64,000 nt of DNA from the NCBI RefSeq assembly GCF_000238315.3, contig NZ_CP011924.1:2547501-2611500 (forward strand). The letters run 5' to 3'. This DNA is from Pseudoalteromonas piscicida (GTDB lineage: Bacteria; Pseudomonadota; Gammaproteobacteria; Enterobacterales; Alteromonadaceae). Positions 1-64,000 of this stretch are shown here, piece after piece. Within the stretch, counting starts at the first letter, position 1. Each line of letters begins with the position of its first letter. The notes under the pieces are model-generated. The model searched no databases, was not told where the DNA came from, and worked only from the letters and a program-made list of their open reading frames with translations. The position numbers and the translations under genes were made by a program.

Positions 1-496
1 CTTCAGCAATAAAGCTTCCTAATACTCTAAAGCCATTAAAGCTTGGCGACTTGTAGGAAATTGAATCACCTAAGCGATTTTCGCCTTTGAAGAGTACCTT
101 AATGTCACCCTCAAGGTCGTTGAACTGGTCTAACTTACCTTGAGACTGTTTTAATGCTGTGTCATTACGGCCGATAACGACTTCACCGAAGTTACCTTTT
201 AAACCCACGTACTGATTACGTGCAGTAATATTGTCTTTATCACCTTTTGAATCAGCGTCAGAGACATCTACTTGGAACTCAAGCTTATAAATAACTTCTA
301 AACCAGAGTCTAATTTCTCAGAACCTTTGAAACCAAAGCGAGAAGCGTTACTTTTAATTTCAGTAACTGAACCTGCACCATCGTCAGAAGATTGTACCGA
401 TACATTCGCTTTACCATAAACATCTACTTCAGCGTTTGCTTGAAAAGTGAATGCACTTAGTAATGATAGCGCTAAAGCAGTCTTAGTTAGTTTCAT
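1..496 (-). CDS. Gram-negative general porin, partial (N-terminal 165 residues)
   Basis: The gene runs off the left edge, so only the N-terminal 165 codons are visible. It begins with a 22-residue signal peptide ending in QANA, then mature sequence starting EVDVYGKANVSV, the usual first beta strand of trimeric gammaproteobacterial porins. Motifs such as SRFGFKGSEKLDSGL, RNQYVGLKG and GEVVIGRND follow in the order typical of OmpC/OmpU-like 16-stranded barrels. It should form a diffusion pore for small hydrophilic solutes in the outer membrane. A GAGGAAAT ribosome binding site lies just ahead of the ATG. Which porin paralogue it is cannot be decided from the fragment. Confidence 0.9.
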   Translation of the reverse strand, partial: MKLTKTALALSLLSAFTFQANAEVDVYGKANVSVQSSDDGAGSVTEIKSNASRFGFKGSEKLDSGLEVIYKLEFQVDVSDADSKGDKDNITARNQYVGLKGNFGEVVIGRNDTALKQSQGKLDQFNDLEGDIKVLFKGENRLGDSISYKSPSFNGFRVLGSFIAE

Positions 497-644
497 GTGT
501 ATTTCCTCAATATCGCAACACGTATTTTCAAAACACGCGCAGTTTGACACTGGTAAATGACAAAAATATTACACATAAAATATTTCTGAAAATAAAATGA
601 CACCCAACCTTAAGAAATGCGTCACAAAAGATTCATTATAAGAA

Positions 645-1490
645 TTACTTCACCGCCCCCAGTAAATTTACGATGGTTTCTATTTGCTCTAATTGGTCGT
701 TGTCTTTGTGGTATGCTACAAATATCTCTCTTGAGTTACTTTCGACTTCTTCAACTTGAGTCAACCTTCCAGTCTCAATGGACTCTAGCGCTAGCGCTTC
801 TGGCACAAATGCAGAGCCACCACACTGAAGAATAAGATCGAGTGCTATTCTGCCGGTGCTGGTTCTAAAATAAGGAGGGGTTGCGCCAGTAAACTGTTTT
901 GCATGCCAGAGAGAAAAAGCAGTTCCCCAATCAACATAAACATACTGGTTGTCAAAAAAGTCTTCCTTTGTTGCGTTATCAAAAGTGCTTACAGGAATAA
1001 TAGCAAGATCACTGATCGGCTTAACAACCAATTCATCCACTTTTGGCGGATCGAACAGAACAGCGAGATCCAATGTTCGCTCTAATAATAGTCGCGTGCT
1101 TTCTTGCTGTGCTTTCACTTCAGCAACAAGCGATACTCCGGGCATAGCGGATACAATATGGTTAATCCCGAATTGTAAAAATGCGTCCCAAATATTAGCC
1201 GTGCCACTCAGTGACAATTGCTTGTGCATATTGTTTGCCAATGCAACATCGACTTTGGCGCGCTGCATCCCAGTTAAGATCATTTTGGCGTGTGGTAACA
1301 ACCTTTCACCTGGCGCAGTTAACTGAATATTGTTACGCTGGCGAATAAAAAGATTCACCCCTAAACTTTGCTCAAGCTGGCGGATCCTAAAACTTACAGC
1401 TGACTGAGTGATGTATAAATTTTCTGCCGCTCGACCGAAGTGACGGGTTTTGACAACTTCGACAAAAGTTTTTAATAGATCTATGTCCAT
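645..1490 (-). CDS. hdfR: LysR-family transcriptional regulator HdfR
   Basis: This is a 281-residue LysR-type regulator. An N-terminal winged HTH (about residues 1-60, MDIDLLKTFVEVVKTRHFGR, then QSAVSFRIRQLEQSLGVNLF) is followed by a periplasmic-binding-protein-like effector domain. The N-terminus resembles E. coli HdfR closely, and the gene is divergent from a maoP homologue, the same arrangement as hdfR-yifE in enterobacteria. In E. coli HdfR represses flhDC and activates the gltBD region; the targets here are unknown. The 87-bp divergent spacer probably holds both promoters and an autoregulatory LysR site. The assignment rests on N-terminal similarity plus synteny. Confidence 0.85.
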   Translation of the reverse strand: MDIDLLKTFVEVVKTRHFGRAAENLYITQSAVSFRIRQLEQSLGVNLFIRQRNNIQLTAPGERLLPHAKMILTGMQRAKVDVALANNMHKQLSLSGTANIWDAFLQFGINHIVSAMPGVSLVAEVKAQQESTRLLLERTLDLAVLFDPPKVDELVVKPISDLAIIPVSTFDNATKEDFFDNQYVYVDWGTAFSLWHAKQFTGATPPYFRTSTGRIALDLILQCGGSAFVPEALALESIETGRLTQVEEVESNSREIFVAYHKDNDQLEQIETIVNLLGAVK

Positions 1491-1577
1491 TTTTCTTCCT
1501 GACGATAAAAATTACTCGTTTAAAAAATTATAAAACTTGGTCCATACTCCAGCCAGATAATCTTAGAGGACTCAGTT

Positions 1578-1949
1578 ATGGATCATAATTTAGCGACTTT
1601 GAAAAATGCATTTGCAAGCCCCAGAGCCTTTTATGATGACGCCAACTTCCCTAGAGGATTCGGACGCAGTGGTCACTTCACGCTACAAAAAGCCGAAATT
1701 CTTGAACGCTGTGGTGCCACATTAAGAAGCTTATACAGCAAAGCAGAAGAACCTCAAAACAGTTTCCAATCTCAGTTTGTTCAGGTAATGGAAGGGTTAA
1801 TTCCCCCGACTAACGCTGTAGAAAAAGCTTGGACCAAATATTTGAAGCATACTACGTGTAAGACAAAGTTTCACACGCTATTTGGACGTTCTAAAGTTCA
1901 AAACGATGGTAGCGTAGTGATCCCGGTAGATATTGACGACGAGCTATAA
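1578..1949 (+). CDS. maoP: MaoP / DUF413 protein (macrodomain Ori organisation factor homologue)
   Basis: The 123-residue protein contains the DUF413 signature: FYDDANFPRGFGRSGHFT, then ILERCG, WTKYLKH and KFHTLFGR. It matches E. coli YifE/MaoP in motif order and size. In E. coli MaoP, acting with the nearby site maoS, constrains DNA mobility in the Ori macrodomain. The divergent hdfR neighbour supports orthology. A GAGG Shine-Dalgarno precedes the ATG. I could not recognise a maoS counterpart by eye, so conservation of the macrodomain role is inferred. Confidence 0.88.
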   Translation: MDHNLATLKNAFASPRAFYDDANFPRGFGRSGHFTLQKAEILERCGATLRSLYSKAEEPQNSFQSQFVQVMEGLIPPTNAVEKAWTKYLKHTTCKTKFHTLFGRSKVQNDGSVVIPVDIDDEL

Positions 1950-2165
1950 GCAAAATCGCCTGAATTCTATCAAGCTTAGACGCCAACAGAGTGATTTTAT
2001 TTCTGTCGTTGGTGTCTGAGCACTTCTATTATTTATACCATTTCAATGTCGATGAGCTCATCTCCCCTATCTTTCTCGTATTTTGTTCTTAGTCATTACC
2101 TGTTTATTAGCACAAGCATTGCAATTAAGCGCAGTTAGGTTAAGAATTAGTAAAACAGGAAATGA

Positions 2166-3413
2166 TTGGCGAAGGTTGTGTTACGGAAAATCTTAATCAT
2201 TGAAGACACCCCCACGATTGCGAAGGTGCAAAAGCATATTGCCACCACAGTGGGATACCATGTAGATATTGCAGGATCTTTGGCTGAAGCCAAAGTGTTA
2301 TTGTCACAGCACGACTATTTTTGTGCCGTGGTAGATTTTGTGTTACCTGATGCGCCGCTTGGAGAAGCTATTCCCTGCACGGTTAAAGCTGATATTCCTA
2401 CCATAGTGATGACTGGTAACCTTGAAAGTCAGACTCGCTCAATCGTTGAGCAATACCCCATCATCGACTATATCACCAAGGAAAATAAACAAGCCTATCA
2501 TTATTTACGTCGCCAATTAGAACGCCTGCCAAGAAATGAAAATGTCAGAGTACTGGTTGTGGACGACTCTATTTCGTCGAGACACTATGTCTCAGCACTC
2601 CTCACTCGCCATAAATATCAGGTACTAGAAGCCTGTGATGGCATAGAAGCACTTGCGGTATTAAAAGACAATCCGGATATTTCAGTGATCATTACCGACA
2701 ATGAAATGCCAAATATGCGAGGTGAAGAGTTATGTATCGAAATTAGGCGACTCTACACTGATGATGATAAAGCGATAATTGGTATATCTGGAGTTGAAAC
2801 CGAAAATTTATCTACACGATTTTTGAAAAATGGTGCTAATGACTACCTCAGAAAACCCTTTAACGCTGAAGAGTTTTACTGCCGTCTTAGCCAGAACGTC
2901 GATATGCTAGAACATATTCAAACGATACGCCGACAAGCAAATACAGACTATCTAACCAGCTTGCCAAATCGACGCTACTTTTTCGATACCGTAAAGAAAA
3001 GCCTAAAAGCAAGACATAAAAAGGAGCTCTACGGGCTGATCGCTATGATAGATATAGATCATTTTAAGCAAGTAAATGACAAATATGGCCATGAAGGCGG
3101 CGATGCGGTGCTTGAGTCCATTGGCCAAGCGTTTGCTCAATACTTTCCCAATGATTTAGTCGCTCGATTAGGCGGCGAAGAGTTTGCGATATATTTTAAA
3201 GATACGGTGGCTGATCATTGCAAAGAAAGACTGGAGTGCTTCAGGAAATATTTAGAGCAAAGTAGTAGTGCACTGACTGAACAACGGATCTCATTTACTG
3301 TTTCAATGGGACTTGCCGCTCAGGTAACTACGGACATTGAAAGCCTGATAAAACAAGCCGATGAGCGTTTATATCAGGCGAAAGCTTCGGGAAGAAACCG
3401 CTTAGTTCACTAA
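2166..3413 (+). CDS. Diguanylate cyclase with two N-terminal receiver domains
   Basis: The 415-residue protein has REC1 (about 8-118; acidic pair ED at 13-14, phosphoacceptor D57, K105), REC2 (about 127-245; DD at 133-134, phosphoacceptor D178, K230) and a GGDEF domain (about 262-412) with active-site GGEEF at 336-340. Its output should be c-di-GMP synthesis controlled by phosphorylation, resembling PleD-type response regulators. The position where the inhibitory I-site RxxD would sit reads FPND (327-330), so the arginine is missing and product inhibition is probably weak. The start is TTG, chosen because AGGA lies 5 nt upstream; a nearby ATG at 2162 is in another frame. No histidine kinase is adjacent. 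The 3' end overlaps convergent rarD by 12 bp. Confidence 0.9.
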   Translation: MAKVVLRKILIIEDTPTIAKVQKHIATTVGYHVDIAGSLAEAKVLLSQHDYFCAVVDFVLPDAPLGEAIPCTVKADIPTIVMTGNLESQTRSIVEQYPIIDYITKENKQAYHYLRRQLERLPRNENVRVLVVDDSISSRHYVSALLTRHKYQVLEACDGIEALAVLKDNPDISVIITDNEMPNMRGEELCIEIRRLYTDDDKAIIGISGVETENLSTRFLKNGANDYLRKPFNAEEFYCRLSQNVDMLEHIQTIRRQANTDYLTSLPNRRYFFDTVKKSLKARHKKELYGLIAMIDIDHFKQVNDKYGHEGGDAVLESIGQAFAQYFPNDLVARLGGEEFAIYFKDTVADHCKERLECFRKYLEQSSSALTEQRISFTVSMGLAAQVTTDIESLIKQADERLYQAKASGRNRLVH

Positions 3414-4292
3414 GCGCTTTCTTTTATCTCGATAAGAATCAAAGCTAAACATCACCAGCGCGCCCCAAATAAAGGCAAAGGTTATAGCTCGTTCTGCATC
3501 AAAGGCTTCCCCGTAAAAGAGTACCGCCAATATAAACATTAAGCTCGGCCCGATATATTGAAAAAAGCCAAGTGTCGTGTAGGGTATCCGTTTTGCCGCT
3601 GCGGTAAAGCATAACAAAGGCAGAGTTGTCACCACACCCGCACTTATCAATAGGGTGTTGGTGTACCAATCGTTATTCCAAAGGTTACTTGTGGCACTGG
3701 GCTCAACCCACCACCAATAAGCCAGTGCAATTGGAGTGAGAATAAGCGCTTCCACCAGCAACCCAGGCAGCGATTCAACCGCTAAGGTCTTACGTAACAA
3801 TCCATATATTGCAAACGATCCCGCCAGTGAAAACGCAATAACAGGGAATGAGCCAAAACTGATTAACTGTAACACCACGCCCACTATCGCTAATAGCACA
3901 GCAAACTTTTGCGCCGTTCTCAACCTTTCTGATAAGAATAACATTCCCAATAGCACGTTAAGTAATGGGTTGATGTAATAACCCAAACTCGCGTCTAACA
4001 TAAAGCCGTTATTCACAGACCAAATAAATAAACCCCAGTTAAAACCCAGTAGCAACGCAGTGAGTGTCAACATCGCCAGCAACTTAGGATTAGCCAAAAT
4101 GGCCTTAATTTTGGGCCATTGCTGCTTTGCCAGCACAATTAGTGCAATAAAAAATACAGACCACACAACGCGATGAATGAATATCTCAATCGCGTCAACA
4201 TGGACGAGTTGCTTAAAATAGATGGGTGCAAGTCCCCACATAAAAAAGGCGAGTACAGCGAGTAAGTGGCCTTTCTTTTGTTCTTCAATCAC
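3402..4292 (-). CDS. rarD: EamA-family transporter RarD
   Basis: This 296-residue inner membrane protein has about ten hydrophobic segments forming two EamA repeats. The N-terminus (KKGHLLAVLAFFMWGLAPIYFK) and the segment LLISAGVVTTLPLLCFTAAAKRIPYTTLGFFQYIGPSLMF are characteristic of RarD, a drug/metabolite-superfamily permease once linked to chloramphenicol sensitivity. Its natural substrate is not established. The length matches the family. It is monocistronic and convergent with the diguanylate cyclase gene, sharing 12 bp at the 3' ends. Confidence 0.88.
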   Translation of the reverse strand: MIEEQKKGHLLAVLAFFMWGLAPIYFKQLVHVDAIEIFIHRVVWSVFFIALIVLAKQQWPKIKAILANPKLLAMLTLTALLLGFNWGLFIWSVNNGFMLDASLGYYINPLLNVLLGMLFLSERLRTAQKFAVLLAIVGVVLQLISFGSFPVIAFSLAGSFAIYGLLRKTLAVESLPGLLVEALILTPIALAYWWWVEPSATSNLWNNDWYTNTLLISAGVVTTLPLLCFTAAAKRIPYTTLGFFQYIGPSLMFILAVLFYGEAFDAERAITFAFIWGALVMFSFDSYRDKRKRLVN

Positions 4293-4476
4293 GGACGTTT
4301 AACCTTTGGAGGGATCAACTAAGAGGTCAATCATTATACTCTTTTTTATTAATCTCGGCGATGAAAGTTCGATGAATTCACAATCGCAAAGTTTAAAGCC
4401 TTCAAGTGCTCAAAACTTATTCAAGTCTCTTCAGATTAGATAAAAAGCAAAGACAAGGTTCAAAAAAAGCTCTAAA

Positions 4477-6300
4477 ATGACGCCGATGGATACCCTCGTA
4501 AGCACCCCAATTAACGATCCTCATTCAGTACTGAAAGATGTGTTTGGCTACAGTACGTTTAGAGATGGTCAGCTCGATATTATTCAGTCTAGCTTAGCTG
4601 GTCAGGATACGCTTGTACTACTGCCTACCGGCGGCGGTAAATCACTCTGTTACCAAGTCCCAGCAGTATTATTTGCAGGCGTGACAATTGTTATATCGCC
4701 ACTTATCTCATTAATGCAAGATCAGGTCGCGCAGTTAAAAGCACAAGGCATAGCCGCTGAATATATCAACAACAGCGTCGCTTGGGAGCAGCAAAAAGAT
4801 ACCTATGACGCGCTTTTCCAAGGTCGTTTAAAGCTGTTGTACGTTGCTCCAGAGAAAGCCTTACAACGCGACTTTATTGATCGCATATCCAACTGTAACA
4901 TCAGTTTATTTGCCATTGATGAAGCCCATTGTGTATCTCATTGGGGACATGACTTTAGACCGCACTATTTCCGTTTAAAAGAATTGCGTCAACATTTTCC
5001 GTCTGTTCCGATGATGGCATTAACCGCAACAGCTGATTTAGCAACACGAAAAGATATTGTCCAGCAATTGGGTATGCAAGCACCATTTATCTATACCGGT
5101 AGCTTTGACAGACCCAATATTCGTTACACCATCGAAGAAAAGTTCAAACCCCTGTCGCAATTGATCCGCTATTTAAAAGAGCAAAAAGGGCAAAGTGGCA
5201 TAATCTACTGTGGTAGCCGTAAACGTGTTGATGATATTGCCGAAAAGCTGATTGATGCTGGGTTCAATGCTGCAGGTTATCACGCAGGTCTAGATAATGA
5301 TCAGCGCCAGTTTGTTCAAAACCGCTTCGCCCGAGATGACATTCAAATCGTAGTTGCAACCGTTGCTTTTGGTATGGGGATCAATAAACCGAACGTGCGA
5401 TTTGTGGTTCACTATGATATTCCAAAAAGTGTAGAAGCGTATTATCAAGAAACGGGCCGTGCAGGGCGAGATAGCTTAGCAGCTGAAGCCGTTATGTACT
5501 TTGATCCTGCGGATATTCCCCGTGTTAGACGCTTTTTTGAAGATATTCCAGACGAGCAACGTCGTAAGGTTGAAGAGCAAAGGTTTCAGGCAATGTCGAG
5601 TTTTGCTGAAGCACAAACCTGTCGTCGTCAAATTTTGCTCAATTACTTCAGCGAATATCAACGTGAAGCATGCGGTAACTGTGATATTTGCCTTAACCCT
5701 CCGAAGCAATTTGATGGCACATTAGTTGCCCAACAAGCGTTATCGTGCGTATACCGCGCAGAGCAACGCTTTGGCATTGGTTACATTGTGGATATTTTGC
5801 GTGGGGCAAATACCGCAAGGATCAGAGAGCAAAACCACCATACCCTCTCAACCTATGGGATCGGGAAAGAGCACAGTAATGAATTTTGGCTGAGTATCTT
5901 ACGTCAATTGATCCATCATGGTTTATTGAGTCAAGATATTACTCAAGGCGCAACGCTTAGACTAACAGAAGCCGCACGCGCCGTACTGCGCGGCGAATAT
6001 GTGCTACAACTCGCAGAACCAAGACTTGTAGCAAAGCATGTCTATCAAGATAAACTGGCTCAGTTTAATTACGATAAGAAACTATTTACTAAGCTTCGTG
6101 CACTCAGAAAGCAGCTCGCAGATGAAGATGATGTACCGCCGTATGTTGTATTTAACGACCGAACGTTGGCTGAAATGACACAAAGAACGCCAACAACCGA
6201 TAGCGAGTTTTTGCAAGTGTCTGGTGTCGGTTTTACTAAGCTCAGCAAGTACGGAGCCCCTTTCATGCAGCTCATCCGTAATTATTTGGGAAGAGAATAA
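4477..6300 (+). CDS. recQ: ATP-dependent DNA helicase RecQ
   Basis: This is a 607-residue SF2 3'-5' DNA helicase; E. coli RecQ has 609. Walker A TGGGKS lies at 51-56 and the DEAH box at 148-151. The C-terminal helicase motif includes ATVAFGMGINKPNVRFVVHYDIP and QETGRAGRD. A zinc-binding cysteine set (CRR...CGNCDIC) follows, then winged-helix and HRDC regions at the C-terminus. RecQ acts in RecF-pathway recombination and in resolving stalled forks. An ATG three codons in (4486) is an alternative start. The stop codon overlaps the start of the next gene (TAATG), implying translational coupling. Confidence 0.97.
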   Translation: MTPMDTLVSTPINDPHSVLKDVFGYSTFRDGQLDIIQSSLAGQDTLVLLPTGGGKSLCYQVPAVLFAGVTIVISPLISLMQDQVAQLKAQGIAAEYINNSVAWEQQKDTYDALFQGRLKLLYVAPEKALQRDFIDRISNCNISLFAIDEAHCVSHWGHDFRPHYFRLKELRQHFPSVPMMALTATADLATRKDIVQQLGMQAPFIYTGSFDRPNIRYTIEEKFKPLSQLIRYLKEQKGQSGIIYCGSRKRVDDIAEKLIDAGFNAAGYHAGLDNDQRQFVQNRFARDDIQIVVATVAFGMGINKPNVRFVVHYDIPKSVEAYYQETGRAGRDSLAAEAVMYFDPADIPRVRRFFEDIPDEQRRKVEEQRFQAMSSFAEAQTCRRQILLNYFSEYQREACGNCDICLNPPKQFDGTLVAQQALSCVYRAEQRFGIGYIVDILRGANTARIREQNHHTLSTYGIGKEHSNEFWLSILRQLIHHGLLSQDITQGATLRLTEAARAVLRGEYVLQLAEPRLVAKHVYQDKLAQFNYDKKLFTKLRALRKQLADEDDVPPYVVFNDRTLAEMTQRTPTTDSEFLQVSGVGFTKLSKYGAPFMQLIRNYLGRE

Positions 6301-6587
6301 TGACCACACTCACTTTGGACAATTCACACGAGGTGATTATCATCAGCTGTGAAATTACACCTCAAGACGATGAATTTGAACTTTGGGGGCAAATATTCTT
6401 ACATCAAGATGAGATTCAATTAATCGAATTCTCTGCAGGAGCAGATAGACATCAGTGGCGCTTTTCATATAAAAACTGTAATTTTAATTTAAATTTTGAA
6501 CATTACAGTGAGAGTGTGTGGATAGCTCCTGATGGCGTTGATGCCTTAGAACTCCTATCTTTCCTACGCCAACAACTTTCTCGTTAA
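6300..6587 (+). CDS. Small conserved protein translationally coupled to recQ (DUF3630-like)
   Basis: The 95-residue acidic protein has no signal peptide or membrane segment. Its ATG overlaps the recQ TAA stop by one base, so it is almost certainly co-translated with RecQ. Alternating hydrophobic stretches (FELWGQIFLHQDEIQLIEFSA, then WRFSYKNCNFNLNFEHY) suggest a small beta-rich fold. I associate proteins of this kind with DUF3630, reported downstream of recQ in Alteromonadales, but this is from memory and uncertain. No catalytic motif is visible. A role linked to RecQ is inferred only from coupling. Confidence 0.7.
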   Translation: MTTLTLDNSHEVIIISCEITPQDDEFELWGQIFLHQDEIQLIEFSAGADRHQWRFSYKNCNFNLNFEHYSESVWIAPDGVDALELLSFLRQQLSR

Positions 6588-6699
6588 GTCCACATAAAGC
6601 TCTTTAAGTCTATAAATATTATTACTTTTGTTGCAGAACTAAAGCAAGCTGCAACAATATAATCCATACTAAAGGAATATTAGACTTAAAGGCTCTGTG

Positions 6700-8406
6700 A
6701 TGAATGTAAAGAGGATTTCGTGTAATAGTATTGTGCTAATGTGTAGCTTAAATGCAGCTGCGCAAGCTGAAAAAGTGCCTGCTGTTGATTTTTCTAATAG
6801 CTGCGGTAATAACCGGGTTGAAGCACAAAGCGACCAAAATCTTTCACGCCAGCTAGACAGCAAGCAAGCCTACCCAGAGCCCGCAGAGGGTAAAAAGGTC
6901 GTCGCTATCACGCTAAAACAACTTAATGTTTTCGATACCGACAAACCTGAAGAAGACAATGCCCTATTCCGATTTGCTAACCGTTATCACATTCAAACCA
7001 AACCCGAAGTATTAAAAAGCGTGCTCCTATTTCAGGAAGGGGATACTTACAATCCAAGAAAACTCAGTGAATCCGAGCGACTCCTTCGCAATCAGTCATA
7101 CCTATATGATGCTCGTATCTATGCCGTGGAAAACTGTGATGGTGATATTTTAGTTACGGTTGTAACGCGGGATCTTTGGACACTATTGCCCGATTTAAGT
7201 TTTAGTCGTAGTGGTGGGGAAAATACTTCTCGAATTGGGTTTAGAGAAAGTAATTTATTTGGCTGGGGAAAACGCCTTTCTTTTACTCATATACAAGAGG
7301 TCGACCGCTCTGGTTATCAATTTGTCTATGACGACCCAAATATTTTAAACTCAAGATATCGTGGTCGCATAGAATATTCAGATAATGACGATGGTGAACG
7401 CCACTATATCGATGTGAGCTATCCATTTTTTGCAACCGACACCCCATATAGTTACGGTTTTACGAGTTATTCAGACAAACGTGAAGAACCCATATATTCT
7501 GAAGGGGAAACAATCTCAGAGTTCAGTCAATCCACGGATGTCACGCAAGTGTATTTCGGACACTCAAAAGCGCTATCGGGCAGTTGGACTCGTCGTCTCA
7601 TCGCAGGCGTTAGACATGAGCAACATACCTTCCGTAAGATAGCTGATACCACTTTACCCATTGCACAGGATAGAACGCTCACCTACCCTTATGTTCAAGC
7701 TCAGTGGTTTGAAGATTCCTATGTAAAAGTACGCAACTTTGACTCGATTTATCGTACAGAGGATCTTAATTTAGGTTGGAATATTAATGCCTTATTTGGC
7801 TATTCAGCCGAATCTTGGAGTGACGATACTGAACGTCTTGTCTATTCATTTTCTGCCAATACAGCGCACTACACCTCAGATCACAGCTTATGGCGTTTTT
7901 ATTTTGACGTTAGTGGCAACTGGAACAAAGACACAGATAAAACCGAAAATCTGATAGCGAAAACGACCTTTCAATACTATTTAAATACCAGTTTGTATGA
8001 ATCTTGGTTTATCAACGCAAGCTATACCTATGGAGACAACCTGACCTTTGATAATCAAATTACATTAGGGGGCGAAACCGGGCTTCGCGGATACCCAATA
8101 AAATATCAACAAGGTAGTCGCAGTATGCTACTCAATATCGAAAAACGCTATTACTGGGAATATGACTTACTGCGCTTATTCAAAATTGGCGGTGCGGCTT
8201 TTTTTGATGTAGGGCGCGCGTACCACTCTCATCTGCCGATTGAAGCAGATGAATCTGTCCTAAAAAATGTCGGTATTGGCTTGCGTTTAGCACCTAGCCG
8301 AGCCAATTCAGATATCATGGTTCATATTGATTTAGCCGCGCCAATTAATGGCCCGGATAACGTCGATAGCGTACAGTGGCTATTAACGGTAAAAAATCGT
8401 TTTTAA
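6700..8406 (+). CDS. Outer membrane protein of the Omp85/BamA-TamA superfamily
   Basis: The protein has 568 residues from the ATG; a GTG one codon upstream (6697) is an alternative start. A signal peptide (NVKRISCNSIVLMCSLNAAAQA) is followed by a POTRA-like region around residues 60-150, containing VLKSVLLFQEGDTYNPRKLSESERLLR. A long C-terminal beta-barrel carries GGETGLRGYP, matching the conserved LRGY-type loop motif, and ends in phenylalanine (KNRF) as expected for a Bam substrate. It has only about one POTRA domain and no Bam operon context, so it is a short paralogue rather than BamA itself. It might serve in protein or lipid insertion at the outer membrane. Confidence 0.8.
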   Translation: MNVKRISCNSIVLMCSLNAAAQAEKVPAVDFSNSCGNNRVEAQSDQNLSRQLDSKQAYPEPAEGKKVVAITLKQLNVFDTDKPEEDNALFRFANRYHIQTKPEVLKSVLLFQEGDTYNPRKLSESERLLRNQSYLYDARIYAVENCDGDILVTVVTRDLWTLLPDLSFSRSGGENTSRIGFRESNLFGWGKRLSFTHIQEVDRSGYQFVYDDPNILNSRYRGRIEYSDNDDGERHYIDVSYPFFATDTPYSYGFTSYSDKREEPIYSEGETISEFSQSTDVTQVYFGHSKALSGSWTRRLIAGVRHEQHTFRKIADTTLPIAQDRTLTYPYVQAQWFEDSYVKVRNFDSIYRTEDLNLGWNINALFGYSAESWSDDTERLVYSFSANTAHYTSDHSLWRFYFDVSGNWNKDTDKTENLIAKTTFQYYLNTSLYESWFINASYTYGDNLTFDNQITLGGETGLRGYPIKYQQGSRSMLLNIEKRYYWEYDLLRLFKIGGAAFFDVGRAYHSHLPIEADESVLKNVGIGLRLAPSRANSDIMVHIDLAAPINGPDNVDSVQWLLTVKNRF

Positions 8407-8464
8407 CGGTGTCGCGCACCAATAAACATGATATAAAGCAGAAAAAATTTCTTAGGATACGACT

Positions 8465-9028
8465 TTGCATTTGTTAGATTTCGCACTCAGTCAATACAAG
8501 CTAATTGTAACTTTAGTGGCGCTATTATCCTTCCCACTATTGATGAAAGCATGTTGCAAACTATTAGAAAAAGTAACACGCGGAAAAATAGACTCTCATC
8601 GTAAACAACGTGCCGATTTACTCGTTCGTGTACTCGTAGCCTTTGTATTCGTCTGTTTTATGCTCGTATTCTGGGGTATAGAACTTCGTGGTTTACTGGT
8701 GCTTGGTTCATCGTTATTTGCGATGCTTGGTGTTGCCATGTTTGCCGGTTGGTCACTGCTATCCAATCTGACTTCGTTTTTACTTATGTTTATTCAAAAC
8801 GATTATCGCGTTGGGAATTGGGTAAGAATTGTTGACGGTGCAAACTTTGTTGAAGGCTGTATTGTGGAGATGGGATTGATGAGTGTAGTGCTGCGCCATG
8901 TTGATGGCCATAAGGTTGTATATCCTAACAACTTGTTTGTTACTCGCCCCGTTATGGTGCTTAGTCAGGAACCAGCTAAACCTAAACAGGTTCCAACACC
9001 AAGAAGAACATTAGGCCCTAAGAAATAG
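8465..9028 (+). CDS. Small MscS-family mechanosensitive channel-like protein
   Basis: The 187-residue membrane protein has three hydrophobic segments (about 12-30, 60-80 and 85-110), then an MscS-type beta domain containing NDYRVGNWVRIVD, EGCIVEMGLMSVVLRHVDGHKVVYPNN. The glycine/alanine-rich third helix (FAMLGVAMFAGWSLLSNLTSFLLMF) is where MscS lines its pore. It lacks the large C-terminal vestibule domain of full-length MscS (about 286 residues), so it is a minimal family member. The start is TTG, supported by AGGA 7 nt upstream; no better ATG is available. It ends against the convergent aspartoacylase-like gene, overlapping by 11 bp. Confidence 0.82.
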   Translation: MHLLDFALSQYKLIVTLVALLSFPLLMKACCKLLEKVTRGKIDSHRKQRADLLVRVLVAFVFVCFMLVFWGIELRGLLVLGSSLFAMLGVAMFAGWSLLSNLTSFLLMFIQNDYRVGNWVRIVDGANFVEGCIVEMGLMSVVLRHVDGHKVVYPNNLFVTRPVMVLSQEPAKPKQVPTPRRTLGPKK

Positions 9029-10046
9029 GGCCTATATCGTCAATAAAGGTTTCTAGCTGTTGTTCAACAATGCTATTTGCATGTGCAAAGTAAGCTAAGT
9101 GAAAAACCGCATCTCCTTCATTCACCAAAGGTAGCATTTGTTGGCCAATCACTATCCCACTACGAGGCGCGATAATCGCTTCTTCGCTTTGGCCTAGTGG
9201 GCTGTCTATATAAGCCAAAATTTGACCTTTTGATACGCGTTCTCCCAAGTTAACTTGAGCTCGAACAATACCGTCAACGTCCGCACGCACCCAACTTGTT
9301 GCTGCCGCGATAACTGCATCATGACGTTGTTTCCTACGACGCCCACGCAGCATTCTGAGTTTACGCATGACATTTTCAACCCCTTGCAATCCAGCAGCAA
9401 TGGCTAATGAGTCAAACCGCAACGCTTCTCCCGCTTCATAAGTGATAACTGGAATGTCCAATCCCGCCGCTTCACTTCGCAACGAGCCGTTACGCAGTCG
9501 CGCATCTATCGCAACTGGTGTACCAAACGCCATGGCCATTTCTTTGGTCATTTCGCAGGACAAGTCACCGCGGATCTGCGGTAAATTAGAGCGATGAATC
9601 GCGCCGGTATGTAAATCGATAATATGGGTGCATTTTTTTACCACCAAATCGAAAAACATAGATGCCATTCGAGCCCCTAACGAGCCTTGCTCAGAACCTG
9701 GAAAACAGCGATTTAGGTCTCGTCTATCAGGTAAATAGCGAGACTTATGAATAAAGCCAAAGATATTTACGATAGGCACCGCTATCAAGGTGCCACGTAG
9801 CGTTGCCGCATCGACTTTACTTAATAGCTGGCGCACGACCTCAACGCCATTTAATTCATCACCATGAATTGCGGCACAGACCAAAAGTACCGGTCCGGCC
9901 TCTGCGCCATTAACGACTTCAATCGGAATGGTCATTGGTGTGTGAGTGTAGAGCTTGGCCACTTCCAACTGGACAGTCTGCCTTTCAGCAACACCCACTC
10001 GTGTATCTAATAACGTAAAGGGTTGGTTGATTTTAACCTTTGCCAC
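9018..10046 (-). CDS. Succinylglutamate desuccinylase/aspartoacylase-family zinc hydrolase (M14-like)
   Basis: The 342-residue protein belongs to the AstE/AspA (M14-like) zinc amidohydrolases. Visible ligands are HGDE in [14 protein letters not shown] (His and Glu) and the later HTG in [15 protein letters not shown] family arginine segment ([11 protein letters not shown]) and a C-terminal lipoyl-like beta domain ([25 protein letters not shown]) are also present. I chose the GTG at 10046 because AAGGA lies 8 nt upstream; an ATG at 10073 is possible but has no clear ribosome binding site. The gene overlaps the end of rimK by 14 bp, so it is the third gene of a rimB-rimK operon. That context suggests trimming of glutamate tails rather than arginine catabolism, which is inference. 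Confidence 0.82.
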
Positions 10047-10938
10047 GTGTAGCAGTCCTTTTCGCCGCTGCATTCTTCTCGATAAAGGAGATGATCAAGC
10101 TAGCTATGTCTTTACCAGTTGCCTTTTCAATGCCCTCAAGGCCCGGAGATGAGTTCACTTCCATCACCAAAGGACCACGCTCTGAACGCAATAAATCTAC
10201 ACCGGCAACATTTAGGCCCATGGCTTTTGCTGCAGCAATTGCAGTGCGGCGCTCTTCCGGAGTGATTTTTACCAATGTCGCAGAACCGCCACGATGCAGA
10301 TTTGAGCGGAATTCGCCCTCTTGCGCTTGACGCTTCATCGCGGCAATGACACGGTCGCCGATAACGAAACAGCGAATGTCCGCACCACCAGCTTCTTTAA
10401 TATACTCTTGCACCATGATGTTGGCTTTTAAGCCCATAAATGCTTCGATAACGCTTTCCGCCGCTTTACGTGTCTCAGCTAACACCACACCAATACCTTG
10501 TGTGCCTTCTAGTAGTTTGATCACAACTGGTGTGCCGCCAACCATTTCCAGTAAGTCTTTAACGTCATCAGGCTTACTGGCAAAGCCTGTGATTGGCATG
10601 CCTACGCCTTTTCTTGACAGTAACTGTAATGAACGCAACTTATCTCTTGAGCGAGTGATTGCAACAGACTCATTCAATGGGTAAACCCCCATCATCTCAA
10701 ACTGTCTGAGTACCGCACAACCATAAAATGTCACAGAGGCACCAATTCGCGGAACAATCGCATCAAAGCCGCTCAACTGCTGACCCTTAAAGTGAATTTC
10801 AGGCTCACTACTATTGATATTCATATAACAACGTAGCGCGTCAATAACCTCAACTTCATGCCCACGCTGCTCTGCCGCCTCAATTAAACGACGTGTTGAA
10901 TATAAAGATTGATTCCTTGAAAGAATGCCAATTTTCAT
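10033..10938 (-). CDS. rimK: Ribosomal protein S6--L-glutamate ligase RimK
   Basis: The 301-residue ATP-grasp ligase has the full family pattern. [18 protein letters not shown] is at the N-terminus. ATP-grasp elements include [36 protein letters not shown] and the metal-binding [12 protein letters not shown]. RimK adds glutamates to the C-terminus of ribosomal protein S6 and can make poly-alpha-glutamate in vitro. Length matches E. coli RimK (300). It overlaps the upstream retropepsin-like gene by 4 bp and the downstream hydrolase by 14 bp, indicating a tightly coupled operon. Confidence 0.95.
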
Positions 10939-11369
10939 GATTTATCCGTTTTATTACTTAAGTATGACTGCTCTGGATCAACAAGGATGCGGCCTCGCAT
11001 CGCCGTGCGGCCCAGTAACATTCTAAATTTCATGGTTTCTCTATTGCTTAGCGTGATTTCAATTGGCCAAGCCTGATTGCCGATAGTTAAATTTGTTTCT
11101 ATTACATAACGTAGTTCTTTATGACCGCCCGAATCGGTAACAACGCGCTCATCCACTACTTTTGCTTCACTACAGACTTCATAGTCAGTATTGTCTTGTT
11201 TGGGATGGATCCAAAACCTTACCCAAAGTTCATCTTGTTCTGTTTTGAAAGGCTCAACCTTAAAGGCGTGCAGACATGATGTTCTTGCTCCAGTATCTAC
11301 TTTCGCTTTGATTTTTTCGATACCTAAATCGGGTAAGGAAAGCCACTCTCTCCAACCAACTGTGATCAT
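10935..11369 (-). CDS. Retropepsin-like protease, RimB-like (annotated family: ATP-dependent zinc protease)
   Basis: The 144-residue protein carries [15 protein letters not shown], the single-domain aspartic-protease DTGA motif, plus [20 protein letters not shown], typical of the family that databases often call ATP-dependent zinc protease. It is first in an operon with rimK, starting 4 bp overlap away. In Pseudomonas a retropepsin-like protein, RimB, is encoded with rimK and modulates RimK activity, so a RimB-like role is reasonable. It probably acts in the cytoplasm as a dimer. The link to S6 modification comes from context only. Confidence 0.82.
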
Positions 11370-11589
11370 ATTATGCTCTCGTACAAAATGAGTTCGGACT
11401 TATACGCTGATTCAAGTCACTTGAAAAACAAAATAAATTTATCCTAAAGATAAAAACGCTCTGTTAAGCCAAGCACCTTAACTTACAGTAACACCACTTA
11501 CACATTTTTCAAGGTAAAGCCCTATACTGAGCTAAAGTAAAATAGAGTATTCAAACAATTTATTTCATCGCCAAGATTTTAGGACCTAA

Positions 11590-11640
11590 ATGAATTTGAA
11601 AATTAAATTATCTATGTCAGTCTTGGGACGAACTTTTTAA
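11590..11640 (+). CDS. Possible 16-residue leader ORF ahead of zntB
   Basis: A 17-codon reading frame (MNLKIKLSMSVLGRTF) starts 6-7 nt after an AGGA sequence and stops 12 nt before the zntB ATG. It has a better Shine-Dalgarno than many genes here and would sit in the zntB 5' leader. It could be a regulatory upstream ORF, or chance. Composition gives no hint of metal sensing, as it has no Cys or His. Low confidence. Confidence 0.2.
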   Translation: MNLKIKLSMSVLGRTF

Positions 11641-11652
11641 TAGGAATTAGCT

Positions 11653-12618
11653 ATGACTGGATTACTCCATGCGTTTGTGCTCGACGGTCAAGGTGGCGGT
11701 AGGCTACTTTGCGATCTGAGTGAAGTAAAATCCGTAATTCACAAGGAGCCACTTTGGCTTCATTTTGACTACAGCTTCGACGAAACGACCGAATGGCTGA
11801 AGCAACAAACGTTTTTGGATGACTGGGAAAGAGAAGCGCTAACCGCAGATGAAACCCGTCCGAGAACGGCGAATGGCGATGAAGGTTTGCTAGTGTTCTT
11901 GCGTGGCGTGAACCTTAACCCCAAGCAAAGCCCTGAAGACATGGTTTCTATTCGCTGTTTTGCAAACGATAAACTACTTATCACCTGTCGTAAGCGCCAT
12001 ATTATGTCTGCCCAAGATATGCTGGCATCGCTTAAAAAGAGTCAAGGCGCAAAAAGTATCGGTGAGTTACTATCTACATTGGTAATGCGACTTTCTGTGC
12101 GAATGCAAGACATCATCTGGCAAATAGAAGAACAGCTTGACGAGTTTGAAGACGCGATGGAAAGCAGTGAGCAGCTGCCAAACTATCAGCAACTTTCAAC
12201 ATTAAGAAGACAAACCATTGGTTTAAAACGCTATCTTAAGCCACAAAAGCTTGCTATTAGCGAACTGCTATTGGCAAAGATTGCTTGGCTAGATGAAGAT
12301 CATCGACACATGATTGAAGAGGCGAGCAATGCCTTAAGTCGATATATCGAAGAATTAGAGGCTGCGATTGAACGTGCACAAGTGATCCAAAATGCGATCA
12401 CCAACCATCAAAATGAACAGTTAAACCAAAGAATGTACGTGATGTCTGTCGTTGCAGCGCTATTCTTACCACTTGGGTTTTTAACAGGCTTGTTGGGGGT
12501 GAATATTGGCGGTATTCCTGGCACTGAATGGGGTGGCGCATTTGCCTTTTTTGTTATTATGTTGGTGGTACTAACTGGTGGTATTGGGGTGTACTTTAAA
12601 CGCAAAGGCTGGTTGTAA
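11653..12618 (+). CDS. zntB: Zinc transporter ZntB (CorA family)
   Basis: The 321-residue protein has a large soluble N-terminal domain with long helices (about 130-250) and two C-terminal transmembrane helices. The family signature GVN follows the first (FLTGLLGVNIGGIPG), and the protein ends in a positively charged tail (FKRKGWL). CorA proteins carry GMN; the GVN/GIN variants with this spacing are typical of ZntB, described as a proton-coupled zinc transporter that forms pentamers. It is monocistronic. A TAGGAATTAG sequence upstream of the ATG acts as ribosome binding site. Confidence 0.9.
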   Translation: MTGLLHAFVLDGQGGGRLLCDLSEVKSVIHKEPLWLHFDYSFDETTEWLKQQTFLDDWEREALTADETRPRTANGDEGLLVFLRGVNLNPKQSPEDMVSIRCFANDKLLITCRKRHIMSAQDMLASLKKSQGAKSIGELLSTLVMRLSVRMQDIIWQIEEQLDEFEDAMESSEQLPNYQQLSTLRRQTIGLKRYLKPQKLAISELLLAKIAWLDEDHRHMIEEASNALSRYIEELEAAIERAQVIQNAITNHQNEQLNQRMYVMSVVAALFLPLGFLTGLLGVNIGGIPGTEWGGAFAFFVIMLVVLTGGIGVYFKRKGWL

Positions 12619-12632
12619 GTAGGAGTAATCAT

Positions 12633-12707
12633 TGGCGCTCTCGCTAGGGATCGAACCTAGAACTCAGCCTCCGGAGGGCTACGTGATATCCATTTCACCA
12701 CGAGAGC
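12633..12707 (-). tRNA. tRNA-Arg (anticodon CCG)
   Basis: Read on the minus strand, the sequence folds into a 75-nt cloverleaf. The acceptor GCTCTCG pairs with CGAGAGC, then discriminator G and an encoded CCA. The D stem is GTGA/TCAC, the anticodon stem TAGCC/GGCTG has the 7-nt loop CTCCGGA (anticodon CCG), and the T arm is CTAGG-TTCGATC-CCTAG. All stems are complementary apart from one T-G pair. It decodes CGG. Confidence 0.96.
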
Positions 12708-12904
12708 GTCGGCAACATAATAATGCTAAGTGCAGGCAATTGCCAGACAATGTTTGCTATATGACTAATTAGTAACCTATTTTTTAAAAAAAGCTGTACT
12801 TTGGGCAAAAAACCAGTTATTCAACTATGCTTTGAAAATAATAAAATAGACTGATATTGCTGCCAGTTCAGAAATATCGCGATACATCATTGAGGATCCC
12901 AAAT

Positions 12905-13087
12905 ATGACACCGATGACAACAGAGCAAGTTGCAGAGTTTCTTGACGTAAAGGTTGAGCGTGTAAGACGCCTCGCACGAGAAAACTTGCTAGTCGCCAAA
13001 GACACTGATGCCAGTGGCGAACCTATCTTTGACAAAGCCGATGTTGAAAAATACAAAGAGCTAGCACAGCGACTGGGTGGGATTTAA
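12905..13087 (+). CDS. Small helix-turn-helix DNA-binding protein (excisionase/MerR-like fold)
   Basis: The protein has 60 residues from the ATG at 12905, which follows a GAGGATC sequence; a reading frame open from 12857 adds 16 implausible residues. MTTEQVAEFLDVKVERVRRLARENLLVAKDTDASGEPIFDKADVEKY is the winged-helix pattern of excisionase/AlpA-like proteins, in which one helix pair reads DNA and a short wing follows. It lies next to a tRNA gene, but no integrase or att repeats were seen. It is probably a chromosomal small regulator; targets are unknown. Confidence 0.75.
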   Translation: MTPMTTEQVAEFLDVKVERVRRLARENLLVAKDTDASGEPIFDKADVEKYKELAQRLGGI

Positions 13088-13153
13088 ACTACCCAATAGT
13101 GATGGCCAGTAATGTGATCAAGGAATATCACATACTACTGGCTCAACTTGCAG

Positions 13154-13966
13154 CTACAGTATCCACTGCTTCAGTAACTGTCTAAGCTTTTCGGCCTCTA
13201 TCATTACGCCGCGCTGCTCGTACCATTGAATGCTAACAATCAAATAAATTTGGCAAAATACCGTCAGCTTAGCTTGAGCGTATGAAGGCATGGCTTGCCG
13301 CTTTAGAGAAAAGTAAGACTCAACTACCGTAAGTGCTGCTTCAACATCACAGCTAAAACTACACACCAGCGCTGCTAAATCAAAAAATATGTCACTATGA
13401 CAAGCATACTCAAAGTCGATTAACCGAACCCCCTCTGGACTTTGAATAATATTGCTCATGACTAAGTCATTATGGCAAAACGCCTGATCCACAGGTAAGG
13501 AAGCTAAGCTTTCGATAAGCCGTTCGATGTCGACTAGGTGACGCAGTTTCTCATCAATAGCCTGAACATAACCGACCAAGTCCAGCACCTCATATATTTC
13601 AAGCTCTAAGTTATGCACCTGAATAACTTGTGCTAGCAACGCAGTATTTAACTTTGGCTCAGCACACACTTCTGGCATAAAAGTAAATAGTGCCATACGA
13701 GTGCGTAGGTCATACTGCAGTACGTTAGAAGTAATGTCTTGTTGCGCTAACTTGTTTTGCGCCTTTAAGGCCTCAGTAGGAATACCATGGCTATAGCATT
13801 TTAATAAGTAGCTTTCGCCTTTACTCACCATCAGGTAATTATTGTTACTCACGCCTTTTGTCAGCTTTTCTAATCGCTCAGCTGAAACCTTGAATACGGT
13901 ATTCACCTTTACTTTTAATTTTTCAAGCTCAGAGGGCTGCAAGCGTCTTTCCTTGCTTAGCTTCAT
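13154..13966 (-). CDS. Choline/aminoglycoside kinase-like phosphotransferase (possible thiamine kinase)
   Basis: The 270-residue protein has the APH/choline kinase fold: a short nucleotide-binding N-lobe (GVSNNNYLMVSKGESYLLKCY), the Brenner motif FCHNDLVMSNII and the metal-binding LIDFEYA. It overlaps the 3' end of the PnuC-type transporter gene by 38 bp, and that gene is in turn coupled to a YkoF-like protein. E. coli ThiK (thiamine kinase) belongs to this fold, so phosphorylation of imported thiamine is a reasonable proposal. Another vitamin or alcohol substrate cannot be excluded. No residue seen by eye fixes specificity. Confidence 0.75.
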   Translation of the reverse strand: MKLSKERRLQPSELEKLKVKVNTVFKVSAERLEKLTKGVSNNNYLMVSKGESYLLKCYSHGIPTEALKAQNKLAQQDITSNVLQYDLRTRMALFTFMPEVCAEPKLNTALLAQVIQVHNLELEIYEVLDLVGYVQAIDEKLRHLVDIERLIESLASLPVDQAFCHNDLVMSNIIQSPEGVRLIDFEYACHSDIFFDLAALVCSFSCDVEAALTVVESYFSLKRQAMPSYAQAKLTVFCQIYLIVSIQWYEQRGVMIEAEKLRQLLKQWIL

Positions 13967-14549
13967 ATTCTTCGTACCAACGCTTGTAGCCCCAACACGC
14001 CATCAAGGTGTAGAAAATAAATAGCACCAGCGTAGGATAGAAGCCTTTAAGGTAATAAAGGTAGATAGAGGCTGCATCAATCACGACCCAATATAACCAG
14101 TTTTCAAGAATTTTCTTAGCCACTAAATAAGTCGTCACCACCGCAAAGCATGTGGTAAAGCTATCTAAATAAGCGAGATCTGCTGCCATATAATGCTTGG
14201 TGAAATAACCGAGCAAAACGGAAACCACTGAAGTGATAACAATGATTGAAAGATGTTTTGATAGCGACCAAGAAACAATATCACTGGGCTTGTTTTTATC
14301 ACCCTGACGCCACATCCACCAACCGACGACGGCCATGACCATATAGTAAAAGTGCAGCAGTGATTCCATCACTAGTGCACCGTTCCAGTACAGCACGGTA
14401 TAGATAAAGGTGTTAATAAAGGCCACAGGCCAACACCATATATTCTCTCGAATTGCCAGCAATAAATAGGCAACAGCCAACACCACAGCGATATACTCCC
14501 AACTCGACATCGCAGTGAACCCTGCAAAGGTTTCAGTAAACCAGTCCAT
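13929..14549 (-). CDS. PnuC-family vitamin transporter (NMN/nicotinamide riboside or thiamine type)
   Basis: The 206-residue inner membrane protein has seven predicted hydrophobic segments. PnuC-family motifs include YLLLAIRENIWCWPVAFINTFIYTVLYW, the conserved FYYMVMAVVGWWMWRQG and NWLYWVVIDAASIYLYYLKGFYPTLVLFIFY. PnuC proteins move nicotinamide riboside by facilitated diffusion; the PnuT branch moves thiamine. Flanking YkoF-like and kinase genes favour the thiamine branch. Its ATG overlaps the stop of the upstream gene (TAATG). No TPP riboswitch was recognised upstream. Confidence 0.85.
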   Translation of the reverse strand: MDWFTETFAGFTAMSSWEYIAVVLAVAYLLLAIRENIWCWPVAFINTFIYTVLYWNGALVMESLLHFYYMVMAVVGWWMWRQGDKNKPSDIVSWSLSKHLSIIVITSVVSVLLGYFTKHYMAADLAYLDSFTTCFAVVTTYLVAKKILENWLYWVVIDAASIYLYYLKGFYPTLVLFIFYTLMACWGYKRWYEEYEAKQGKTLAAL

Positions 14550-14815
14550 TAATCACAGGCACTATCAGCTGGAGATAAATCGCCTGAGATAAACTTACAA
14601 ACAAAAATACATTTTCCGTAAGCTTCAAATGAGTGTTTCATTTCTTGATTCAATACTGAGGTCACTAAATCAAATTCACCAAAGACCTGAGTTGACATCG
14701 TATTTGTGATCACCTTGATCCCTTCATGCTCATTCAGCCTATCAATAAAACCTTTAATAAAAGGGATATAGTCTTGGTGCAGTGGGTACTTGCTTATTTC
14801 AACAGAAAATTGCAT
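14549..14815 (-). CDS. YkoF-like (thiamine-binding/MTH1187-type) small protein
   Basis: The 88-residue protein resembles the single-domain YkoF/MTH1187 ferredoxin-like fold: FSVEISKYPLHQDYIPFIKGFIDRL, then VITNTMSTQVFGEFDLV, then GKCIFVCKFISGD. YkoF from Bacillus binds the thiamine pyrimidine moiety. Here it is the first gene of a coupled trio with a PnuC-type transporter and a kinase, making it a candidate cytoplasmic vitamin-binding partner. The ligand is inferred from family resemblance, which is moderate. Confidence 0.7.
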   Translation of the reverse strand: MQFSVEISKYPLHQDYIPFIKGFIDRLNEHEGIKVITNTMSTQVFGEFDLVTSVLNQEMKHSFEAYGKCIFVCKFISGDLSPADSACD

Positions 14816-14844
14816 GGGCGCTCCTTACAAATGGCAGCCGATTA

Positions 14845-15345
14845 TTAATATTGCTGGTTTAGATTTTCCCCACCGGTAAAATCCGATTTTGGGGTATAGT
14901 TAATCCAGTCTTGCTGATAGATAATTTTACCTTTTTCGTCAAACTTTAGCACTATCAGAAATCGCCAAGGCCCTAACTCGCGTGACGTATAATTAAAGCG
15001 ATTAAAAACGCCTCTAGCAACCACGGTTCGAGTCGTGCTATCGACTATTTTATCTTCAACCACTAAGGCGGGTTGTTCATCCAGCACAGCAAAATTTCCA
15101 GCAGACCAGTTAAAAAAAGCCGTAATCTGATCTTTACCTTGTGCCTTATGGCCAAAAACCATATCTTCCAGCACGGCATCTTCGGCATAGAACTCGATAA
15201 ACTGGGTAAAGTTCTGCCGCTGAGCATAGGTATTAAAGTAAGCATCGGCATGGCTGATGAATGTATTTTTGTTACTGATATTAACCGAATTACTGCAACC
15301 ACTCAGTATTGATATAGAAAATAACAAGAACCCATAGCGCATCAT
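14845..15345 (-). CDS. Lipoprotein with a SnoaL-like (NTF2-fold) domain
   Basis: The protein has 166 residues from the ATG at 15345, which has GGAG 5 nt upstream; a GTG two codons earlier (15351) is an alternative. A lipoprotein signal peptide ends in the lipobox LSGC. The remainder (HADAYFNTYAQRQNFTQFIEFYAEDAVLEDMVFGHKAQGKDQITAFF) is typical of SnoaL-like NTF2-fold proteins. A catalytic role is not evident. It ends 29 bp before the YkoF-like gene, so read-through into the vitamin operon is possible. Confidence 0.75.
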   Translation of the reverse strand: MMRYGFLLFSISILSGCSNSVNISNKNTFISHADAYFNTYAQRQNFTQFIEFYAEDAVLEDMVFGHKAQGKDQITAFFNWSAGNFAVLDEQPALVVEDKIVDSTTRTVVARGVFNRFNYTSRELGPWRFLIVLKFDEKGKIIYQQDWINYTPKSDFTGGENLNQQY

Positions 15346-15376
15346 AGCCACTCCAAAAGCCGTATTAATTGTGTAT

Positions 15377-15399
15377 AAAAAAAGCGCCTATAGCGCTTA
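15377..15399 (-). terminator. Intrinsic terminator after the GH109-type gene
   Basis: On the minus strand AAGCGC-TATA-GGCGCTT is followed by a run of T. It lies 27 bp beyond the stop codon of the GH109-type gene. Confidence 0.7.
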
Positions 15400-15425
15400 A
15401 TTCGACAATGATAAAATATGTATTT

Positions 15426-16802
15426 TTATACTGTTACTATACCCAATGGTTTAGCGGTTTTCCACGCTCCACGGGTAAAGTCTGGAATACTCAATGATTC
15501 ACTGCGATTAGCCACTGACTGAGCCGATAACGGAGAAATTACCGACCAAGCCGCACCGTCGTATACGTCTTGATCTAGCGCTTCACCATTGCGCAGGCAA
15601 TAGATCATGCGCCAGAACATTAAAAAGTCCATACCACCATGACCGCCATTGCGCTGTGCTTCTTCACCCATTTTAGTCCAAAGCGGATGGTCGTATTGTT
15701 TGTACCATGGATCCATTTCGTAATCCCATTCATGGAAGCTCTTAGCACCACCTTGCTCTAACGCGATACGATTAGGGAAACCAGCAAAGACCCCATTAGT
15801 TCCTTGAATAAGATTGTGACGAGAATAAGGCCTAGGTGTGGTCGTATCGTGTTGTACCATGATACTGCGTCCTTTGATGGTCTTAATCATCGTGGTATTC
15901 ATATCACCCGCAATATACTGTAGTTGATTGCGTTCATGATCTGCCGGAAATTCGCGTTTTGCATAGGCTGCACGACCCAGGGCGGGAGAACTCATAGAGG
16001 TTAAGTAATCAAAACGATCACCGCGGTTAATATTCATGTACTGAGATACTGGCCCTAAACCATGAGTTGGATATAGGTTACCATCTCGCTTAGTATGCCA
16101 GTGTGTACGCCATGAGCCGGTCTTGTGCTCAATTTCCTTCATTTGCCAACGTAGTTCATGAATATATGCAGCTTCACCATGTAATAACTCACCAAATACA
16201 CCTTGGCGAACCATATTCAGTACCATCAACTCATCGCGACCGTAATTGACATTTTCCATCATCATACAGTTTTTTTGCGTGCGCTCTGCGGTGTCGACTA
16301 TCTGCCACATTTCTTCAACGGTCAACGCTAAAGGCACTTCAACAAACGCGTGCTTACCACTATTCATGGTATCAATTGCCATCGGCGCGTGCCATTTCCA
16401 AGGTGTTGAAATGATAACGATGTCAATATCATCCCGGTTAAGCATTTCTTGATAAGCTAAGTCACCACCACGATACAGCGCAGGTTTCGGCAAACCTCGC
16501 TCGCGCACAAGGTAGTCAGCCGATTTTTCAAGCACTTCATCATGGGTATCACAAATCGCGACAATACGTGCGCCATCGATGTGACTCATACGCTTTACAT
16601 GACCATAGCCACGTTGGCCAACCCCAATAAAACCTACCCGAACTACGTCCATTTTTGGTGCTACGAGTCCAATGACAGAGCGGCCTTGTTGCTTGGGTAC
16701 AATGCTATTATTTTGATTAGAGCTTGCGCACCCAGCTACTACACTCGCAGCCGCTGCCGCTCCTGCGGCTTTTAAAAAGTCGCGGCGGTTTATATTTTTC
16801 AT
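15426..16802 (-). CDS. Tat-exported Gfo/Idh/MocA oxidoreductase-fold glycosidase, GH109-type (alpha-N-acetylgalactosaminidase family)
   Basis: The protein has 458 residues. The start at 16802 is chosen because AGGAGT lies 4-5 nt upstream and the protein then begins [20 protein letters not shown], a twin-arginine signal with an AGC lipobox-like end. The Rossmann NAD-binding motif [13 protein letters not shown] is followed by [16 protein letters not shown] and motifs such as [19 protein letters not shown] seen in GH109 enzymes. These use tightly bound NAD in a redox-assisted mechanism to cleave alpha-GalNAc. It should act in the periplasm or at the cell surface. Substrate is assigned by family; a plain sugar oxidoreductase role remains possible. 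Confidence 0.88.
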
Positions 16803-16898
16803 TCTTACTCCTAAACGATACTTCTTAACAGCACTAATACTGCTAGCTATCAAGCTAACCTATCCCAATCTTAGGTTCAAAACATTGCGATAAAGCCG

Positions 16899-16925
16899 CA
16901 AAAAAAGCGCTTGAAGCGCTTTTTC
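16899..16925 (-). terminator. Bidirectional hairpin terminator after the kinase gene
   Basis: AAAAGCGC-TTGA-GCGCTTTTT, flanked by A and T runs, can stop transcription in both directions. It lies just beyond the stop of the phosphotransferase gene and upstream of the GH109 gene, so the two are separate units. Confidence 0.75.
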
Positions 16926-16943
16926 TTAAAATATACTAAATCG

Positions 16944-18017
16944 TTAAATTGCTCTGATAATATTATTCAGACAATCCTCTTTTTCTAGCACACTGGAATA
17001 CAACGCAAACTGGTTCTTCGCACGGTCAAGATTATGATTGGCTCTGTGGGTTGCAAAATAATTATCTCCATCTAAGTGATCTGTTAAAAATCTCAGACCT
17101 ATCATGAATGGCATCACTTTGGCGCCAAGAATAAAACTGTCTTTTTCTGCTTCAGTCACACTGTCTTGTAACGGTTCAATGTACCCTTGCGCCAGCGCAG
17201 CAAAGATATTTTCTCTTACCTGCACATTACTCAAGTTCGTAGAGTCTTCAGCTTCTGGCGAACAGAAGGTACGTACCATATCGCCAAAATCAAACAACCA
17301 GTTACCTGGCATACAAGTATCTAAGTCGATAACGGCTCGTGCTGCATCACTCTGTGTTGAGAACAGCATGTTGTTGATTTTGGTATCGTTGTGGCAAGCT
17401 CTAAGTGGTACTTGTTTTTGTGCCTGCTGCAATTCTTCTGCAAGTGCAAATTGCTGCTGAAAAGCGGCGATAACATCACTGCACTTTTCCGCGCGACCAT
17501 GCTCATCTTTCGCAAGTACTTGGTTGAATGCGTCAATACGCATCGCCAAGTTATGAAAGTTTGGAATGACATGATGTAACTGCGCCGCATCAAAATCATT
17601 TAGCGCATGTGCAAACTGCCCGAAGGCATTTGCAGCCGTTAATGCTTGTTGTTCGTTTGCCACTACGTCTTCGCTATAACTGCGGCCAATAAATGCAAGC
17701 GCACGCCAAACTTCGTCATTAATATCGACTAAATATTGGCCTGAACTCGTCGCTAAATGCTTTATGATAGCGAGACTATATTCACCATTTAAGGCTTTTG
17801 CTGTTAAGTGCTGTTCAATCGCTCGCGCATTTTCAACAAGATGCAAAGGGTTTGGAAATACCGTGGTATTTAGTTTTTGTACTACCATGGTTTTGTGGTT
17901 GCCCTGCAACAGCATAGTCGTGTTGATATGACCACTACCAATCGGCTTCATTTTAGCTTCTTCACTAATGAGACCGTACTCATCAGCAAGTTGTTGCGCA
18001 ACGGCTTGATACTCCAT
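16944..18017 (-). CDS. Sugar kinase of the APH fold, N-acetylhexosamine 1-kinase-like
   Basis: The protein has 357 residues from the ATG at 18017, which has GAGGTGAAT directly upstream; an earlier in-frame start at 18104 would overlap the preceding gene. It has APH-fold motifs ACHNDTKINNML (catalytic base) and VIDLDTCMPGNWLFDFGDMVR (metal binding). This N-terminus (PIGSGHINTTM, then QKLNTTVFPNP) resembles NahK-type anomeric kinases that make HexNAc-1-phosphate. The gene follows a UDP-sugar-type nucleotidyltransferase gene by 46 bp. Together they could activate GalNAc/GlcNAc. It is longer than cell-wall-recycling AmgK, and the partner is longer than MurU. Confidence 0.75.
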   Translation of the reverse strand: MEYQAVAQQLADEYGLISEEAKMKPIGSGHINTTMLLQGNHKTMVVQKLNTTVFPNPLHLVENARAIEQHLTAKALNGEYSLAIIKHLATSSGQYLVDINDEVWRALAFIGRSYSEDVVANEQQALTAANAFGQFAHALNDFDAAQLHHVIPNFHNLAMRIDAFNQVLAKDEHGRAEKCSDVIAAFQQQFALAEELQQAQKQVPLRACHNDTKINNMLFSTQSDAARAVIDLDTCMPGNWLFDFGDMVRTFCSPEAEDSTNLSNVQVRENIFAALAQGYIEPLQDSVTEAEKDSFILGAKVMPFMIGLRFLTDHLDGDNYFATHRANHNLDRAKNQFALYSSVLEKEDCLNNIIRAI

Positions 18018-18063
18018 ATTCACCTCAAAAGGAGTTAAGTCGGATGTAGTTGTGTGGAGATGA

Positions 18064-18945
18064 TTATCTTCCCTGACGTGCTTCATAAATCTTTCTCGCG
18101 ACAATGTCTAGTTCGCTCTTATAAGTTATACCGTACCAATGTGATTTAGCTTGGTAGACCGTCACGGTTTGCAGGCCCTTATTGATACTGTGTTGGATAC
18201 AATCTGGCAGATAATACTCTTTTTTGACACCGTTGTCATAACTCCTTAAAAACGCATTAAATCCGGCTTCTAATGAATCAAAAAGTGACGGCGTCACACC
18301 CCAGCAGGTCATCGAAGCAAGCGCAGAGTGTGCGATCTTACATCGCTTACCTGCAATATCACCTGACAATTCGCCGTTTTCAAAGCGAATATCTAATGCT
18401 TCTTCAACCGAGTGTAGTTGTTGCGCTTGTACCTGACAAACGCCACGGTTTACTCCACCTTGTTCAGATAAGGTATTTATAATTGGGTATGCGACCATCG
18501 CCATATTGCGATGATTTTGAAAATGTTCAACAAGCTGCTCAAATGCATCAGGCCCGTAATAATCATCCGCCGTGATAACTATCGCTGGCTTATCAACGTA
18601 TGCCTTTGCACACAACAGCGCGTGCCCTGTGCCCCATGGTTTTTCTCGCCCGGCTAAACAGTCGATAAATTCACTTGGAATATCGCTAAGCCGCTGCTGC
18701 ACTAAAGTAATGTTCAGCGCCTTCGGCAATCGTGGCAATATCACATTTTCGATTAGGCTTCGCACTTTGTCATTAATGATCAAAATAACATCGCGCACAC
18801 CAGCATGATGCGCGTCAATTATGCTCAATTCCATAATGCTTTTATCGATACTTGGCAGCTCAGCAACCTGCTTGTTACCACCAAAGCGGCTTCCTAATCC
18901 ACCAGCCAAAATGATCAGCGTAGGGGGTTGTTCGATTCCTATCAT
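18064..18945 (-). CDS. Sugar-1-phosphate nucleotidyltransferase-like protein
   Basis: The protein has 293 residues from the ATG at 18945; a TTG at 18966 is another possible start. The N-terminal LIILAGGLGSRFGGNKQVAEL is the nucleotidyltransferase G-x-G-x-R-x-x loop, with lysine further along. WGTGHALLCA and VITADDYYGPDAF supply the nucleotide and metal-binding segments (DD in place of DxD). It most likely transfers UMP from UTP to a sugar-1-phosphate. The adjacent APH-fold sugar kinase would supply that substrate. The exact sugar cannot be read from sequence. Confidence 0.75.
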   Translation of the reverse strand: MIGIEQPPTLIILAGGLGSRFGGNKQVAELPSIDKSIMELSIIDAHHAGVRDVILIINDKVRSLIENVILPRLPKALNITLVQQRLSDIPSEFIDCLAGREKPWGTGHALLCAKAYVDKPAIVITADDYYGPDAFEQLVEHFQNHRNMAMVAYPIINTLSEQGGVNRGVCQVQAQQLHSVEEALDIRFENGELSGDIAGKRCKIAHSALASMTCWGVTPSLFDSLEAGFNAFLRSYDNGVKKEYYLPDCIQHSINKGLQTVTVYQAKSHWYGITYKSELDIVARKIYEARQGR

Positions 18946-19009
18946 TGAAAAAATATCAAAACTCAAATAAGCGGGTAAGTGTACTGAGCTTTTGCTCAGA
19001 ATAAAAGCA

Positions 19010-19035
19010 ATTGCGAGGAAAGGCGACCTCGCAAT
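19010..19035 (-). terminator. Hairpin downstream of gabD
   Basis: A 9-bp stem (ATTGCGAGG/CCTCGCAAT) with an 8-nt loop lies just past the gabD stop. The T-run after it on the minus strand is broken, so it may be a weak terminator. Confidence 0.45.
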
Positions 19036-19044
19036 TAGTGTGAA

Positions 19045-20478
19045 CTAGCTAAACTTTTGGCATAAGTACTTTATTTCTTGGTATTCAAGCAGTCCTTCCT
19101 GTGCTCCTTCTCGGCCAAGACCTGAAAACTTCACACCACCGAAAGGCGCTACAGGATTGGATATGATCCCTTCATTAATCCCAACCATACCATACTCAAG
19201 CGCTTGACTTACTCGCCTTATTTGATTGCCATCATTCGAATAAAAATAAGCAGCAAGCCCTTCCGGCACAGAGTTTGCCATTCTTACCACTTCATCTTCA
19301 CTCTCAAAATCAATAATGCTGACAATCGGTGCAAAAATTTCTTCATGGAAGATCCGCATGGTGCTATTTACACCCGTGATAACTACCGGTGCTATAAATT
19401 GGCCGCTTTGTTTATCACCTTGATAAGCGATGCTCGCACCTTTAGCTAACGCATCTTCCAACAACTGCTGTGCTTTTTGTTTGGCTTCAAGTGAAATGAG
19501 TGGACCAATATCAACACCTTGTTCTAAACCATTTCCCAAGGTGAGCGTGCTTACCTGCTGAGTGAGTGTATTGAGTAACTCTGCCGCGATACCTTTCGCG
19601 ACAAACACGCGATTTGCGGCCACACAAGTTTGTCCTGAATTTCTAAACTTCGCTGCCATCAAACCACTTACCGCTTGCTCAACATCAGCGCTGTCGAAAA
19701 CAATAAATGGTGCATTACCACCAAGCTCCATTGAGGTTCTTTTCACCGTATCGGCACATTGCTTCAACAACGCACTCCCCACTTGTGTTGACCCCGTAAA
19801 AGTGAGTTTTCGCACTTGTGGTGACTCAGTAAGATGTGCTACTAACCCTTTAGAATCGTTAGTCACTAACACCTGAAAAGCGCCAACTTCCATTCCAGCC
19901 TGAATAGCCAGCTTTGCAAGAGCAATGGCCGCAAGAGGAGTTTTTTCAGAGGGCTTTAAAATAAAACTACAGCCTGCGGCATAAGCTGGTGCTACTTTTC
20001 TGGTGATCATCGCCAGTGGAAAATTCCACGGTGTGATCCCAAGTACAATACCAACCCCTTGCCTAATAGTCGTTAGCTCATGAGATTGAGAATGACTGGG
20101 AATAACCTGACCATAGGCACGCTTGGCTTCTTCGCTATACCATTCAATAAATCCTGCAGCATAATCCGCCTCGGCAAGTGCCTCCTTAAGCGGCTTGCCT
20201 TGTTCCTTAGTGACGATTTCAGCCAACACCTGACGATGCTCTATTACCAATTCGTACCATTTTCTAAGTACTTGACTACGGGCATGTGCTGTGGTGCTAA
20301 CGAGTTTTTCGAAGGTTTCAGCCGCTGCTTGCAGCGCTTTATCAGCTGCCTGATTATCCGCCTCAGAAACCTGAGCAAGGTGCTCTCCAGTTGCAGGATT
20401 AACCACATCGACATGCGTTTTACTATGATGTGCTTGGCCATTGATAAGTGAAAATTCGGGATTACTGATGAGTGACAT
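19045..20478 (-). CDS. gabD: NAD(P)-dependent succinate-semialdehyde dehydrogenase
   Basis: The 477-residue aldehyde dehydrogenase has GITPWNFPLAMITRK (cofactor site), FTGSTQVG, catalytic glutamate in MELGGNAPFIVF and catalytic cysteine in RNSGQTCVAANR. The start is supported by a strong AGGAGG 6 nt upstream. GabD oxidises succinate semialdehyde to succinate in the GABA shunt. No gabT or gabP is adjacent, so a related semialdehyde substrate is possible. It stands alone between hairpins. Confidence 0.88.
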   Translation of the reverse strand: MSLISNPEFSLINGQAHHSKTHVDVVNPATGEHLAQVSEADNQAADKALQAAAETFEKLVSTTAHARSQVLRKWYELVIEHRQVLAEIVTKEQGKPLKEALAEADYAAGFIEWYSEEAKRAYGQVIPSHSQSHELTTIRQGVGIVLGITPWNFPLAMITRKVAPAYAAGCSFILKPSEKTPLAAIALAKLAIQAGMEVGAFQVLVTNDSKGLVAHLTESPQVRKLTFTGSTQVGSALLKQCADTVKRTSMELGGNAPFIVFDSADVEQAVSGLMAAKFRNSGQTCVAANRVFVAKGIAAELLNTLTQQVSTLTLGNGLEQGVDIGPLISLEAKQKAQQLLEDALAKGASIAYQGDKQSGQFIAPVVITGVNSTMRIFHEEIFAPIVSIIDFESEDEVVRMANSVPEGLAAYFYSNDGNQIRRVSQALEYGMVGINEGIISNPVAPFGGVKFSGLGREGAQEGLLEYQEIKYLCQKFS

Positions 20479-20498
20479 AGCGTTCCTCCTAGAAAAGC

Positions 20499-20530
20499 AA
20501 AAAGCCGTAGTATAAGACTACGGCTTTTAT
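20499..20530 (-). terminator. Terminator of the isc operon
   Basis: On the minus strand AAAAGCCGTAG-TCTTATA-CTACGGCTTTTT is a long GC-anchored stem ending in T residues, beyond the fdx stop. It may also stop gabD-directed antisense transcription. An 18-bp perfect palindrome (TAACAACCT/AGGTTGTTA) lies at 20543-20560, just inside it. Confidence 0.8.
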
Positions 20531-20567
20531 TAAATTTGTCAGTAACAACCTAGGTTGTTAGCAGCAC

Positions 20568-20906
20568 TTAATGGTCTTCATTTACGATATTGAGATTGTA
20601 CTTTGGAATTTCAACCACTAAGTCTTCATCACTAATTATCGCTTGGCAACCTAAACGAGACTCAGCTTCGAGACCCCATGCTTTATCTAGCATGTCATCT
20701 TCTAACTCATCGCTTTCTTCCAGCGAGTCAAAACCTTCACGAATAACGATATGACACGTAGTACATGCACATGATTTTTCACAGGCATGTGGAATACTGA
20801 TTCCGTTTTTCAACGCCACATCGAGTACAGTTTCACCCGTTTTCGCTTCGATTGCAGCACCTTCCGGACATAACTCTTCATGGGGTAAAAAGATAATTTG
20901 TGGCAT
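20568..20906 (-). CDS. fdx: ISC-type [2Fe-2S] ferredoxin Fdx
   Basis: The 112-residue ferredoxin carries the adrenodoxin-type cluster motif C-x5-C-x2-C (ACEKSCACTTCH), with the fourth cysteine in SRLGCQA. Fdx supplies electrons for Fe-S cluster assembly on IscU. It is the last gene of the isc operon, 1 bp after hscA. The terminal YNLNIVNEDH is close to other gammaproteobacterial Fdx tails. No iscX follows. Confidence 0.96.
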   Translation of the reverse strand: MPQIIFLPHEELCPEGAAIEAKTGETVLDVALKNGISIPHACEKSCACTTCHIVIREGFDSLEESDELEDDMLDKAWGLEAESRLGCQAIISDEDLVVEIPKYNLNIVNEDH

Positions 20907-20907
20907 A

Positions 20908-22770
20908 TTACACCTCGTCTACCGACTGCCCTTGCAGTGCCTTTTTAATTGATTCATCCATACGGCGTGAAGCAAAATCACTACTCGCCTGATCGACTTC
21001 TTCGATCGCCTTTTTAATCTGCTCTGGATTGTCTGCACTTTCGCGAATTTGTGCAAGTTCAGTCATTGCACCGCGCAGTGTATTGAGCTCATCTTCTGCC
21101 AACAGATGACCATCCGTTGCAAGCGATGCCTCTAACGCTTCCAACACACGCAGTGCTTCAACCTGCTGCTCTTTAAGCATACGAGCGCTCATGTCTTCTT
21201 TGGCATTGCTCATCGAATCTTTTAGCATTTGTGCTACTTGGTCATCGCTCAAACCAAACGATGGTTTTACCTGGATCTCAGCCTGTACGCCTGTCGACTT
21301 TTCTTCAGCCGAAACACTCAATAGACCATCAGCGTCAACTCTAAAAGTGACTCGAATATGCGCAGCGCCTGCCGCCATTGGCGGAATGCCTTTTAGACTA
21401 AATTTAGCCAAGCTACGACAATCATCAACGAGCTCACGCTCACCTTGCAATACATGTAATGACATAGCAGTTTGACCATCTTTAAAGGTGGTAAACTCTT
21501 GTGCGCGTGCAACAGGAATAGTGGTATTGCGCGGAATGATTTTTTCAACCAGTCCACCCATAGTTTCTAGACCTAAAGACAATGGCAATACATCAAGCAG
21601 TAACATGTCAGAGTCAGGCTTGTTACCCACTAAAATATCAGCTTGGATAGCAGCACCTAATGCCACCACACGATCTGGATCGATTGATGTTAGTGGCTCT
21701 TTGGCAAAGAAACTCCCGACTTCTTCACGCACCACCGGCATACGAGTCGACCCACCGACCATCACAACCTGCAAGACTTCTTCTGCTGTGACACCGGCAT
21801 CTTTTAACGCGCGGCGACAAGAGCGTAAAGTCTTTTTAACCAATGGCATTGCCATTTCAGCGAATGCTTGACGCGTGATCGTAACAACCAACTTTTGCTC
21901 GCGAACTGGTAGCTCTACGTTTACCGTTTCATAGCTTGAAAGCGCTTCTTTACAGGCTCTTGCCTTATTGATAAACAAGCGTAGCTCTTTAGGGTTTAAA
22001 TCAAATAGCTGCGTTTGCTGTTTGAAGAAATCGACCAACAGTGAATCAAAGTCATCACCACCGAGGCTAGAATCGCCACCGGTTGATAATACCTCAAACA
22101 CGCCTTGGTTTAAGCGTAAGATAGAAATATCAAACGTACCACCACCAAGGTCATAAACCGCGATCACGCCTTCTTGACCAGAGTCTAGGCCGTAAGCTAC
22201 CGCAGCTGCAGTCGGCTCATTGAGAAGTCTTAATACTTTTAGACCAGCAAGCTCGGCTGCGTCTTTTGTACTTTGTCTTTGTGCATCATCAAAATACGCA
22301 GGTACGGTGATCACTGCGCCCATTACATCTTCACCAGCAAAGCTATCAATAGCACGTTGGTGTAATGTTTTTAAAATTTCAGCGGAGGCTTGTACTGGAC
22401 TTACAGCGCCAGCTACGGTTTCAATAGCAAGCGAACCGTTATTATCGACAAAGTTATAAGGCAACTGACCATAGCTTTGTTCTATTTCAGATTGCGTTTT
22501 ACCTAAAAAACGTTTTACAGAAATAAGCGTATTTGTCGGGTCTTCAGCAGAAGCAGCTTGGGCTTGTTCACCAACGATAACCTCTGAGTCGGTGTACCTT
22601 ACTACCGACGGCAGCATAGGTTTACCCATTAAATCGCTAAGGGTCTTCGTTTCGCCACTTTGTACTGTTGCCACAAGAGAGTTCGTGGTACCTAAGTCAA
22701 TACCAATCGCTAATTTATGCTCATGAGGTGCCGCGCTCTGCCCCGGCTCAGCAATTTGCAATAATGCCAT
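20908..22770 (-). CDS. hscA: Fe-S assembly chaperone HscA (Hsp70 family)
   Basis: The 620-residue Hsp70 paralogue has ATPase motifs [43 protein letters not shown] and [13 protein letters not shown]. The substrate-binding domain follows from about 390, with [29 protein letters not shown]. HscA binds the LPPVK motif of IscU and helps release the cluster. LPPVK is indeed present in the IscU encoded here. The length matches E. coli HscA (616). Confidence 0.97.
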
Positions 22771-22811
22771 AATGCTCTTTTCACTTTAACGTTTGTTGAT
22801 GCTATACATCA

Positions 22812-23342
22812 TCAATCGAATAATTCATCTTCGATACGTGCTAATTCGTCGCGTAACTTGTAGACAAACTTTAGCTTACGAATATTGTCTGCTGCGGCTT
22901 CTAATGTGCTCATGTCATCGCTTTGAAGCTGCTCGGCAAGGGAGGCGCTAAACTCTGTATCTAACGCTTTAATCTGTGTTTCGAACTCTGCAATCGCGCC
23001 GTCAGGATCCGCCGCATCAGGTAATTCTTCTAATGCTTCGCGCAGCTCCATCTGTTGCATTAAAAACATCGGATCTTGCAACGTTTGTTGCTCTGCACGT
23101 ATGTCTACACCCTTTTCGCTTAGCATATACTCGGCGCGTTTAACTGGGTGTTTAAGCACCGCTAGCGCGTCGTTGATCTCTGCGGTTTTCTGTACCGCGA
23201 GCAACTTCTCACGCTCACTTTTACCAGCAAATCTATCTGGGTGAACTGCACGCTGTAGCTCTAAATAACCTTGATTTAGTTTGTTTAAATCAACGTGATA
23301 ATCAACAGGTAAATCAAATAATTCAAAATAACGCATACGCAC
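22812..23342 (-). CDS. hscB: Co-chaperone HscB
   Basis: The 176-residue J-domain protein begins RYFELFDLPVDYHVDLNKLNQGYLELQR and contains HPDRFAGKSEREK, the HPD loop that stimulates HscA ATPase. The C-terminal three-helix domain binds IscU. The gene lies 41 bp before hscA and 54 bp after iscA. Confidence 0.96.
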   Translation of the reverse strand: MRMRYFELFDLPVDYHVDLNKLNQGYLELQRAVHPDRFAGKSEREKLLAVQKTAEINDALAVLKHPVKRAEYMLSEKGVDIRAEQQTLQDPMFLMQQMELREALEELPDAADPDGAIAEFETQIKALDTEFSASLAEQLQSDDMSTLEAAADNIRKLKFVYKLRDELARIEDELFD

Positions 23343-23352
23343 CTAATACAGC

Positions 23353-23376
23353 AAAGCCCCACCAAGGCAGGGCTTT
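23353..23376 (-). promoter_or_regulatory. Hairpin between iscA and hscB
   Basis: AAAGCCC and GGGCTTT form a 7-bp stem with a 10-nt loop in the 54-bp gap between iscA and hscB. It lacks a T-run, so it may be a processing or RNA-stability element rather than a terminator. Confidence 0.35.
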
Positions 23377-23396
23377 AAGCTATTCACTGTTGCAAA

Positions 23397-23720
23397 CTAT
23401 ACGGTGAAGCTTTCGCCACAGCCACATTCGTCCTTCTGATTTGGGTTATTAAACTTAAACCCTTCATTCAGACCTTCTTTTGTATAATCAAGCTCTGTGC
23501 CGTCGATATAAACTAAACTTTTTGCATCAACGATGATTTTGACATCTTTGTCTTCAAATACTTCATCGCCTTCATCTAAATCGTCGACAAATTCGAGAAC
23601 ATAAGCAAGACCTGAACAGCCCGTGGTTTTAATACCAACGCGCAGCCCTATGCCTTTTCCACGGTTACTCAAAAAGGCTAATACGCGATTAGCGGCTGCA
23701 TCTGTTAACGTCACTGCCAT
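23397..23720 (-). CDS. iscA: A-type Fe-S carrier IscA
   Basis: The 107-residue A-type carrier has the three conserved cysteines: [16 protein letters not shown] and the C-terminal ECGCGESF. IscA carries iron or [4Fe-4S] clusters to apo-targets. It starts 9 bp after iscU ends. Confidence 0.97.
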
Positions 23721-23729
23721 AATAGTCTC

Positions 23730-24113
23730 TTACTTCGCTTGTTTACTCTTATAATCTGCAATCGCAGCTTGAATCGCATCTTCTGCCAAAATTGAGCAGT
23801 GGATTTTCACTGGTGGCAACTCAAGCTCAGCACTGATATCAGTGTTTTTGATAGTCGCAGCTTCTTCTAACGATTTACCTTTCACCCACTCAGTCACAAG
23901 GGATGATGATGCAATCGCGCTACCACAACCATATGTCTTGAATTTCGCATCTTCGATGATGCCTTCTTTTGACACTTTAATTTGTAGTTTCATTACGTCG
24001 CCACATGCAGGTGCCCCCACCATGCCCGTTGCTACGCTTGGATCGTTCTTGTCTAAAGAACCTACGTTACGTGGATTCTCAACGTGGTCGATAACTTTAT
24101 CACTGTAAGCCAT
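23730..24113 (-). CDS. iscU: Fe-S scaffold protein IscU
   Basis: The 127-residue scaffold has cluster-ligand cysteines in GAPACGDVMKLQ, KTYGCGSAIASSS and KIHCSILAEDA, and the HscA-recognition motif LPPVK. Clusters are built here with sulfur from IscS. The length equals that of the E. coli protein (128) to within one residue. Confidence 0.98.
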   Translation of the reverse strand: MAYSDKVIDHVENPRNVGSLDKNDPSVATGMVGAPACGDVMKLQIKVSKEGIIEDAKFKTYGCGSAIASSSLVTEWVKGKSLEEAATIKNTDISAELELPPVKIHCSILAEDAIQAAIADYKSKQAK

Positions 24114-24138
24114 AACTATTTCCTCACTACCTGCTTGC

Positions 24139-24157
24139 GGCTGGATAGTATCCAGCC
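24139..24157 (-). promoter_or_regulatory. Perfect inverted repeat between iscS and iscU
   Basis: GGCTGGATA and TATCCAGCC flank a single G in the 60-bp iscS-iscU gap. In the transcript it would form a strong hairpin just ahead of the iscU ribosome binding site. It could stabilise or separate parts of the polycistronic mRNA. Confidence 0.4.
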
Positions 24158-24173
24158 AGCGGCTAAAACTTGC

Positions 24174-25388
24174 TTAATGGTGTGCCCATTCAACGCTATC
24201 TAAGTCGATGCCATCTTGGTGCATTTCCCAAAGCGGTGACATCTCACGTAAGCGACCAATAGAATTCTTAAGAAGATTGACGGTGTAATCGATCTCTTCT
24301 TCTGTCGTAAAACGACCAATACTGAAACGGATAGAGCTGTGTGCTAATTCGTCATTACGACCTAGAGCACGCAGTACATAAGATGGCTCTAAGCTCGCCG
24401 ATGTACATGCAGAACCTGAAGAAACCGCAATGTCTTTTACCGCCATCAGTAGACTTTCACCTTCAACAAAGTTGAAGCTGATGTTTACAATGCCAGGTAC
24501 TGATTGGTCGATAGCACCATTAAAATAAACTTCGTCCATATCCATTAGGCCGTCCAATAGACGCTGACGAAGCGCACTGATGTGTGCATGGTCTTTTTCA
24601 AAGTCTTGCTTAGCAATTCTAAACGCAGTGCCCATACCCACAATTTGGTGAGTAGCAAGCGTACCTGAACGCATACCGCGCTCATGACCACCACCGTGCA
24701 TTTGCGCTTCTAAACGCGCACGTGGCTTACGGCGTACGTACAACGCACCGATGCCTTTAGGGCCATAAACTTTGTGGCCAGAAAATGACATAAAGTCTAC
24801 TTTCAATGTTTGTAGGTCGATTAGTACCTTGCCAGCACTTTGCGCCGCATCAACATGGAACATGATTTTGCGCTCACGACACATCTCACCGATAGTCGCG
24901 ATATCTTGAATAACACCTAGCTCGTTATTAACGTGCATTACGCTCACTAAAACAGTGTCTTCGCGCATCGTTGCTTCAAGCTTTTTCAAGTCAAGTAAGC
25001 CGTTGTCTTCAACATCCATATACGTCACTTCAAAGCCTTGACGCTCAAGCTCACGGCAGGTGTCTAGTACTGCTTTATGTTCAGTACGAACGGTGATGAT
25101 GTGTTTGCCTTTCTTTTTGTAGAACTGTGCAGCACCTTTGATTGCAAGGTTGTTTGATTCAGTTGCACCAGATGTGAAAACGATTTCACGCGGATCAGCG
25201 TTGATTAAATCAGCGATATCATTACGCGCCTGATCAACCAGTTCTTCTGCTTGCCAACCGAAACGGTGTGAACGAGAAGCTGGATTACCAAAGTTACCAT
25301 CCATTGTCAGGCACTGCATCATCTCGTCTGCAACACGCTGATCAACCGGAGCGGTTGCTGCATAATCTAGATATATCGGTAATTTCAT
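24174..25388 (-). CDS. iscS: Cysteine desulfurase IscS
   Basis: The 404-residue PLP enzyme matches the group I desulfurases. [16 protein letters not shown] is at the N-terminus, the PLP lysine is in [20 protein letters not shown], and the catalytic cysteine is on the loop [21 protein letters not shown]. It ends EWAHH as in E. coli IscS. It supplies persulfide sulfur for clusters and for tRNA thiolation. Confidence 0.98.
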
Positions 25389-25411
25389 TTATCTCTCCGC
25401 TTGACGTCAAC

Positions 25412-25903
25412 CTAGAGTTGACAGCTCACTTGAATATTGTCTAATTGCTCGATAACACGTTTAACGTGCTTATCTTGCCGCGTTGCTACGGATTGAACAT
25501 CCGCGTCGGCGACTAACTCGGCTAGGGAAATACTGTTTAAAAACTCTTCAATTCGCACACTTAAATCAGACCACAATGAATGAGTCAGACAGCGCATACC
25601 GCTTTGGCAACCGCCGCCTTCGCCGTGACAACGTGTTGCGTCAACGGACTCGTCAACTGCATTAATCACATCACCAACGGAAATCGTGTGTGCATCACGG
25701 CCTAATAAGTAGCCGCCGCCTGGACCACGTACAGAGCTAACTAAGCCATGTTTACGTAGACGGGCAAATAATTGTTCAAGGTAAGATAGCGAAATCTCTT
25801 GTCGTTCAGAGATATCGGCTAGTGGAACAGGGCCAATACTTGCGTGTAACGCAACATCTAACATTGCTGTCACGGCGTATCTGCCTTTTGATGTTAGTTT
25901 CAT
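25412..25903 (-). CDS. iscR: Fe-S-sensing regulator IscR (Rrf2 family)
   Basis: The 163-residue Rrf2 regulator has an N-terminal winged HTH ([20 protein letters not shown]) and the [2Fe-2S] ligand cysteines [14 protein letters not shown]. With a cluster bound, IscR represses its own operon at type 1 sites. Three such sites lie upstream, so feedback control is likely. It is the first gene of the isc operon, 23 bp before iscS. Confidence 0.97.
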
Positions 25904-25934
25904 GCATAACCCCCGCTAATTTACCAAGCCGCAA

Positions 25935-25966
25935 ATTTTAATTACTTGACTAAGATAGTCAAGTAT
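25935..25966 (-). promoter_or_regulatory. iscR promoter overlapping IscR type 1 site A
   Basis: The dyad ATTACTTGACT-AAGAT-AGTCAAGTAT (25941-25966) matches the type 1 IscR consensus. On the minus strand it supplies a -35 TTGACT (25957-25962), followed after 16 bp by the -10 TAAAAT (25935-25940). The start site would fall about 25 nt before the iscR ATG. Holo-IscR bound here would block RNA polymerase directly. Confidence 0.8.
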
Positions 25967-26019
25967 TAACCAAGCATAATAACGGCTTTAAATCTGCAAC
26001 CCTCGTATGCCTACCCGAA

Positions 26020-26044
26020 ATACCTGAGTAATTTAATCAAGTAT
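26020..26044. promoter_or_regulatory. IscR type 1-like site B
   Basis: ATACCTGAGTA-ATTT-AATCAAGTAT has the same dyad as site A with a few changed bases. It lies about 55 bp upstream of the iscR promoter. Confidence 0.65.
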
Positions 26045-26057
26045 TATGGATATTGTA

Positions 26058-26083
26058 ATTACCTGAGTATTTTAGTCAAGTAT
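26058..26083. promoter_or_regulatory. IscR type 1-like site C
   Basis: ATTACCTGAGT-ATTTT-AGTCAAGTAT is a third copy of the dyad, 38 bp beyond site B. The region 26084-26193 toward trmJ shows nothing else recognisable. Confidence 0.65.
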
Positions 26084-26193
26084 TAGTGATGAAGATTTAT
26101 GCAAGATTTCACAAAAGGAATGGTTAATATTTAGACGATAGAAATATAACAGTATTGGCGCGCTGAGTTGGCCAATACTGCATCCTGTCTGGT

Positions 26194-26922
26194 TTACTTG
26201 TTAGTAGATTTATCTATCGAACTTAGGATCCCACGTAGAATATTAAGTTCTTGCTCTTCCGGTCTAGCGCGGTTGAACAAACGCTTTAGCTTAGTCATTA
26301 CCATGCCCGGATGCTGCTTGATGATAAAGCCGGTGTCATTCAGGGTATTTTCAAGATGCTCGTAGAATAACTCCATCTGCTTTGATGATGGGTAAATCGT
26401 TTCATCTACTTCTTCTGGCTGCTTTTCTTGCGTGTCTAGATATGTCATACGCGTTTCGTAGGCCAAAGTTTGCACTGCCATGGCAAGATTAAGCGAGCTA
26501 TACTCAGGATTAGCTGGAATACACACATGATAGTTGCACAATTGCAACTCTTCATTTGTTAGGCCGCTATTCTCACGACCGAATACAAGGGCGACAGGAC
26601 CATTCACCGACTCAGCAACCAATTTTTGTGCACACTCACGCGGGTCTACCATTGGCCACGACAAAGTGCGTGAGCGCGCACTCGTGCCAATAGTTAAAGC
26701 GCAATCAGCAATCGCCTCTTGAAGTGTATCGACTTTAGTCGCTGCACCCAACACGTCGGTTGCGCCAGCCGCCAATGCACTTGCATGGCTGTCCACTTCA
26801 CATGCAGGGTCAACTAAATAAAGCTTAGATAACCCCATCGTCTTCATCGCTCTCGCAACAGAGCCAATATTGCCAGAGTGTGAGGTGTTCACTAATACAA
26901 TTCGAATATCTTCTAAAGCCAT
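26194..26922 (-). CDS. trmJ: tRNA (cytidine/uridine-2'-O-)-methyltransferase TrmJ
   Basis: The 242-residue SPOUT-class enzyme begins [26 protein letters not shown] and contains [16 protein letters not shown] and [28 protein letters not shown], the trefoil-knot SAM site. TrmJ methylates the ribose at position 32 of several tRNAs. Its place immediately upstream of iscR and divergent from suhB matches other gammaproteobacteria. Confidence 0.95.
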
Positions 26923-27137
26923 TTACACGAGTCTCAAACAAAAATAATGGCGCAGTGTAGCATATCTAATTTGCGTTTTTCCAAGCTCCACAACCAGAAA
27001 TTAAAAATCTTTACGCAGCAACGGAGTACAAAAAACAACCAGAAAAATTCACAATTGGTTATTTACTTTAGAGAAAAAACCGCTAGAATACGCCGGCTCA
27101 AAATGATCCTGTTCTTTTACAACCTAAAGGTAATGCT

Positions 27138-27941
27138 ATGCATCCAATGTTGAACATTGCGGTACGCGCTGCGCGTAACGCAGGTAAGATTATCCTACGT
27201 GCAAGTGAAGATTTATCGCGCGTTGAAGCCACTCAAAAAGGCACTAATGATTTAGTAACTAACATCGATAAAGATGCGGAATCAATCGTTCGTGACACAA
27301 TTTTAAAATCTTACCCTGATCACTCTATTGTTGGTGAAGAATTTGGTCATCACGAAGGCAAAGATGCAGACTACCTTTGGGTTATCGATCCTCTAGACGG
27401 TACAACTAACTTCGTTAAAGGTATTCCTCACTATGCTGTTTCTATCGCGTTAAGAGTTAAAGGCCGCGTAGAGCAAGCTGTTGTATACGATCCAATCCGC
27501 GACGAGTTATTTACCGCTTCTCGTGGCCAAGGCGCACAGCTAAACAACAAACGTATTCGTGTATCTAAGTCTATTGAATTACAAGGCACTGTGCTTGCCA
27601 CGGGTTTCCCTTTCAAGCAAAAGCACCACATGGATGCCTACCTAGAAGCATTCAAAGCATTATTCATTCATACAGCTGATATCCGCCGTGCGGGCTCTGC
27701 AGCTTTAGACATGGCATATGTTGCAGCAGGTCGTATGGATGGTTTCTTTGAAATTGGCCTTAAGCCTTGGGATACAGCAGCCGGTGAGCTGCTAGTAAAA
27801 GAAGCAGGCGGTATGGTCACTGATTTTGCTGACGGTGCTAACTTTAACCGTAGCGGCAACATCATCTGTGGCGCACCTAAGCTTTGCCAAGCGATTGTAA
27901 AAGAAATTCGCCCGGTACTAACTGAGTCATTGTTAAAATAA
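27138..27941 (+). CDS. suhB: Inositol-1-monophosphatase SuhB
   Basis: The 267-residue Mg-dependent phosphatase has the metal site motifs GEEFGHHEG, WVIDPLDGTTNFVKGIPHYAVSIAL and KPWDTAAGELLVKEAGG. SuhB hydrolyses inositol-1-phosphate and also takes part in rRNA antitermination complexes. AAAGGTAA precedes the ATG. It is divergent from trmJ and followed by a strong terminator. Confidence 0.96.
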   Translation: MHPMLNIAVRAARNAGKIILRASEDLSRVEATQKGTNDLVTNIDKDAESIVRDTILKSYPDHSIVGEEFGHHEGKDADYLWVIDPLDGTTNFVKGIPHYAVSIALRVKGRVEQAVVYDPIRDELFTASRGQGAQLNNKRIRVSKSIELQGTVLATGFPFKQKHHMDAYLEAFKALFIHTADIRRAGSAALDMAYVAAGRMDGFFEIGLKPWDTAAGELLVKEAGGMVTDFADGANFNRSGNIICGAPKLCQAIVKEIRPVLTESLLK

Positions 27942-27958
27942 TAACTCTGGCTTAGATG

Positions 27959-27987
27959 AAAAACCCAAGCACTGCTTGGGTTTTTTT
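27959..27987 (+). terminator. suhB terminator
   Basis: AAACCCAAGCA-CTGCTTGGGTTTTTTT is a compact GC stem followed by seven or more T residues, 18 bp after the suhB stop. Confidence 0.85.
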
Positions 27988-28069
27988 GTATCTGATTGAG
28001 TCTAAGAATAACAATAGCAAGAGCTAACTGTTACTCCAAAATCAGGTATTTAAGCTGAGCGTCGGATGT

Positions 28070-29245
28070 CTACTTAATTTCCACACGGGCTGAGCGCATC
28101 ACGATTTCATCGTTTAGCTCAATACCAAGCCCCGGCTCTTCTGACACTCTAAAGATACCATTCTTAGGCTGTGGATCTTGCAAGCATAGCTCTCTGTTCC
28201 ACTTTTTGATTGCGTAAGTATGGTGCTCATGGATCAGGAAGTTTGGGATCGCGGTTTCCAAGTGTAATAACGCTGCAGTTGCAACCGGGCCACCACAGAC
28301 GTGCGCCTGAATACGGATATCAAAGATATCGGCGTAATCACATACTTTCTTGGTTTCCGTAAAGCCACCACATAGGCCAATATCTGGCTGCAGTACATCA
28401 ATACTTTGATCTTCAAAATAAGGGCGAACACCCCAGCGATTATACAAACGCTCACCACCTGCGATTGGTACAGAGGTCTTGTTTGCTACCTTCGCATGTA
28501 AAGAGTGGTTAAGATAATTCACAGGCTCTTCATAATACATACAATCAAATTCTTCAGCGATATCTGCAATTTGAATGGCAGATGTCGCGCCCGGTAAGCT
28601 GTGGCATTCAAAAATAATGTCGACTTCATCACCTACCGCTTCACGTATTGCTTTCATTCTTGCACGGTATAATTTCATTTCCGCACGCGAGATAAGCTTA
28701 GTTCTATCGTAATAGGTGTTGCCATCTTTGTCGTACTGAATTGGATCAACTTTAACCGCATCGTACCCTTCTGCAATGGCTTTGTGAGCCGCTTCAGCAT
28801 ACTCGTGTGGCTGAACAAGCGCCTTAAATTCGCTATCCCAATCAAACTGTAATTGCGAGGCATAGGTGCGAAGCTCAGGGTTCACTTTACCACCAAGCAA
28901 CTGATAAACAGGTAGGTTTAAGGCTTTACCTTTAATATCCCAAAGCGCGGTATCTATTGCTGACATCGCCGCATATACCACAGGTCCGCCACCTAAACCC
29001 CAAAAACCTTCTCTCAGCATACGCGACCAAAGCAGCTCAGTTTGAAAAGGGTCATGACCAATCAAAAAGGCTTCAGCCATTTCTTTGATCATACTGGCCG
29101 CAGCACTGTGACCAAGGTCGTATGCAAGCCCTGCTTCACCAACCCCTGAAATACCTTCATCGGTGTGAATACGAACAAAAACGGGTGTCCAAGCAGGTCT
29201 ATCTGGACAATGAATATCGAAAACTTCGACGCGATTAACTTTCAT
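28070..29245 (-). CDS. Enolase-superfamily dehydratase/racemase (mandelate racemase/muconate lactonizing family)
   Basis: The 391-residue protein has an N-terminal capping domain (about 1-125) and a TIM-barrel with the metal ligands in IIFECHS, YYEEPVNY and AGGERLYNRW. A catalytic His is likely in IRIQAHVCGGPV. The D-galactonate/D-mannonate dehydratase group has this ligand spacing and the LGGGPVVYAAMSAIDTALWDIKGK cap motif. GGAG precedes the ATG. It lies 8 bp after a class II aldolase gene, so the pair probably handles a sugar acid; the substrate is not readable from sequence. Confidence 0.85.
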   Translation of the reverse strand: MKVNRVEVFDIHCPDRPAWTPVFVRIHTDEGISGVGEAGLAYDLGHSAAASMIKEMAEAFLIGHDPFQTELLWSRMLREGFWGLGGGPVVYAAMSAIDTALWDIKGKALNLPVYQLLGGKVNPELRTYASQLQFDWDSEFKALVQPHEYAEAAHKAIAEGYDAVKVDPIQYDKDGNTYYDRTKLISRAEMKLYRARMKAIREAVGDEVDIIFECHSLPGATSAIQIADIAEEFDCMYYEEPVNYLNHSLHAKVANKTSVPIAGGERLYNRWGVRPYFEDQSIDVLQPDIGLCGGFTETKKVCDYADIFDIRIQAHVCGGPVATAALLHLETAIPNFLIHEHHTYAIKKWNRELCLQDPQPKNGIFRVSEEPGLGIELNDEIVMRSARVEIK

Positions 29246-29253
29246 GTTGACTC

Positions 29254-30021
29254 CTATTGCGCAAAGCTTGGGTCTAGGCGGTAAGCTTTACGAAGCATTG
29301 CAGGCCATGCTAATTGACCACCGGTGCTACCGCTATGCACGACATTCGCTTGGTTATAAATGTTATCAATAATGGGTTGTGGTACAGGTAACGCTTGTTG
29401 TCCCGTTGCTTGAATTGCAACTTGGATTTCGCATGCACGCTGTAAATCATAAAAACGCATAAAGGCATCGCCTACCGTTGGTCCAACAGTTAAACCACCA
29501 TGGTTTACGAGCAGCATGTGATTAGTTGTACCTAAGTCATCTTGCAAACGCTTTTTCTCATCCATATTCACCGCTAAACCTTCATAGCCGTGATATGACA
29601 GTGATGGTAAAGAGAACATGCTATGCTGACTCAAAGGCAATAAACCACATTCTACACTCGCGACTGCAATCGTTTCTTTGGTATGGAGGTGAATAACGCA
29701 ATGCGCATCTTCTCGCACCTCATGGATTGCACTGTGAATGGTAAAGCCCGCCGGATTAATCTTAAATGGCGTATCATCAAGAATATTTCCTTCGAGATCG
29801 ACCTTCACCAAATTGGAAGCGGTGACTTCATCAAAGGTCAGCCCAAAGGCGTTTACTAAATAATGATCCGTTCCCGGCAAACGCGCCGACATATGTGTAT
29901 AAATTAGATCTCCCCAACGAAAGTGCTCAACCAATCGATAGCAAGCGGCAAGGTCAACACGCAGTTGCCATTCTTCTGCGCTTACTTTGTCTTTTAAATT
30001 TAACTGAGGTAATTCGAACAT
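29254..30021 (-). CDS. Class II aldolase/adducin-family protein
   Basis: The 255-residue protein has the zinc-binding HLHTKET motif, the downstream LLVNHGGLTVGPTV and an N-terminal WGDLIYTHMSARLPG. These are the class II (zinc) aldolase features seen in fuculose-phosphate aldolase and in decarboxylases such as ribulose-5-phosphate epimerase-like enzymes. It is first in a two-gene unit with the enolase-superfamily enzyme. Together they suggest dehydration followed by retro-aldol cleavage of a sugar acid. No transporter or regulator is in the unit. Confidence 0.85.
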   Translation of the reverse strand: MFELPQLNLKDKVSAEEWQLRVDLAACYRLVEHFRWGDLIYTHMSARLPGTDHYLVNAFGLTFDEVTASNLVKVDLEGNILDDTPFKINPAGFTIHSAIHEVREDAHCVIHLHTKETIAVASVECGLLPLSQHSMFSLPSLSYHGYEGLAVNMDEKKRLQDDLGTTNHMLLVNHGGLTVGPTVGDAFMRFYDLQRACEIQVAIQATGQQALPVPQPIIDNIYNQANVVHSGSTGGQLAWPAMLRKAYRLDPSFAQ

Positions 30022-30089
30022 GGGGATCCCTTATTGACTCCACATTTGGATGTATATAAGTCTAAAATAGCTTAATTATATCTTCAACT

Positions 30090-30116
30090 AAAAACCACCG
30101 CGAACGGTGGTTTTTT
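30090..30116 (-). terminator. Bidirectional terminator after the cytochrome c gene
   Basis: AAAAACCACCG-CGAA-CGGTGGTTTTTT is a near-perfect stem with A and T runs on either side, so it can stop both directions. It separates the cytochrome gene from the aldolase unit. Confidence 0.75.
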
Positions 30117-30142
30117 ATCATCTTTGACATCTAATTTTGATG

Positions 30143-30466
30143 TTATTCAACTTTAGATAGATACTCTGCAATCGCATCGATTTCAGCGTCAGTGACATTG
30201 GCAACCATCGCTTTCATCGCCGCTGACATACCATTATTACGTTTACCTGATTTGATATCTTTCATTTGTGCGGCTAAATACTCTTTGCTTTGACCATTTA
30301 GCTTAGGATACAGAGGCATGATTGGTGCTTTACCTTCTGCACCATGACAGGTTTGACACATTTTTGCTGTGTATAATGCTTTACCATCTGCAGCCATTGA
30401 ACTTGCTGAACCTAGTGCGCAAATTGCCACCGTAGTCCCTACTAGTAGTTTTTTCATCTTGCTCAT
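30143..30466 (-). CDS. Periplasmic c-type cytochrome (c4/c5-like single heme)
   Basis: The 107-residue protein has a signal peptide ending SMAADG and one heme motif CQTCH, with a distal methionine likely in MSAAMKAM. Class I cytochromes of this size carry electrons in the periplasm. The ATG at 30466 is preceded by AGAGTAATGAT, a weak site; an internal ATG (MKKLL) is an alternative. No oxidase is adjacent, so its redox partner is unknown. Confidence 0.88.
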   Translation of the reverse strand: MSKMKKLLVGTTVAICALGSASSMAADGKALYTAKMCQTCHGAEGKAPIMPLYPKLNGQSKEYLAAQMKDIKSGKRNNGMSAAMKAMVANVTDAEIDAIAEYLSKVE

Positions 30467-30538
30467 ATCATTACTCTTTTTATTGACGGTTAACGTTGTA
30501 AGTCAGTGTAGACTAAAGTTTGACCTAAAGCCTAATCA

Positions 30539-31078
30539 CTACCACATCAAATCATCTGGGACCTCAAAGTCAGCGTAAGGGTCATCCTCATCACCTTGCT
30601 GATTGTCCTCAACATGGAAAACGATATACTTCTCGTCTACCTCTGCAATCTTTCTAGCAGGTTCATCTTGTAGTACGTAGAACTGCTCTTCTAACACACA
30701 AATCGCTAAACGCCCCTTTGATAGCGCTTTTTGTGTTTCGGAATTAACTTCTAACTCCTTCACCTTATTTTGGTATGTGAAGTTAAAGGTCACATTGCCG
30801 CGGATCTCATCTTGGTTATGATGTTCTAAGATCTGCTTCACGCGAGCAATTTGCTCTTTATCTTTTAGCGTTTCTTGCTTCGCTTTATTTAGCTCTTCGG
30901 CACGCTTTTGCTGCTCAAGCTTTGTTTGCTCAATATGTTTTTGGAGGTCTGTTTGGTCGCTCGTTGCGCCTTTTTTCTTTTTCTTCTGCTGTTTACGCTT
31001 TTGTGTTTTTGCAACTTTCGCTTTGTGCTCAGTTGTTAGACCTGCTTTTAGCAACTGATCTTGCAGTGAACCCATCAT
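30539..31078 (-). CDS. DUF2058 protein (YaiL-like)
   Basis: The 179-residue, highly charged protein starts SLQDQLLKAGL and has a lysine-rich coiled-coil segment (about 20-80, KRKQQKKKKKG then KLEQQKRAEELNKAKQ). The C-terminal domain GNVTFNFTYQNKVKELEVN fits DUF2058, to which E. coli YaiL belongs. The basic segment suggests nucleic-acid binding, and some entries call it a nucleoprotein. Function is unknown. It is monocistronic. Confidence 0.82.
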   Translation of the reverse strand: MMGSLQDQLLKAGLTTEHKAKVAKTQKRKQQKKKKKGATSDQTDLQKHIEQTKLEQQKRAEELNKAKQETLKDKEQIARVKQILEHHNQDEIRGNVTFNFTYQNKVKELEVNSETQKALSKGRLAICVLEEQFYVLQDEPARKIAEVDEKYIVFHVEDNQQGDEDDPYADFEVPDDLMW

Positions 31079-31263
31079 GCAACTCCGTAAAATAGACTTT
31101 TCACTATTTTAACTCAGCAATTTCGATTGACCAGAGAGGAATCGTTCAATCTAATGTAAAACTACCAAAATTATTGTTGCACACCGTGATTTAGCGCAAA
31201 AAATTGTCATCTAGTTTGCTTTAATTTAAGCTAACTCATCGAAATTAAAAGCCTTATTGCTTA

Positions 31264-32397
31264 ATGCCTGTCATTCATCTACTGCTTTGCTCCGTTACCA
31301 TTTTTTTTGTGCTCTATGCACCGCAGCCGCTGCTGGCTGAGTTTGCAGAGCAATTTAATGTGTCAGCGTCAGATGCAGGCATGCTGATGTCAGCAACTAT
31401 GCTACCTCTGGCTATCGCGCCAATCTGCTACGGATTATTGCTGACAAAGTCTAATCCGCTGCGCATTTTAAAATGGACCATGCTGCTATTGGCACTCAGC
31501 AGTGTAGCATTTGCTTCAATGACTTCGTTTTCAGGGCTCTTGTTTACCCGGTTAATTCAAGGACTATTATTACCTGCTGCACTTACTGCGATGATAGGTT
31601 ATATCGGCCAACAGTTTAGTGGCTCACAGTTGAAAAGAAACATGAGCTTGTACATCGGAAGTACCATAGCCGGAGGTTATTTTGGCCGTACGCTTGCAGC
31701 CAACTTTACTGTCTGGTTTGAGTGGCAAAGTTTCTATTACCTAAACGCATTGTTATTGATTGTGCTAGCATTTAGCATTCGGGCCAGCAAGAACAAACCA
31801 CCAATAATTCACGCGACAAGGATCAGGGACTACCTGGCACCACTCAAGCAATCACGCCTAGTGAGATTATACAGCTCTGTATTTTGTATGTTTTTCTGCT
31901 TCGCGGGACTACTTAACTTTTTACCTTTTATACTCAAGTACGACTTTAATTTAACCGATCCCAGCAAAGTGGGCTGGGTCTATACAGGCTATTTAGTTGG
32001 TGCTTTAGGGTCTATCGTTACACCTTGGCTACAAAGTAAATTTCATTCTACCTGGCGATTTTTAGCTGTGATGTTCTTCATCTATGCTACAACCATTGCG
32101 CTATTACCCGTGGCGTCTGTGTTCTTTTTTGTGGTCTTATTTACGCTATTCTGCGCCTGTATGTTTGTGATCCATTCAACCGCTGCGCCATTAGCCAACA
32201 GTATTAGTCAGGCACCTGCAACCGTCACTAATGGCGCTTATGTTTCATTTTATTATTCCGGAGGCGTGCTGGGTTCTTATCTTCCGGGTTTGATTTATGA
32301 GCAAGCTGGTATCACTTGGTTTTGTGCGTCACTTTTTACCGTCTGTACAGTCGGCTTAGCTCTGAGTTTGAGAAACACAGTCAACCCAGTGAGGTGA
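31264..32397 (+). CDS. Major facilitator superfamily transporter
   Basis: The 377-residue membrane protein has about 12 hydrophobic segments. It lacks a long hydrophilic N-terminus, starting directly with a transmembrane helix (LLLCSVTIFFVLYAPQPLLAEFAEQFNVSASDAGMLMSATML). FTRLIQGLLLPAALTAMIGYI corresponds to the region around TM4-5 of sugar and drug efflux MFS members. No substrate can be assigned. No clear Shine-Dalgarno precedes the ATG. Its 3' end overlaps the convergent YbaK-family gene by 42 bp. Confidence 0.82.
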   Translation: MPVIHLLLCSVTIFFVLYAPQPLLAEFAEQFNVSASDAGMLMSATMLPLAIAPICYGLLLTKSNPLRILKWTMLLLALSSVAFASMTSFSGLLFTRLIQGLLLPAALTAMIGYIGQQFSGSQLKRNMSLYIGSTIAGGYFGRTLAANFTVWFEWQSFYYLNALLLIVLAFSIRASKNKPPIIHATRIRDYLAPLKQSRLVRLYSSVFCMFFCFAGLLNFLPFILKYDFNLTDPSKVGWVYTGYLVGALGSIVTPWLQSKFHSTWRFLAVMFFIYATTIALLPVASVFFFVVLFTLFCACMFVIHSTAAPLANSISQAPATVTNGAYVSFYYSGGVLGSYLPGLIYEQAGITWFCASLFTVCTVGLALSLRNTVNPVR

Positions 32398-32874
32398 GTG
32401 CCCAGTGACTTGCCAAAAGCGTTTCAAATCTTCGAGCGTTAACACCCAAGTTTTAGTATTCACTAGAGGGTGACACTGCCATAACTGCGCAGATTGCAGT
32501 TCACTATCAAGCCATAATTCGACTTGTTGCTCACTGTCGTTATGCAATGTGAGTGCTGATACACAGCCTTGTTCCACTCCTAAATACTTTGCTAGCCTGT
32601 CCGTCGATGCAAAACCTAAACGCGACATCCCTTGAGATTTAGACAGCGCTTTTAGATCAACTTGCTTATCTGCAGGAATAATAAAAAGAAAGTGTCGCTT
32701 TCCATAATTATCTCGAAGAAAGAGGTTTTTCAGTCGCGTCCCTTTTCTCTCTAACTTCAAGTTGTCAGCAGCTAGACAAGTATGTAACGGTGGATGCTCA
32801 TAATTGAGATAATTGATATCTAACTGAGCGAGCCGCTCTGCAAGTGCACTCGGATTGTTTCTGATCACAAACAC
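32356..32874 (-). CDS. YbaK/EbsC-family aminoacyl-tRNA deacylase (ProXp/PrdX-like)
   Basis: The 172-residue protein contains NYEHPPLHTCLAAD, RKGTRLKNLFLRDNYGKRHFLFIIPADKQVDLKAL and RLGFASTDRLAKYLGVEQGCVSALTLHND, the INS-domain pattern. These trans-editing enzymes remove mischarged alanine or other residues from tRNA-Pro, depending on the subgroup. The E-H-P-P-L-H-T segment fits the PrdX/ProXp-ala group. It overlaps the upstream lipoprotein gene start by 10 bp. Confidence 0.82.
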   Translation of the reverse strand: MFVIRNNPSALAERLAQLDINYLNYEHPPLHTCLAADNLKLERKGTRLKNLFLRDNYGKRHFLFIIPADKQVDLKALSKSQGMSRLGFASTDRLAKYLGVEQGCVSALTLHNDSEQQVELWLDSELQSAQLWQCHPLVNTKTWVLTLEDLKRFWQVTGHSPHWVDCVSQTQS

Positions 32875-33260
32875 TTACCTCGTAGCTGAACGCTACGATG
32901 TCGCCAGTACACATCAGTAATTTTATGACCTGCATTACAGTAGTCCGCCTCAATCAAAGCAGGTTTTAATAAGGCGACGGCTTGCTCTTCTAACTTGAGT
33001 TTTAGAGAGGGGGAATCTTCAATACGCTCAAACTCAGCAAAACGTTTTAGCTCTCTTCTTGATATTGGCTTACTTGCATCCAGCTCCATTCGAGGTGTTG
33101 CTTGTACCGTGACAATAAAAGCAAATTCTTGATCACCAGTTGGCGAAAGACGCTTATGAAGAGATTGTTTTTCGATAATAAGTTCAGGCTCATCAGGCTG
33201 TGATGCACAACTCGCTAGCAGCCCAATAATGAGAATAGAAAAGATAGGACGCAGAACCAT
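32865..33260 (-). CDS. Small lipoprotein of unknown function
   Basis: The 131-residue protein has a lipoprotein signal peptide (RPIFSILIIGLLASC), with cysteine 18 as the probable acylation site. The mature part is charged and ends in two cysteines (DYCNAG and RGKCL) that may form a disulfide. I do not recognise the family. It overlaps the YbaK-family gene by 10 bp and is probably co-transcribed with it. Confidence 0.7.
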   Translation of the reverse strand: MVLRPIFSILIIGLLASCASQPDEPELIIEKQSLHKRLSPTGDQEFAFIVTVQATPRMELDASKPISRRELKRFAEFERIEDSPSLKLKLEEQAVALLKPALIEADYCNAGHKITDVYWRHRSVQLRGKCL

Positions 33261-33336
33261 AATTCGCTTAATTCGTTTTATTTTCAGTTCAGTGTAACAA
33301 AGACTATAAAAAAATAGCGAAATTTTTTGTCTGGGG

Positions 33337-33365
33337 TTGACGGGAATATAAAAAATGATTAAATT
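33337..33365 (+). promoter_or_regulatory. Predicted promoter of tRNA-Ala
   Basis: TTGACG (33337-33342) and TAAATT (33360-33365) are spaced by 17 bp, placing the start about 18 nt ahead of the tRNA. Confidence 0.6.
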
Positions 33366-33389
33366 TCGCTTCGTCTACTGACGGAATGT

Positions 33390-33465
33390 GGGGCTATAGC
33401 TCAGCTGGGAGAGCGCCTGCCTTGCACGCAGGAGGTCAGCAGTTCGATCCTGCTTAGCTCCACCA
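33390..33465 (+). tRNA. tRNA-Ala (anticodon TGC)
   Basis: This is a 76-nt cloverleaf with acceptor GGGGCTA/TAGCTCC, D arm GCTC-AGCTGGGA-GAGC, anticodon loop CTTGCAC (anticodon TGC) on stem CCTGC/GCAGG, T arm with TTCGATC and an encoded CCA. The single G-T pair in the acceptor (G3-T70 type region) is near where alanyl-tRNA synthetase reads its identity element. It stands alone, not in an rRNA operon. Confidence 0.97.
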
Positions 33466-33474
33466 CTTTCCGCT

Positions 33475-33516
33475 CTTCTTACTTCTTACTTCTTACTTCT
33501 TACTTCTTACTTCTTA
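33475..33516. repeat. Six tandem copies of the heptamer CTTCTTA
   Basis: Six exact 7-bp units (42 bp) begin 9 bp after the tRNA-Ala CCA end. Such tracts change length by polymerase slippage. It is not in a coding frame. Confidence 0.9.
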
Positions 33517-33540
33517 CAAAATTAACCCTCTAAATCGAAA

Positions 33541-33571
33541 AGAAAAAAGCCCAAGTCTTTCGACCCGAGCT
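33541..33571 (-). terminator. Probable proA terminator
   Basis: On the minus strand AAGCTCGGGTC-GAAA-GACTTGGGCTT followed by TTTT is an imperfect stem with a GNRA-type loop and a T-run, located beyond proA. Confidence 0.6.
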
Positions 33572-33644
33572 TTGCAGTTACTTATGTCATTCTGTGTATA
33601 CCACTGAGTATAATTCTTCCACCTACTCAAGCAGCATCAGTTCA

Positions 33645-34892
33645 TTATTCTCTGATTTGGCCTTCACCATTCACTAAAAACTTTTCGGTTGTTAGCGACT
33701 CCAAGCCCATAGGTCCGTATGCGTGCAATTTGGTGGTAGCAATACCAATCTCGGCACCTAAACCTAACGCTGAACCATCACTAAAGCGTGAGGAAGCGTT
33801 AACCATCACAACCGACGCATCAACACCGCGTTGGAACAAATCAGCAGCTGCTTTGTCTTCCGTACAGATAACTTCAGTATGATGACTGCCAAAGCGATCA
33901 ATATGTGCAAGCGCTGCATTAAAATCAGCAACCTGACGAATCGCTATTTCAAGGCTCAAGTATTCTTCACCAAATTCGTCATCACTTAATTCAACTGCAT
34001 TATCAAAATAAGCTACGGTTTGCTTACACGCATTAATTTTCACACCCCTTTCAGCCAGTGCTGCAGCAACTTTCGGTAAAAAAGTCGGAGCGATATCTTG
34101 GTGAACGATTAACCCTTCAAGCGCATTACACACACCAGTACGCTGCGTTTTACCGTTTAACAGGAGCGCCATTGCTTTGTCGAGATTGGCTGTTTTATCT
34201 ATATACAAGTGACACACGCCTTTAAAATGCTGGATCACTGGCACCGTGCTATTCTCAGTAACGAAATTGATTAGACCCTCACCGCCACGTGGGATGATAA
34301 GGTCGATATACTCTTTTTGCTGCATCAGCTCCATTAACAACGCGCGGTCTGGATCAGGAATAACAGAAACCAACGCGGCAGGTAGGTTATGTTTTTCAAG
34401 CGCCTTATGCATCGCTTTTGCGATCTCTAAAGAACTCGCTAACGCCTCTTTACCACCACGTAAAATAACACCATTACCTGATTTAAAACACAGCGCACCT
34501 GCGTCAGCGGTGACATTGGGGCGCGCCTCATAAATCATGCAGACAACACCAAGTGGCACTCGCATTTTGCTGATTTTAATGCCATTTGGTCTTACACCCA
34601 TGTCTCTACGTGCACCCACTGGATCGTCCAGTCGAATGATGGTTTCGATACCTTCAGCCATGCTTTCAATCCGCGCTTGGTTAAGCGTTAATCTATCGAT
34701 CATGGCGTCGCTAAGCTGGTTATCACGAGCAGCAGCTAAATCAGCTTCATTGGCTTTAATAATGGCATCGCTGTTTTCACGGATCCCTTTTGCCATATCT
34801 GCTAACACTGCATTTTTTTGCTCTGTAGATAATAGTGCTAACTGTTTCGCTGCTTTTGCAGCCTGTGATGAAATATCTGTGATTAAACTCAT
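33645..34892 (-). CDS. proA: Gamma-glutamyl phosphate reductase ProA
   Basis: The 415-residue aldehyde dehydrogenase-fold enzyme has VCMIYEARPNVTADAGALCFKSGN, IPRGGEGLINFV, catalytic cysteine in NGKTQRTGVCNALEGLI and the tail LHAYGPMGLESLTTEKF. It reduces gamma-glutamyl phosphate to glutamate-5-semialdehyde in proline synthesis. It is 3 bp after proB, so the two are cotranslated. The length matches E. coli ProA (417). Confidence 0.97.
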   Translation of the reverse strand: MSLITDISSQAAKAAKQLALLSTEQKNAVLADMAKGIRENSDAIIKANEADLAAARDNQLSDAMIDRLTLNQARIESMAEGIETIIRLDDPVGARRDMGVRPNGIKISKMRVPLGVVCMIYEARPNVTADAGALCFKSGNGVILRGGKEALASSLEIAKAMHKALEKHNLPAALVSVIPDPDRALLMELMQQKEYIDLIIPRGGEGLINFVTENSTVPVIQHFKGVCHLYIDKTANLDKAMALLLNGKTQRTGVCNALEGLIVHQDIAPTFLPKVAAALAERGVKINACKQTVAYFDNAVELSDDEFGEEYLSLEIAIRQVADFNAALAHIDRFGSHHTEVICTEDKAAADLFQRGVDASVVMVNASSRFSDGSALGLGAEIGIATTKLHAYGPMGLESLTTEKFLVNGEGQIRE

Positions 34893-34895
34893 GTC

Positions 34896-36002
34896 TTATG
34901 ACTTCTCCAATAATGCAATATCTTGTTCTGAAATAACGGGTCCGATACTATCTTGAATTCTTTCGCTGATCGGATTCTCTTCATGTTCAGTTAAAAAGTT
35001 TAATAGGCAGCTACTGTAATTGGTGGTTGCTTTGGCTAAGCGCTTACCATCTTTGCTCCTCACGAGTACGGTATCTCCAACAGAAAACTCACCTTTTACT
35101 TCAGTGATTTCATCACCACTTAACTGACCCACCACTTGATTTTCGCCTGAGCCATAATCGCTATCTACGACCAGCTCACCTTGCTCTGATGCTGTGTGAG
35201 TCATCCAATGCACCGCTTCTTGCATCGGTTTATCATAGGCTGTAAATACCGTGCCTGGATTTTTTCCCGCCAACAATAATTCAAAGGTTGTTTCTTCGAA
35301 GCCGTTAACAATATAAGTATCTATATCGTGAGACGTCGCCTTTTCAGCAGCTTCAATTTTGGTCTTCATACCACCGGTGCCAACCTTGCTCGTTGGACAA
35401 CCTGCCATATCGTAGATTTCTTCAGTGATCTCTGTCACCTCTGAAATCAGCACTGCGTCAGCATGTAAATTAGGGTTTTTGTTATATAAACCACTGACGT
35501 CGGAGCAGATAATTAGCCCATCAGCATCTGCAGCCCCCGCTACCATGGCAGATAAATTATCGTTATCACCCACCTTCAAATCGTCTGTGGTCACGGTATC
35601 ATTTTCATTGATAATAGGCAGTATTCCATGATCGAGTAAAGTGAATATTGTTTCACGAATACTGGTATATCGCTCCCTGTCACGCAGGTCGCCATGAGTC
35701 AGCAATATCTGCGCCGACGGAAAGTCGAAGAAGCGGTCCCACGTAGCCATCATCTCGGTTTGGCCAGCTGCCGCCATCGCTTTTTTTACCGCAATGCTAG
35801 GCTGCTCTGAGTTTGGAAATAAGTGTGACCCTGCTGCGACTGAACCTGAAGAGACGAGGATTACTTCAATACCTCTGGCTCGACAACGCACGATGAATTG
35901 CGCGATGCTGAGTAAATAGCGGGATCGACACCCATCTTGCTCTGGCGCGATCAGCGCACTCCCGATCTTGATTACTATACGTTTTGACTGTTTCATCGAC
36001 AT
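34896..36002 (-). CDS. proB: Glutamate 5-kinase ProB
   Basis: The protein has 368 residues from the ATG at 36002, with AGGA 4 nt upstream. The track of in-frame codons continues to a GTG at 36026 with no ribosome site. The amino acid kinase domain has KIGSALIAPEQDG, ILVSSGSVAAG, INENDTVTTDDLKVGDNDNLSAMVA and KVGTGGMKTKIEAA; a PUA domain follows from about 275. ProB phosphorylates glutamate and is inhibited by proline. Confidence 0.96.
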   Translation of the reverse strand: MSMKQSKRIVIKIGSALIAPEQDGCRSRYLLSIAQFIVRCRARGIEVILVSSGSVAAGSHLFPNSEQPSIAVKKAMAAAGQTEMMATWDRFFDFPSAQILLTHGDLRDRERYTSIRETIFTLLDHGILPIINENDTVTTDDLKVGDNDNLSAMVAGAADADGLIICSDVSGLYNKNPNLHADAVLISEVTEITEEIYDMAGCPTSKVGTGGMKTKIEAAEKATSHDIDTYIVNGFEETTFELLLAGKNPGTVFTAYDKPMQEAVHWMTHTASEQGELVVDSDYGSGENQVVGQLSGDEITEVKGEFSVGDTVLVRSKDGKRLAKATTNYSSCLLNFLTEHEENPISERIQDSIGPVISEQDIALLEKS

Positions 36003-36567
36003 AAATTCCTGCATTAAATTAACCACCCACTCACGAGTTGGTACTCCAAATATCTCCTATTAGAAGACAACAGAAAGCGCAATGCATCGACCTAAAAGTC
36101 GGCAAATAGATAAAACAAACAGACGTGCGACGGCGAAGACCTTAGTCCCATCATGTCGCCACACATGCTAAACCCAGACACAGCAACTATCGTTAACTGG
36201 CTGACATTTCACTAATAGAAGATTGATTGTGACATCAAGTACTTAACCCTTGACGTCGAGCCGTTTCCAACAGGGCCACCATGGTTTGGTGCGGCCGGAA
36301 AGGCTGTACCGCAATGAATAATTGCGTAATGAGTAGATTGTGAATGACGGCGCGATTTACTCCACGCCTTGAACGCCTATTACCTTAACGTAAGCTCGGG
36401 TAAGATTGCAACCCTATCCCATGTTAATTATTTATGACCACCATAAATCAATTTTATAATACCTTATTTTCAGTAATTTATTCACTTTACCCTCATTCGC
36501 GCTGTGTTATAACTGGATGCTAGCTATACTGATAAAAATGTTGGGATAATCCAACCGGGGAGAATCT
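36003..36567. other. 565-bp gene-free region between proB and the antiporter gene
   Basis: No protein gene of convincing length is present. Several inverted repeats cluster at 36251-36355 (see the candidate structured RNA). A 5-bp hairpin GTTGG-GATAAT-CCAAC (36540-36555) directly precedes the antiporter Shine-Dalgarno GGGGAG. The section 36063-36240, nearer proB, contains smaller stems but nothing recognised. Confidence 0.6.
36251..36395 (+). ncRNA. Candidate structured leader RNA upstream of the antiporter gene
   Basis: On the plus strand GCC-g-TTTCC (36260-36268) pairs with GGAAAGGC (36297-36304), leaving one bulged G. It encloses a second stem (GGC + CACCA at 36274-36281 with TGGTG + GGC at 36287-36296). 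A 6-bp hairpin CGCAAT/ATTGCG follows at 36310-36326. GCCGT (36260-36264) can instead pair with ACGGC (36347-36351), a mutually exclusive fold. A 14-codon ORF (MTARFTPRLERLLP, 36344-36388) starts there but has a poor ribosome site. I recognise no known riboswitch class; Li+ and Na+ riboswitches do control antiporters, which is only a lead. The opposite strand could form the same stems. Confidence 0.3.
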
Positions 36568-37911
36568 ATGTCAGCAATCTACATTGCAGGTATTGCAGTA
36601 TGTTCTGTAATAGCACAATGGCTTGCTTGGGCCTTTAAGGTTCCTGCAATTTTGTTTTTACTTCTTATTGGTCTTGCTTTGGGGCCATTTAGTGGCACGC
36701 TGGATCCAGATGCCTTACTCGGGGATTTACTCTTTCCCGTCGTCTCACTTTCCGTTGCCGTTATCCTTTTTGAAGGTTCACTAACCCTGCATTTTAAAGA
36801 ACTCAAAGGAATTGGTAAGGTCGTACGGAACCTTTGTTCTATCGGGATGTTGGCAACCTTTGCGGTGATAGCAACAACCGCAATTTTCGTGCTGGAGCTT
36901 AACTGGCAAGTTGCCGCCGTATTGGGCGCAGTACTTGTCGTGACCGGTCCAACGGTTATTGCCCCGATGCTGAACGCGATGCGCCCAGACAAAGACATAG
37001 ACCGTATTTTACGTTGGGAAGGTATAGTCATAGACCCTATTGGTGCACTCTTTGCGGTACTCGTATTTGAAGCCGTCTCTTTAGTTGGTGGCGAAGGTAT
37101 CTTCAGTCACACCCTATGGGCGCTTGTATCAACACTCGGTGTGGGGATAAGTATTGGCGTCGCATCAGGTTACCTCACCACTTACCTAATAAGAAAAGAG
37201 TGGCTTCCTTTCGAGCTTCACAAATTCGCCATTTTAGCGCTCGTGTTGTTTAGCTTTACGCTATCGAATCATCTGAGTCATGAGTCAGGCCTACTTGCCG
37301 TGACCATCTTTGGTATTTGGCTCGCTAACCAAGATGACTTGGAAATAGACTCAGTATTAGAGTTTAAAGAAGATCTCTCAATGATCCTGATTTCGAGCTT
37401 ATTTATCTTACTCGCGGCACGACTCAAATTAGAAGATTTAATGCTGTTAGACACCGACGTCTTTATCTTTCTTGCTGTAGTATTATTTATTGCTCGACCA
37501 CTGTCGATATTCTTATCGACGTTCAATACTGACTTACCGATAAAGTCTCGTATTCTGTTAAGCTGGATAGCTCCTCGAGGCATTGTTGCTGCAGCTGTAG
37601 GCTCAGTTTTTGCGTTGAGTATGACCAAATCACAGATAGCAGATGCGGATAAAATGGTGCCGCTTATTTTCACCGTCATCATTGTCACCGTGGTACTACA
37701 AAGCCTAACGGCAACGCCTTTCGCACGTCTTTTAGGAGTGCGTCAACCAAAGCCCAATACCTTACTTATCATTGGTGCAAACCATGTAGCTAGAGCGGTG
37801 GCTAAGGGCTTAAAAGACCAAAATATTGATGTTTATCTCTCCGATCCCGCATGGGAAAACTGCAAAATGGCAAGAATGGACGGACTGCCTTGTTACTATG
37901 GTAACCCATAG
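36568..37911 (+). CDS. CPA1-type cation/proton antiporter, truncated by an in-frame amber codon
   Basis: The visible product has 447 residues. The membrane domain (about 1-390) has 11-13 hydrophobic segments with VTGPTVIAPML and an IVIDPIGALFAVL segment, the CPA1/NhaP pattern in which acidic residues carry ions. A RCK/TrkA-N Rossmann domain begins at about 400 (LLIIGANHVARAVAKGL), then the frame meets TAG at 37909-37911. Reading past it in the same frame continues the RCK domain for another 175 codons to TAA at 38437-38439, so the ancestral protein had about 623 residues. The truncated protein keeps the transport domain but loses most of its regulatory domain. GGGGAG precedes the ATG. Confidence 0.85.
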   Translation: MSAIYIAGIAVCSVIAQWLAWAFKVPAILFLLLIGLALGPFSGTLDPDALLGDLLFPVVSLSVAVILFEGSLTLHFKELKGIGKVVRNLCSIGMLATFAVIATTAIFVLELNWQVAAVLGAVLVVTGPTVIAPMLNAMRPDKDIDRILRWEGIVIDPIGALFAVLVFEAVSLVGGEGIFSHTLWALVSTLGVGISIGVASGYLTTYLIRKEWLPFELHKFAILALVLFSFTLSNHLSHESGLLAVTIFGIWLANQDDLEIDSVLEFKEDLSMILISSLFILLAARLKLEDLMLLDTDVFIFLAVVLFIARPLSIFLSTFNTDLPIKSRILLSWIAPRGIVAAAVGSVFALSMTKSQIADADKMVPLIFTVIIVTVVLQSLTATPFARLLGVRQPKPNTLLIIGANHVARAVAKGLKDQNIDVYLSDPAWENCKMARMDGLPCYYGNP

Positions 37912-38439
37912 TCGGAACATGCCGAGCGTTACCTCCCGTTGACCAGCTTAAAGTCAGTGCTAGCGCTTTCACCTAACCGTCACCACAACGCATTAGGCGT
38001 ACAGTACTTTTCTCATTTACTTGGCGATCAATGTGTTTATTCGCTCAAATCATCCACTAACCACGCTAAGGCGAACAAAGATAGCGCCACTTTCCTTTCT
38101 CGCCAAATCTTGTTTGGCGACGAAGGTAACTACGCCAAGCTAAGTAGTATGATGGCTAAGGGCGGCAAAGTGAGCGTAACTCGGATCTCAGAAGAGTTTA
38201 AATGGGAACAGTATAAAGAGGTTAACAGTGAAGCAATCCCACTGTTTGTACTCACAGAGCAGAACAAAGATGAGGAACCCATCTTGATCCGCCCTTTTAC
38301 CTCTGACATGAAAAAGCTTCCAGAAGAAGGCGACCGCGTATTGGCGTTGCAGCCGCCTAAGCTAACGGTGCTTAAAGATCCAAATACGAATAAAGAAGGC
38401 CAAATTGGTGCAAAGCTTAGCAGCCAACAAATTACTTAA
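37912..38439 (+). pseudogene. Detached C-terminal RCK portion of the antiporter
   Basis: These 175 codons are in frame with the antiporter after its TAG (the codon is probably a mutated CAG glutamine). They encode the rest of the RCK_N fold (SEHAERYLPLTSLKSVLAL...) and a TrkA-C-like end (EAIPLFVLTEQ, then EEGDRVLALQPP). A TTG at 37939 could restart translation but lacks a ribosome site. Amber read-through would restore the full protein. No other defect is visible. Confidence 0.75.
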
Positions 38440-38494
38440 CCAGAGATTTGGATAAGTAATAAGCTAGCTTACCGGCTTTATTTAGAAGTAAGCA

Positions 38495-38522
38495 AAGCGG
38501 CGTAACTTACGCCGCTTTTACT
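38495..38522 (+). terminator. Antiporter terminator, copy 1
   Basis: AAAGCGGCGTAA-TTACGCCGCTTTTA forms a 12-bp stem, ending in a short T-run, 55 bp after the ancestral antiporter stop. Confidence 0.75.
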
Positions 38523-38684
38523 TTCCACTCATAACCTGCTGAAAGTAATACCTATTTATCCCACGGAGTTAACCTGAGCTTCAGGTTATATAACCTGAAC
38601 TCGAGATAAGAAGTAAGTTGATCCACTAAAATCACTAAGCTCAAAAGCGTAGTATCACTCTAGCCAGAAGTTATTTCTTAATAC

Positions 38685-39627
38685 ACCACTGTCGATATTC
38701 TTATCGACGTTCAATACTGACTTACCGATAAAGTCTCGTATTCTGTTAAGCTGGATAGCTCCTCGAGGCATTGTTGCTGCAGCTGTAGGCTCAGTTTTTG
38801 CGTTGAGTATGACCAAATCACAGATAGCAGATGCGGATAAAATGGTGCCGCTTATTTTCACCGTCATCATTGTCACCGTGGTACTACAAAGCCTAACGGC
38901 AACGCCTTTCGCACGTCTTTTAGGAGTGCGTCAACCAAAGCCCAATACCTTACTTATCATTGGTGCAAACCATGTAGCTAGAGCGGTGGCTAAGGGCTTA
39001 AAAGACCAAAATATTGATGTTTATCTCTCCGATCCCGCATGGGAAAACTGCAAAATGGCAAGAATGGACGGACTGCCTTGTTACTATGGTAACCCATAGT
39101 CGGAACATGCCGAGCGTTACCTCCCGTTGACCAGCTTAAAGTCAGTGCTAGCGCTTTCACCTAACCGTCACCACAACGCATTAGGCGTACAGTACTTTTC
39201 TCATTTACTTGGCGATCAATGTGTTTATTCGCTCAAATCATCCACTAACCACGCTAAGGCGAACAAAGATAGCGCCACTTTCCTTTCTCGCCAAATCTTG
39301 TTTGGCGACGAAGGTAACTACGCCAAGCTAAGTAGTATGATGGCTAAGGGCGGCAAAGTGAGCGTAACTCGGATCTCAGAAGAGTTTAAATGGGAACAGT
39401 ATAAAGAGGTTAACAGTGAAGCAATCCCACTGTTTGTACTCACAGAGCAGAACAAAGATGAGGAACCCATCTTGATCCGCCCTTTTACCTCTGACATGAA
39501 AAAGCTTCCAGAAGAAGGCGACCGCGTATTGGCGTTGCAGCCGCCTAAGCTAACGGTGCTTAAAGATCCAAATACGAATAAAGAAGGCCAAATTGGTGCA
39601 AAGCTTAGCAGCCAACAAATTACTTAA
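38685..39627 (+). pseudogene. Duplicated 3' fragment of the antiporter gene
   Basis: The fragment begins mid-transmembrane domain (about residue 311), contains the same TAG at 39097-39099 and ends at the same TAA at 39627. It has no promoter or ribosome site of its own and lies downstream of the copy 1 terminator. Being identical to copy 1, it has had no time to decay. Confidence 0.85.
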
Positions 39628-39682
39628 CCAGAGATTTGGATAAGTAATAAGCTAGCTTACCGGCTTTATTTAGAAGTAAGCA

Positions 39683-39710
39683 AAGCGGCGTAACTTACGC
39701 CGCTTTTACT
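39683..39710 (+). terminator. Antiporter terminator, copy 2
   Basis: This is the duplicated version of the 38495 hairpin. It now lies between the pseudogene fragment and convergent motX. Confidence 0.7.
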
Positions 39711-39774
39711 TTCCACTCATAACCTGCTGAAAGTAATACCTATTTATCCCACGGAGTTAACCTGAGCTTCAGGT

Positions 39775-39981
39775 TATATAACCTGAACTCGAGATAAGAA
39801 GTAAGTTGATCCACTAAAATCACTAAGCTCAAAAGCGTAGTATCACTCTAGCCAGAAGTTATTTCTTAATACAAGGCAAATTTGTGCGTCAATAGCTGGC
39901 CTATTGCAAGCAAATTTAACGCAGTAGTAAGGGATAGCAGCAGCTAGAGAACAAGTTGTTATCCCGAGTTCAGGTTATATA
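39775..39981. mobile_element. MITE-like element with 23-bp terminal inverted repeats
   Basis: The left end TATATAACCTGAACTCGAGA-TAA (39775-39797) is the inverse of the right end at 39959-39981 with one mismatch in 23. The element is 207 bp, has no ORF and is flanked by ATAT on both sides, consistent with a short target duplication. A further inverted copy of the end motif (AACCTGA-GC-TTCAGGTT) abuts its left end at 39759-39775. The left 97 bp also occur at 38587-38684 through the tandem duplication. The right end overlaps the motX stop codon. Confidence 0.65.
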
Positions 39982-40613
39982 GGCAATCTAGCCCGCTTTA
40001 CCACGCTATCAGGCATTTTGTTTGCCAATTGCCCTAGTGCTACCTGGATCCGCTTATGTAGCTTTTTATCTGCAACTGCGGAATGAAACAACCATCGATA
40101 GGCATCTTCATAATCTCTTGGACTACCATGACCTTGATTAAATACATCTACGAGTCTTAACTGAGCGTTTAAGTTGCCAAGTGCTGCGGCTTCTCTCAGA
40201 TAGGTTACCGCCATCGCTTTATCTTCTTGCACCAACTGACCAACATCATAGTAGCGACCTAATTGTTCAAGCGCCGCCGCAAGGCCCTGCTCTGCTGCCC
40301 TTTTCATATAATAAAGGCCGAGCTCAACATCTCTGTCTACACACACGGCATAAGCTAACATGTCACCATAAAGAAACTGATACGAAGGCAGCGCCATAAT
40401 TTCAGCACGCGCTTCAATATCTTTAACCAGCTGGCACTCATCCGCTTTAACCCGAGCAAGGTGTTGATTTTTTTCAATGAGCGCTAGTAGCTCTTGTTGC
40501 GTATACAAAGGCACAGCTTCGATAGCCTCTTCGGCAGATACTTTGCTCTGTATACTGAGACTTAAGGAAACACTCAATGCTGAAGCTGCAAAATAACGAA
40601 GTAAGTAATTCAT
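39975..40613 (-). CDS. motX: Sodium-driven polar flagellar stator protein MotX
   Basis: The 212-residue periplasmic protein has a signal peptide (about 1-27) and Sel1-type repeats. DECQLVKDIEARAEIMALPSYQFLYGDMLAYAVCV, ALEQLGRYYDVGQLVQEDK and DYEDAYRWLFHS match Vibrio MotX closely in order and length (211). MotX forms the T ring with MotY that holds PomA/PomB stators. The TAA stop lies within the right end of the MITE-like element, so the last residues (RLPI) may be altered from the ancestral tail. Its promoter was not identified. Confidence 0.92.
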   Translation of the reverse strand: MNYLLRYFAASALSVSLSLSIQSKVSAEEAIEAVPLYTQQELLALIEKNQHLARVKADECQLVKDIEARAEIMALPSYQFLYGDMLAYAVCVDRDVELGLYYMKRAAEQGLAAALEQLGRYYDVGQLVQEDKAMAVTYLREAAALGNLNAQLRLVDVFNQGHGSPRDYEDAYRWLFHSAVADKKLHKRIQVALGQLANKMPDSVVKRARLPI

Positions 40614-40808
40614 CGAAGACCCATCAAAGTAAAGCTGATTGTTTAACTATAGCAGGCTGCAAAGGCAAATTACTTGCTCTGCAGCAACATCGACACTCAA
40701 ATTTGATTAAGCATTATTTACGCCAAAGCGAAGTCTAATTTTATCATATGAGCAAAAATTCACTTACTTATCGGCAGAAAGACAAAAACTTGTAGGGTAA
40801 TAGACACA

Positions 40809-40834
40809 AAAAAAGCTGCCGTAGCAGCTTTTTT
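40809..40834 (-). terminator. purA terminator
   Basis: AAAAAAGCTGC-CGTA-GCAGCTTTTTT is a perfect stem with A and T runs, so it stops transcription both ways between motX and purA. Confidence 0.85.
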
Positions 40835-40855
40835 CTTTATCAATCGACAGCAGGA

Positions 40856-42254
<1,399 letters not shown>

Positions 42255-42431
42255 GCTTTCAATAAGATTGATGATGTAAAGCATCAAGGCAAGTTACATA
42301 ACTTGTTGAAAAGGTGGATTAATAGCTGAAAATCAAACAACGTATTTTATTTTTATATCAAAATAGCTGTATTGTTCGGATTAATCGATAACTATCTCTT
42401 TGTTATCAAAAGTAAACTTTTATAAAACGTA

Positions 42432-42461
42432 AAAAGCCCAAAGGTTAACCTTTGGGCTTTT
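42432..42461. repeat. Left copy of the 30-bp palindromic target duplication
   Basis: AAAAGCCCAAAGG-TTAA-CC-type perfect palindrome, identical to 44061-44090. It has the form of an intrinsic terminator. Confidence 0.85.
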
Positions 42462-44060
42462 CAGATTGATGATAAACCCCGCTTTTTTAAGCGGGGTTTA
42501 TTTTTCCCAGTTGTTGGAGCAGTTTTCTCTGCCGTAAGTTTCAGCGTTGGTTTTTTGTGTTGGCTAGGCTAATTATTGTGATTTGGTGTGTCCAAGATCG
42601 TTTTGAGGGCTTTTAGGGGGAGTTTTCGAGGTTTTTTGCTAGTGTGCAGCCATGAGCGCCATTTTCTTCATATTTTGACATGCCGCTGCTAACAAGCACT
42701 GCGCGGTCACTTTTGACAGACCTCTATATCTGCAGTAGCGATGTCCATGATGTTGTTTCGCATCAGCGAAGCTTCTTTCCACCGTTTCGGCTCGTCGTCG
42801 ATAGAGCTTTTTACCCCAGTCGCTCAGCCTAATCGCATTGGCGTTTTCTACGCTCGATTGCCAAACATGCCGCGTTATAACTTTGGTTTGATTTTTACTG
42901 GCTGTACATTGATTTCTGACTGGACAGCGTCCACATTTGCTCGGGTCGGAATGATAGTGACGATAGCCTGTTCGGCTTGTTGTTTTGTAGATTAGAGTTT
43001 CACCTTGCGGGCACAGGTAAGTATCTGTATCGGCTTGATATTGATACTCACGTTTGGCGAAGTAGCCTTTCTTTTTATTTGGTCTTCGATACCCCAGCAC
43101 GCCAACTAATTGCCTTTCTTCCAGATTGTGGCATACCGCGGCGGTAAAATAGCCTGCATCTAGCCCAACCGCGATAGGGTTGAGTGCAAAGGTATCGAGC
43201 GCTCTGTCGAGTCGACTGATAATAGGTTGTGAGTCATGGACATTGCCTGCGGTGGCGTGTGTATCAACAATAATGCCGTGTTTACCATCCACAATTCGAT
43301 GGTCTAGATAGAAGAACCCTTTTGGCTTTTCATCCCGTACCATAAACCCGCTATCTGGGTCGGTGCGGCTGACTTTGGTTGGTTTTGTGCAAGTTGTTTC
43401 TTCCTTACACTTCAGGGGCTTTTTTCCTTCACCCTCCCGGTCTTGCAGTACTGCTTCGTTCAATTGCTCTACATACACTGAAGGACTGACTTTTAAGTCT
43501 TCTATGTCATAGCGCTTTTTATTGGCATTGGCTTTGAGGTGTGTACTGTCAGCAAATAAGCTATAGCCACCTATGAGTTTTTGTTTCATCGCTTGGCGGA
43601 CAATGTTATCGAAGATGGATTGATAAATATTGCTGTCTTTAAAGCGCTTTATGCGGTTTTGGCTTAGCGTCGAGTGGTGGATGACATCTTCAGTTAGTCC
43701 CATACCTAAAAACCAACGATATGCGACATTGACTTGGATTTCCTTAATCAAGCGACGCTCGCTTTGAATGCCAAACAGGTATCCAAGAAATAAAATCTTG
43801 AACATTCGCACTGGGTCAACCGCTGGGCGACCATTGTTTTTACAGTAGAGATGGGCGACTTCATCGCGGATGAATTCGAAATCAATCGCAAGGTCAATCA
43901 GGCGAACTAAATGGTCTTTTGGAACCAATTGGTCGATAGCGACCATTTCTAGTTCATATTGCTGAGGGGTTTTGTCTTTAAGCATGGTGAACTCCCTAAA
44001 CTCACTACGCTTATTAGATCAAAGGGCTAGATCTGTGTCCAGCCCTTTTTCAACAGTCTG
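42462..44060 (-). mobile_element. IS1182-type insertion sequence (about 1.6 kb)
   Basis: The 1599-bp element is bounded by imperfect inverted ends CAGATTGATGATAAA (left) and CAGACTGTTGAAAAA (right, reversed), 12 of 15 matching. It holds one transposase gene. A subterminal GC-rich hairpin (42474-42502) lies after the transposase and can stop transcription. Outside both ends stands the same 30-bp palindrome (42432-42461 and 44061-44090), which fits a long target duplication of a terminator. Confidence 0.85.
42639..43985 (-). CDS. IS1182-family transposase
   Basis: The 448-residue DDE transposase has an N-terminal DUF772 region (MVAIDQLVPKDHLVRLIDLAIDF, then NNGRPAVDPVRMFKILFLGYLFGI) and a catalytic core with ADSTHLKANANK, GLDAGYFTAAVC and ETVERSFADAKQHHGHRYCRYRG. 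A cysteine cluster (CGRCPVRNQC) binds zinc as usual in the family. It appears intact. AGGGAG precedes the ATG. Confidence 0.92.
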   Translation of the reverse strand: MLKDKTPQQYELEMVAIDQLVPKDHLVRLIDLAIDFEFIRDEVAHLYCKNNGRPAVDPVRMFKILFLGYLFGIQSERRLIKEIQVNVAYRWFLGMGLTEDVIHHSTLSQNRIKRFKDSNIYQSIFDNIVRQAMKQKLIGGYSLFADSTHLKANANKKRYDIEDLKVSPSVYVEQLNEAVLQDREGEGKKPLKCKEETTCTKPTKVSRTDPDSGFMVRDEKPKGFFYLDHRIVDGKHGIIVDTHATAGNVHDSQPIISRLDRALDTFALNPIAVGLDAGYFTAAVCHNLEERQLVGVLGYRRPNKKKGYFAKREYQYQADTDTYLCPQGETLIYKTTSRTGYRHYHSDPSKCGRCPVRNQCTASKNQTKVITRHVWQSSVENANAIRLSDWGKKLYRRRAETVERSFADAKQHHGHRYCRYRGLSKVTAQCLLAAACQNMKKMALMAAH

Positions 44061-44091
44061 AAAAGCCCAAAGGTTAACCTTTGGGCTTTTT
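44061..44091. terminator. Bidirectional palindromic terminator (right copy of the target duplication)
   Basis: A perfect 30-bp palindrome (AAAAGCCCAAAGG...CCTTTGGGCTTTT) with A and T runs probably terminates recA. The IS copy repeats it at 42432-42461. Confidence 0.8.
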
Positions 44092-44140
44092 AAAATATAG
44101 CTCAAGCTTGCTCGCGAGCAGTTAAGCTTGAGTGACTAGC

Positions 44141-45196
44141 CTATAGCTCTAAATCGTCTTCAACTTCAGCAAGGCCTTTATCTTCTCCCTCTTCAGGCAT
44201 AATAACCGCTTGCGCTAGGAGCATTTCTCTCAACTTGCCTTCAATTTCGTTGGCAATCTCAACATTTTCTTTCAAGAACTTAATTGAGTTTGCTTTACCC
44301 TGGCCAATTTTATTGCCGTTGTAGCTAAACCAAGCACCCGCTTTATCAACCAGTTTGTGTTTCACACCTAAGTCTATCAACTCACCTTGTTTCGACGTAC
44401 CTTCACCGTACATGATGATGAACTCAGCTTGCTTAAATGGTGGTGCTACTTTGTTTTTCACAACCTTAACACGAGTTTCGTTACCAACAACCTCATCACC
44501 TTCTTTCACTGAACCGATACGACGAATATCAAGACGTACAGATGCATAGAATTTAAGTGCGTTACCACCAGTTGTGGTTTCAGGGTTACCAAACATCACA
44601 CCAATCTTCATACGAATTTGGTTGATGAAAATACATAATGTGTTCGAGCGTTTGATATTAGCAGTAAGCTTACGCAATGCTTGTGACATGAGTCGAGCCT
44701 GCAAACCAACGTGTGAGTCACCCATATCGCCTTCGATTTCAGCTTTAGGGGTAAGTGCTGCTACCGAGTCAATAACAATCAAATCAACCGCACCAGAACG
44801 AACTAACATGTCACAAATTTCAAGCGCTTGTTCACCGGTGTCAGGCTGTGATACTAATAGCTCATCAACATTAACGCCTAGCTTTTCAGCATAGATTGGG
44901 TCGAGTGCGTGTTCAGCATCAACGAACGCACATGTTTTACCAAGCTTCTGCGCTTCTGCAATCGCTTGTAATGTTAGCGTTGTTTTACCTGATGATTCTG
45001 GACCATAGATTTCAACAATACGACCAGTTGGTAAGCCGCCGATACCAAGTGCAATATCCAGGCCTAGTGAACCAGTTGAGATGGCTTCAATATCTAGCGC
45101 CTTGTTCTCACCCAGTTTCATGATTGAGCCTTTACCAAACTGACGCTCAATTTGTGATAGTGCTGCGTCTAATGCCTTTTGCTTGTTATCGTTCAT
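44141..45196 (-). CDS. recA: Recombinase RecA
   Basis: The protein has 351 residues. The start at 45196 ([17 protein letters not shown]) has GGAGA 6 nt upstream and fits RecA N-termini; a TTG four codons earlier is unlikely. Walker [38 protein letters not shown] and [21 protein letters not shown] are all present. The acidic tail ([18 protein letters not shown]) is typical. A LexA box lies just upstream. Confidence 0.99.
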
Positions 45197-45230
45197 TTGC
45201 TTCTCCAATTCAGCGTAATGACACCTAGTA

Positions 45231-45250
45231 TACTGTATGAAATTACAGTA
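45231..45250. promoter_or_regulatory. LexA (SOS) box of recA
   Basis: TACTGTATGAAATTACAGTA has CTGT-N8-ACAG, the gammaproteobacterial LexA consensus, 35 bp before the recA ATG. Confidence 0.92.
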
Positions 45251-45262
45251 TCAAGTAGAATT

Positions 45263-45754
45263 TTATGATTTTACCATCGTTATAGTATTTTTTAATGCAA
45301 ATTCAATAGCTTGAACTCTTATTTCAGCCCTATTTCCAGTAAATACTTGGTGAAATGCCTGAACTTTGTCACTATTTGCAATAGCAAACCATACAGTACC
45401 TACTGGCTTATCAGCACTGCCCCCAGTCGGTCCTGCGATACCAGACACAGCAATGGCAACTTCAGCATGAGCTGCCTGCTGAGCGCCTTTGACCATTTCC
45501 AAAACCGTTTGCTCGCTCACGGCACCAAATTGCGTTAGGGTTTGTTGCGATACTCCTAATAATTCGTGCTTAGCTTGATTACTGTATGTCACAAAACAAC
45601 GCTCTATATATGCAGAGCTCCCTGGCGTATCTGTTAACGCATAACTCACCCCACCACCTGTACATGACTCTGCGGTAGTGATTGTTACGCCGTTATTCGT
45701 TAGAATAGCGCCCAATTGTGCCGCATATTCGGCTATCTCTTTGTAGTGCTCCAT
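45263..45754 (-). CDS. pncC: Nicotinamide-nucleotide amidohydrolase PncC (CinA C-terminal family)
   Basis: The 163-residue protein matches stand-alone CinA C-domains: GVTITTAESCTGGGVSYALTDTPGSSAYIERCFVTYSN, then VAIAVSGIAGPTGGSADKPVGTVWFAIA. PncC converts NMN to NaMN in NAD recycling. It lies upstream of recA and divergent from mutS, a gene order common in gammaproteobacteria. The LexA box between pncC and recA separates the units. Confidence 0.93.
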   Translation of the reverse strand: MEHYKEIAEYAAQLGAILTNNGVTITTAESCTGGGVSYALTDTPGSSAYIERCFVTYSNQAKHELLGVSQQTLTQFGAVSEQTVLEMVKGAQQAAHAEVAIAVSGIAGPTGGSADKPVGTVWFAIANSDKVQAFHQVFTGNRAEIRVQAIEFALKNTITMVKS

Positions 45755-45778
45755 AGGAAAACCTTTTAGGTATCAACA

Positions 45779-48370
45779 ATGTCGTCAGATCTATATTCAG
45801 AACACACTATAAACCAACAAACCCCAATGATGCAGCAATACCTGCGAATTAAAGCTCAGCATCAAGAAATCTTGCTGTTCTATCGCATGGGCGACTTTTA
45901 TGAACTCTTCTTTGACGATGCCATCAGAGCGGCGCAGCTTCTCGATATTTCTCAAACCTATCGCGGCAAAGCCGGTGGCAATCCGATCCCAATGGCGGGT
46001 GTTCCCTATCATGCAGTTGAAAACTACCTAGCTCGCTTAGTACAACTGGGTGAATCTGTTGCTATATGTGAGCAAGTTGGCGACCCTGCGACCAGTAAAG
46101 GTCCTGTAGAACGTAAAGTTGTGCGCATTGTTACTCCAGGTACCGTCACCGACGAAGCACTATTACAAGAACGCCAAGATAATTTACTTGCAGCGGTCTA
46201 CCAACATCCAAAAAACTTAGGTTATGGCGTTGCCTATCTTGATATTAACTCGGGCCGATTTAATATCGTAGAGCTACAGACTGACGAAGCACTTAACTCT
46301 ACGCTACAGCGCTTGCAGCCCGCAGAATTGTTATATCCAGAATCATTTCAGAACCTTTTAGTGCTAGAAAGTATTAAAGGCAGTCGTCGCCGCCCGGATT
46401 GGGAGTTCGATTTAGACACAGCAAAGCATTTACTTTGTCAGCAGTTTGAAACCCGCGATTTAGTCGGTTTTGGTGTCGACAATGCCAATATGGGTTTAAT
46501 CGCTGCGGGTTGTGTCATGCAATACGTGAAAGACACGCAGCGCACGGCATTACCTCATATTCGTGAGATCACGCTCGAAAAGAATGAGCACGCGGTGATC
46601 TTAGATGCCGCGACGCGCAAAAACTTAGAGCTAACACTGAACCTCTCTGGCGGTGTTGAAAACACCTTAGCGCAGATTTTAGATAAGTCTTCAACGGCTA
46701 TGGGTTCGCGCTTACTAAAACGCCGTATTCATACGCCCGTGCGCGAACGCAAAGAGCTCAATGCTCGACTCAATGCGATTGCGAGCCTTATCGAACAACA
46801 ACTATGCATGGAAGTTTACGATGCACTAAAACACATTGGCGATATTGAACGAGTTGTAGCACGGTTAGCGTTGTTTACCGCTCGTCCGCGTGATCTAACG
46901 CGTTTAAGAAGTGCATTACAAGCGTTACCGCCATTGCATGATATTTTACAAGATGCGACGGATGCGAGACTTCAGTCTATCATTAGCCTCTCACCGGCAT
47001 TACCTAAGTTACAAGATTTGTTAGAACGAGCGGTTATCGACAATCCCCCTGTTCTCATTCGTGATGGTGGAGTGATAGCACAGGGTTACAATGCAGAGCT
47101 TGACGAGCTACGCGCATTAAGCGCAGGTGCCACGGATGTTTTAGAAAAACTAGAAGAAAGAGAGCGCGAACGCACGGGGATCTCGACATTAAAAATTGGC
47201 TATAACCGCGTTCACGGATTTTATATTGAGATCAGCCGCGCCAATTCGCACTTAGTGCCCGCGGAATACATTCGCAGACAAACACTGAAAAATAACGAAC
47301 GCTATATTATTCCTGAGCTAAAAGAGCATGAAGACAAAGTGCTTGGAAGCCAATCGAAAGCACTAGCACTTGAAAAGCGCCTATATGAAGAGCTCTTTGA
47401 ACTCATCGCTCCTTATATTGAACAATTGCAAGTCATGGCAGCGGCGCTTGCCGATTTGGACGTACTAAACACCTTAGCTGAACGTGCTCAGACACTAGAC
47501 TATTGCAAGCCCACGCTTACCGAGGGCACTGAAATTGATTTAGTGGATGGTCGCCACCCAGTCGTAGAACAAGTAAGTAAAGAGCCGTTCATTGCCAATC
47601 CAGTAAAACTCAACGATGAACGTAAAATGCTCATTATCACTGGGCCAAATATGGGTGGTAAATCGACCTATATGCGTCAAACCGCGTTAATTGTGTTGAT
47701 GGCGCATATTGGCAGCTATGTACCGGCAAGCGCAGCCACCATCGGAATTGTCGATCGTATTTTTACTCGCATTGGTGCCAGTGATGACCTTGCCTCTGGG
47801 CGCTCAACCTTTATGGTTGAAATGACCGAAACTGCAACCATTTTAAACAACGCAACCGCTCAATCATTGGTGCTAATGGACGAAATTGGTCGCGGGACAA
47901 GCACCTATGACGGTTTATCACTCGCTTATGCGACAGCAGATTATCTCGCCAGCAAAATTGCAGCAAAAACACTGTTTGCTACTCATTATTTTGAGTTAAC
48001 CGAATTGGCTGAGCAACAAGCTGGCCTTGTTAATGTGCATTTGGATGCCGTTGAACATAACGATACCATTGCCTTCAAACACACAGTAATGGAAGGAGCT
48101 GCAAGTAAGAGTTTTGGTTTACAGGTAGCTAGTCTTGCCGGCGTGCCAAAAGCGGTGATTAAGTTGGCGAAACAGAAACTCGCTTTGTTAGAGCAGCATC
48201 AGAGTGTCGTTGGCGATAAGCCTACTCATGTAGCTGCACCTGTACAGCAGAGCTTAATGCTTGCTAATGGGCCTTCTGAGGTTGAAGCGCTACTTGCTGA
48301 TATGGATCCCGATGATATGACACCAAAGCAAGCTCATGCTTTGCTATATCAACTTAAGTCTATGCTATAG
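45779..48370 (+). CDS. mutS: DNA mismatch repair protein MutS
   Basis: The 863-residue protein has the N-terminal mismatch-binding motif [15 protein letters not shown] (Phe-x-Glu for intercalation), the connector and lever domains, and the ATPase with Walker [34 protein letters not shown] and [11 protein letters not shown]. The C-terminal tail [20 protein letters not shown] matches the tetramerisation helix. It is full length (E. coli 853). Confidence 0.98.
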
Positions 48371-48375
48371 AAAGT

Positions 48376-48402
48376 AAAAAGCGGCTAAATGCCGCTTTTT
48401 TA
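48376..48402 (+). terminator. mutS terminator
   Basis: AAAAAGCGGC-TAAAT-GCCGCTTTTTT is a compact GC stem with a T-run, 6 bp after the mutS stop. It also lies at the end of convergent fadL. Confidence 0.85.
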
Positions 48403-48416
48403 ATGTTCTCTCACAA

Positions 48417-49673
48417 TTAGAACTTGTGGTTATACTGAAGACCAAAGATCATCGCATGGCCTTTAGAGCGATAGCCCCACTCACTGAATCTGTCAGCTTC
48501 AGTGAAAGTTTGTGTTTTACCTCTTAAAACACTGATCCCAAAATCTACAGTTGCTTGGTTAGCAAGTGTATACTCCGCACCAAATGAGTACCAAGTACGG
48601 TCTGTATCAGGAATTGAGATAGATAGATGGTTTTCATCCGCTGGTGACTCATCATACGCCATACCTGCACGTAGTTTCACCGCATTACTAAGCTGATAGT
48701 CAGCGCCAACTGCAAAACGTAATGAATTAGAGAAATTCTCTTCTTTAGTGAATACTGAACCTGCGTTACCAACTACAGCTTCAAGTTCATCAAAACTATT
48801 CCAGCCGGTCCAAAGTACGCTGTAGTGTAGTGAGGTTTCTTGGTTTAGTTTATGGGAACCTGAGATCTCAGCAATCGCAGGTAACGTTACATCTACTGAA
48901 CCTGGTAGTGACGCGCCATTCAAGCCGCCAATCGCTGCTGGTAAGTCGTTGCTAAAGTGGCCATCAAATGTGATATCTGTTTCACTACGGTAATGGAAGC
49001 CGATTAGGTTGTTTTCATCAATTTGATAAGCAACACCCAAGTTCCAACCAAAGCCATAATCGTCACCTTCTAAATGTACCGCTTGAGTACTTGCTGGCAA
49101 ACCTGTCGTTGTCGCGCCAAGGTTACGGACGATTTTAGCATCAGCATAAACTTCATTAATACCAAACGCTACGCTCCATTGCTCATCAATTTGGTAAGCA
49201 GCAGAAATACCTAAGTTAACGGTCTTAATTTCAGTTTCACCCGCGATTTGGCCAGCAACATAATCCTTATCGAATTCTGTAGATAGGCCAAACTGTGAAT
49301 AGATACCTGCACCAATCGACCATTGGTCATTATATTTGTGTGTTGCATAAATAGCAGGAATAATAGCACTTGGCGCGATGCTGTTGTCATTTAACGCTGA
49401 TGCAGGGATATCATTGCTAGTACCTGTTCCCGTCAGGCTTACGTCCGGTTGAACATACATAGCTGCTACTGATAATTGCGTGCCTGATAGCTTACCCATC
49501 AATGCTGGGTTACGTGCAACCACTGACGCATCGTCGGCTGCAGATGCTTCACCCGCATAAGCACGACCAAGGCCAGATACGTTTTGTTCCGCAAGTTGGA
49601 AGGCGGCAGCTAGTGCTTGTGATGACGATAAAATCGCACCTGATGCGATAAGACCTAATAATACTTTGTTCAT
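48417..49673 (-). CDS. fadL: Outer membrane long-chain fatty acid transporter FadL family
   Basis: The 418-residue protein has a signal peptide (ASGAILSSSQALAAAF) and the FadL N-terminal hatch sequence QLAEQNVSGLGRAYAGEASAADDASVVARNPALMG. A C-terminal beta-barrel ends MIFGLQYNHKF. FadL moves long-chain fatty acids or other hydrophobics across the outer membrane. Paralogues with aromatic substrates exist, so specificity is open. Confidence 0.93.
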   Translation of the reverse strand: MNKVLLGLIASGAILSSSQALAAAFQLAEQNVSGLGRAYAGEASAADDASVVARNPALMGKLSGTQLSVAAMYVQPDVSLTGTGTSNDIPASALNDNSIAPSAIIPAIYATHKYNDQWSIGAGIYSQFGLSTEFDKDYVAGQIAGETEIKTVNLGISAAYQIDEQWSVAFGINEVYADAKIVRNLGATTTGLPASTQAVHLEGDDYGFGWNLGVAYQIDENNLIGFHYRSETDITFDGHFSNDLPAAIGGLNGASLPGSVDVTLPAIAEISGSHKLNQETSLHYSVLWTGWNSFDELEAVVGNAGSVFTKEENFSNSLRFAVGADYQLSNAVKLRAGMAYDESPADENHLSISIPDTDRTWYSFGAEYTLANQATVDFGISVLRGKTQTFTEADRFSEWGYRSKGHAMIFGLQYNHKF

Positions 49674-50046
49674 ACTCTAATCCCCTGTGAACTAACCATT
49701 TCCTGAGTAATGGTTAAAAAAACCAATTCGAGTAACACTGCGTAGCCTCACTTTGACCTTGCTCACCTAGCCAATATCCAGCTATGCCACACACCCACCA
49801 AATTGGCAGAATAATAAATTCATGACACCCTACCTAAAAGTGGAGTAGAAATCTCCTTTTTTGCGACTTTTCGTTGATTAAGTGAACATATAACGAACAA
49901 ATTACGCACTTTATAAACTCATCGGATGAGATGAATTATCAAATGATAATAATTACCAATATCATTGACGTGCCTTCATCCCTTATATACACTCTTCAAT
50001 CTGAGTATGAGTCATTCTGTGTGCTAATCGTGCCAAGGAGAACAAC
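49674..50046. other. 373-bp divergent region between fadL and the small membrane protein gene
   Basis: It contains a Fur-box-like site (49944-49958) near the plus-strand gene. No ORF or strong hairpin was seen, and a FadR/PsrA operator for fadL was not recognised. Confidence 0.5.
49944..49958. promoter_or_regulatory. Fur-box-like operator
   Basis: TGATAATAATTACCA matches 14 of 15 bases of the 7-1-7 Fur consensus (TGATAATNATTATCA). It lies 89 bp before the start of the 105-residue membrane protein gene, which would therefore be iron-repressed. Confidence 0.7.
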
Positions 50047-50364
50047 ATGTCGATAGCATTAATCGTTTGCGCATTGGTATTTTGCGGTCTCAGCGTATAT
50101 TGCCTGTGTAAAGCAAACTACTGTGCCTGTCGTCACGCGGGAGAGTGTGATAACCCGGTCAGTCAGTACTGGCTAGGAGCTATTGTCGCAGCGTTGCTAT
50201 CACTGCTGCTAAGCTGTGCGGCGTTACATTCTGAAAAGGGAACATTACTGTGGATACTAATGATGGCGAGCTGTATGACTGGCGCAATGCTCTCTGCTAG
50301 ATGGCAAAATCTCAAAAGACGCTGTAAAAACGCTTTCTTTCCAGTCGCGCAATCCAAACCTTAA
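50047..50364 (+). CDS. Small inner membrane protein, possibly iron-regulated (DUF3325-like)
   Basis: The 105-residue protein has three hydrophobic segments (about 3-22, 42-60 and 67-86) and a basic C-terminal tail. It is rich in cysteine near the first loop (CLCKANYCACRHAGEC), unusual for its size. Its architecture resembles DUF3325 proteins, which occur in TonB-dependent iron uptake loci, but the match is weak and none of those partners is adjacent. The Fur box supports an iron link. CAAGGAG precedes the ATG. The stop overlaps that of the HD-GYP gene by 4 bp. Confidence 0.65.
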   Translation: MSIALIVCALVFCGLSVYCLCKANYCACRHAGECDNPVSQYWLGAIVAALLSLLLSCAALHSEKGTLLWILMMASCMTGAMLSARWQNLKRRCKNAFFPVAQSKP

Positions 50365-51635
50365 ATCAATAATTGATCTCTTAGCAGTCGTGAGAGGTTA
50401 ATTTGATAATCAAGCGGCCTAACACTTGCGATCACTTTGATGTCTGACTCGCTTAAATCCAAATCTTTTGCCGTAACATGGTGGAGATGTTTGGTATTGT
50501 AAAACACACGTACAAGAGGCGCGGTTGGTGCGTGCTTATTGCCTTCGAGTACCAATCCTAATCGCTCGTTGGTCAGTTTAACAATAGTCCCTACGGGGTG
50601 AACCCCCATACACTTAATAAAACGCTGCACTAAAATAGGATCAAATTGCTTTTTACTCGACAGCAAAAAGCGTAATGCATTAATAGGCTCATCAGCCTCT
50701 TTGTGGTGCTGATCTGAGGTTATGGCGTCGTATACATCCACAATCGCCATCATTCTAGCCGCGGTGCTGAGTGCGTCGTCTTTAATCCCTCTGGGATAAC
50801 CTGTACCATCTAAGCGTTCATGATGGTTGATGATCATGTCCAGCATAATAGGCGTGATCCCAGACTCACCTTTACTCAACCCCAACGACTGTGCCACATG
50901 TTTTTTGACCGCACGATACTCAAGATCGGTAAAATTACCCGGCTTATTGATCAGCCCCTGCGGTAACTTAGCGTGACCAATGTCATGTAACATCGCCCCC
51001 ATGGCTAACTGTTCAATAATGTGATGTTGCAAACCGAGATGCTTGGCAAATACGGTGATCAGAATTGCGCAATTGGTCATATGACGCCAATTGTAGGCAT
51101 CTTTGTCTTTGATCCGAGTTAAAATCGCCATCGCATTTGAATTACGAAGTACCGAATCTACGATGTCTTTACTTACCTCATTGATGAGGCTCATATCGAC
51201 CTTCAAACCCGATGTAACATCTCCATAGAGGCTTTGGATCTGACGGTTATTTTTTTCAAACTTTTGCATCGCAACCGCAAATTCTTGCTGCAAAGTTTGT
51301 TCTTTACTCACCGTTTTGGTTTTGGGTTTTGGCTTGCTGCGAGCGGTGGAAAGGCTACCATCCATGCCATTTTTGGCGACAGGTTCTTCAGGGGCTTGTG
51401 GCGCTTCAGTGACCGGTTCTGCTGACGGCTGATATTTCTGTGGTACAGGAATATCACTCTGCGTAAAGTCTATGGTGAGCTCCAGTACCCCTTTATCAAT
51501 CAGCTTTTGAATGATGGCTTCATCTCTGACCATTCCCCGAGATTTGATCTTAATGCCCGCGTCAGACTTATGCTTGTGAACATTATCCACAAACATTCCT
51601 GGTCTAAGATCTTCAATGGGAAGGACAATCTGCAT
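50361..51635 (-). CDS. HD-GYP c-di-GMP phosphodiesterase with N-terminal DUF3391 domain
   Basis: The 424-residue protein has a DUF3391-type N-terminus (about 1-75, IEDLRPGMFVDNV), then a low-complexity proline-rich linker (about 75-110). The HD-GYP domain follows with MLHDIGHAKLPQGL, IINHHERLDGTGYPRGI (the GYP motif) and MAIVDVYDAITS. It hydrolyses c-di-GMP, opposing the diguanylate cyclase at the other end of the window. It has no receiver or membrane domain, so its input is unknown. Confidence 0.93.
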   Translation of the reverse strand: MQIVLPIEDLRPGMFVDNVHKHKSDAGIKIKSRGMVRDEAIIQKLIDKGVLELTIDFTQSDIPVPQKYQPSAEPVTEAPQAPEEPVAKNGMDGSLSTARSKPKPKTKTVSKEQTLQQEFAVAMQKFEKNNRQIQSLYGDVTSGLKVDMSLINEVSKDIVDSVLRNSNAMAILTRIKDKDAYNWRHMTNCAILITVFAKHLGLQHHIIEQLAMGAMLHDIGHAKLPQGLINKPGNFTDLEYRAVKKHVAQSLGLSKGESGITPIMLDMIINHHERLDGTGYPRGIKDDALSTAARMMAIVDVYDAITSDQHHKEADEPINALRFLLSSKKQFDPILVQRFIKCMGVHPVGTIVKLTNERLGLVLEGNKHAPTAPLVRVFYNTKHLHHVTAKDLDLSESDIKVIASVRPLDYQINLSRLLRDQLLI

Positions 51636-51860
51636 GAATCGCTTACACTACGTAGTTAGCCAATGAATATTAATACCATTGAATGAGGTGAAACACCATC
51701 TATTCAGATTAAATTCACACAAAGGTATGGTGAAATTACAACCGCTCAGAAACGCTTGTTATACCAGTTTACTTAATTAAGGGGTTTAATTTGAGGTATT
51801 TATGAAGTGTTGCAGGAGGGGAAACCCAACACCGTATACATGCTGGGTTTTATACGATTG

Positions 51861-52196
51861 CTATTCTTGGAAATAAGTTCCCCAGCCGTCGTATTCAACG
51901 CCAGCGTCTAATGCAACCTTTTCTAACTTGTCTACGTCTTCCATGATAACGTCGGTATCCAGTTCGGCTTCTACAACAACATCAAAGCCCCAAATTTTGC
52001 CGCCGTCTTCGAGCTCAAGCTCTGCAGGCTCTTCAACATCATAGCCCAATTTAAATGCCGCTAATGCTGCTGCTTCCAGCTTGTCAAAATCCTCACTTAC
52101 AAAGTGATGTTCTACTTCATAAAGCGTTTCAGGGTTTGAGCCGTCTTCTAGCAATGAAGAAACAATGTCTTCACTTATCTCACGCCAGTTTTCCAT
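51861..52196 (-). CDS. rraB: Regulator of RNase E activity RraB
   Basis: The 111-residue acidic protein has the family pattern NWREISEDIVSSLLEDGSNPETLYEVEHHFVSEDFDKLEAAALAAFKLGYDV and AGVEYDGWGTYFQE. RraB binds RNase E and modulates degradosome activity. It begins at the end of plsC (1-bp overlap), implying coupling. Confidence 0.93.
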   Translation of the reverse strand: MENWREISEDIVSSLLEDGSNPETLYEVEHHFVSEDFDKLEAAALAAFKLGYDVEEPAELELEDGGKIWGFDVVVEAELDTDVIMEDVDKLEKVALDAGVEYDGWGTYFQE

Positions 52197-52918
52197 TATT
52201 TTAATCTCGCTTTTGCATCTAGTTCAGCTATTCTTTGAGCCATTTTAGCATGGATCTGAGCAGCGTGATCCCTTGCTGGCACTTCTGGGTCTAAATATTC
52301 TGGCTCTAGTATGTCGATATAGACCTTACCATTATTCCAACGATTGAGCTTTATCTGCTCATGCGTTGAACTCATACATACTGGAATGATAGGCACATTG
52401 GCACTCATCGCAGTGTGAAATGCCCCGGTTTTAAATGGTAACAAACCGCGGCCATAGCTTCTGGTTCCTTCAGGGAACATCCAAACCGATAGTTTTGACT
52501 CGGTGATTTTTTTTGCTGATTTGGTCAGTGTACCTAAGGCTTTAGAACGATTAGCTCTATCAATCAAAATGTTGCCAGATAGCCAATACATTTGCCCAAA
52601 GAACGGGATCCACTTTAAGCTTTTTTTCCCCATGCTGACGGTGTTTTTTGGCACCACGGCCGGCAGCGTAAAGAGATCATAATTATTTTGGTGATTTGCA
52701 ACATACATCGCGGGGACAACATGCTTGGCATTTTCATGCTGTGTAATAACCAACTCAACGCCTATCAACTTTGACATATAGCCATACCATTTGGCTATCG
52801 TGTGCACATTGTTAGCATGAAAAGGGCGCACAATACACAATAACAATCCGCAAATACCACTAACAATGATAAACACTGCTAATAAGAGAATTCGTATAAT
52901 GGCAATCAATTTAACCAC
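52196..52918 (-). CDS. plsC: 1-acyl-sn-glycerol-3-phosphate acyltransferase PlsC
   Basis: The 240-residue membrane enzyme has an N-terminal transmembrane segment, the H-x4-D motif NHQNNYD and FPEGTRSYGRGLLPFKTGAFHTA. It adds the second acyl chain to lysophosphatidic acid in phospholipid synthesis. It is the first gene of a two-gene unit with rraB. Confidence 0.94.
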   Translation of the reverse strand: MVKLIAIIRILLLAVFIIVSGICGLLLCIVRPFHANNVHTIAKWYGYMSKLIGVELVITQHENAKHVVPAMYVANHQNNYDLFTLPAVVPKNTVSMGKKSLKWIPFFGQMYWLSGNILIDRANRSKALGTLTKSAKKITESKLSVWMFPEGTRSYGRGLLPFKTGAFHTAMSANVPIIPVCMSSTHEQIKLNRWNNGKVYIDILEPEYLDPEVPARDHAAQIHAKMAQRIAELDAKARLK

Positions 52919-53050
52919 TCCAGAATTAAAATCTCGCGCATTATAGTAAAATAAGCGAACACTTGTAAGCTCAAAATGATGATAGTTTTGAGATTGCCAG
53001 ATGAGTCTCTAGGTATGAGAGTTAAGGTGCTGATCTGTTTATAGAAAATA

Positions 53051-53076
53051 AAAATGCCGCTGAGTAGCGGCATTTG
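53051..53076 (-). terminator. rpoH terminator
   Basis: On the minus strand AAATGCCGCT-ACTC-AGCGGCATTTTTATTTT forms a strong stem with a T-run, 28 bp after the rpoH stop. Confidence 0.85.
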
Positions 53077-53103
53077 ACACACGATTTATCATTTTTGCAA
53101 AAT

Positions 53104-53961
53104 TTAGCTCATTGCGTTTTGCAGCTTTTTCATTGCTGACTTTTCTAGCTGGCGTACACGCTCAGCCGACACGCTGTATTTCTCAGCTAAATCTTGTAGC
53201 GTTGCCTTTTCGTCAGCAAGCCAACGTGCACTTACGATATCTTGAGAACGCTCATCAAGCGTTTTCAGTGCTGCAAATAGGCGGTTATGTGACTGCTCTT
53301 GCCACTGCTCTTGCTCAACTTCTTCGGCAAGGTCACTACTAGTGTCTGTTAAATACTGTACTGGAGAGAAGTTACCCGCTTGGCTTTCGTCATCATCAGC
53401 AGATAGGTCAAAGCCCATATCTTGGCCTGCCATACGAGATTCCATCTCGCGAACTTCTTTCTCACTTACACCAAGCTCGTTTGCAACCGTTGTCACTTCG
53501 TCTTGGTTAAACCAACCTAAACGCTTTTTATTTTTGCGCAGATTGAAGAATAATTTACGCTGCGCTTTTGTCGTCGCAACTTTAACAATACGCCAATTCT
53601 TTAATACATATTCATGGATTTCTGCTTTAATCCAATGTACCGCAAAAGAAACAAGACGCACACCCACGCTTGGGTCAAAACGCTTAACTGCTTTCATCAA
53701 TCCAATATTACCTTCTTGGATCAAGTCAGCCTGAGGTAGGCCATAGCCCGAATAACTTTTTGCGATGTGAGCAACGAATCTCAAATGAGACATAATGAGT
53801 TGCTTAGCCGCGTTAAGATCCCCTTCTTCCTGAAGACGTGTCGCAAGTTTTTTCTCTTCCTCAGCGCCAAGCATAGGTATTGTGCTTACAGATTGAAGGT
53901 AACCTTCAACACTTGCGCTTTGCTGCCCAGTTAGTGCTAATGCGTATAAATCTTTAGTCAT
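53104..53961 (-). CDS. rpoH: Heat-shock sigma factor RpoH (sigma-32)
   Basis: The 285-residue sigma factor has sigma region 2 ([42 protein letters not shown]), the RpoH box QRKLFFNLR at 134-142, and region 4 ([27 protein letters not shown]). It matches E. coli RpoH in length (284). In E. coli its level is set by mRNA thermosensing and FtsH degradation. Here a CIRCE element lies upstream, implying additional HrcA repression. It sits downstream of ftsEX, and a hairpin separates them. GAGGTGAAAC precedes the ATG. Confidence 0.97.
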
Positions 53962-53995
53962 GTTTCACCTCAGTGATAAACCGTTTCGTGTATAT

Positions 53996-54022
53996 TTAGC
54001 ACTCTAACATCTAGAGTGCTAA
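53996..54022. promoter_or_regulatory. Perfect CIRCE element (HrcA operator) at the rpoH promoter
   Basis: TTAGCACTC-N9-GAGTGCTAA matches the CIRCE consensus at all 18 arm positions with the canonical 9-nt spacer. It spans the predicted rpoH transcription start, the position where HrcA represses groESL and dnaK in other bacteria. In the mRNA it would also form a 9-bp hairpin in the leader. Confidence 0.88.
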
Positions 54023-54026
54023 ATGC

Positions 54027-54055
54027 AATCTACTTTATCTGATTTTTAAAATCAA
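54027..54055 (-). promoter_or_regulatory. Predicted sigma-70 promoter of rpoH
   Basis: On the minus strand the -35 TTGATT (54050-54055) and -10 TAGATT (54027-54032) are 17 bp apart. The start would fall near 54020, within the CIRCE element. Confidence 0.6.
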
Positions 54056-54154
54056 CCTTTTTAGAAGAACTTCAAAAATAAAATGTAACCTACTGAATAA
54101 TATTGAAAATATTGAATTAACTAGGCTTCTTTTTACGATATTATTTTTTTATGA

Positions 54155-54194
54155 CAGTGCTAAATTTAATTAGTTCTGATTGTTTGAGTGCTAA
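54155..54194. promoter_or_regulatory. Two CIRCE half-sites upstream of the rpoH promoter
   Basis: CAGTGCTAA (54155-54163) and GAGTGCTAA (54186-54194) repeat the right arm of CIRCE. The second has a degenerate left arm, TTAGTTCTG, 7 nt upstream. They may be chance or auxiliary HrcA sites. Confidence 0.4.
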
Positions 54195-54212
54195 AATCTG
54201 ATAGTAATTGGC

Positions 54213-54241
54213 AATCGACTGCTACACTTTAGCAGTCGATT
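54213..54241 (-). terminator. Hairpin downstream of ftsX
   Basis: An 11-bp perfect stem (AATCGACTGCT/AGCAGTCGATT) with a 7-nt loop follows ftsX. It lacks a good T-run on the minus strand, so it may be a weak terminator or an mRNA-end stabiliser. Confidence 0.5.
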
Positions 54242-54259
54242 GGTGTTTGTAGCGTTAAA

Positions 54260-55246
54260 TCATACCTTTTCAGGTTCAATCTCTTTGATATAACGGTGTA
54301 CAGAAAGAAAAGAGCCTACAAACCCTAAGGTAATCGCAGTGCCAAGTAGCACTAAAAGTTCATTCCCTGCCATTCCCTGAAGCACAAAGTTGCTTTGATA
54401 TACCCCAACAACCGTAGATACGGCTGACTCCAGCCACCACAACATAAGAGCTACACAGATAAAGGCAACCAAACCACCGACTATGCCATACCATACACCA
54501 GTCCAAAGAAACGGAGCCTGAATAAAGGTATTGGTCGCCCCCACCAGTTTTAGCACTTGGATTTCTTCTTTCTTGTCCATGATGGATAAGCGTATGGTAT
54601 TTCCAATAATCAAGATAACGGCGCTAAGCAATAGAAACCCCACGGTGATCACACTTTCTTTTAGTAACCCCAGTAGTGCATTTAGGCGCTCTAGCCATTC
54701 AATATCCAGCTTACCAAACTCGACCTCGCGCTCTTTTTCAAGTTTAGTGAGAAGCTCTGTTGCAGCTTGTGGTTTTCTAAAACGACTAACAGGCGTTACC
54801 AGCACAACATTAGGCAGCGGGTTTTCTTCTAAATAGTTAAGCGCCTGACCAAAGCCAGACATAGACTTAAATTCATCCAAAGCTTGGCTTTTACTTATCA
54901 GTACTACTTTTTCTATTTCTGGATAGAGTGCAAGCCGCTTCACCAAGGTTTGTGTCTGTGCTTCTGTCATTTCATCTTTAACGAACAATGATATTTCAGA
55001 TGCCTCTTTAAACCCGCTACTTACCTGCTGTACATTTTTCACTACCACATAAAGCGTCGCGGGCAATGTCAGGCTGAGTCCCAAAACTAGAATAGTCATT
55101 AAAGAGGCCATTGGCGTACGCCACATTTCCCCAAGACTCTGTACACCTTGACGAATAATCATCAAACAAAAAAAGTAAAAATGATGAAATACCGACTTTT
55201 TACTTTGTTCAGCCTGATTTCCTCGTCCTTTAAACAGCAAACTCAT
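54260..55246 (-). CDS. ftsX: Cell division protein FtsX
   Basis: The 328-residue inner membrane protein has four hydrophobic segments (about 48-68, 200-222, 250-270, 295-315) and a large periplasmic loop. SLGEMWRTPMASLMTILVLGLSLTLPATLYVVVKNV and IEKVVLISKSQALDEFKSMSGFGQALNYLEENPLP are typical. With FtsE it forms an ABC-like complex that controls septal murein hydrolases through EnvC. It overlaps ftsE by 4 bp. Confidence 0.96.
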   Translation of the reverse strand: MSLLFKGRGNQAEQSKKSVFHHFYFFCLMIIRQGVQSLGEMWRTPMASLMTILVLGLSLTLPATLYVVVKNVQQVSSGFKEASEISLFVKDEMTEAQTQTLVKRLALYPEIEKVVLISKSQALDEFKSMSGFGQALNYLEENPLPNVVLVTPVSRFRKPQAATELLTKLEKEREVEFGKLDIEWLERLNALLGLLKESVITVGFLLLSAVILIIGNTIRLSIMDKKEEIQVLKLVGATNTFIQAPFLWTGVWYGIVGGLVAFICVALMLWWLESAVSTVVGVYQSNFVLQGMAGNELLVLLGTAITLGFVGSFLSVHRYIKEIEPEKV

Positions 55247-55920
55247 AACGTGTCCTCCGCTAGCGGATCTTGTAGCATCCGTCCTTGATTAAGCGTGAAG
55301 CTACGGTATTTCATGCGTGCTATTAACCCCAAATTATGAGTCGCGATAAGAACGGATGTACCACGGCGATTAAATTCTTCAAATAGGTTCAGAATTTCCA
55401 TCGATAGTTCTGGGTCTAAGTTTCCCGTAGGTTCGTCTGCAAGCAGCAAAGGCGGTGAGTTAACAATCGCTCTTGCTATGCCAACACGTTGCTGTTCACC
55501 TCCAGATAACACACTCGGATGGCACTTTGCTTTATCAAGCAAACCCACCTTGTCCAGAGCGGCATGTACTCTTTTGGTGATCTGTTTATGGTGAGTACCT
55601 TCAATAACTAAAGGTAGTGCGACGTTATCAAATACGCTGTAACGTTCGAGTAGGCGGTGGTTTTGAAAAATAATCCCAATATCTCGGCGAACAAAAGGAA
55701 CCTGCCGGTTAGATACCGTATTGAGATCGACACCATTAATGTAGACACGGCCTGCTGATGGCCTTTCCATCACGCTAACCAACTTTAATAATGTACTTTT
55801 ACCAGCGCCACTGTGGCCGGTTAAAAATGCGAGTTCTCCATTTGCAAGTTCAAAGCTCACTTTTTCCAGCGCTTTGTGCCCACCAGGATAAGTTTTGCTC
55901 ACTTGCTCAAATTTAATCAT
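55243..55920 (-). CDS. ftsE: Cell division ATPase FtsE
   Basis: The 225-residue ABC ATPase has Walker A GHSGAGKST, signature LSGGEQQRVGIARAIVNSP and Walker B LLLADEPTGNLDPELS. It partners FtsX. The start ATG lies 113 bp after ftsY ends. Confidence 0.97.
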   Translation of the reverse strand: MIKFEQVSKTYPGGHKALEKVSFELANGELAFLTGHSGAGKSTLLKLVSVMERPSAGRVYINGVDLNTVSNRQVPFVRRDIGIIFQNHRLLERYSVFDNVALPLVIEGTHHKQITKRVHAALDKVGLLDKAKCHPSVLSGGEQQRVGIARAIVNSPPLLLADEPTGNLDPELSMEILNLFEEFNRRGTSVLIATHNLGLIARMKYRSFTLNQGRMLQDPLAEDTL

Positions 55921-55988
55921 GTTGGCCTCTTATACTTATTTTAACCATGACACTCAGTCCGTGGCATTGTAGCAATTCGGCAATCGAA

Positions 55989-56014
55989 TAAAGCGGGCAA
56001 ATTTGCCCGCTTTA
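55989..56014 (-). terminator. ftsY terminator
   Basis: AAAGCGGGCAAA-TTTGCCCGCTTT is a perfect 24-bp palindrome followed by AT-rich sequence, 20 bp beyond the ftsY stop. Confidence 0.7.
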
Positions 56015-56033
56015 TTGCAACTGATGTCTCTAT

Positions 56034-58217
56034 TTATTCTTGACTGAACAATGCCTCGATAAAATCATCACTCTTAAAGGTGCGTAAGTCATCAATGCCT
56101 TCACCTACACCTATATATCGAATTGGCACCTTAAACTGATCCGCCACAGCAAAGATAACCCCACCTTTGGCTGTACCATCAAGCTTAGTTAACGTGATAC
56201 CAGTTAAGCCAACTGCTTGATTAAACAGTTTTACCTGACTAATCGCATTCTGACCAGTTCCGGCATCAATCGTCAACATCACTTCATGTGGCGCGTCTGG
56301 GTCTAACTTTTTCATTACTCGAGCAATCTTCTCAAGCTCTTGCATTAGGTTATCTTTATTTTGTAATCGACCCGCTGTATCCGCTATTAATACATCGATA
56401 TTTCTCGCTTTAGCGGCTTGGAAGGCATCAAATACCACCGACGCAGAATCAGCACCTGTGTGCTGGGCAACAACAGGGATACTATTTCTTTCACCCCATA
56501 CCTGCAACTGCTCTACCGCAGCCGCGCGGAAAGTATCGCCAGCCGCCAACATGACGGATTTACCTTCGCTTTGAAACTGTTTGGCAAGCTTACCGATTGT
56601 CGTCGTTTTACCAACGCCATTTACGCCGACCATTAAGATAACGAAAGGTTTCTTGTCGGCAGGGATCTCAAGCGGTTGCTCTGCCGTTTTTAAGATCTCT
56701 GACATTTCTTTTTTCATTAGGTCATATAAAGCTTCACCGTCTTTTAACTGCTTTCTATCAGCAGCATCAGTCAGGTTATCTATCAGCTTCATTGTGGTTT
56801 CAACACCAATATCAGCCGTTAGCAATTGCGTTTCTAGATCTTCGAACAGCTCATCATCGATTTTTTTGCCTTTGAATACCGAAGCAAAGCCTGAGCCGAT
56901 ATTGGCCTTGGTTTTCAACAAGCCTTTTTTAAGGCGGGAGAAGAAACCTTCTTTTTTCGGCTTTTCTTGTTCTTGAGCTAATTGAGCCTGACGTTCTGCT
57001 TCTTCACGTTCAGCTTGTTCTTTAGCTAACTGTGCCTGACGTTCGGCTTCTTCACGCTCAGCTTGCTCTTTTGCTAATTGTGCCTGACGTTCCGCTTCTT
57101 CACGCTCGGCTTGTTCTTTAGCCAATTGTGCCTGGCGTTCTGCTTCCTCACGCTCAGCTTGTTCTTTCGCAAGTTGTGCCTGACGTTCTGCTTCCTCACG
57201 CTCAGCTTGTTCTTTAGCCAATTGTGCCTGACGTTCTGCTTTCTCACGCTCAGCTTGTTCTTTCGCAAGTTGTGCTTGACGTTCCGCTTCTTCACGCTCA
57301 GCTTGTTCTTTCGCTAATTGCGCCTGACGTTCTGCTTCCTCACGCTCAGCTTGCTCTTTTGCTAATTGTGCCTGACGTTCTGCTTCTTCACGCTCGGCTT
57401 TCTCTTTTGCTAATTGTGCCTGACGTTCTGCTTCCTCACGCTCAGCTTGTTCTTTCGCTAATTGCGCCTGACGTTCTGCTTCTTCACGCTCGACTTGCTC
57501 TTTTGCTAATTGTGCCTGACGTTCTGCTTCCTCACGCTCAGCTTGCTCTTTTGCTAATTGTGCCTGACGTTCCGCTTCTTCACGCTCGGCTTGCTCTTTT
57601 GATAACTGTGCCTGGCGTTCTGCTTCTTCATGCTCAGCTTGTTCTTTAGCTAACTGTGCCTGACGTTCGGCTTCTTCACGCTCAGCTTGTTCTTTCGCTA
57701 ATTGCGCCTGACGTTCTGCTTCTTCACGCTCGACTTGCTCTTTTGCTAATTGAGCCTGACGTTCCGCTTCTTCACGCTCGGCTTGTTCTTTCGCTAATTG
57801 TGCCTGACGTTCTGCCTCTTCACGCTCGGCTTGTTCTTGAGCTAATTTTGCTTGACGTTCTGCTTCCTCACGCTCAGCTTGTTCTTTCGCTAATTGTGCC
57901 TGACGTTCTGCCTCTTCACGCTCGGCTTGTTCTTGAGCTAATTTTGCTTGACGTTCTGCTTCCTCACGCTCAGCTTGTTCTTTCGCTAATTGCGCCTGAC
58001 GTTCTGCTTCCTCACGCTCAGCTTGCTCTTTTGCTAATTGAGCCTGACGTTCTGCCTCTTCACGCTCAGCTTGCTCTTTCGCTAACTGTTCTTGGCGTGC
58101 CGCTTCCTCACGCTCAGCTTGTTCTTTTGCTAACTGTTCTTGGTGTTCAGCTTCTTGTTGCTCTTTATCGGATTTACCAAAGCCCAACCAAGATAAAAAT
58201 TTGTTTTTCTTTCCCAT
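56034..58217 (-). CDS. ftsY: Signal recognition particle receptor FtsY with an expanded repeat domain
   Basis: The protein has 727 residues from the ATG at 58217; a GTG two codons upstream is an alternative. The C-terminal NG GTPase domain (about 420-727) is normal: DDELFEDLETQLLTADIGVETT, GVNGVGKTTTIGKLAKQF, DTFRAAAVEQLQVW, DTAGRLQNKDNL and TKLDGTAKGG. The N-terminal acidic A domain is replaced by 24 full tandem copies plus one partial copy of a 16-residue charged repeat. FtsY docks SRP-ribosome complexes at the SecYEG translocon; the A domain binds membrane and SecY. The gene is about 230 residues longer than E. coli FtsY (497). Confidence 0.96.
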   Translation of the reverse strand: MGKKNKFLSWLGFGKSDKEQQEAEHQEQLAKEQAEREEAARQEQLAKEQAEREEAERQAQLAKEQAEREEAERQAQLAKEQAEREEAERQAKLAQEQAEREEAERQAQLAKEQAEREEAERQAKLAQEQAEREEAERQAQLAKEQAEREEAERQAQLAKEQVEREEAERQAQLAKEQAEREEAERQAQLAKEQAEHEEAERQAQLSKEQAEREEAERQAQLAKEQAEREEAERQAQLAKEQVEREEAERQAQLAKEQAEREEAERQAQLAKEKAEREEAERQAQLAKEQAEREEAERQAQLAKEQAEREEAERQAQLAKEQAEREKAERQAQLAKEQAEREEAERQAQLAKEQAEREEAERQAQLAKEQAEREEAERQAQLAKEQAEREEAERQAQLAKEQAEREEAERQAQLAQEQEKPKKEGFFSRLKKGLLKTKANIGSGFASVFKGKKIDDELFEDLETQLLTADIGVETTMKLIDNLTDAADRKQLKDGEALYDLMKKEMSEILKTAEQPLEIPADKKPFVILMVGVNGVGKTTTIGKLAKQFQSEGKSVMLAAGDTFRAAAVEQLQVWGERNSIPVVAQHTGADSASVVFDAFQAAKARNIDVLIADTAGRLQNKDNLMQELEKIARVMKKLDPDAPHEVMLTIDAGTGQNAISQVKLFNQAVGLTGITLTKLDGTAKGGVIFAVADQFKVPIRYIGVGEGIDDLRTFKSDDFIEALFSQE
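56967..58118 (-). repeat. 24 tandem 48-bp repeats inside ftsY
   Basis: 1152 bp encode 24 units of consensus AEREEAERQAQLAKEQ. Most units are identical; variants include VEREE, AEHEE, AEREK and QAKLAQEQ. Synonymous third-position changes show an older array that has since diverged a little at DNA level. A partial unit extends to about 58154. The alternation of E and R/K every four residues predicts a long single alpha-helix stabilised by salt bridges. Copy number should vary between strains. Confidence 0.95.
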
Positions 58218-58479
58218 ATTCACTTATGACCGTGTTAGATAAATTGCATAAACCCAAAGCAAAATGTTGATGATCTTGCTACCATACTCGAAAACGCCAA
58301 TCCGCATCAGCTTATTGCTTTTACTTGGATTGATATCACACTTAATTTTGGGCTCGAAAGGCAAGCCGAGGATGGCAACCTTAGTGCTTAGACAAAATTG
58401 CGTGCAAGTGTACCATGTTCCGTAAGGATGAAAAATCCTGACACCAAGAACCTTTAATAAAGAAGCAAATTACGTCGCT

Positions 58480-59064
58480 ATGAGAAAATCTAAGCCTAAG
58501 TCAAATACCAAACAGTCTGGTTTCATCCGCCTGATCAGTGGTAAGCATAAAGGTCGCAAGTTACCAGTTCATGATGTTGTGGGATTAAGACCAACAACAG
58601 ATAGAATGAAAGAAACCGTTTTTAATTGGCTCATGCAGGACGTAAGAGACGCAAAAGTACTCGATTGCTTTGCCGGTGCTGGCAGTCTAGGATTTGAGGC
58701 GATTTCACGCTTTGCAGCAAGCGGAACCTTTATCGAACTGGATAAAACCGCGGCGACGCAGCTTAGCAATAATGCAACTTTACTCAAACTGGATAACGTT
58801 GAAATCATTAATACCGACGCGTTAACCATGCTGGCAAATAACCTTAAGCAACAACAATATGACTTGGTTTTTATTGACCCACCCTTTCGCAAAGGGCTTG
58901 TGACTCCTTGTTGTGACTTACTTGAGTCACAATCTTGGCTCAGCGAAGACGCACTCATCTATGTTGAATTTGAACAAGAGGCACAACCTGACACACCAGA
59001 AAATTGGCAAGTGATTAAAGAAAAGCATGCAGGACAAGTGATCTGCCGCCTTTATCAACGCTGA
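58480..59064 (+). CDS. rsmD: 16S rRNA (guanine966-N2)-methyltransferase RsmD
   Basis: The 194-residue methyltransferase has SGKHKGRKLPVHD, LRPTTDRMKETVFNWL, VLDCFAGAGSLGFEA (SAM site) and FIDPPF (catalytic DPPF). It methylates G966 in the 30S head. It is divergent from ftsY, as in E. coli. No clear Shine-Dalgarno precedes the ATG. Confidence 0.96.
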   Translation: MRKSKPKSNTKQSGFIRLISGKHKGRKLPVHDVVGLRPTTDRMKETVFNWLMQDVRDAKVLDCFAGAGSLGFEAISRFAASGTFIELDKTAATQLSNNATLLKLDNVEIINTDALTMLANNLKQQQYDLVFIDPPFRKGLVTPCCDLLESQSWLSEDALIYVEFEQEAQPDTPENWQVIKEKHAGQVICRLYQR

Positions 59065-59107
59065 AATTCCCTCATAAAGAATGAAAAAACAGCCGTTAGC
59101 GTATGAC

Positions 59108-59136
59108 ATGACAGGGCTGGTGTTTTTAGCTATAAT
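59108..59136 (+). promoter_or_regulatory. Predicted rpsU promoter
   Basis: ATGACA (59108-59113) and TATAAT (59131-59136) are separated by 17 bp. The start would be near 59143, about 108 nt before the rpsU ATG. Confidence 0.65.
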
Positions 59137-59250
59137 TTAGGCTTTACATGCGGTCTTGCTTCAGATTACAATACCGCACCATTTTTGAACCAATTGGCTA
59201 GTTTTTAGCCAGATAGAGCTAAGCTCATTAATTAGGTAGGTGAATTTTTA

Positions 59251-59466
59251 ATGCCAGTAATTAAAGTAAGAGAAAACGAGCCGTTTGACGTTGCACTACG
59301 TCGTTTCAAACGTTCATGTGAAAAAGCAGGTATCCTTTCTGAAGTTCGTCGTCGCGAGCACTACGAGAAGCCAACTGCTGAGCGTAAGCGCAAAAAAGCT
59401 GCAGCGGTTAAGCGTCACATGAAGAAGCTTTCTCGCGAAAACGCACGTCGCGTTAAATTATACTAA
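59251..59466 (+). CDS. rpsU: 30S ribosomal protein S21
   Basis: The 71-residue basic protein [26 protein letters not shown] is the S21 sequence. It is the first gene of the macromolecular synthesis operon with dnaG and rpoD. AGGTGA-type ribosome site precedes the ATG. Confidence 0.98.
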
Positions 59467-59486
59467 TCAGTATTGGTCTTGTATCA

Positions 59487-59933
59487 ATGAGCTTATTAGT
59501 TACGCTAAAAGACGCGCAAAAAGAAGCGATGAAAGCCAAAGAGAAACTTCGTCTTGGCGCGATTCGTGCGGTACTTGCTGAAATTAAACAGCGAGAAATC
59601 GACAACCAAACTACACTAGACGACGCAGGCATTACTGCGGTTTTAGTTAAGTTGGTTAAGCAGCGTCGCGATTCTTATACCCAGTATAAAGATGCAGGGC
59701 GTGAAGACTTAGCTGATATCGAAGCTAACGAAATTAGCGTACTTGAGACATTCCTTCCTAAGCCACTTAGCGAAGATGAAATTGTCGAGCTAATTGATGC
59801 CGTGATTGCACAAACTGGTGCGTCAGGCATGCAAGACATGGGCAAAGTAATGGGTGCGATTAAAGCAGAAGCTGAAGGTCGCGCTGATATGGGTAAAGTC
59901 TCTGGTTTAATTAAGCAAAGACTTACCGCTTAA
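59487..59933 (+). CDS. yqeY: GatB/YqeY domain protein
   Basis: The 148-residue protein has the YqeY pattern: LRLGAIRAVLAEIKQREID, ISVLETFLPKPLSEDEI and GKVMGAIKAEAEGRADMGKVSGLIKQRL. It resembles the tRNA-binding tail of GatB, suggesting a tRNA-related role. It lies 20 bp after rpsU, inserted between rpsU and dnaG as in many non-enteric bacteria. Confidence 0.95.
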   Translation: MSLLVTLKDAQKEAMKAKEKLRLGAIRAVLAEIKQREIDNQTTLDDAGITAVLVKLVKQRRDSYTQYKDAGREDLADIEANEISVLETFLPKPLSEDEIVELIDAVIAQTGASGMQDMGKVMGAIKAEAEGRADMGKVSGLIKQRLTA

Positions 59934-59961
59934 GCCCACATACAATTGTATGATTGATAAG

Positions 59962-59988
59962 TGAACCGAGCCTAGTGCTCGGTTTCTT
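59962..59988 (+). terminator. Hairpin between yqeY and dnaG
   Basis: GAACCGAGC-CTAGT-GCTCGGTTTC with a T-rich tail. The E. coli operon has an internal terminator between rpsU and dnaG, so partial termination here would keep primase levels low. Confidence 0.7.
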
Positions 59989-60110
59989 CGTTTTAGGCGT
60001 CATGTGTACCAATGCAGTACTGATAAAATATCTCACTTGAATTAAGTTGATTTTTTCTTGTTGCTACTTGATATAATGCGCTCACTCACTAGTACAACTT
60101 CGGAACATAA

Positions 60111-61850
60111 ATGAAAGGCAAAATCCCTAGACAGTTTATTGATGACTTGCTCGCAAGAGCGGACATTGTCGAGCTCATAGACGGTCGTGTGGGATTGAAA
60201 AAGGCAGGAAAAGACTATCAAGCCTGCTGTCCATTTCACAATGAGAAAACACCTTCATTTACCGTGTCACGTGATAAACAGTTTTACCATTGCTTCGGCT
60301 GTGGTGCTAATGGCAACGCGATATCCTTCTTAATGGAATACGATAAGCTTGAGTTTGTCGATGCTATTGAAGAATTAGCCGCCCTATTAAACTTAGAAGT
60401 ACCACGCGAAAATGCCCCGCAAGGGCCACAGCGTTCAATGGAAGAAAAAAAGTCTGACTATGACTTAATGCTCCAAGCCGCTAAGTTTTATCAGCACCAG
60501 TTAAAACACCATAGCAATGCCACTCAAGTAATTGACTACGTAAAAGGGCGCGGACTGAGTGGCGAAACTGTCCAAAAGTTTATGATTGGTTATGCACCAC
60601 CTGAGTGGGAGTCATTGTGTAATCAAATAGCCCGCAAGCCTGAGCACAAACAACAGCTGCTCGATTTGAAATTAGCATCAGAAAAGTCAGCTGGCCGTCA
60701 ATTTGACTTCTTCCGCGATCGCTTGATGTTCCCTATTCGTGATAAACGCAGTCGTGTCATCGCATTTGGCGGAAGGATAATGGGTGCAGATCAAGGCCCA
60801 AAATATCTAAACTCGCCTGAAACACGCATTTTCCATAAAAGTTTCGAGCTTTATGGTTTTTATGAAGCTAAACAGGCCCATAAGCAATTAGATAAAGTCT
60901 TGATTGTGGAAGGTTATATGGACGTCGTTGCCTTAGCAGAAAAAGGCATTGATTACGCCGTTGCCGCATTAGGCACTGCAACCACAGCTGAACACATGCA
61001 AACTTTGTTTCGTAATACCGACAGAGTGATCTGCTGCTACGACGGTGATAGAGCTGGCCGCGATGCAGCTTGGCGTGCACTTGACCATGCTTTACCTAAC
61101 TTAAAAGACGGTAAGTCTCTACAGTTTGTCTTTTTACCTGATGGTGAAGATCCAGACTCATTGGTACAGCAAGAAGGCAAAGATGCCTTTGAAGCACGGC
61201 TGGAAACAGCAAGCGATTACACGCAAGTATTGTTTACCAAATTACGTGAGCAATGCGATCTTACAAATGATGCAGGCAAATCCAAGCTGCTTACCGATGC
61301 CATTCCACTGATCAGCAAAATACCCAGTGACTACTACCAAGAGAGTTTGTTAACCACCTTAGCCAGGTTAATTGGTCGTACTCGTGAGCAGCTTAGTGCA
61401 AAATTGGCAAGTAACAAACAGCAGAATAAAATTGAGCGCCAATTTAAAGTCACGCCGATGCGTCGAGCGATTGGCTTACTGCTCCAACATCCACAGCTTG
61501 CGCAAACGGTTGAGTATATGCCTGAACTCGGTGAAATGGCGATCCCTGGTATTCAACTGCTGCTGAGCTTACAAATGTTATGTCACGATAACCCGCAAAT
61601 AAATACAGCGCAGTTACTTGAACATTATCGCGACCAAGCTGAATTCGATGCCTTGAAAAAGCTTGCGGTGTGGCAACATGGCGTTGCTGAAGATAGGCTA
61701 GAAGACGAATTTAAAAATACTTTTCAATTTATTGAAGATCAGTGTTTAAATTATCGCCTAGAGACCCTATTAATAAAGGAGAAAACCGAAGGCCTAACAA
61801 ATGATGAGCGGCTAGAATGCGCACTCCTTACCCAAGCGCTTAAACAGTAG
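60111..61850 (+). CDS. dnaG: DNA primase DnaG
   Basis: The 579-residue primase has the zinc ribbon CCPFHNEKTPSFTVSRDKQFYHCFGCG, the TOPRIM core (KVLIVEGYMDVVALAEKGIDYAVAALGTA, then CYDGDRAGRDAA) and a C-terminal helicase-binding region. It makes RNA primers for replication. The length agrees with E. coli (581). Confidence 0.98.
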   Translation: MKGKIPRQFIDDLLARADIVELIDGRVGLKKAGKDYQACCPFHNEKTPSFTVSRDKQFYHCFGCGANGNAISFLMEYDKLEFVDAIEELAALLNLEVPRENAPQGPQRSMEEKKSDYDLMLQAAKFYQHQLKHHSNATQVIDYVKGRGLSGETVQKFMIGYAPPEWESLCNQIARKPEHKQQLLDLKLASEKSAGRQFDFFRDRLMFPIRDKRSRVIAFGGRIMGADQGPKYLNSPETRIFHKSFELYGFYEAKQAHKQLDKVLIVEGYMDVVALAEKGIDYAVAALGTATTAEHMQTLFRNTDRVICCYDGDRAGRDAAWRALDHALPNLKDGKSLQFVFLPDGEDPDSLVQQEGKDAFEARLETASDYTQVLFTKLREQCDLTNDAGKSKLLTDAIPLISKIPSDYYQESLLTTLARLIGRTREQLSAKLASNKQQNKIERQFKVTPMRRAIGLLLQHPQLAQTVEYMPELGEMAIPGIQLLLSLQMLCHDNPQINTAQLLEHYRDQAEFDALKKLAVWQHGVAEDRLEDEFKNTFQFIEDQCLNYRLETLLIKEKTEGLTNDERLECALLTQALKQ

Positions 61851-61971
61851 AAGTTCTAGTCAATAGCAATTTTCGGTGCTATAATGTTCTATTCACTGCG
61901 TCATCAAAATTTAGCTGTTAAATAGCTGGCGCCTGTTGTATCAACTTTTCAGAGTGGAAGCAAATTTCTCT

Positions 61972-63822
61972 ATGGATCAATCTCCTCAGTCACAACTCAA
62001 ACTTCTGATTCAGAAAGGTAAAGAGCAAGGTTATTTAACTTTTGCAGAAGTTAACGATCATCTTCCACAAGACATCATAGACTCAGATCAGGTAGAAGAT
62101 ATCATCAGCATGATCAACGACATGGGTATTCAGGTCTCTGAAAATGCGCCTGATGCTGATGAGTTGATGATGCAAGAAACAACAACAGATGAGGATGCTG
62201 CGGAAGCAGCGGCTGCGGCATTAGCAACAGTAGAAAAAGAAATTGGCCGCACAACTGACCCTGTTCGTATGTATATGCGTGAAATGGGTACGGTTGAACT
62301 TCTAACTCGTGAAGGCGAAATCCAAATCGCTAAGCGTATTGAAGAAGGGATCAACCAAGTACAGATTTCTGTTGCAGAATATCCTGAAGCTATTACTTAC
62401 CTGCTAGAGCAATGGGACAAGTACGAAGCAGAAGAAATGCGCCTAAGCGACATCGTTTCTGGTTTCTTTGATCCTAATGCTATCGAGGAAGACGAAGCGC
62501 CAATTTCAGCAACACACATCGGTTCTGAGCTAAGTGATGAAGACTTAGATGACGAAGATGATGATGAAGATGATGACGATGATGACTCAGAAGAAGGCGA
62601 TTCAGGTCCAGATCCTGAAGAAGCTCGTGAGCATTTTGAACAACTTCGTACGCTGTACAATAAAGCGCGAGAAATTTTTGAAAGTAAAGGTCGCTCGCAC
62701 CCAGATGCGAAAGCTGCAATTCAGGAAATCGGCGATCACTTCCGTACTTTCAAGTTAGTTCCTAAGCAATTCGACCGCATGGTAAACAACATGCGCGACA
62801 TGATGGATAAAGTGCGTGTTCAAGAACGCATCATCATGAAACAAGCAGTTCAGATTGCTAAGGTACCGAAAAAGGTTTTCGTTAAGCACTTTGCTAACAA
62901 TGAAACCGATACCGCATGGATCGATGCTGAAATTGCATCAGGTGAAAAACACTCAGCAAAACTTGCTGAAGTAAAACCTGAAATCGAGCGTTGTGTTAAC
63001 AAGCTTAAAGCGTTTGAAGATAGCACAGGTCTTAGCATTGAGCGTATTAAAGACATCAACCGTCGCATGAGTATTGGTGAAGCAAAAGCTCGCCGTGCGA
63101 AGAAAGAAATGGTTGAAGCGAACTTACGTCTTGTAATTTCAATCGCTAAAAAGTATACCAACCGTGGTCTGCAGTTCTTGGATCTGATCCAAGAAGGTAA
63201 CATCGGTCTGATGAAAGCGGTTGATAAATTTGAATACCGTCGTGGTTATAAGTTTTCAACATACGCAACTTGGTGGATCCGTCAGGCGATTACTCGCTCA
63301 ATTGCGGATCAGGCAAGAACTATTCGTATTCCAGTGCATATGATTGAAACAATCAACAAGCTGAATCGTATCTCTCGTCAAATGCTACAGGAAATGGGCC
63401 GAGAGCCAAGTCCTGAAGAATTGGCAGAACGTATGATGATGCCTGAAGACAAGATCCGCAAAGTGTTAAAAATCGCCAAAGAGCCAATCTCAATGGAGAC
63501 GCCAATTGGTGATGATGAAGATTCACATCTTGGTGACTTTATCGAAGACACCACTATCGAGTCGCCGATTGATTCAGCAACGATGGAAAGTCTTCGTGGC
63601 GCAACCAACGAGGTACTTGCAGGCCTTACCGCTCGTGAAGCTAAAGTACTACGTATGCGTTTCGGTATCGATATGAATACAGACCACACGTTAGAAGAAG
63701 TGGGTAAACAGTTTGATGTAACACGTGAGCGTATTCGTCAGATTGAAGCTAAAGCGCTACGTAAGCTGCGCCACCCTTCTCGCTCAGATCTATTAAAGAG
63801 CTTTTTAGACGTTAAGGGCTAA
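61972..63822 (+). CDS. rpoD: RNA polymerase sigma factor RpoD (sigma-70)
   Basis: The protein has 616 residues from the ATG at 61972, chosen because [32 protein letters not shown] matches E. coli RpoD; reading from 61936 adds 12 unconserved residues. Region 1.1, region 2 ([59 protein letters not shown]) and region 4 ([30 protein letters not shown]) are intact. A run of Asp and Glu (about 200-230) marks the nonconserved insert. It is the housekeeping sigma factor. Confidence 0.98.
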
Positions 63823-63840
63823 AAAGTAGCAAATAAGATT

Positions 63841-63866
63841 AAGGCCGCTATTCAGCGGCCTTTTTT
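63841..63866 (+). terminator. rpoD terminator
   Basis: AAGGCCGCT-ATTC-AGCGGCCTTTTTTAT follows rpoD by about 20 bp. Confidence 0.85.
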
Positions 63867-63896
63867 ATATTAATTGGATTAAATAGGTATACACAC

Positions 63897-64000
63897 ATGG
63901 CTTGGATCCAAATCCGAATTTATTCAGATAAAGCCGATGCCGATGCTTTAAGCGATATGCTTATGGATGTCGGTTGTCCGTCTGTCACATTCATGGATAG
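63897..64000 (+). CDS. prmA: Ribosomal protein L11 methyltransferase PrmA, partial
   Basis: Only 34 complete codons are visible before the window ends. MAWIQIRIYSDKADADALSDML then MDVGCPSVTFMD aligns in order with the E. coli PrmA N-terminus ([20 protein letters not shown]), the domain that binds L11. The methyltransferase domain lies beyond the edge. Confidence 0.8.
   Translation, partial: MAWIQIRIYSDKADADALSDMLMDVGCPSVTFMD

Follow-up and report, generated by a model that had tools for sequence, protein, structure and literature searches.

A conserved CIRCE sequence upstream of rpoH in Pseudoalteromonas suggests control of sigma-32 by HrcA

An exact CIRCE sequence lies upstream of rpoH, which encodes the heat-shock sigma factor sigma-32, in the stretch of 64,000 nt from the Pseudoalteromonas piscicida genome that was analysed here (the window), and we consider it probable, at roughly 85%, that this dyad functions as an HrcA operator at the rpoH promoter and that HrcA and sigma-32 form a negative feedback loop throughout the genus. 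A sequence-only reading of the window had suggested a cross-wired circuit in which HrcA stands above the sigma-32 regulon, and our comparisons support this as the best reading, with HrcA binding as its predicted first step. The case is built from sequence, namely the operator, its conservation, its co-occurrence with hrcA, the apparent lack of other close matches and the promoter motifs, from which we infer that HrcA binds and represses rpoH. In the proposed circuit, HrcA would occupy the rpoH start site in unstressed cells and keep rpoH transcription low. As unfolded protein builds up, HrcA would be released and rpoH transcribed; sigma-32 would then turn on the chaperone genes together with the hrcA-grpE operon, and newly made HrcA would shut rpoH off again. 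The features of the region are collected in Table 1.

Table 1. Features at the rpoH locus, in window coordinates
Feature	Position	Strand	Basis
rpoH, heat-shock sigma factor sigma-32, 285 aa	53104..53961	-	TIGR02392, 420 bits (cutoff 323)
rpoH ribosome-binding site GAGGTG	53966..53971	-	by eye, from the sequence and genus leaders
CIRCE operator, TTAGCACTC-N9-GAGTGCTAA	53996..54022	-	exact match, arms conserved in genus
Predicted rpoH promoter TTGATT-N17-TAGATT	54027..54055	-	sequence, partial genus conservation
Extra CIRCE half-site TTAGCACT	54156..54163	-	possible auxiliary site, weak evidence
Second extra CIRCE half-site TTAGCACT	54187..54194	-	weak evidence

The dyad has a 9-9-9 architecture without any mismatch, as the sequence-only reading had reported, and is located on the 5′ side of rpoH with a spacing of 34 nt to the ATG. 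Shuffling of the window (100 times) yielded a mean of 0.02 CIRCE matches at up to 3 mismatches, and the dyad was the sole site at up to 2 mismatches in the whole genome of 5,488,179 bases in two contigs. Six more genomic sites were found at 3 mismatches, against two for a backwards control pattern under the same limit, and none of the open frames at these six sites resembled known heat-shock genes as judged by eye. Half-sites further upstream of rpoH, as in the window, were present in 7 of 31 non-redundant upstream regions of the genus. Their density upstream of rpoH was 1.63 per kb in 59 regions, compared with a background of 0.33 per kb elsewhere at those loci and of 0.055 per kb at other loci.

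The predicted rpoH promoter is of the sigma-70 type and ends 4 nt before CIRCE, so that the start site would be expected to fall inside CIRCE. At the level of prediction, this agrees with the earlier claim that the dyad covers the rpoH start site, and places CIRCE near the predicted promoter and start site of a heat-shock gene. The promoter is weak by consensus, with 8 of the 12 consensus bases, and was absent from the list of our consensus scan; its assignment draws on partial conservation in the genus, where most columns of the -35 and -10 elements were 65–95% conserved. Two other elements were noted in the neighbourhood: a terminator-like dyad of 13 pairs between ftsX and rpoH (window 54212-54242; scored on the plus strand), and a run of about 23 near-identical charged repeats of 16 residues (EREEAERQAQLAKEQA) in the N-terminal part of ftsY (window 56034-58223; named by eye).

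We surveyed 60 Pseudoalteromonas genomes for HrcA, CIRCE and rpoH. HrcA was present in all 60, and CIRCE at up to 2 mismatches and rpoH were each located in 59, the remaining genome (G016) having HrcA with neither rpoH nor CIRCE matched. Comparison of the coordinates placed CIRCE about 32–36 nt before rpoH in every one of the 59 genomes with a located rpoH. Fifty-seven of these 59 sites were exact, and those of G017 and G029 had one mismatch each. The sequence-only reading had named two findings that would speak against it, the lack of hrcA in this genome and its relatives and the lack of a conserved dyad upstream of rpoH in related species; neither was the case, because hrcA was found in this genome and in 60/60 genus members sampled, and the dyad was kept before rpoH in 59/59. 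At up to 2 mismatches, the rpoH site was accompanied by no other CIRCE in 55 of the 60 genomes, and one further site with two mismatches was found in each of G024, G039, G044 and G052; the control pattern matched once in the genus (G030). As far as pattern matching can tell, nearly all genus genomes sampled thus have a single close CIRCE match, at rpoH, and weaker sites could still be bound. In an alignment of 20 non-redundant genus sequences, the CIRCE arms were 99.7% conserved, with 66% for the loop, 65% for the leader, 62% for the promoter region and 51% for the far upstream sequence.

This conservation bears on a reading that is compatible with ours, in which HrcA binds the operator but rpoH transcription plays a minor part and the heat response is set mainly by how sigma-32 is translated and how stable it is, as in Escherichia coli. 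The available text of PMC6032397 gives it some ground, describing the activity and stability of E. coli sigma-32 as dependent on GroELS and DnaK. Near-perfect conservation of the operator across the genus points to an effect under selection, of whatever size, and we regard a minor role of rpoH transcription as a credible possibility, leaning somewhat against it.

The putative repressor is the one PF01628 protein of the genome, encoded at C1:615309-616244 and flanked by nadK, in the opposite orientation, and by grpE, in the same orientation (neighbours named by eye), and it scored 41.1 bits against the Pfam cutoff of 22.2. Among its relatives that carry a genus name, the nearest were from Pseudoalteromonas. 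On the NCBIfam equivalog model TIGR00331, it scored 117.1 bits, below the cutoff of 197.2. A profile of 60 relatives matched Thermotoga HrcA (1stz) over nearly the full length (E-value of 7.5e-50), and the DNA-binding part also matched 1stz. Given the score below the equivalog cutoff on the one hand, and the synteny and the near full-length profile match on the other, we call the protein a divergent HrcA. Matches to nadK, hrcA and grpE were adjacent at 34/34 genus loci, 18/18 loci from the rest of the family and 26/30 class loci, where the four exceptions (L293, L294, L298 and L300) were without nadK, grpE or both and the nadK match of another locus (L301) was weak. We also weighed a horizontal gain of hrcA and do not favour it, as the nadK-hrcA-grpE order is common to the family and most class loci.

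At the 18 other family loci, identity to the proteins of the window genome was 55–71% for nadK and 54–72% for grpE but 21–29% for hrcA, apart from one locus with a local hrcA match only (45% over 85 aa), indicating that hrcA changed much faster than its neighbours. We then compared 29/30 genus, 18/18 family and 29/30 class loci at the positions that 85% or more of the proteins from the family and class conserve. Within the first 85 residues, the genus majority keeps 25 of the 31 conserved positions, whereas beyond residue 85 it keeps 13 of 27. By this alignment, the DNA-binding part of HrcA is conserved and the C-terminal part is strongly diverged. The textbook signal of HrcA is free GroEL. 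According to the available sections of PMC6032397, GroE raises HrcA binding in Bacillus subtilis and Helicobacter, and in the titration model HrcA binding is lost once unfolded protein takes GroE away. We presume that a signal of some kind releases HrcA from rpoH, and free GroEL is an uncertain candidate for it here, given the diverged C-terminal part. A bolder version, which we put forward tentatively and consider rather unlikely, is that HrcA now serves solely as a brake on sigma-32 through one operator, with a DNA-reading part retained for that frozen operator and a remodelled sensing half that may read temperature itself or another signal instead of GroEL, so that a two-gene loop, in which sigma-32 makes HrcA and HrcA stops sigma-32, would set the whole heat-shock regulon.

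CIRCE before groESL, which the sequence-only reading had proposed to look for, was not found: in 40 genomes searched, 30 groES loci were obtained (29 from genomes with HrcA), and the best match was at 6–8 mismatches in all of them, in contrast to a classic regulon with CIRCE at groESL. The best match was likewise at 6–8 mismatches at 52 hrcA loci of the genus and family, whereas 22 of 30 class hrcA loci had CIRCE within 3 mismatches. Hence, by pattern matching, the hrcA and groESL operators that are common elsewhere are missing in the genus and family loci examined. A second operator was sought before hrcA and groES, and elsewhere at up to 3 mismatches, and none was found at a heat-shock gene. 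One could suppose that HrcA governs a canonical multi-target regulon whose groESL and dnaK operators are only too degenerate for the search, the more so as for dnaK, which was not located, the coverage came from the genome-wide scan at 3 mismatches alone. The distances at groES and hrcA count against such a regulon, as does the strict conservation of the rpoH operator, since one would expect other operators of the same HrcA to have stayed recognisable as well, and we judge such a regulon improbable.

The return arm of the proposed loop, from sigma-32 to hrcA, was assessed with a promoter pattern that we take to be the sigma-32 consensus. The pattern CTTGA-N14..16-CCCATNT occurred 15 times in the genome, against once for a control. 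Judged by their first residues, the genes that follow include htpG, hrcA and hslV; another site precedes the gene for an FxsA protein (PF04186), itself shortly before groES, and no heat-shock gene was evident by eye at the remaining eleven. The putative sigma-32 promoter of hrcA-grpE (CTTGAAA-N13-CCCATAT, C1:615272-615298) is perfect in this genome. With the aligned start of hrcA as reference and up to 2 mismatches in 13 allowed, the motif was found before hrcA at 30/34 genus loci, against 2/170 shuffles, and at 6/18 other family loci, against 1/90 shuffles. The best motifs near groES had 2–4 mismatches at the 30 loci, in two of which the groES start was misplaced. Sigma-32-like promoters thus appear to be clear at hrcA in the genus and at one-third of the other family hrcA loci, and weaker at groES.

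In a sample of 138 genomes from the GTDB family, HrcA scored over the cutoff in 23 genomes, five of them members of the window's own genus, and one further match was below the cutoff. CIRCE at up to 1 mismatch was found in 25 genomes, preceding rpoH (recognised by its first residues) in 24 of them. All 23 genomes with HrcA had CIRCE before rpoH, compared with 1 of the 115 others (Fisher test, 2.6e-25, ignoring phylogeny). One genome with CIRCE before rpoH and no HrcA match (G168) is 95% complete. Within a single genus (g50), one genome has both HrcA and CIRCE at rpoH (G171) and two have neither (G108 and G143). Second, tandem CIRCEs were found at rpoH in G171, with one mismatch, and in G093, with two. 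Separately, an exact CIRCE was seen in a genome without HrcA (G181; L142, position 1501), where no open frame of at least 60 residues starts within 120 nt.

That CIRCE presence tracks hrcA in the family sample also counts against the dyad acting as RNA, through a hairpin of 11 bp at the 5′ end of the rpoH leader that would serve as a thermometer or stabiliser with HrcA uninvolved; E. coli rpoH has an RNA thermosensor, and the hairpin, given as 9 bp by the sequence-only reading, does fold well in the three sequences tried (z of -2.4 to -3.6), but it leaves the ribosome-binding site uncovered, the dyad includes the predicted start site, both one-mismatch genus sites break a hairpin pair, and compensated double arm changes were found at none of the 59 genus sites (up to 2 mismatches), for which last reason RNA-level control ranks lower and seems to us very unlikely.

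HrcA is not exotic in gammaproteobacteria: in a survey of the GTDB class, which takes in betaproteobacteria, 205 of the 276 genomes sampled carry HrcA. CIRCE at up to 1 mismatch was found in 197/276, and an exact CIRCE located 20–50 nt before the rpoH start in at least 59/276, a lower bound given by the strict pattern. Among 30 class CIRCE loci assigned by first residues, 13 precede groES, 14 rpoH and 2 hrcA, with 1 unassigned. In named contigs, CIRCE before rpoH was found in at least 120 stretches, including those of Alcanivorax, Nitrosomonas, Dyella, Thioalkalivibrio, Rheinheimera and Alishewanella, and the matches listed also included Aromatoleum, Roseateles, several Pseudoalteromonas and a Desulfuromonadaceae bacterium. 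A contig labelled as a Klebsiella pneumoniae MAG (L244) also holds CIRCE at rpoH and is possibly a mislabelled bin. CIRCE on rpoH is therefore not unique to Pseudoalteromonas, given these class genomes and a prediction in Geobacter.

Textbooks usually present HrcA and sigma-32 as alternative or parallel controls of heat shock; in the circuit predicted here, the two are layered, with HrcA acting above the sigma factor. This layout would be widespread in beta- and gammaproteobacteria, with one marine lineage reduced to a single close operator, and a single site, repressor gene and output should make the circuit easy to test. The CIRCE upstream of rpoH in Geobacter sulfurreducens was predicted in 2004 (PMC545781, Table 8). 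G. sulfurreducens resembles the present case in having an exact CIRCE consensus shortly upstream of rpoH and in having hrcA, but its groESL and hrcA-grpE-dnaK-dnaJ also carry CIRCE, whereas rpoH is the sole close match here (PMC545781). It was the only CIRCE-rpoH prediction that we found in our literature searches, and earlier predictions in beta- or gammaproteobacteria are possible. The feature that looks new is an HrcA regulon that seems to have shrunk to rpoH and so inverts the usual one, which is centred on groESL. The operator sequence, its position near the start site and the repressor family are shared with the HrcA/CIRCE regulon of B. subtilis and others as outlined in part of PMC6032397; the predicted target here is a sigma factor gene rather than the chaperonin and dnaK operons, and sigma-32 is also present. 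Agrobacterium likewise has RpoH and HrcA in one cell, where, in the relevant part of a review (PMC11764788), the two act in parallel on groE, whereas here they are predicted to act in series, with HrcA on rpoH. The sigma-32 regulon and negative feedback by chaperones are common to E. coli, as far as the text of PMC6032397 covers them, but E. coli gave no HrcA match among the control genomes, and a transcriptional loop would be added here.

A further motif was found about 9 nt before the rpoH CIRCE in many beta- and gammaproteobacteria. Among the matches listed, GGAACTT at up to 1 mismatch occurred within 45 nt of CIRCE in 71 of the 119 usable rows, whereas 100 shuffles gave 5.9 on average and at most 13. 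Of the matches in these rows, 66 lay 7–11 nt before CIRCE. This motif resembles, as we assume, the -35 element of sigma-E promoters, the -10 element of which would fall in the left arm of CIRCE. In the genus, it was present in 7/37 rows (1.8 in shuffles), none of them at 7–11 nt before CIRCE, and in the rest of the family in 5/19 rows, one of them at that distance. The layout in the class suggests that rpoH may long have been under both sigma-E and HrcA at one site there. The third base after CIRCE was T in 142 of 150 rows, possibly as part of an extended -10 element (TGCTAANAT).
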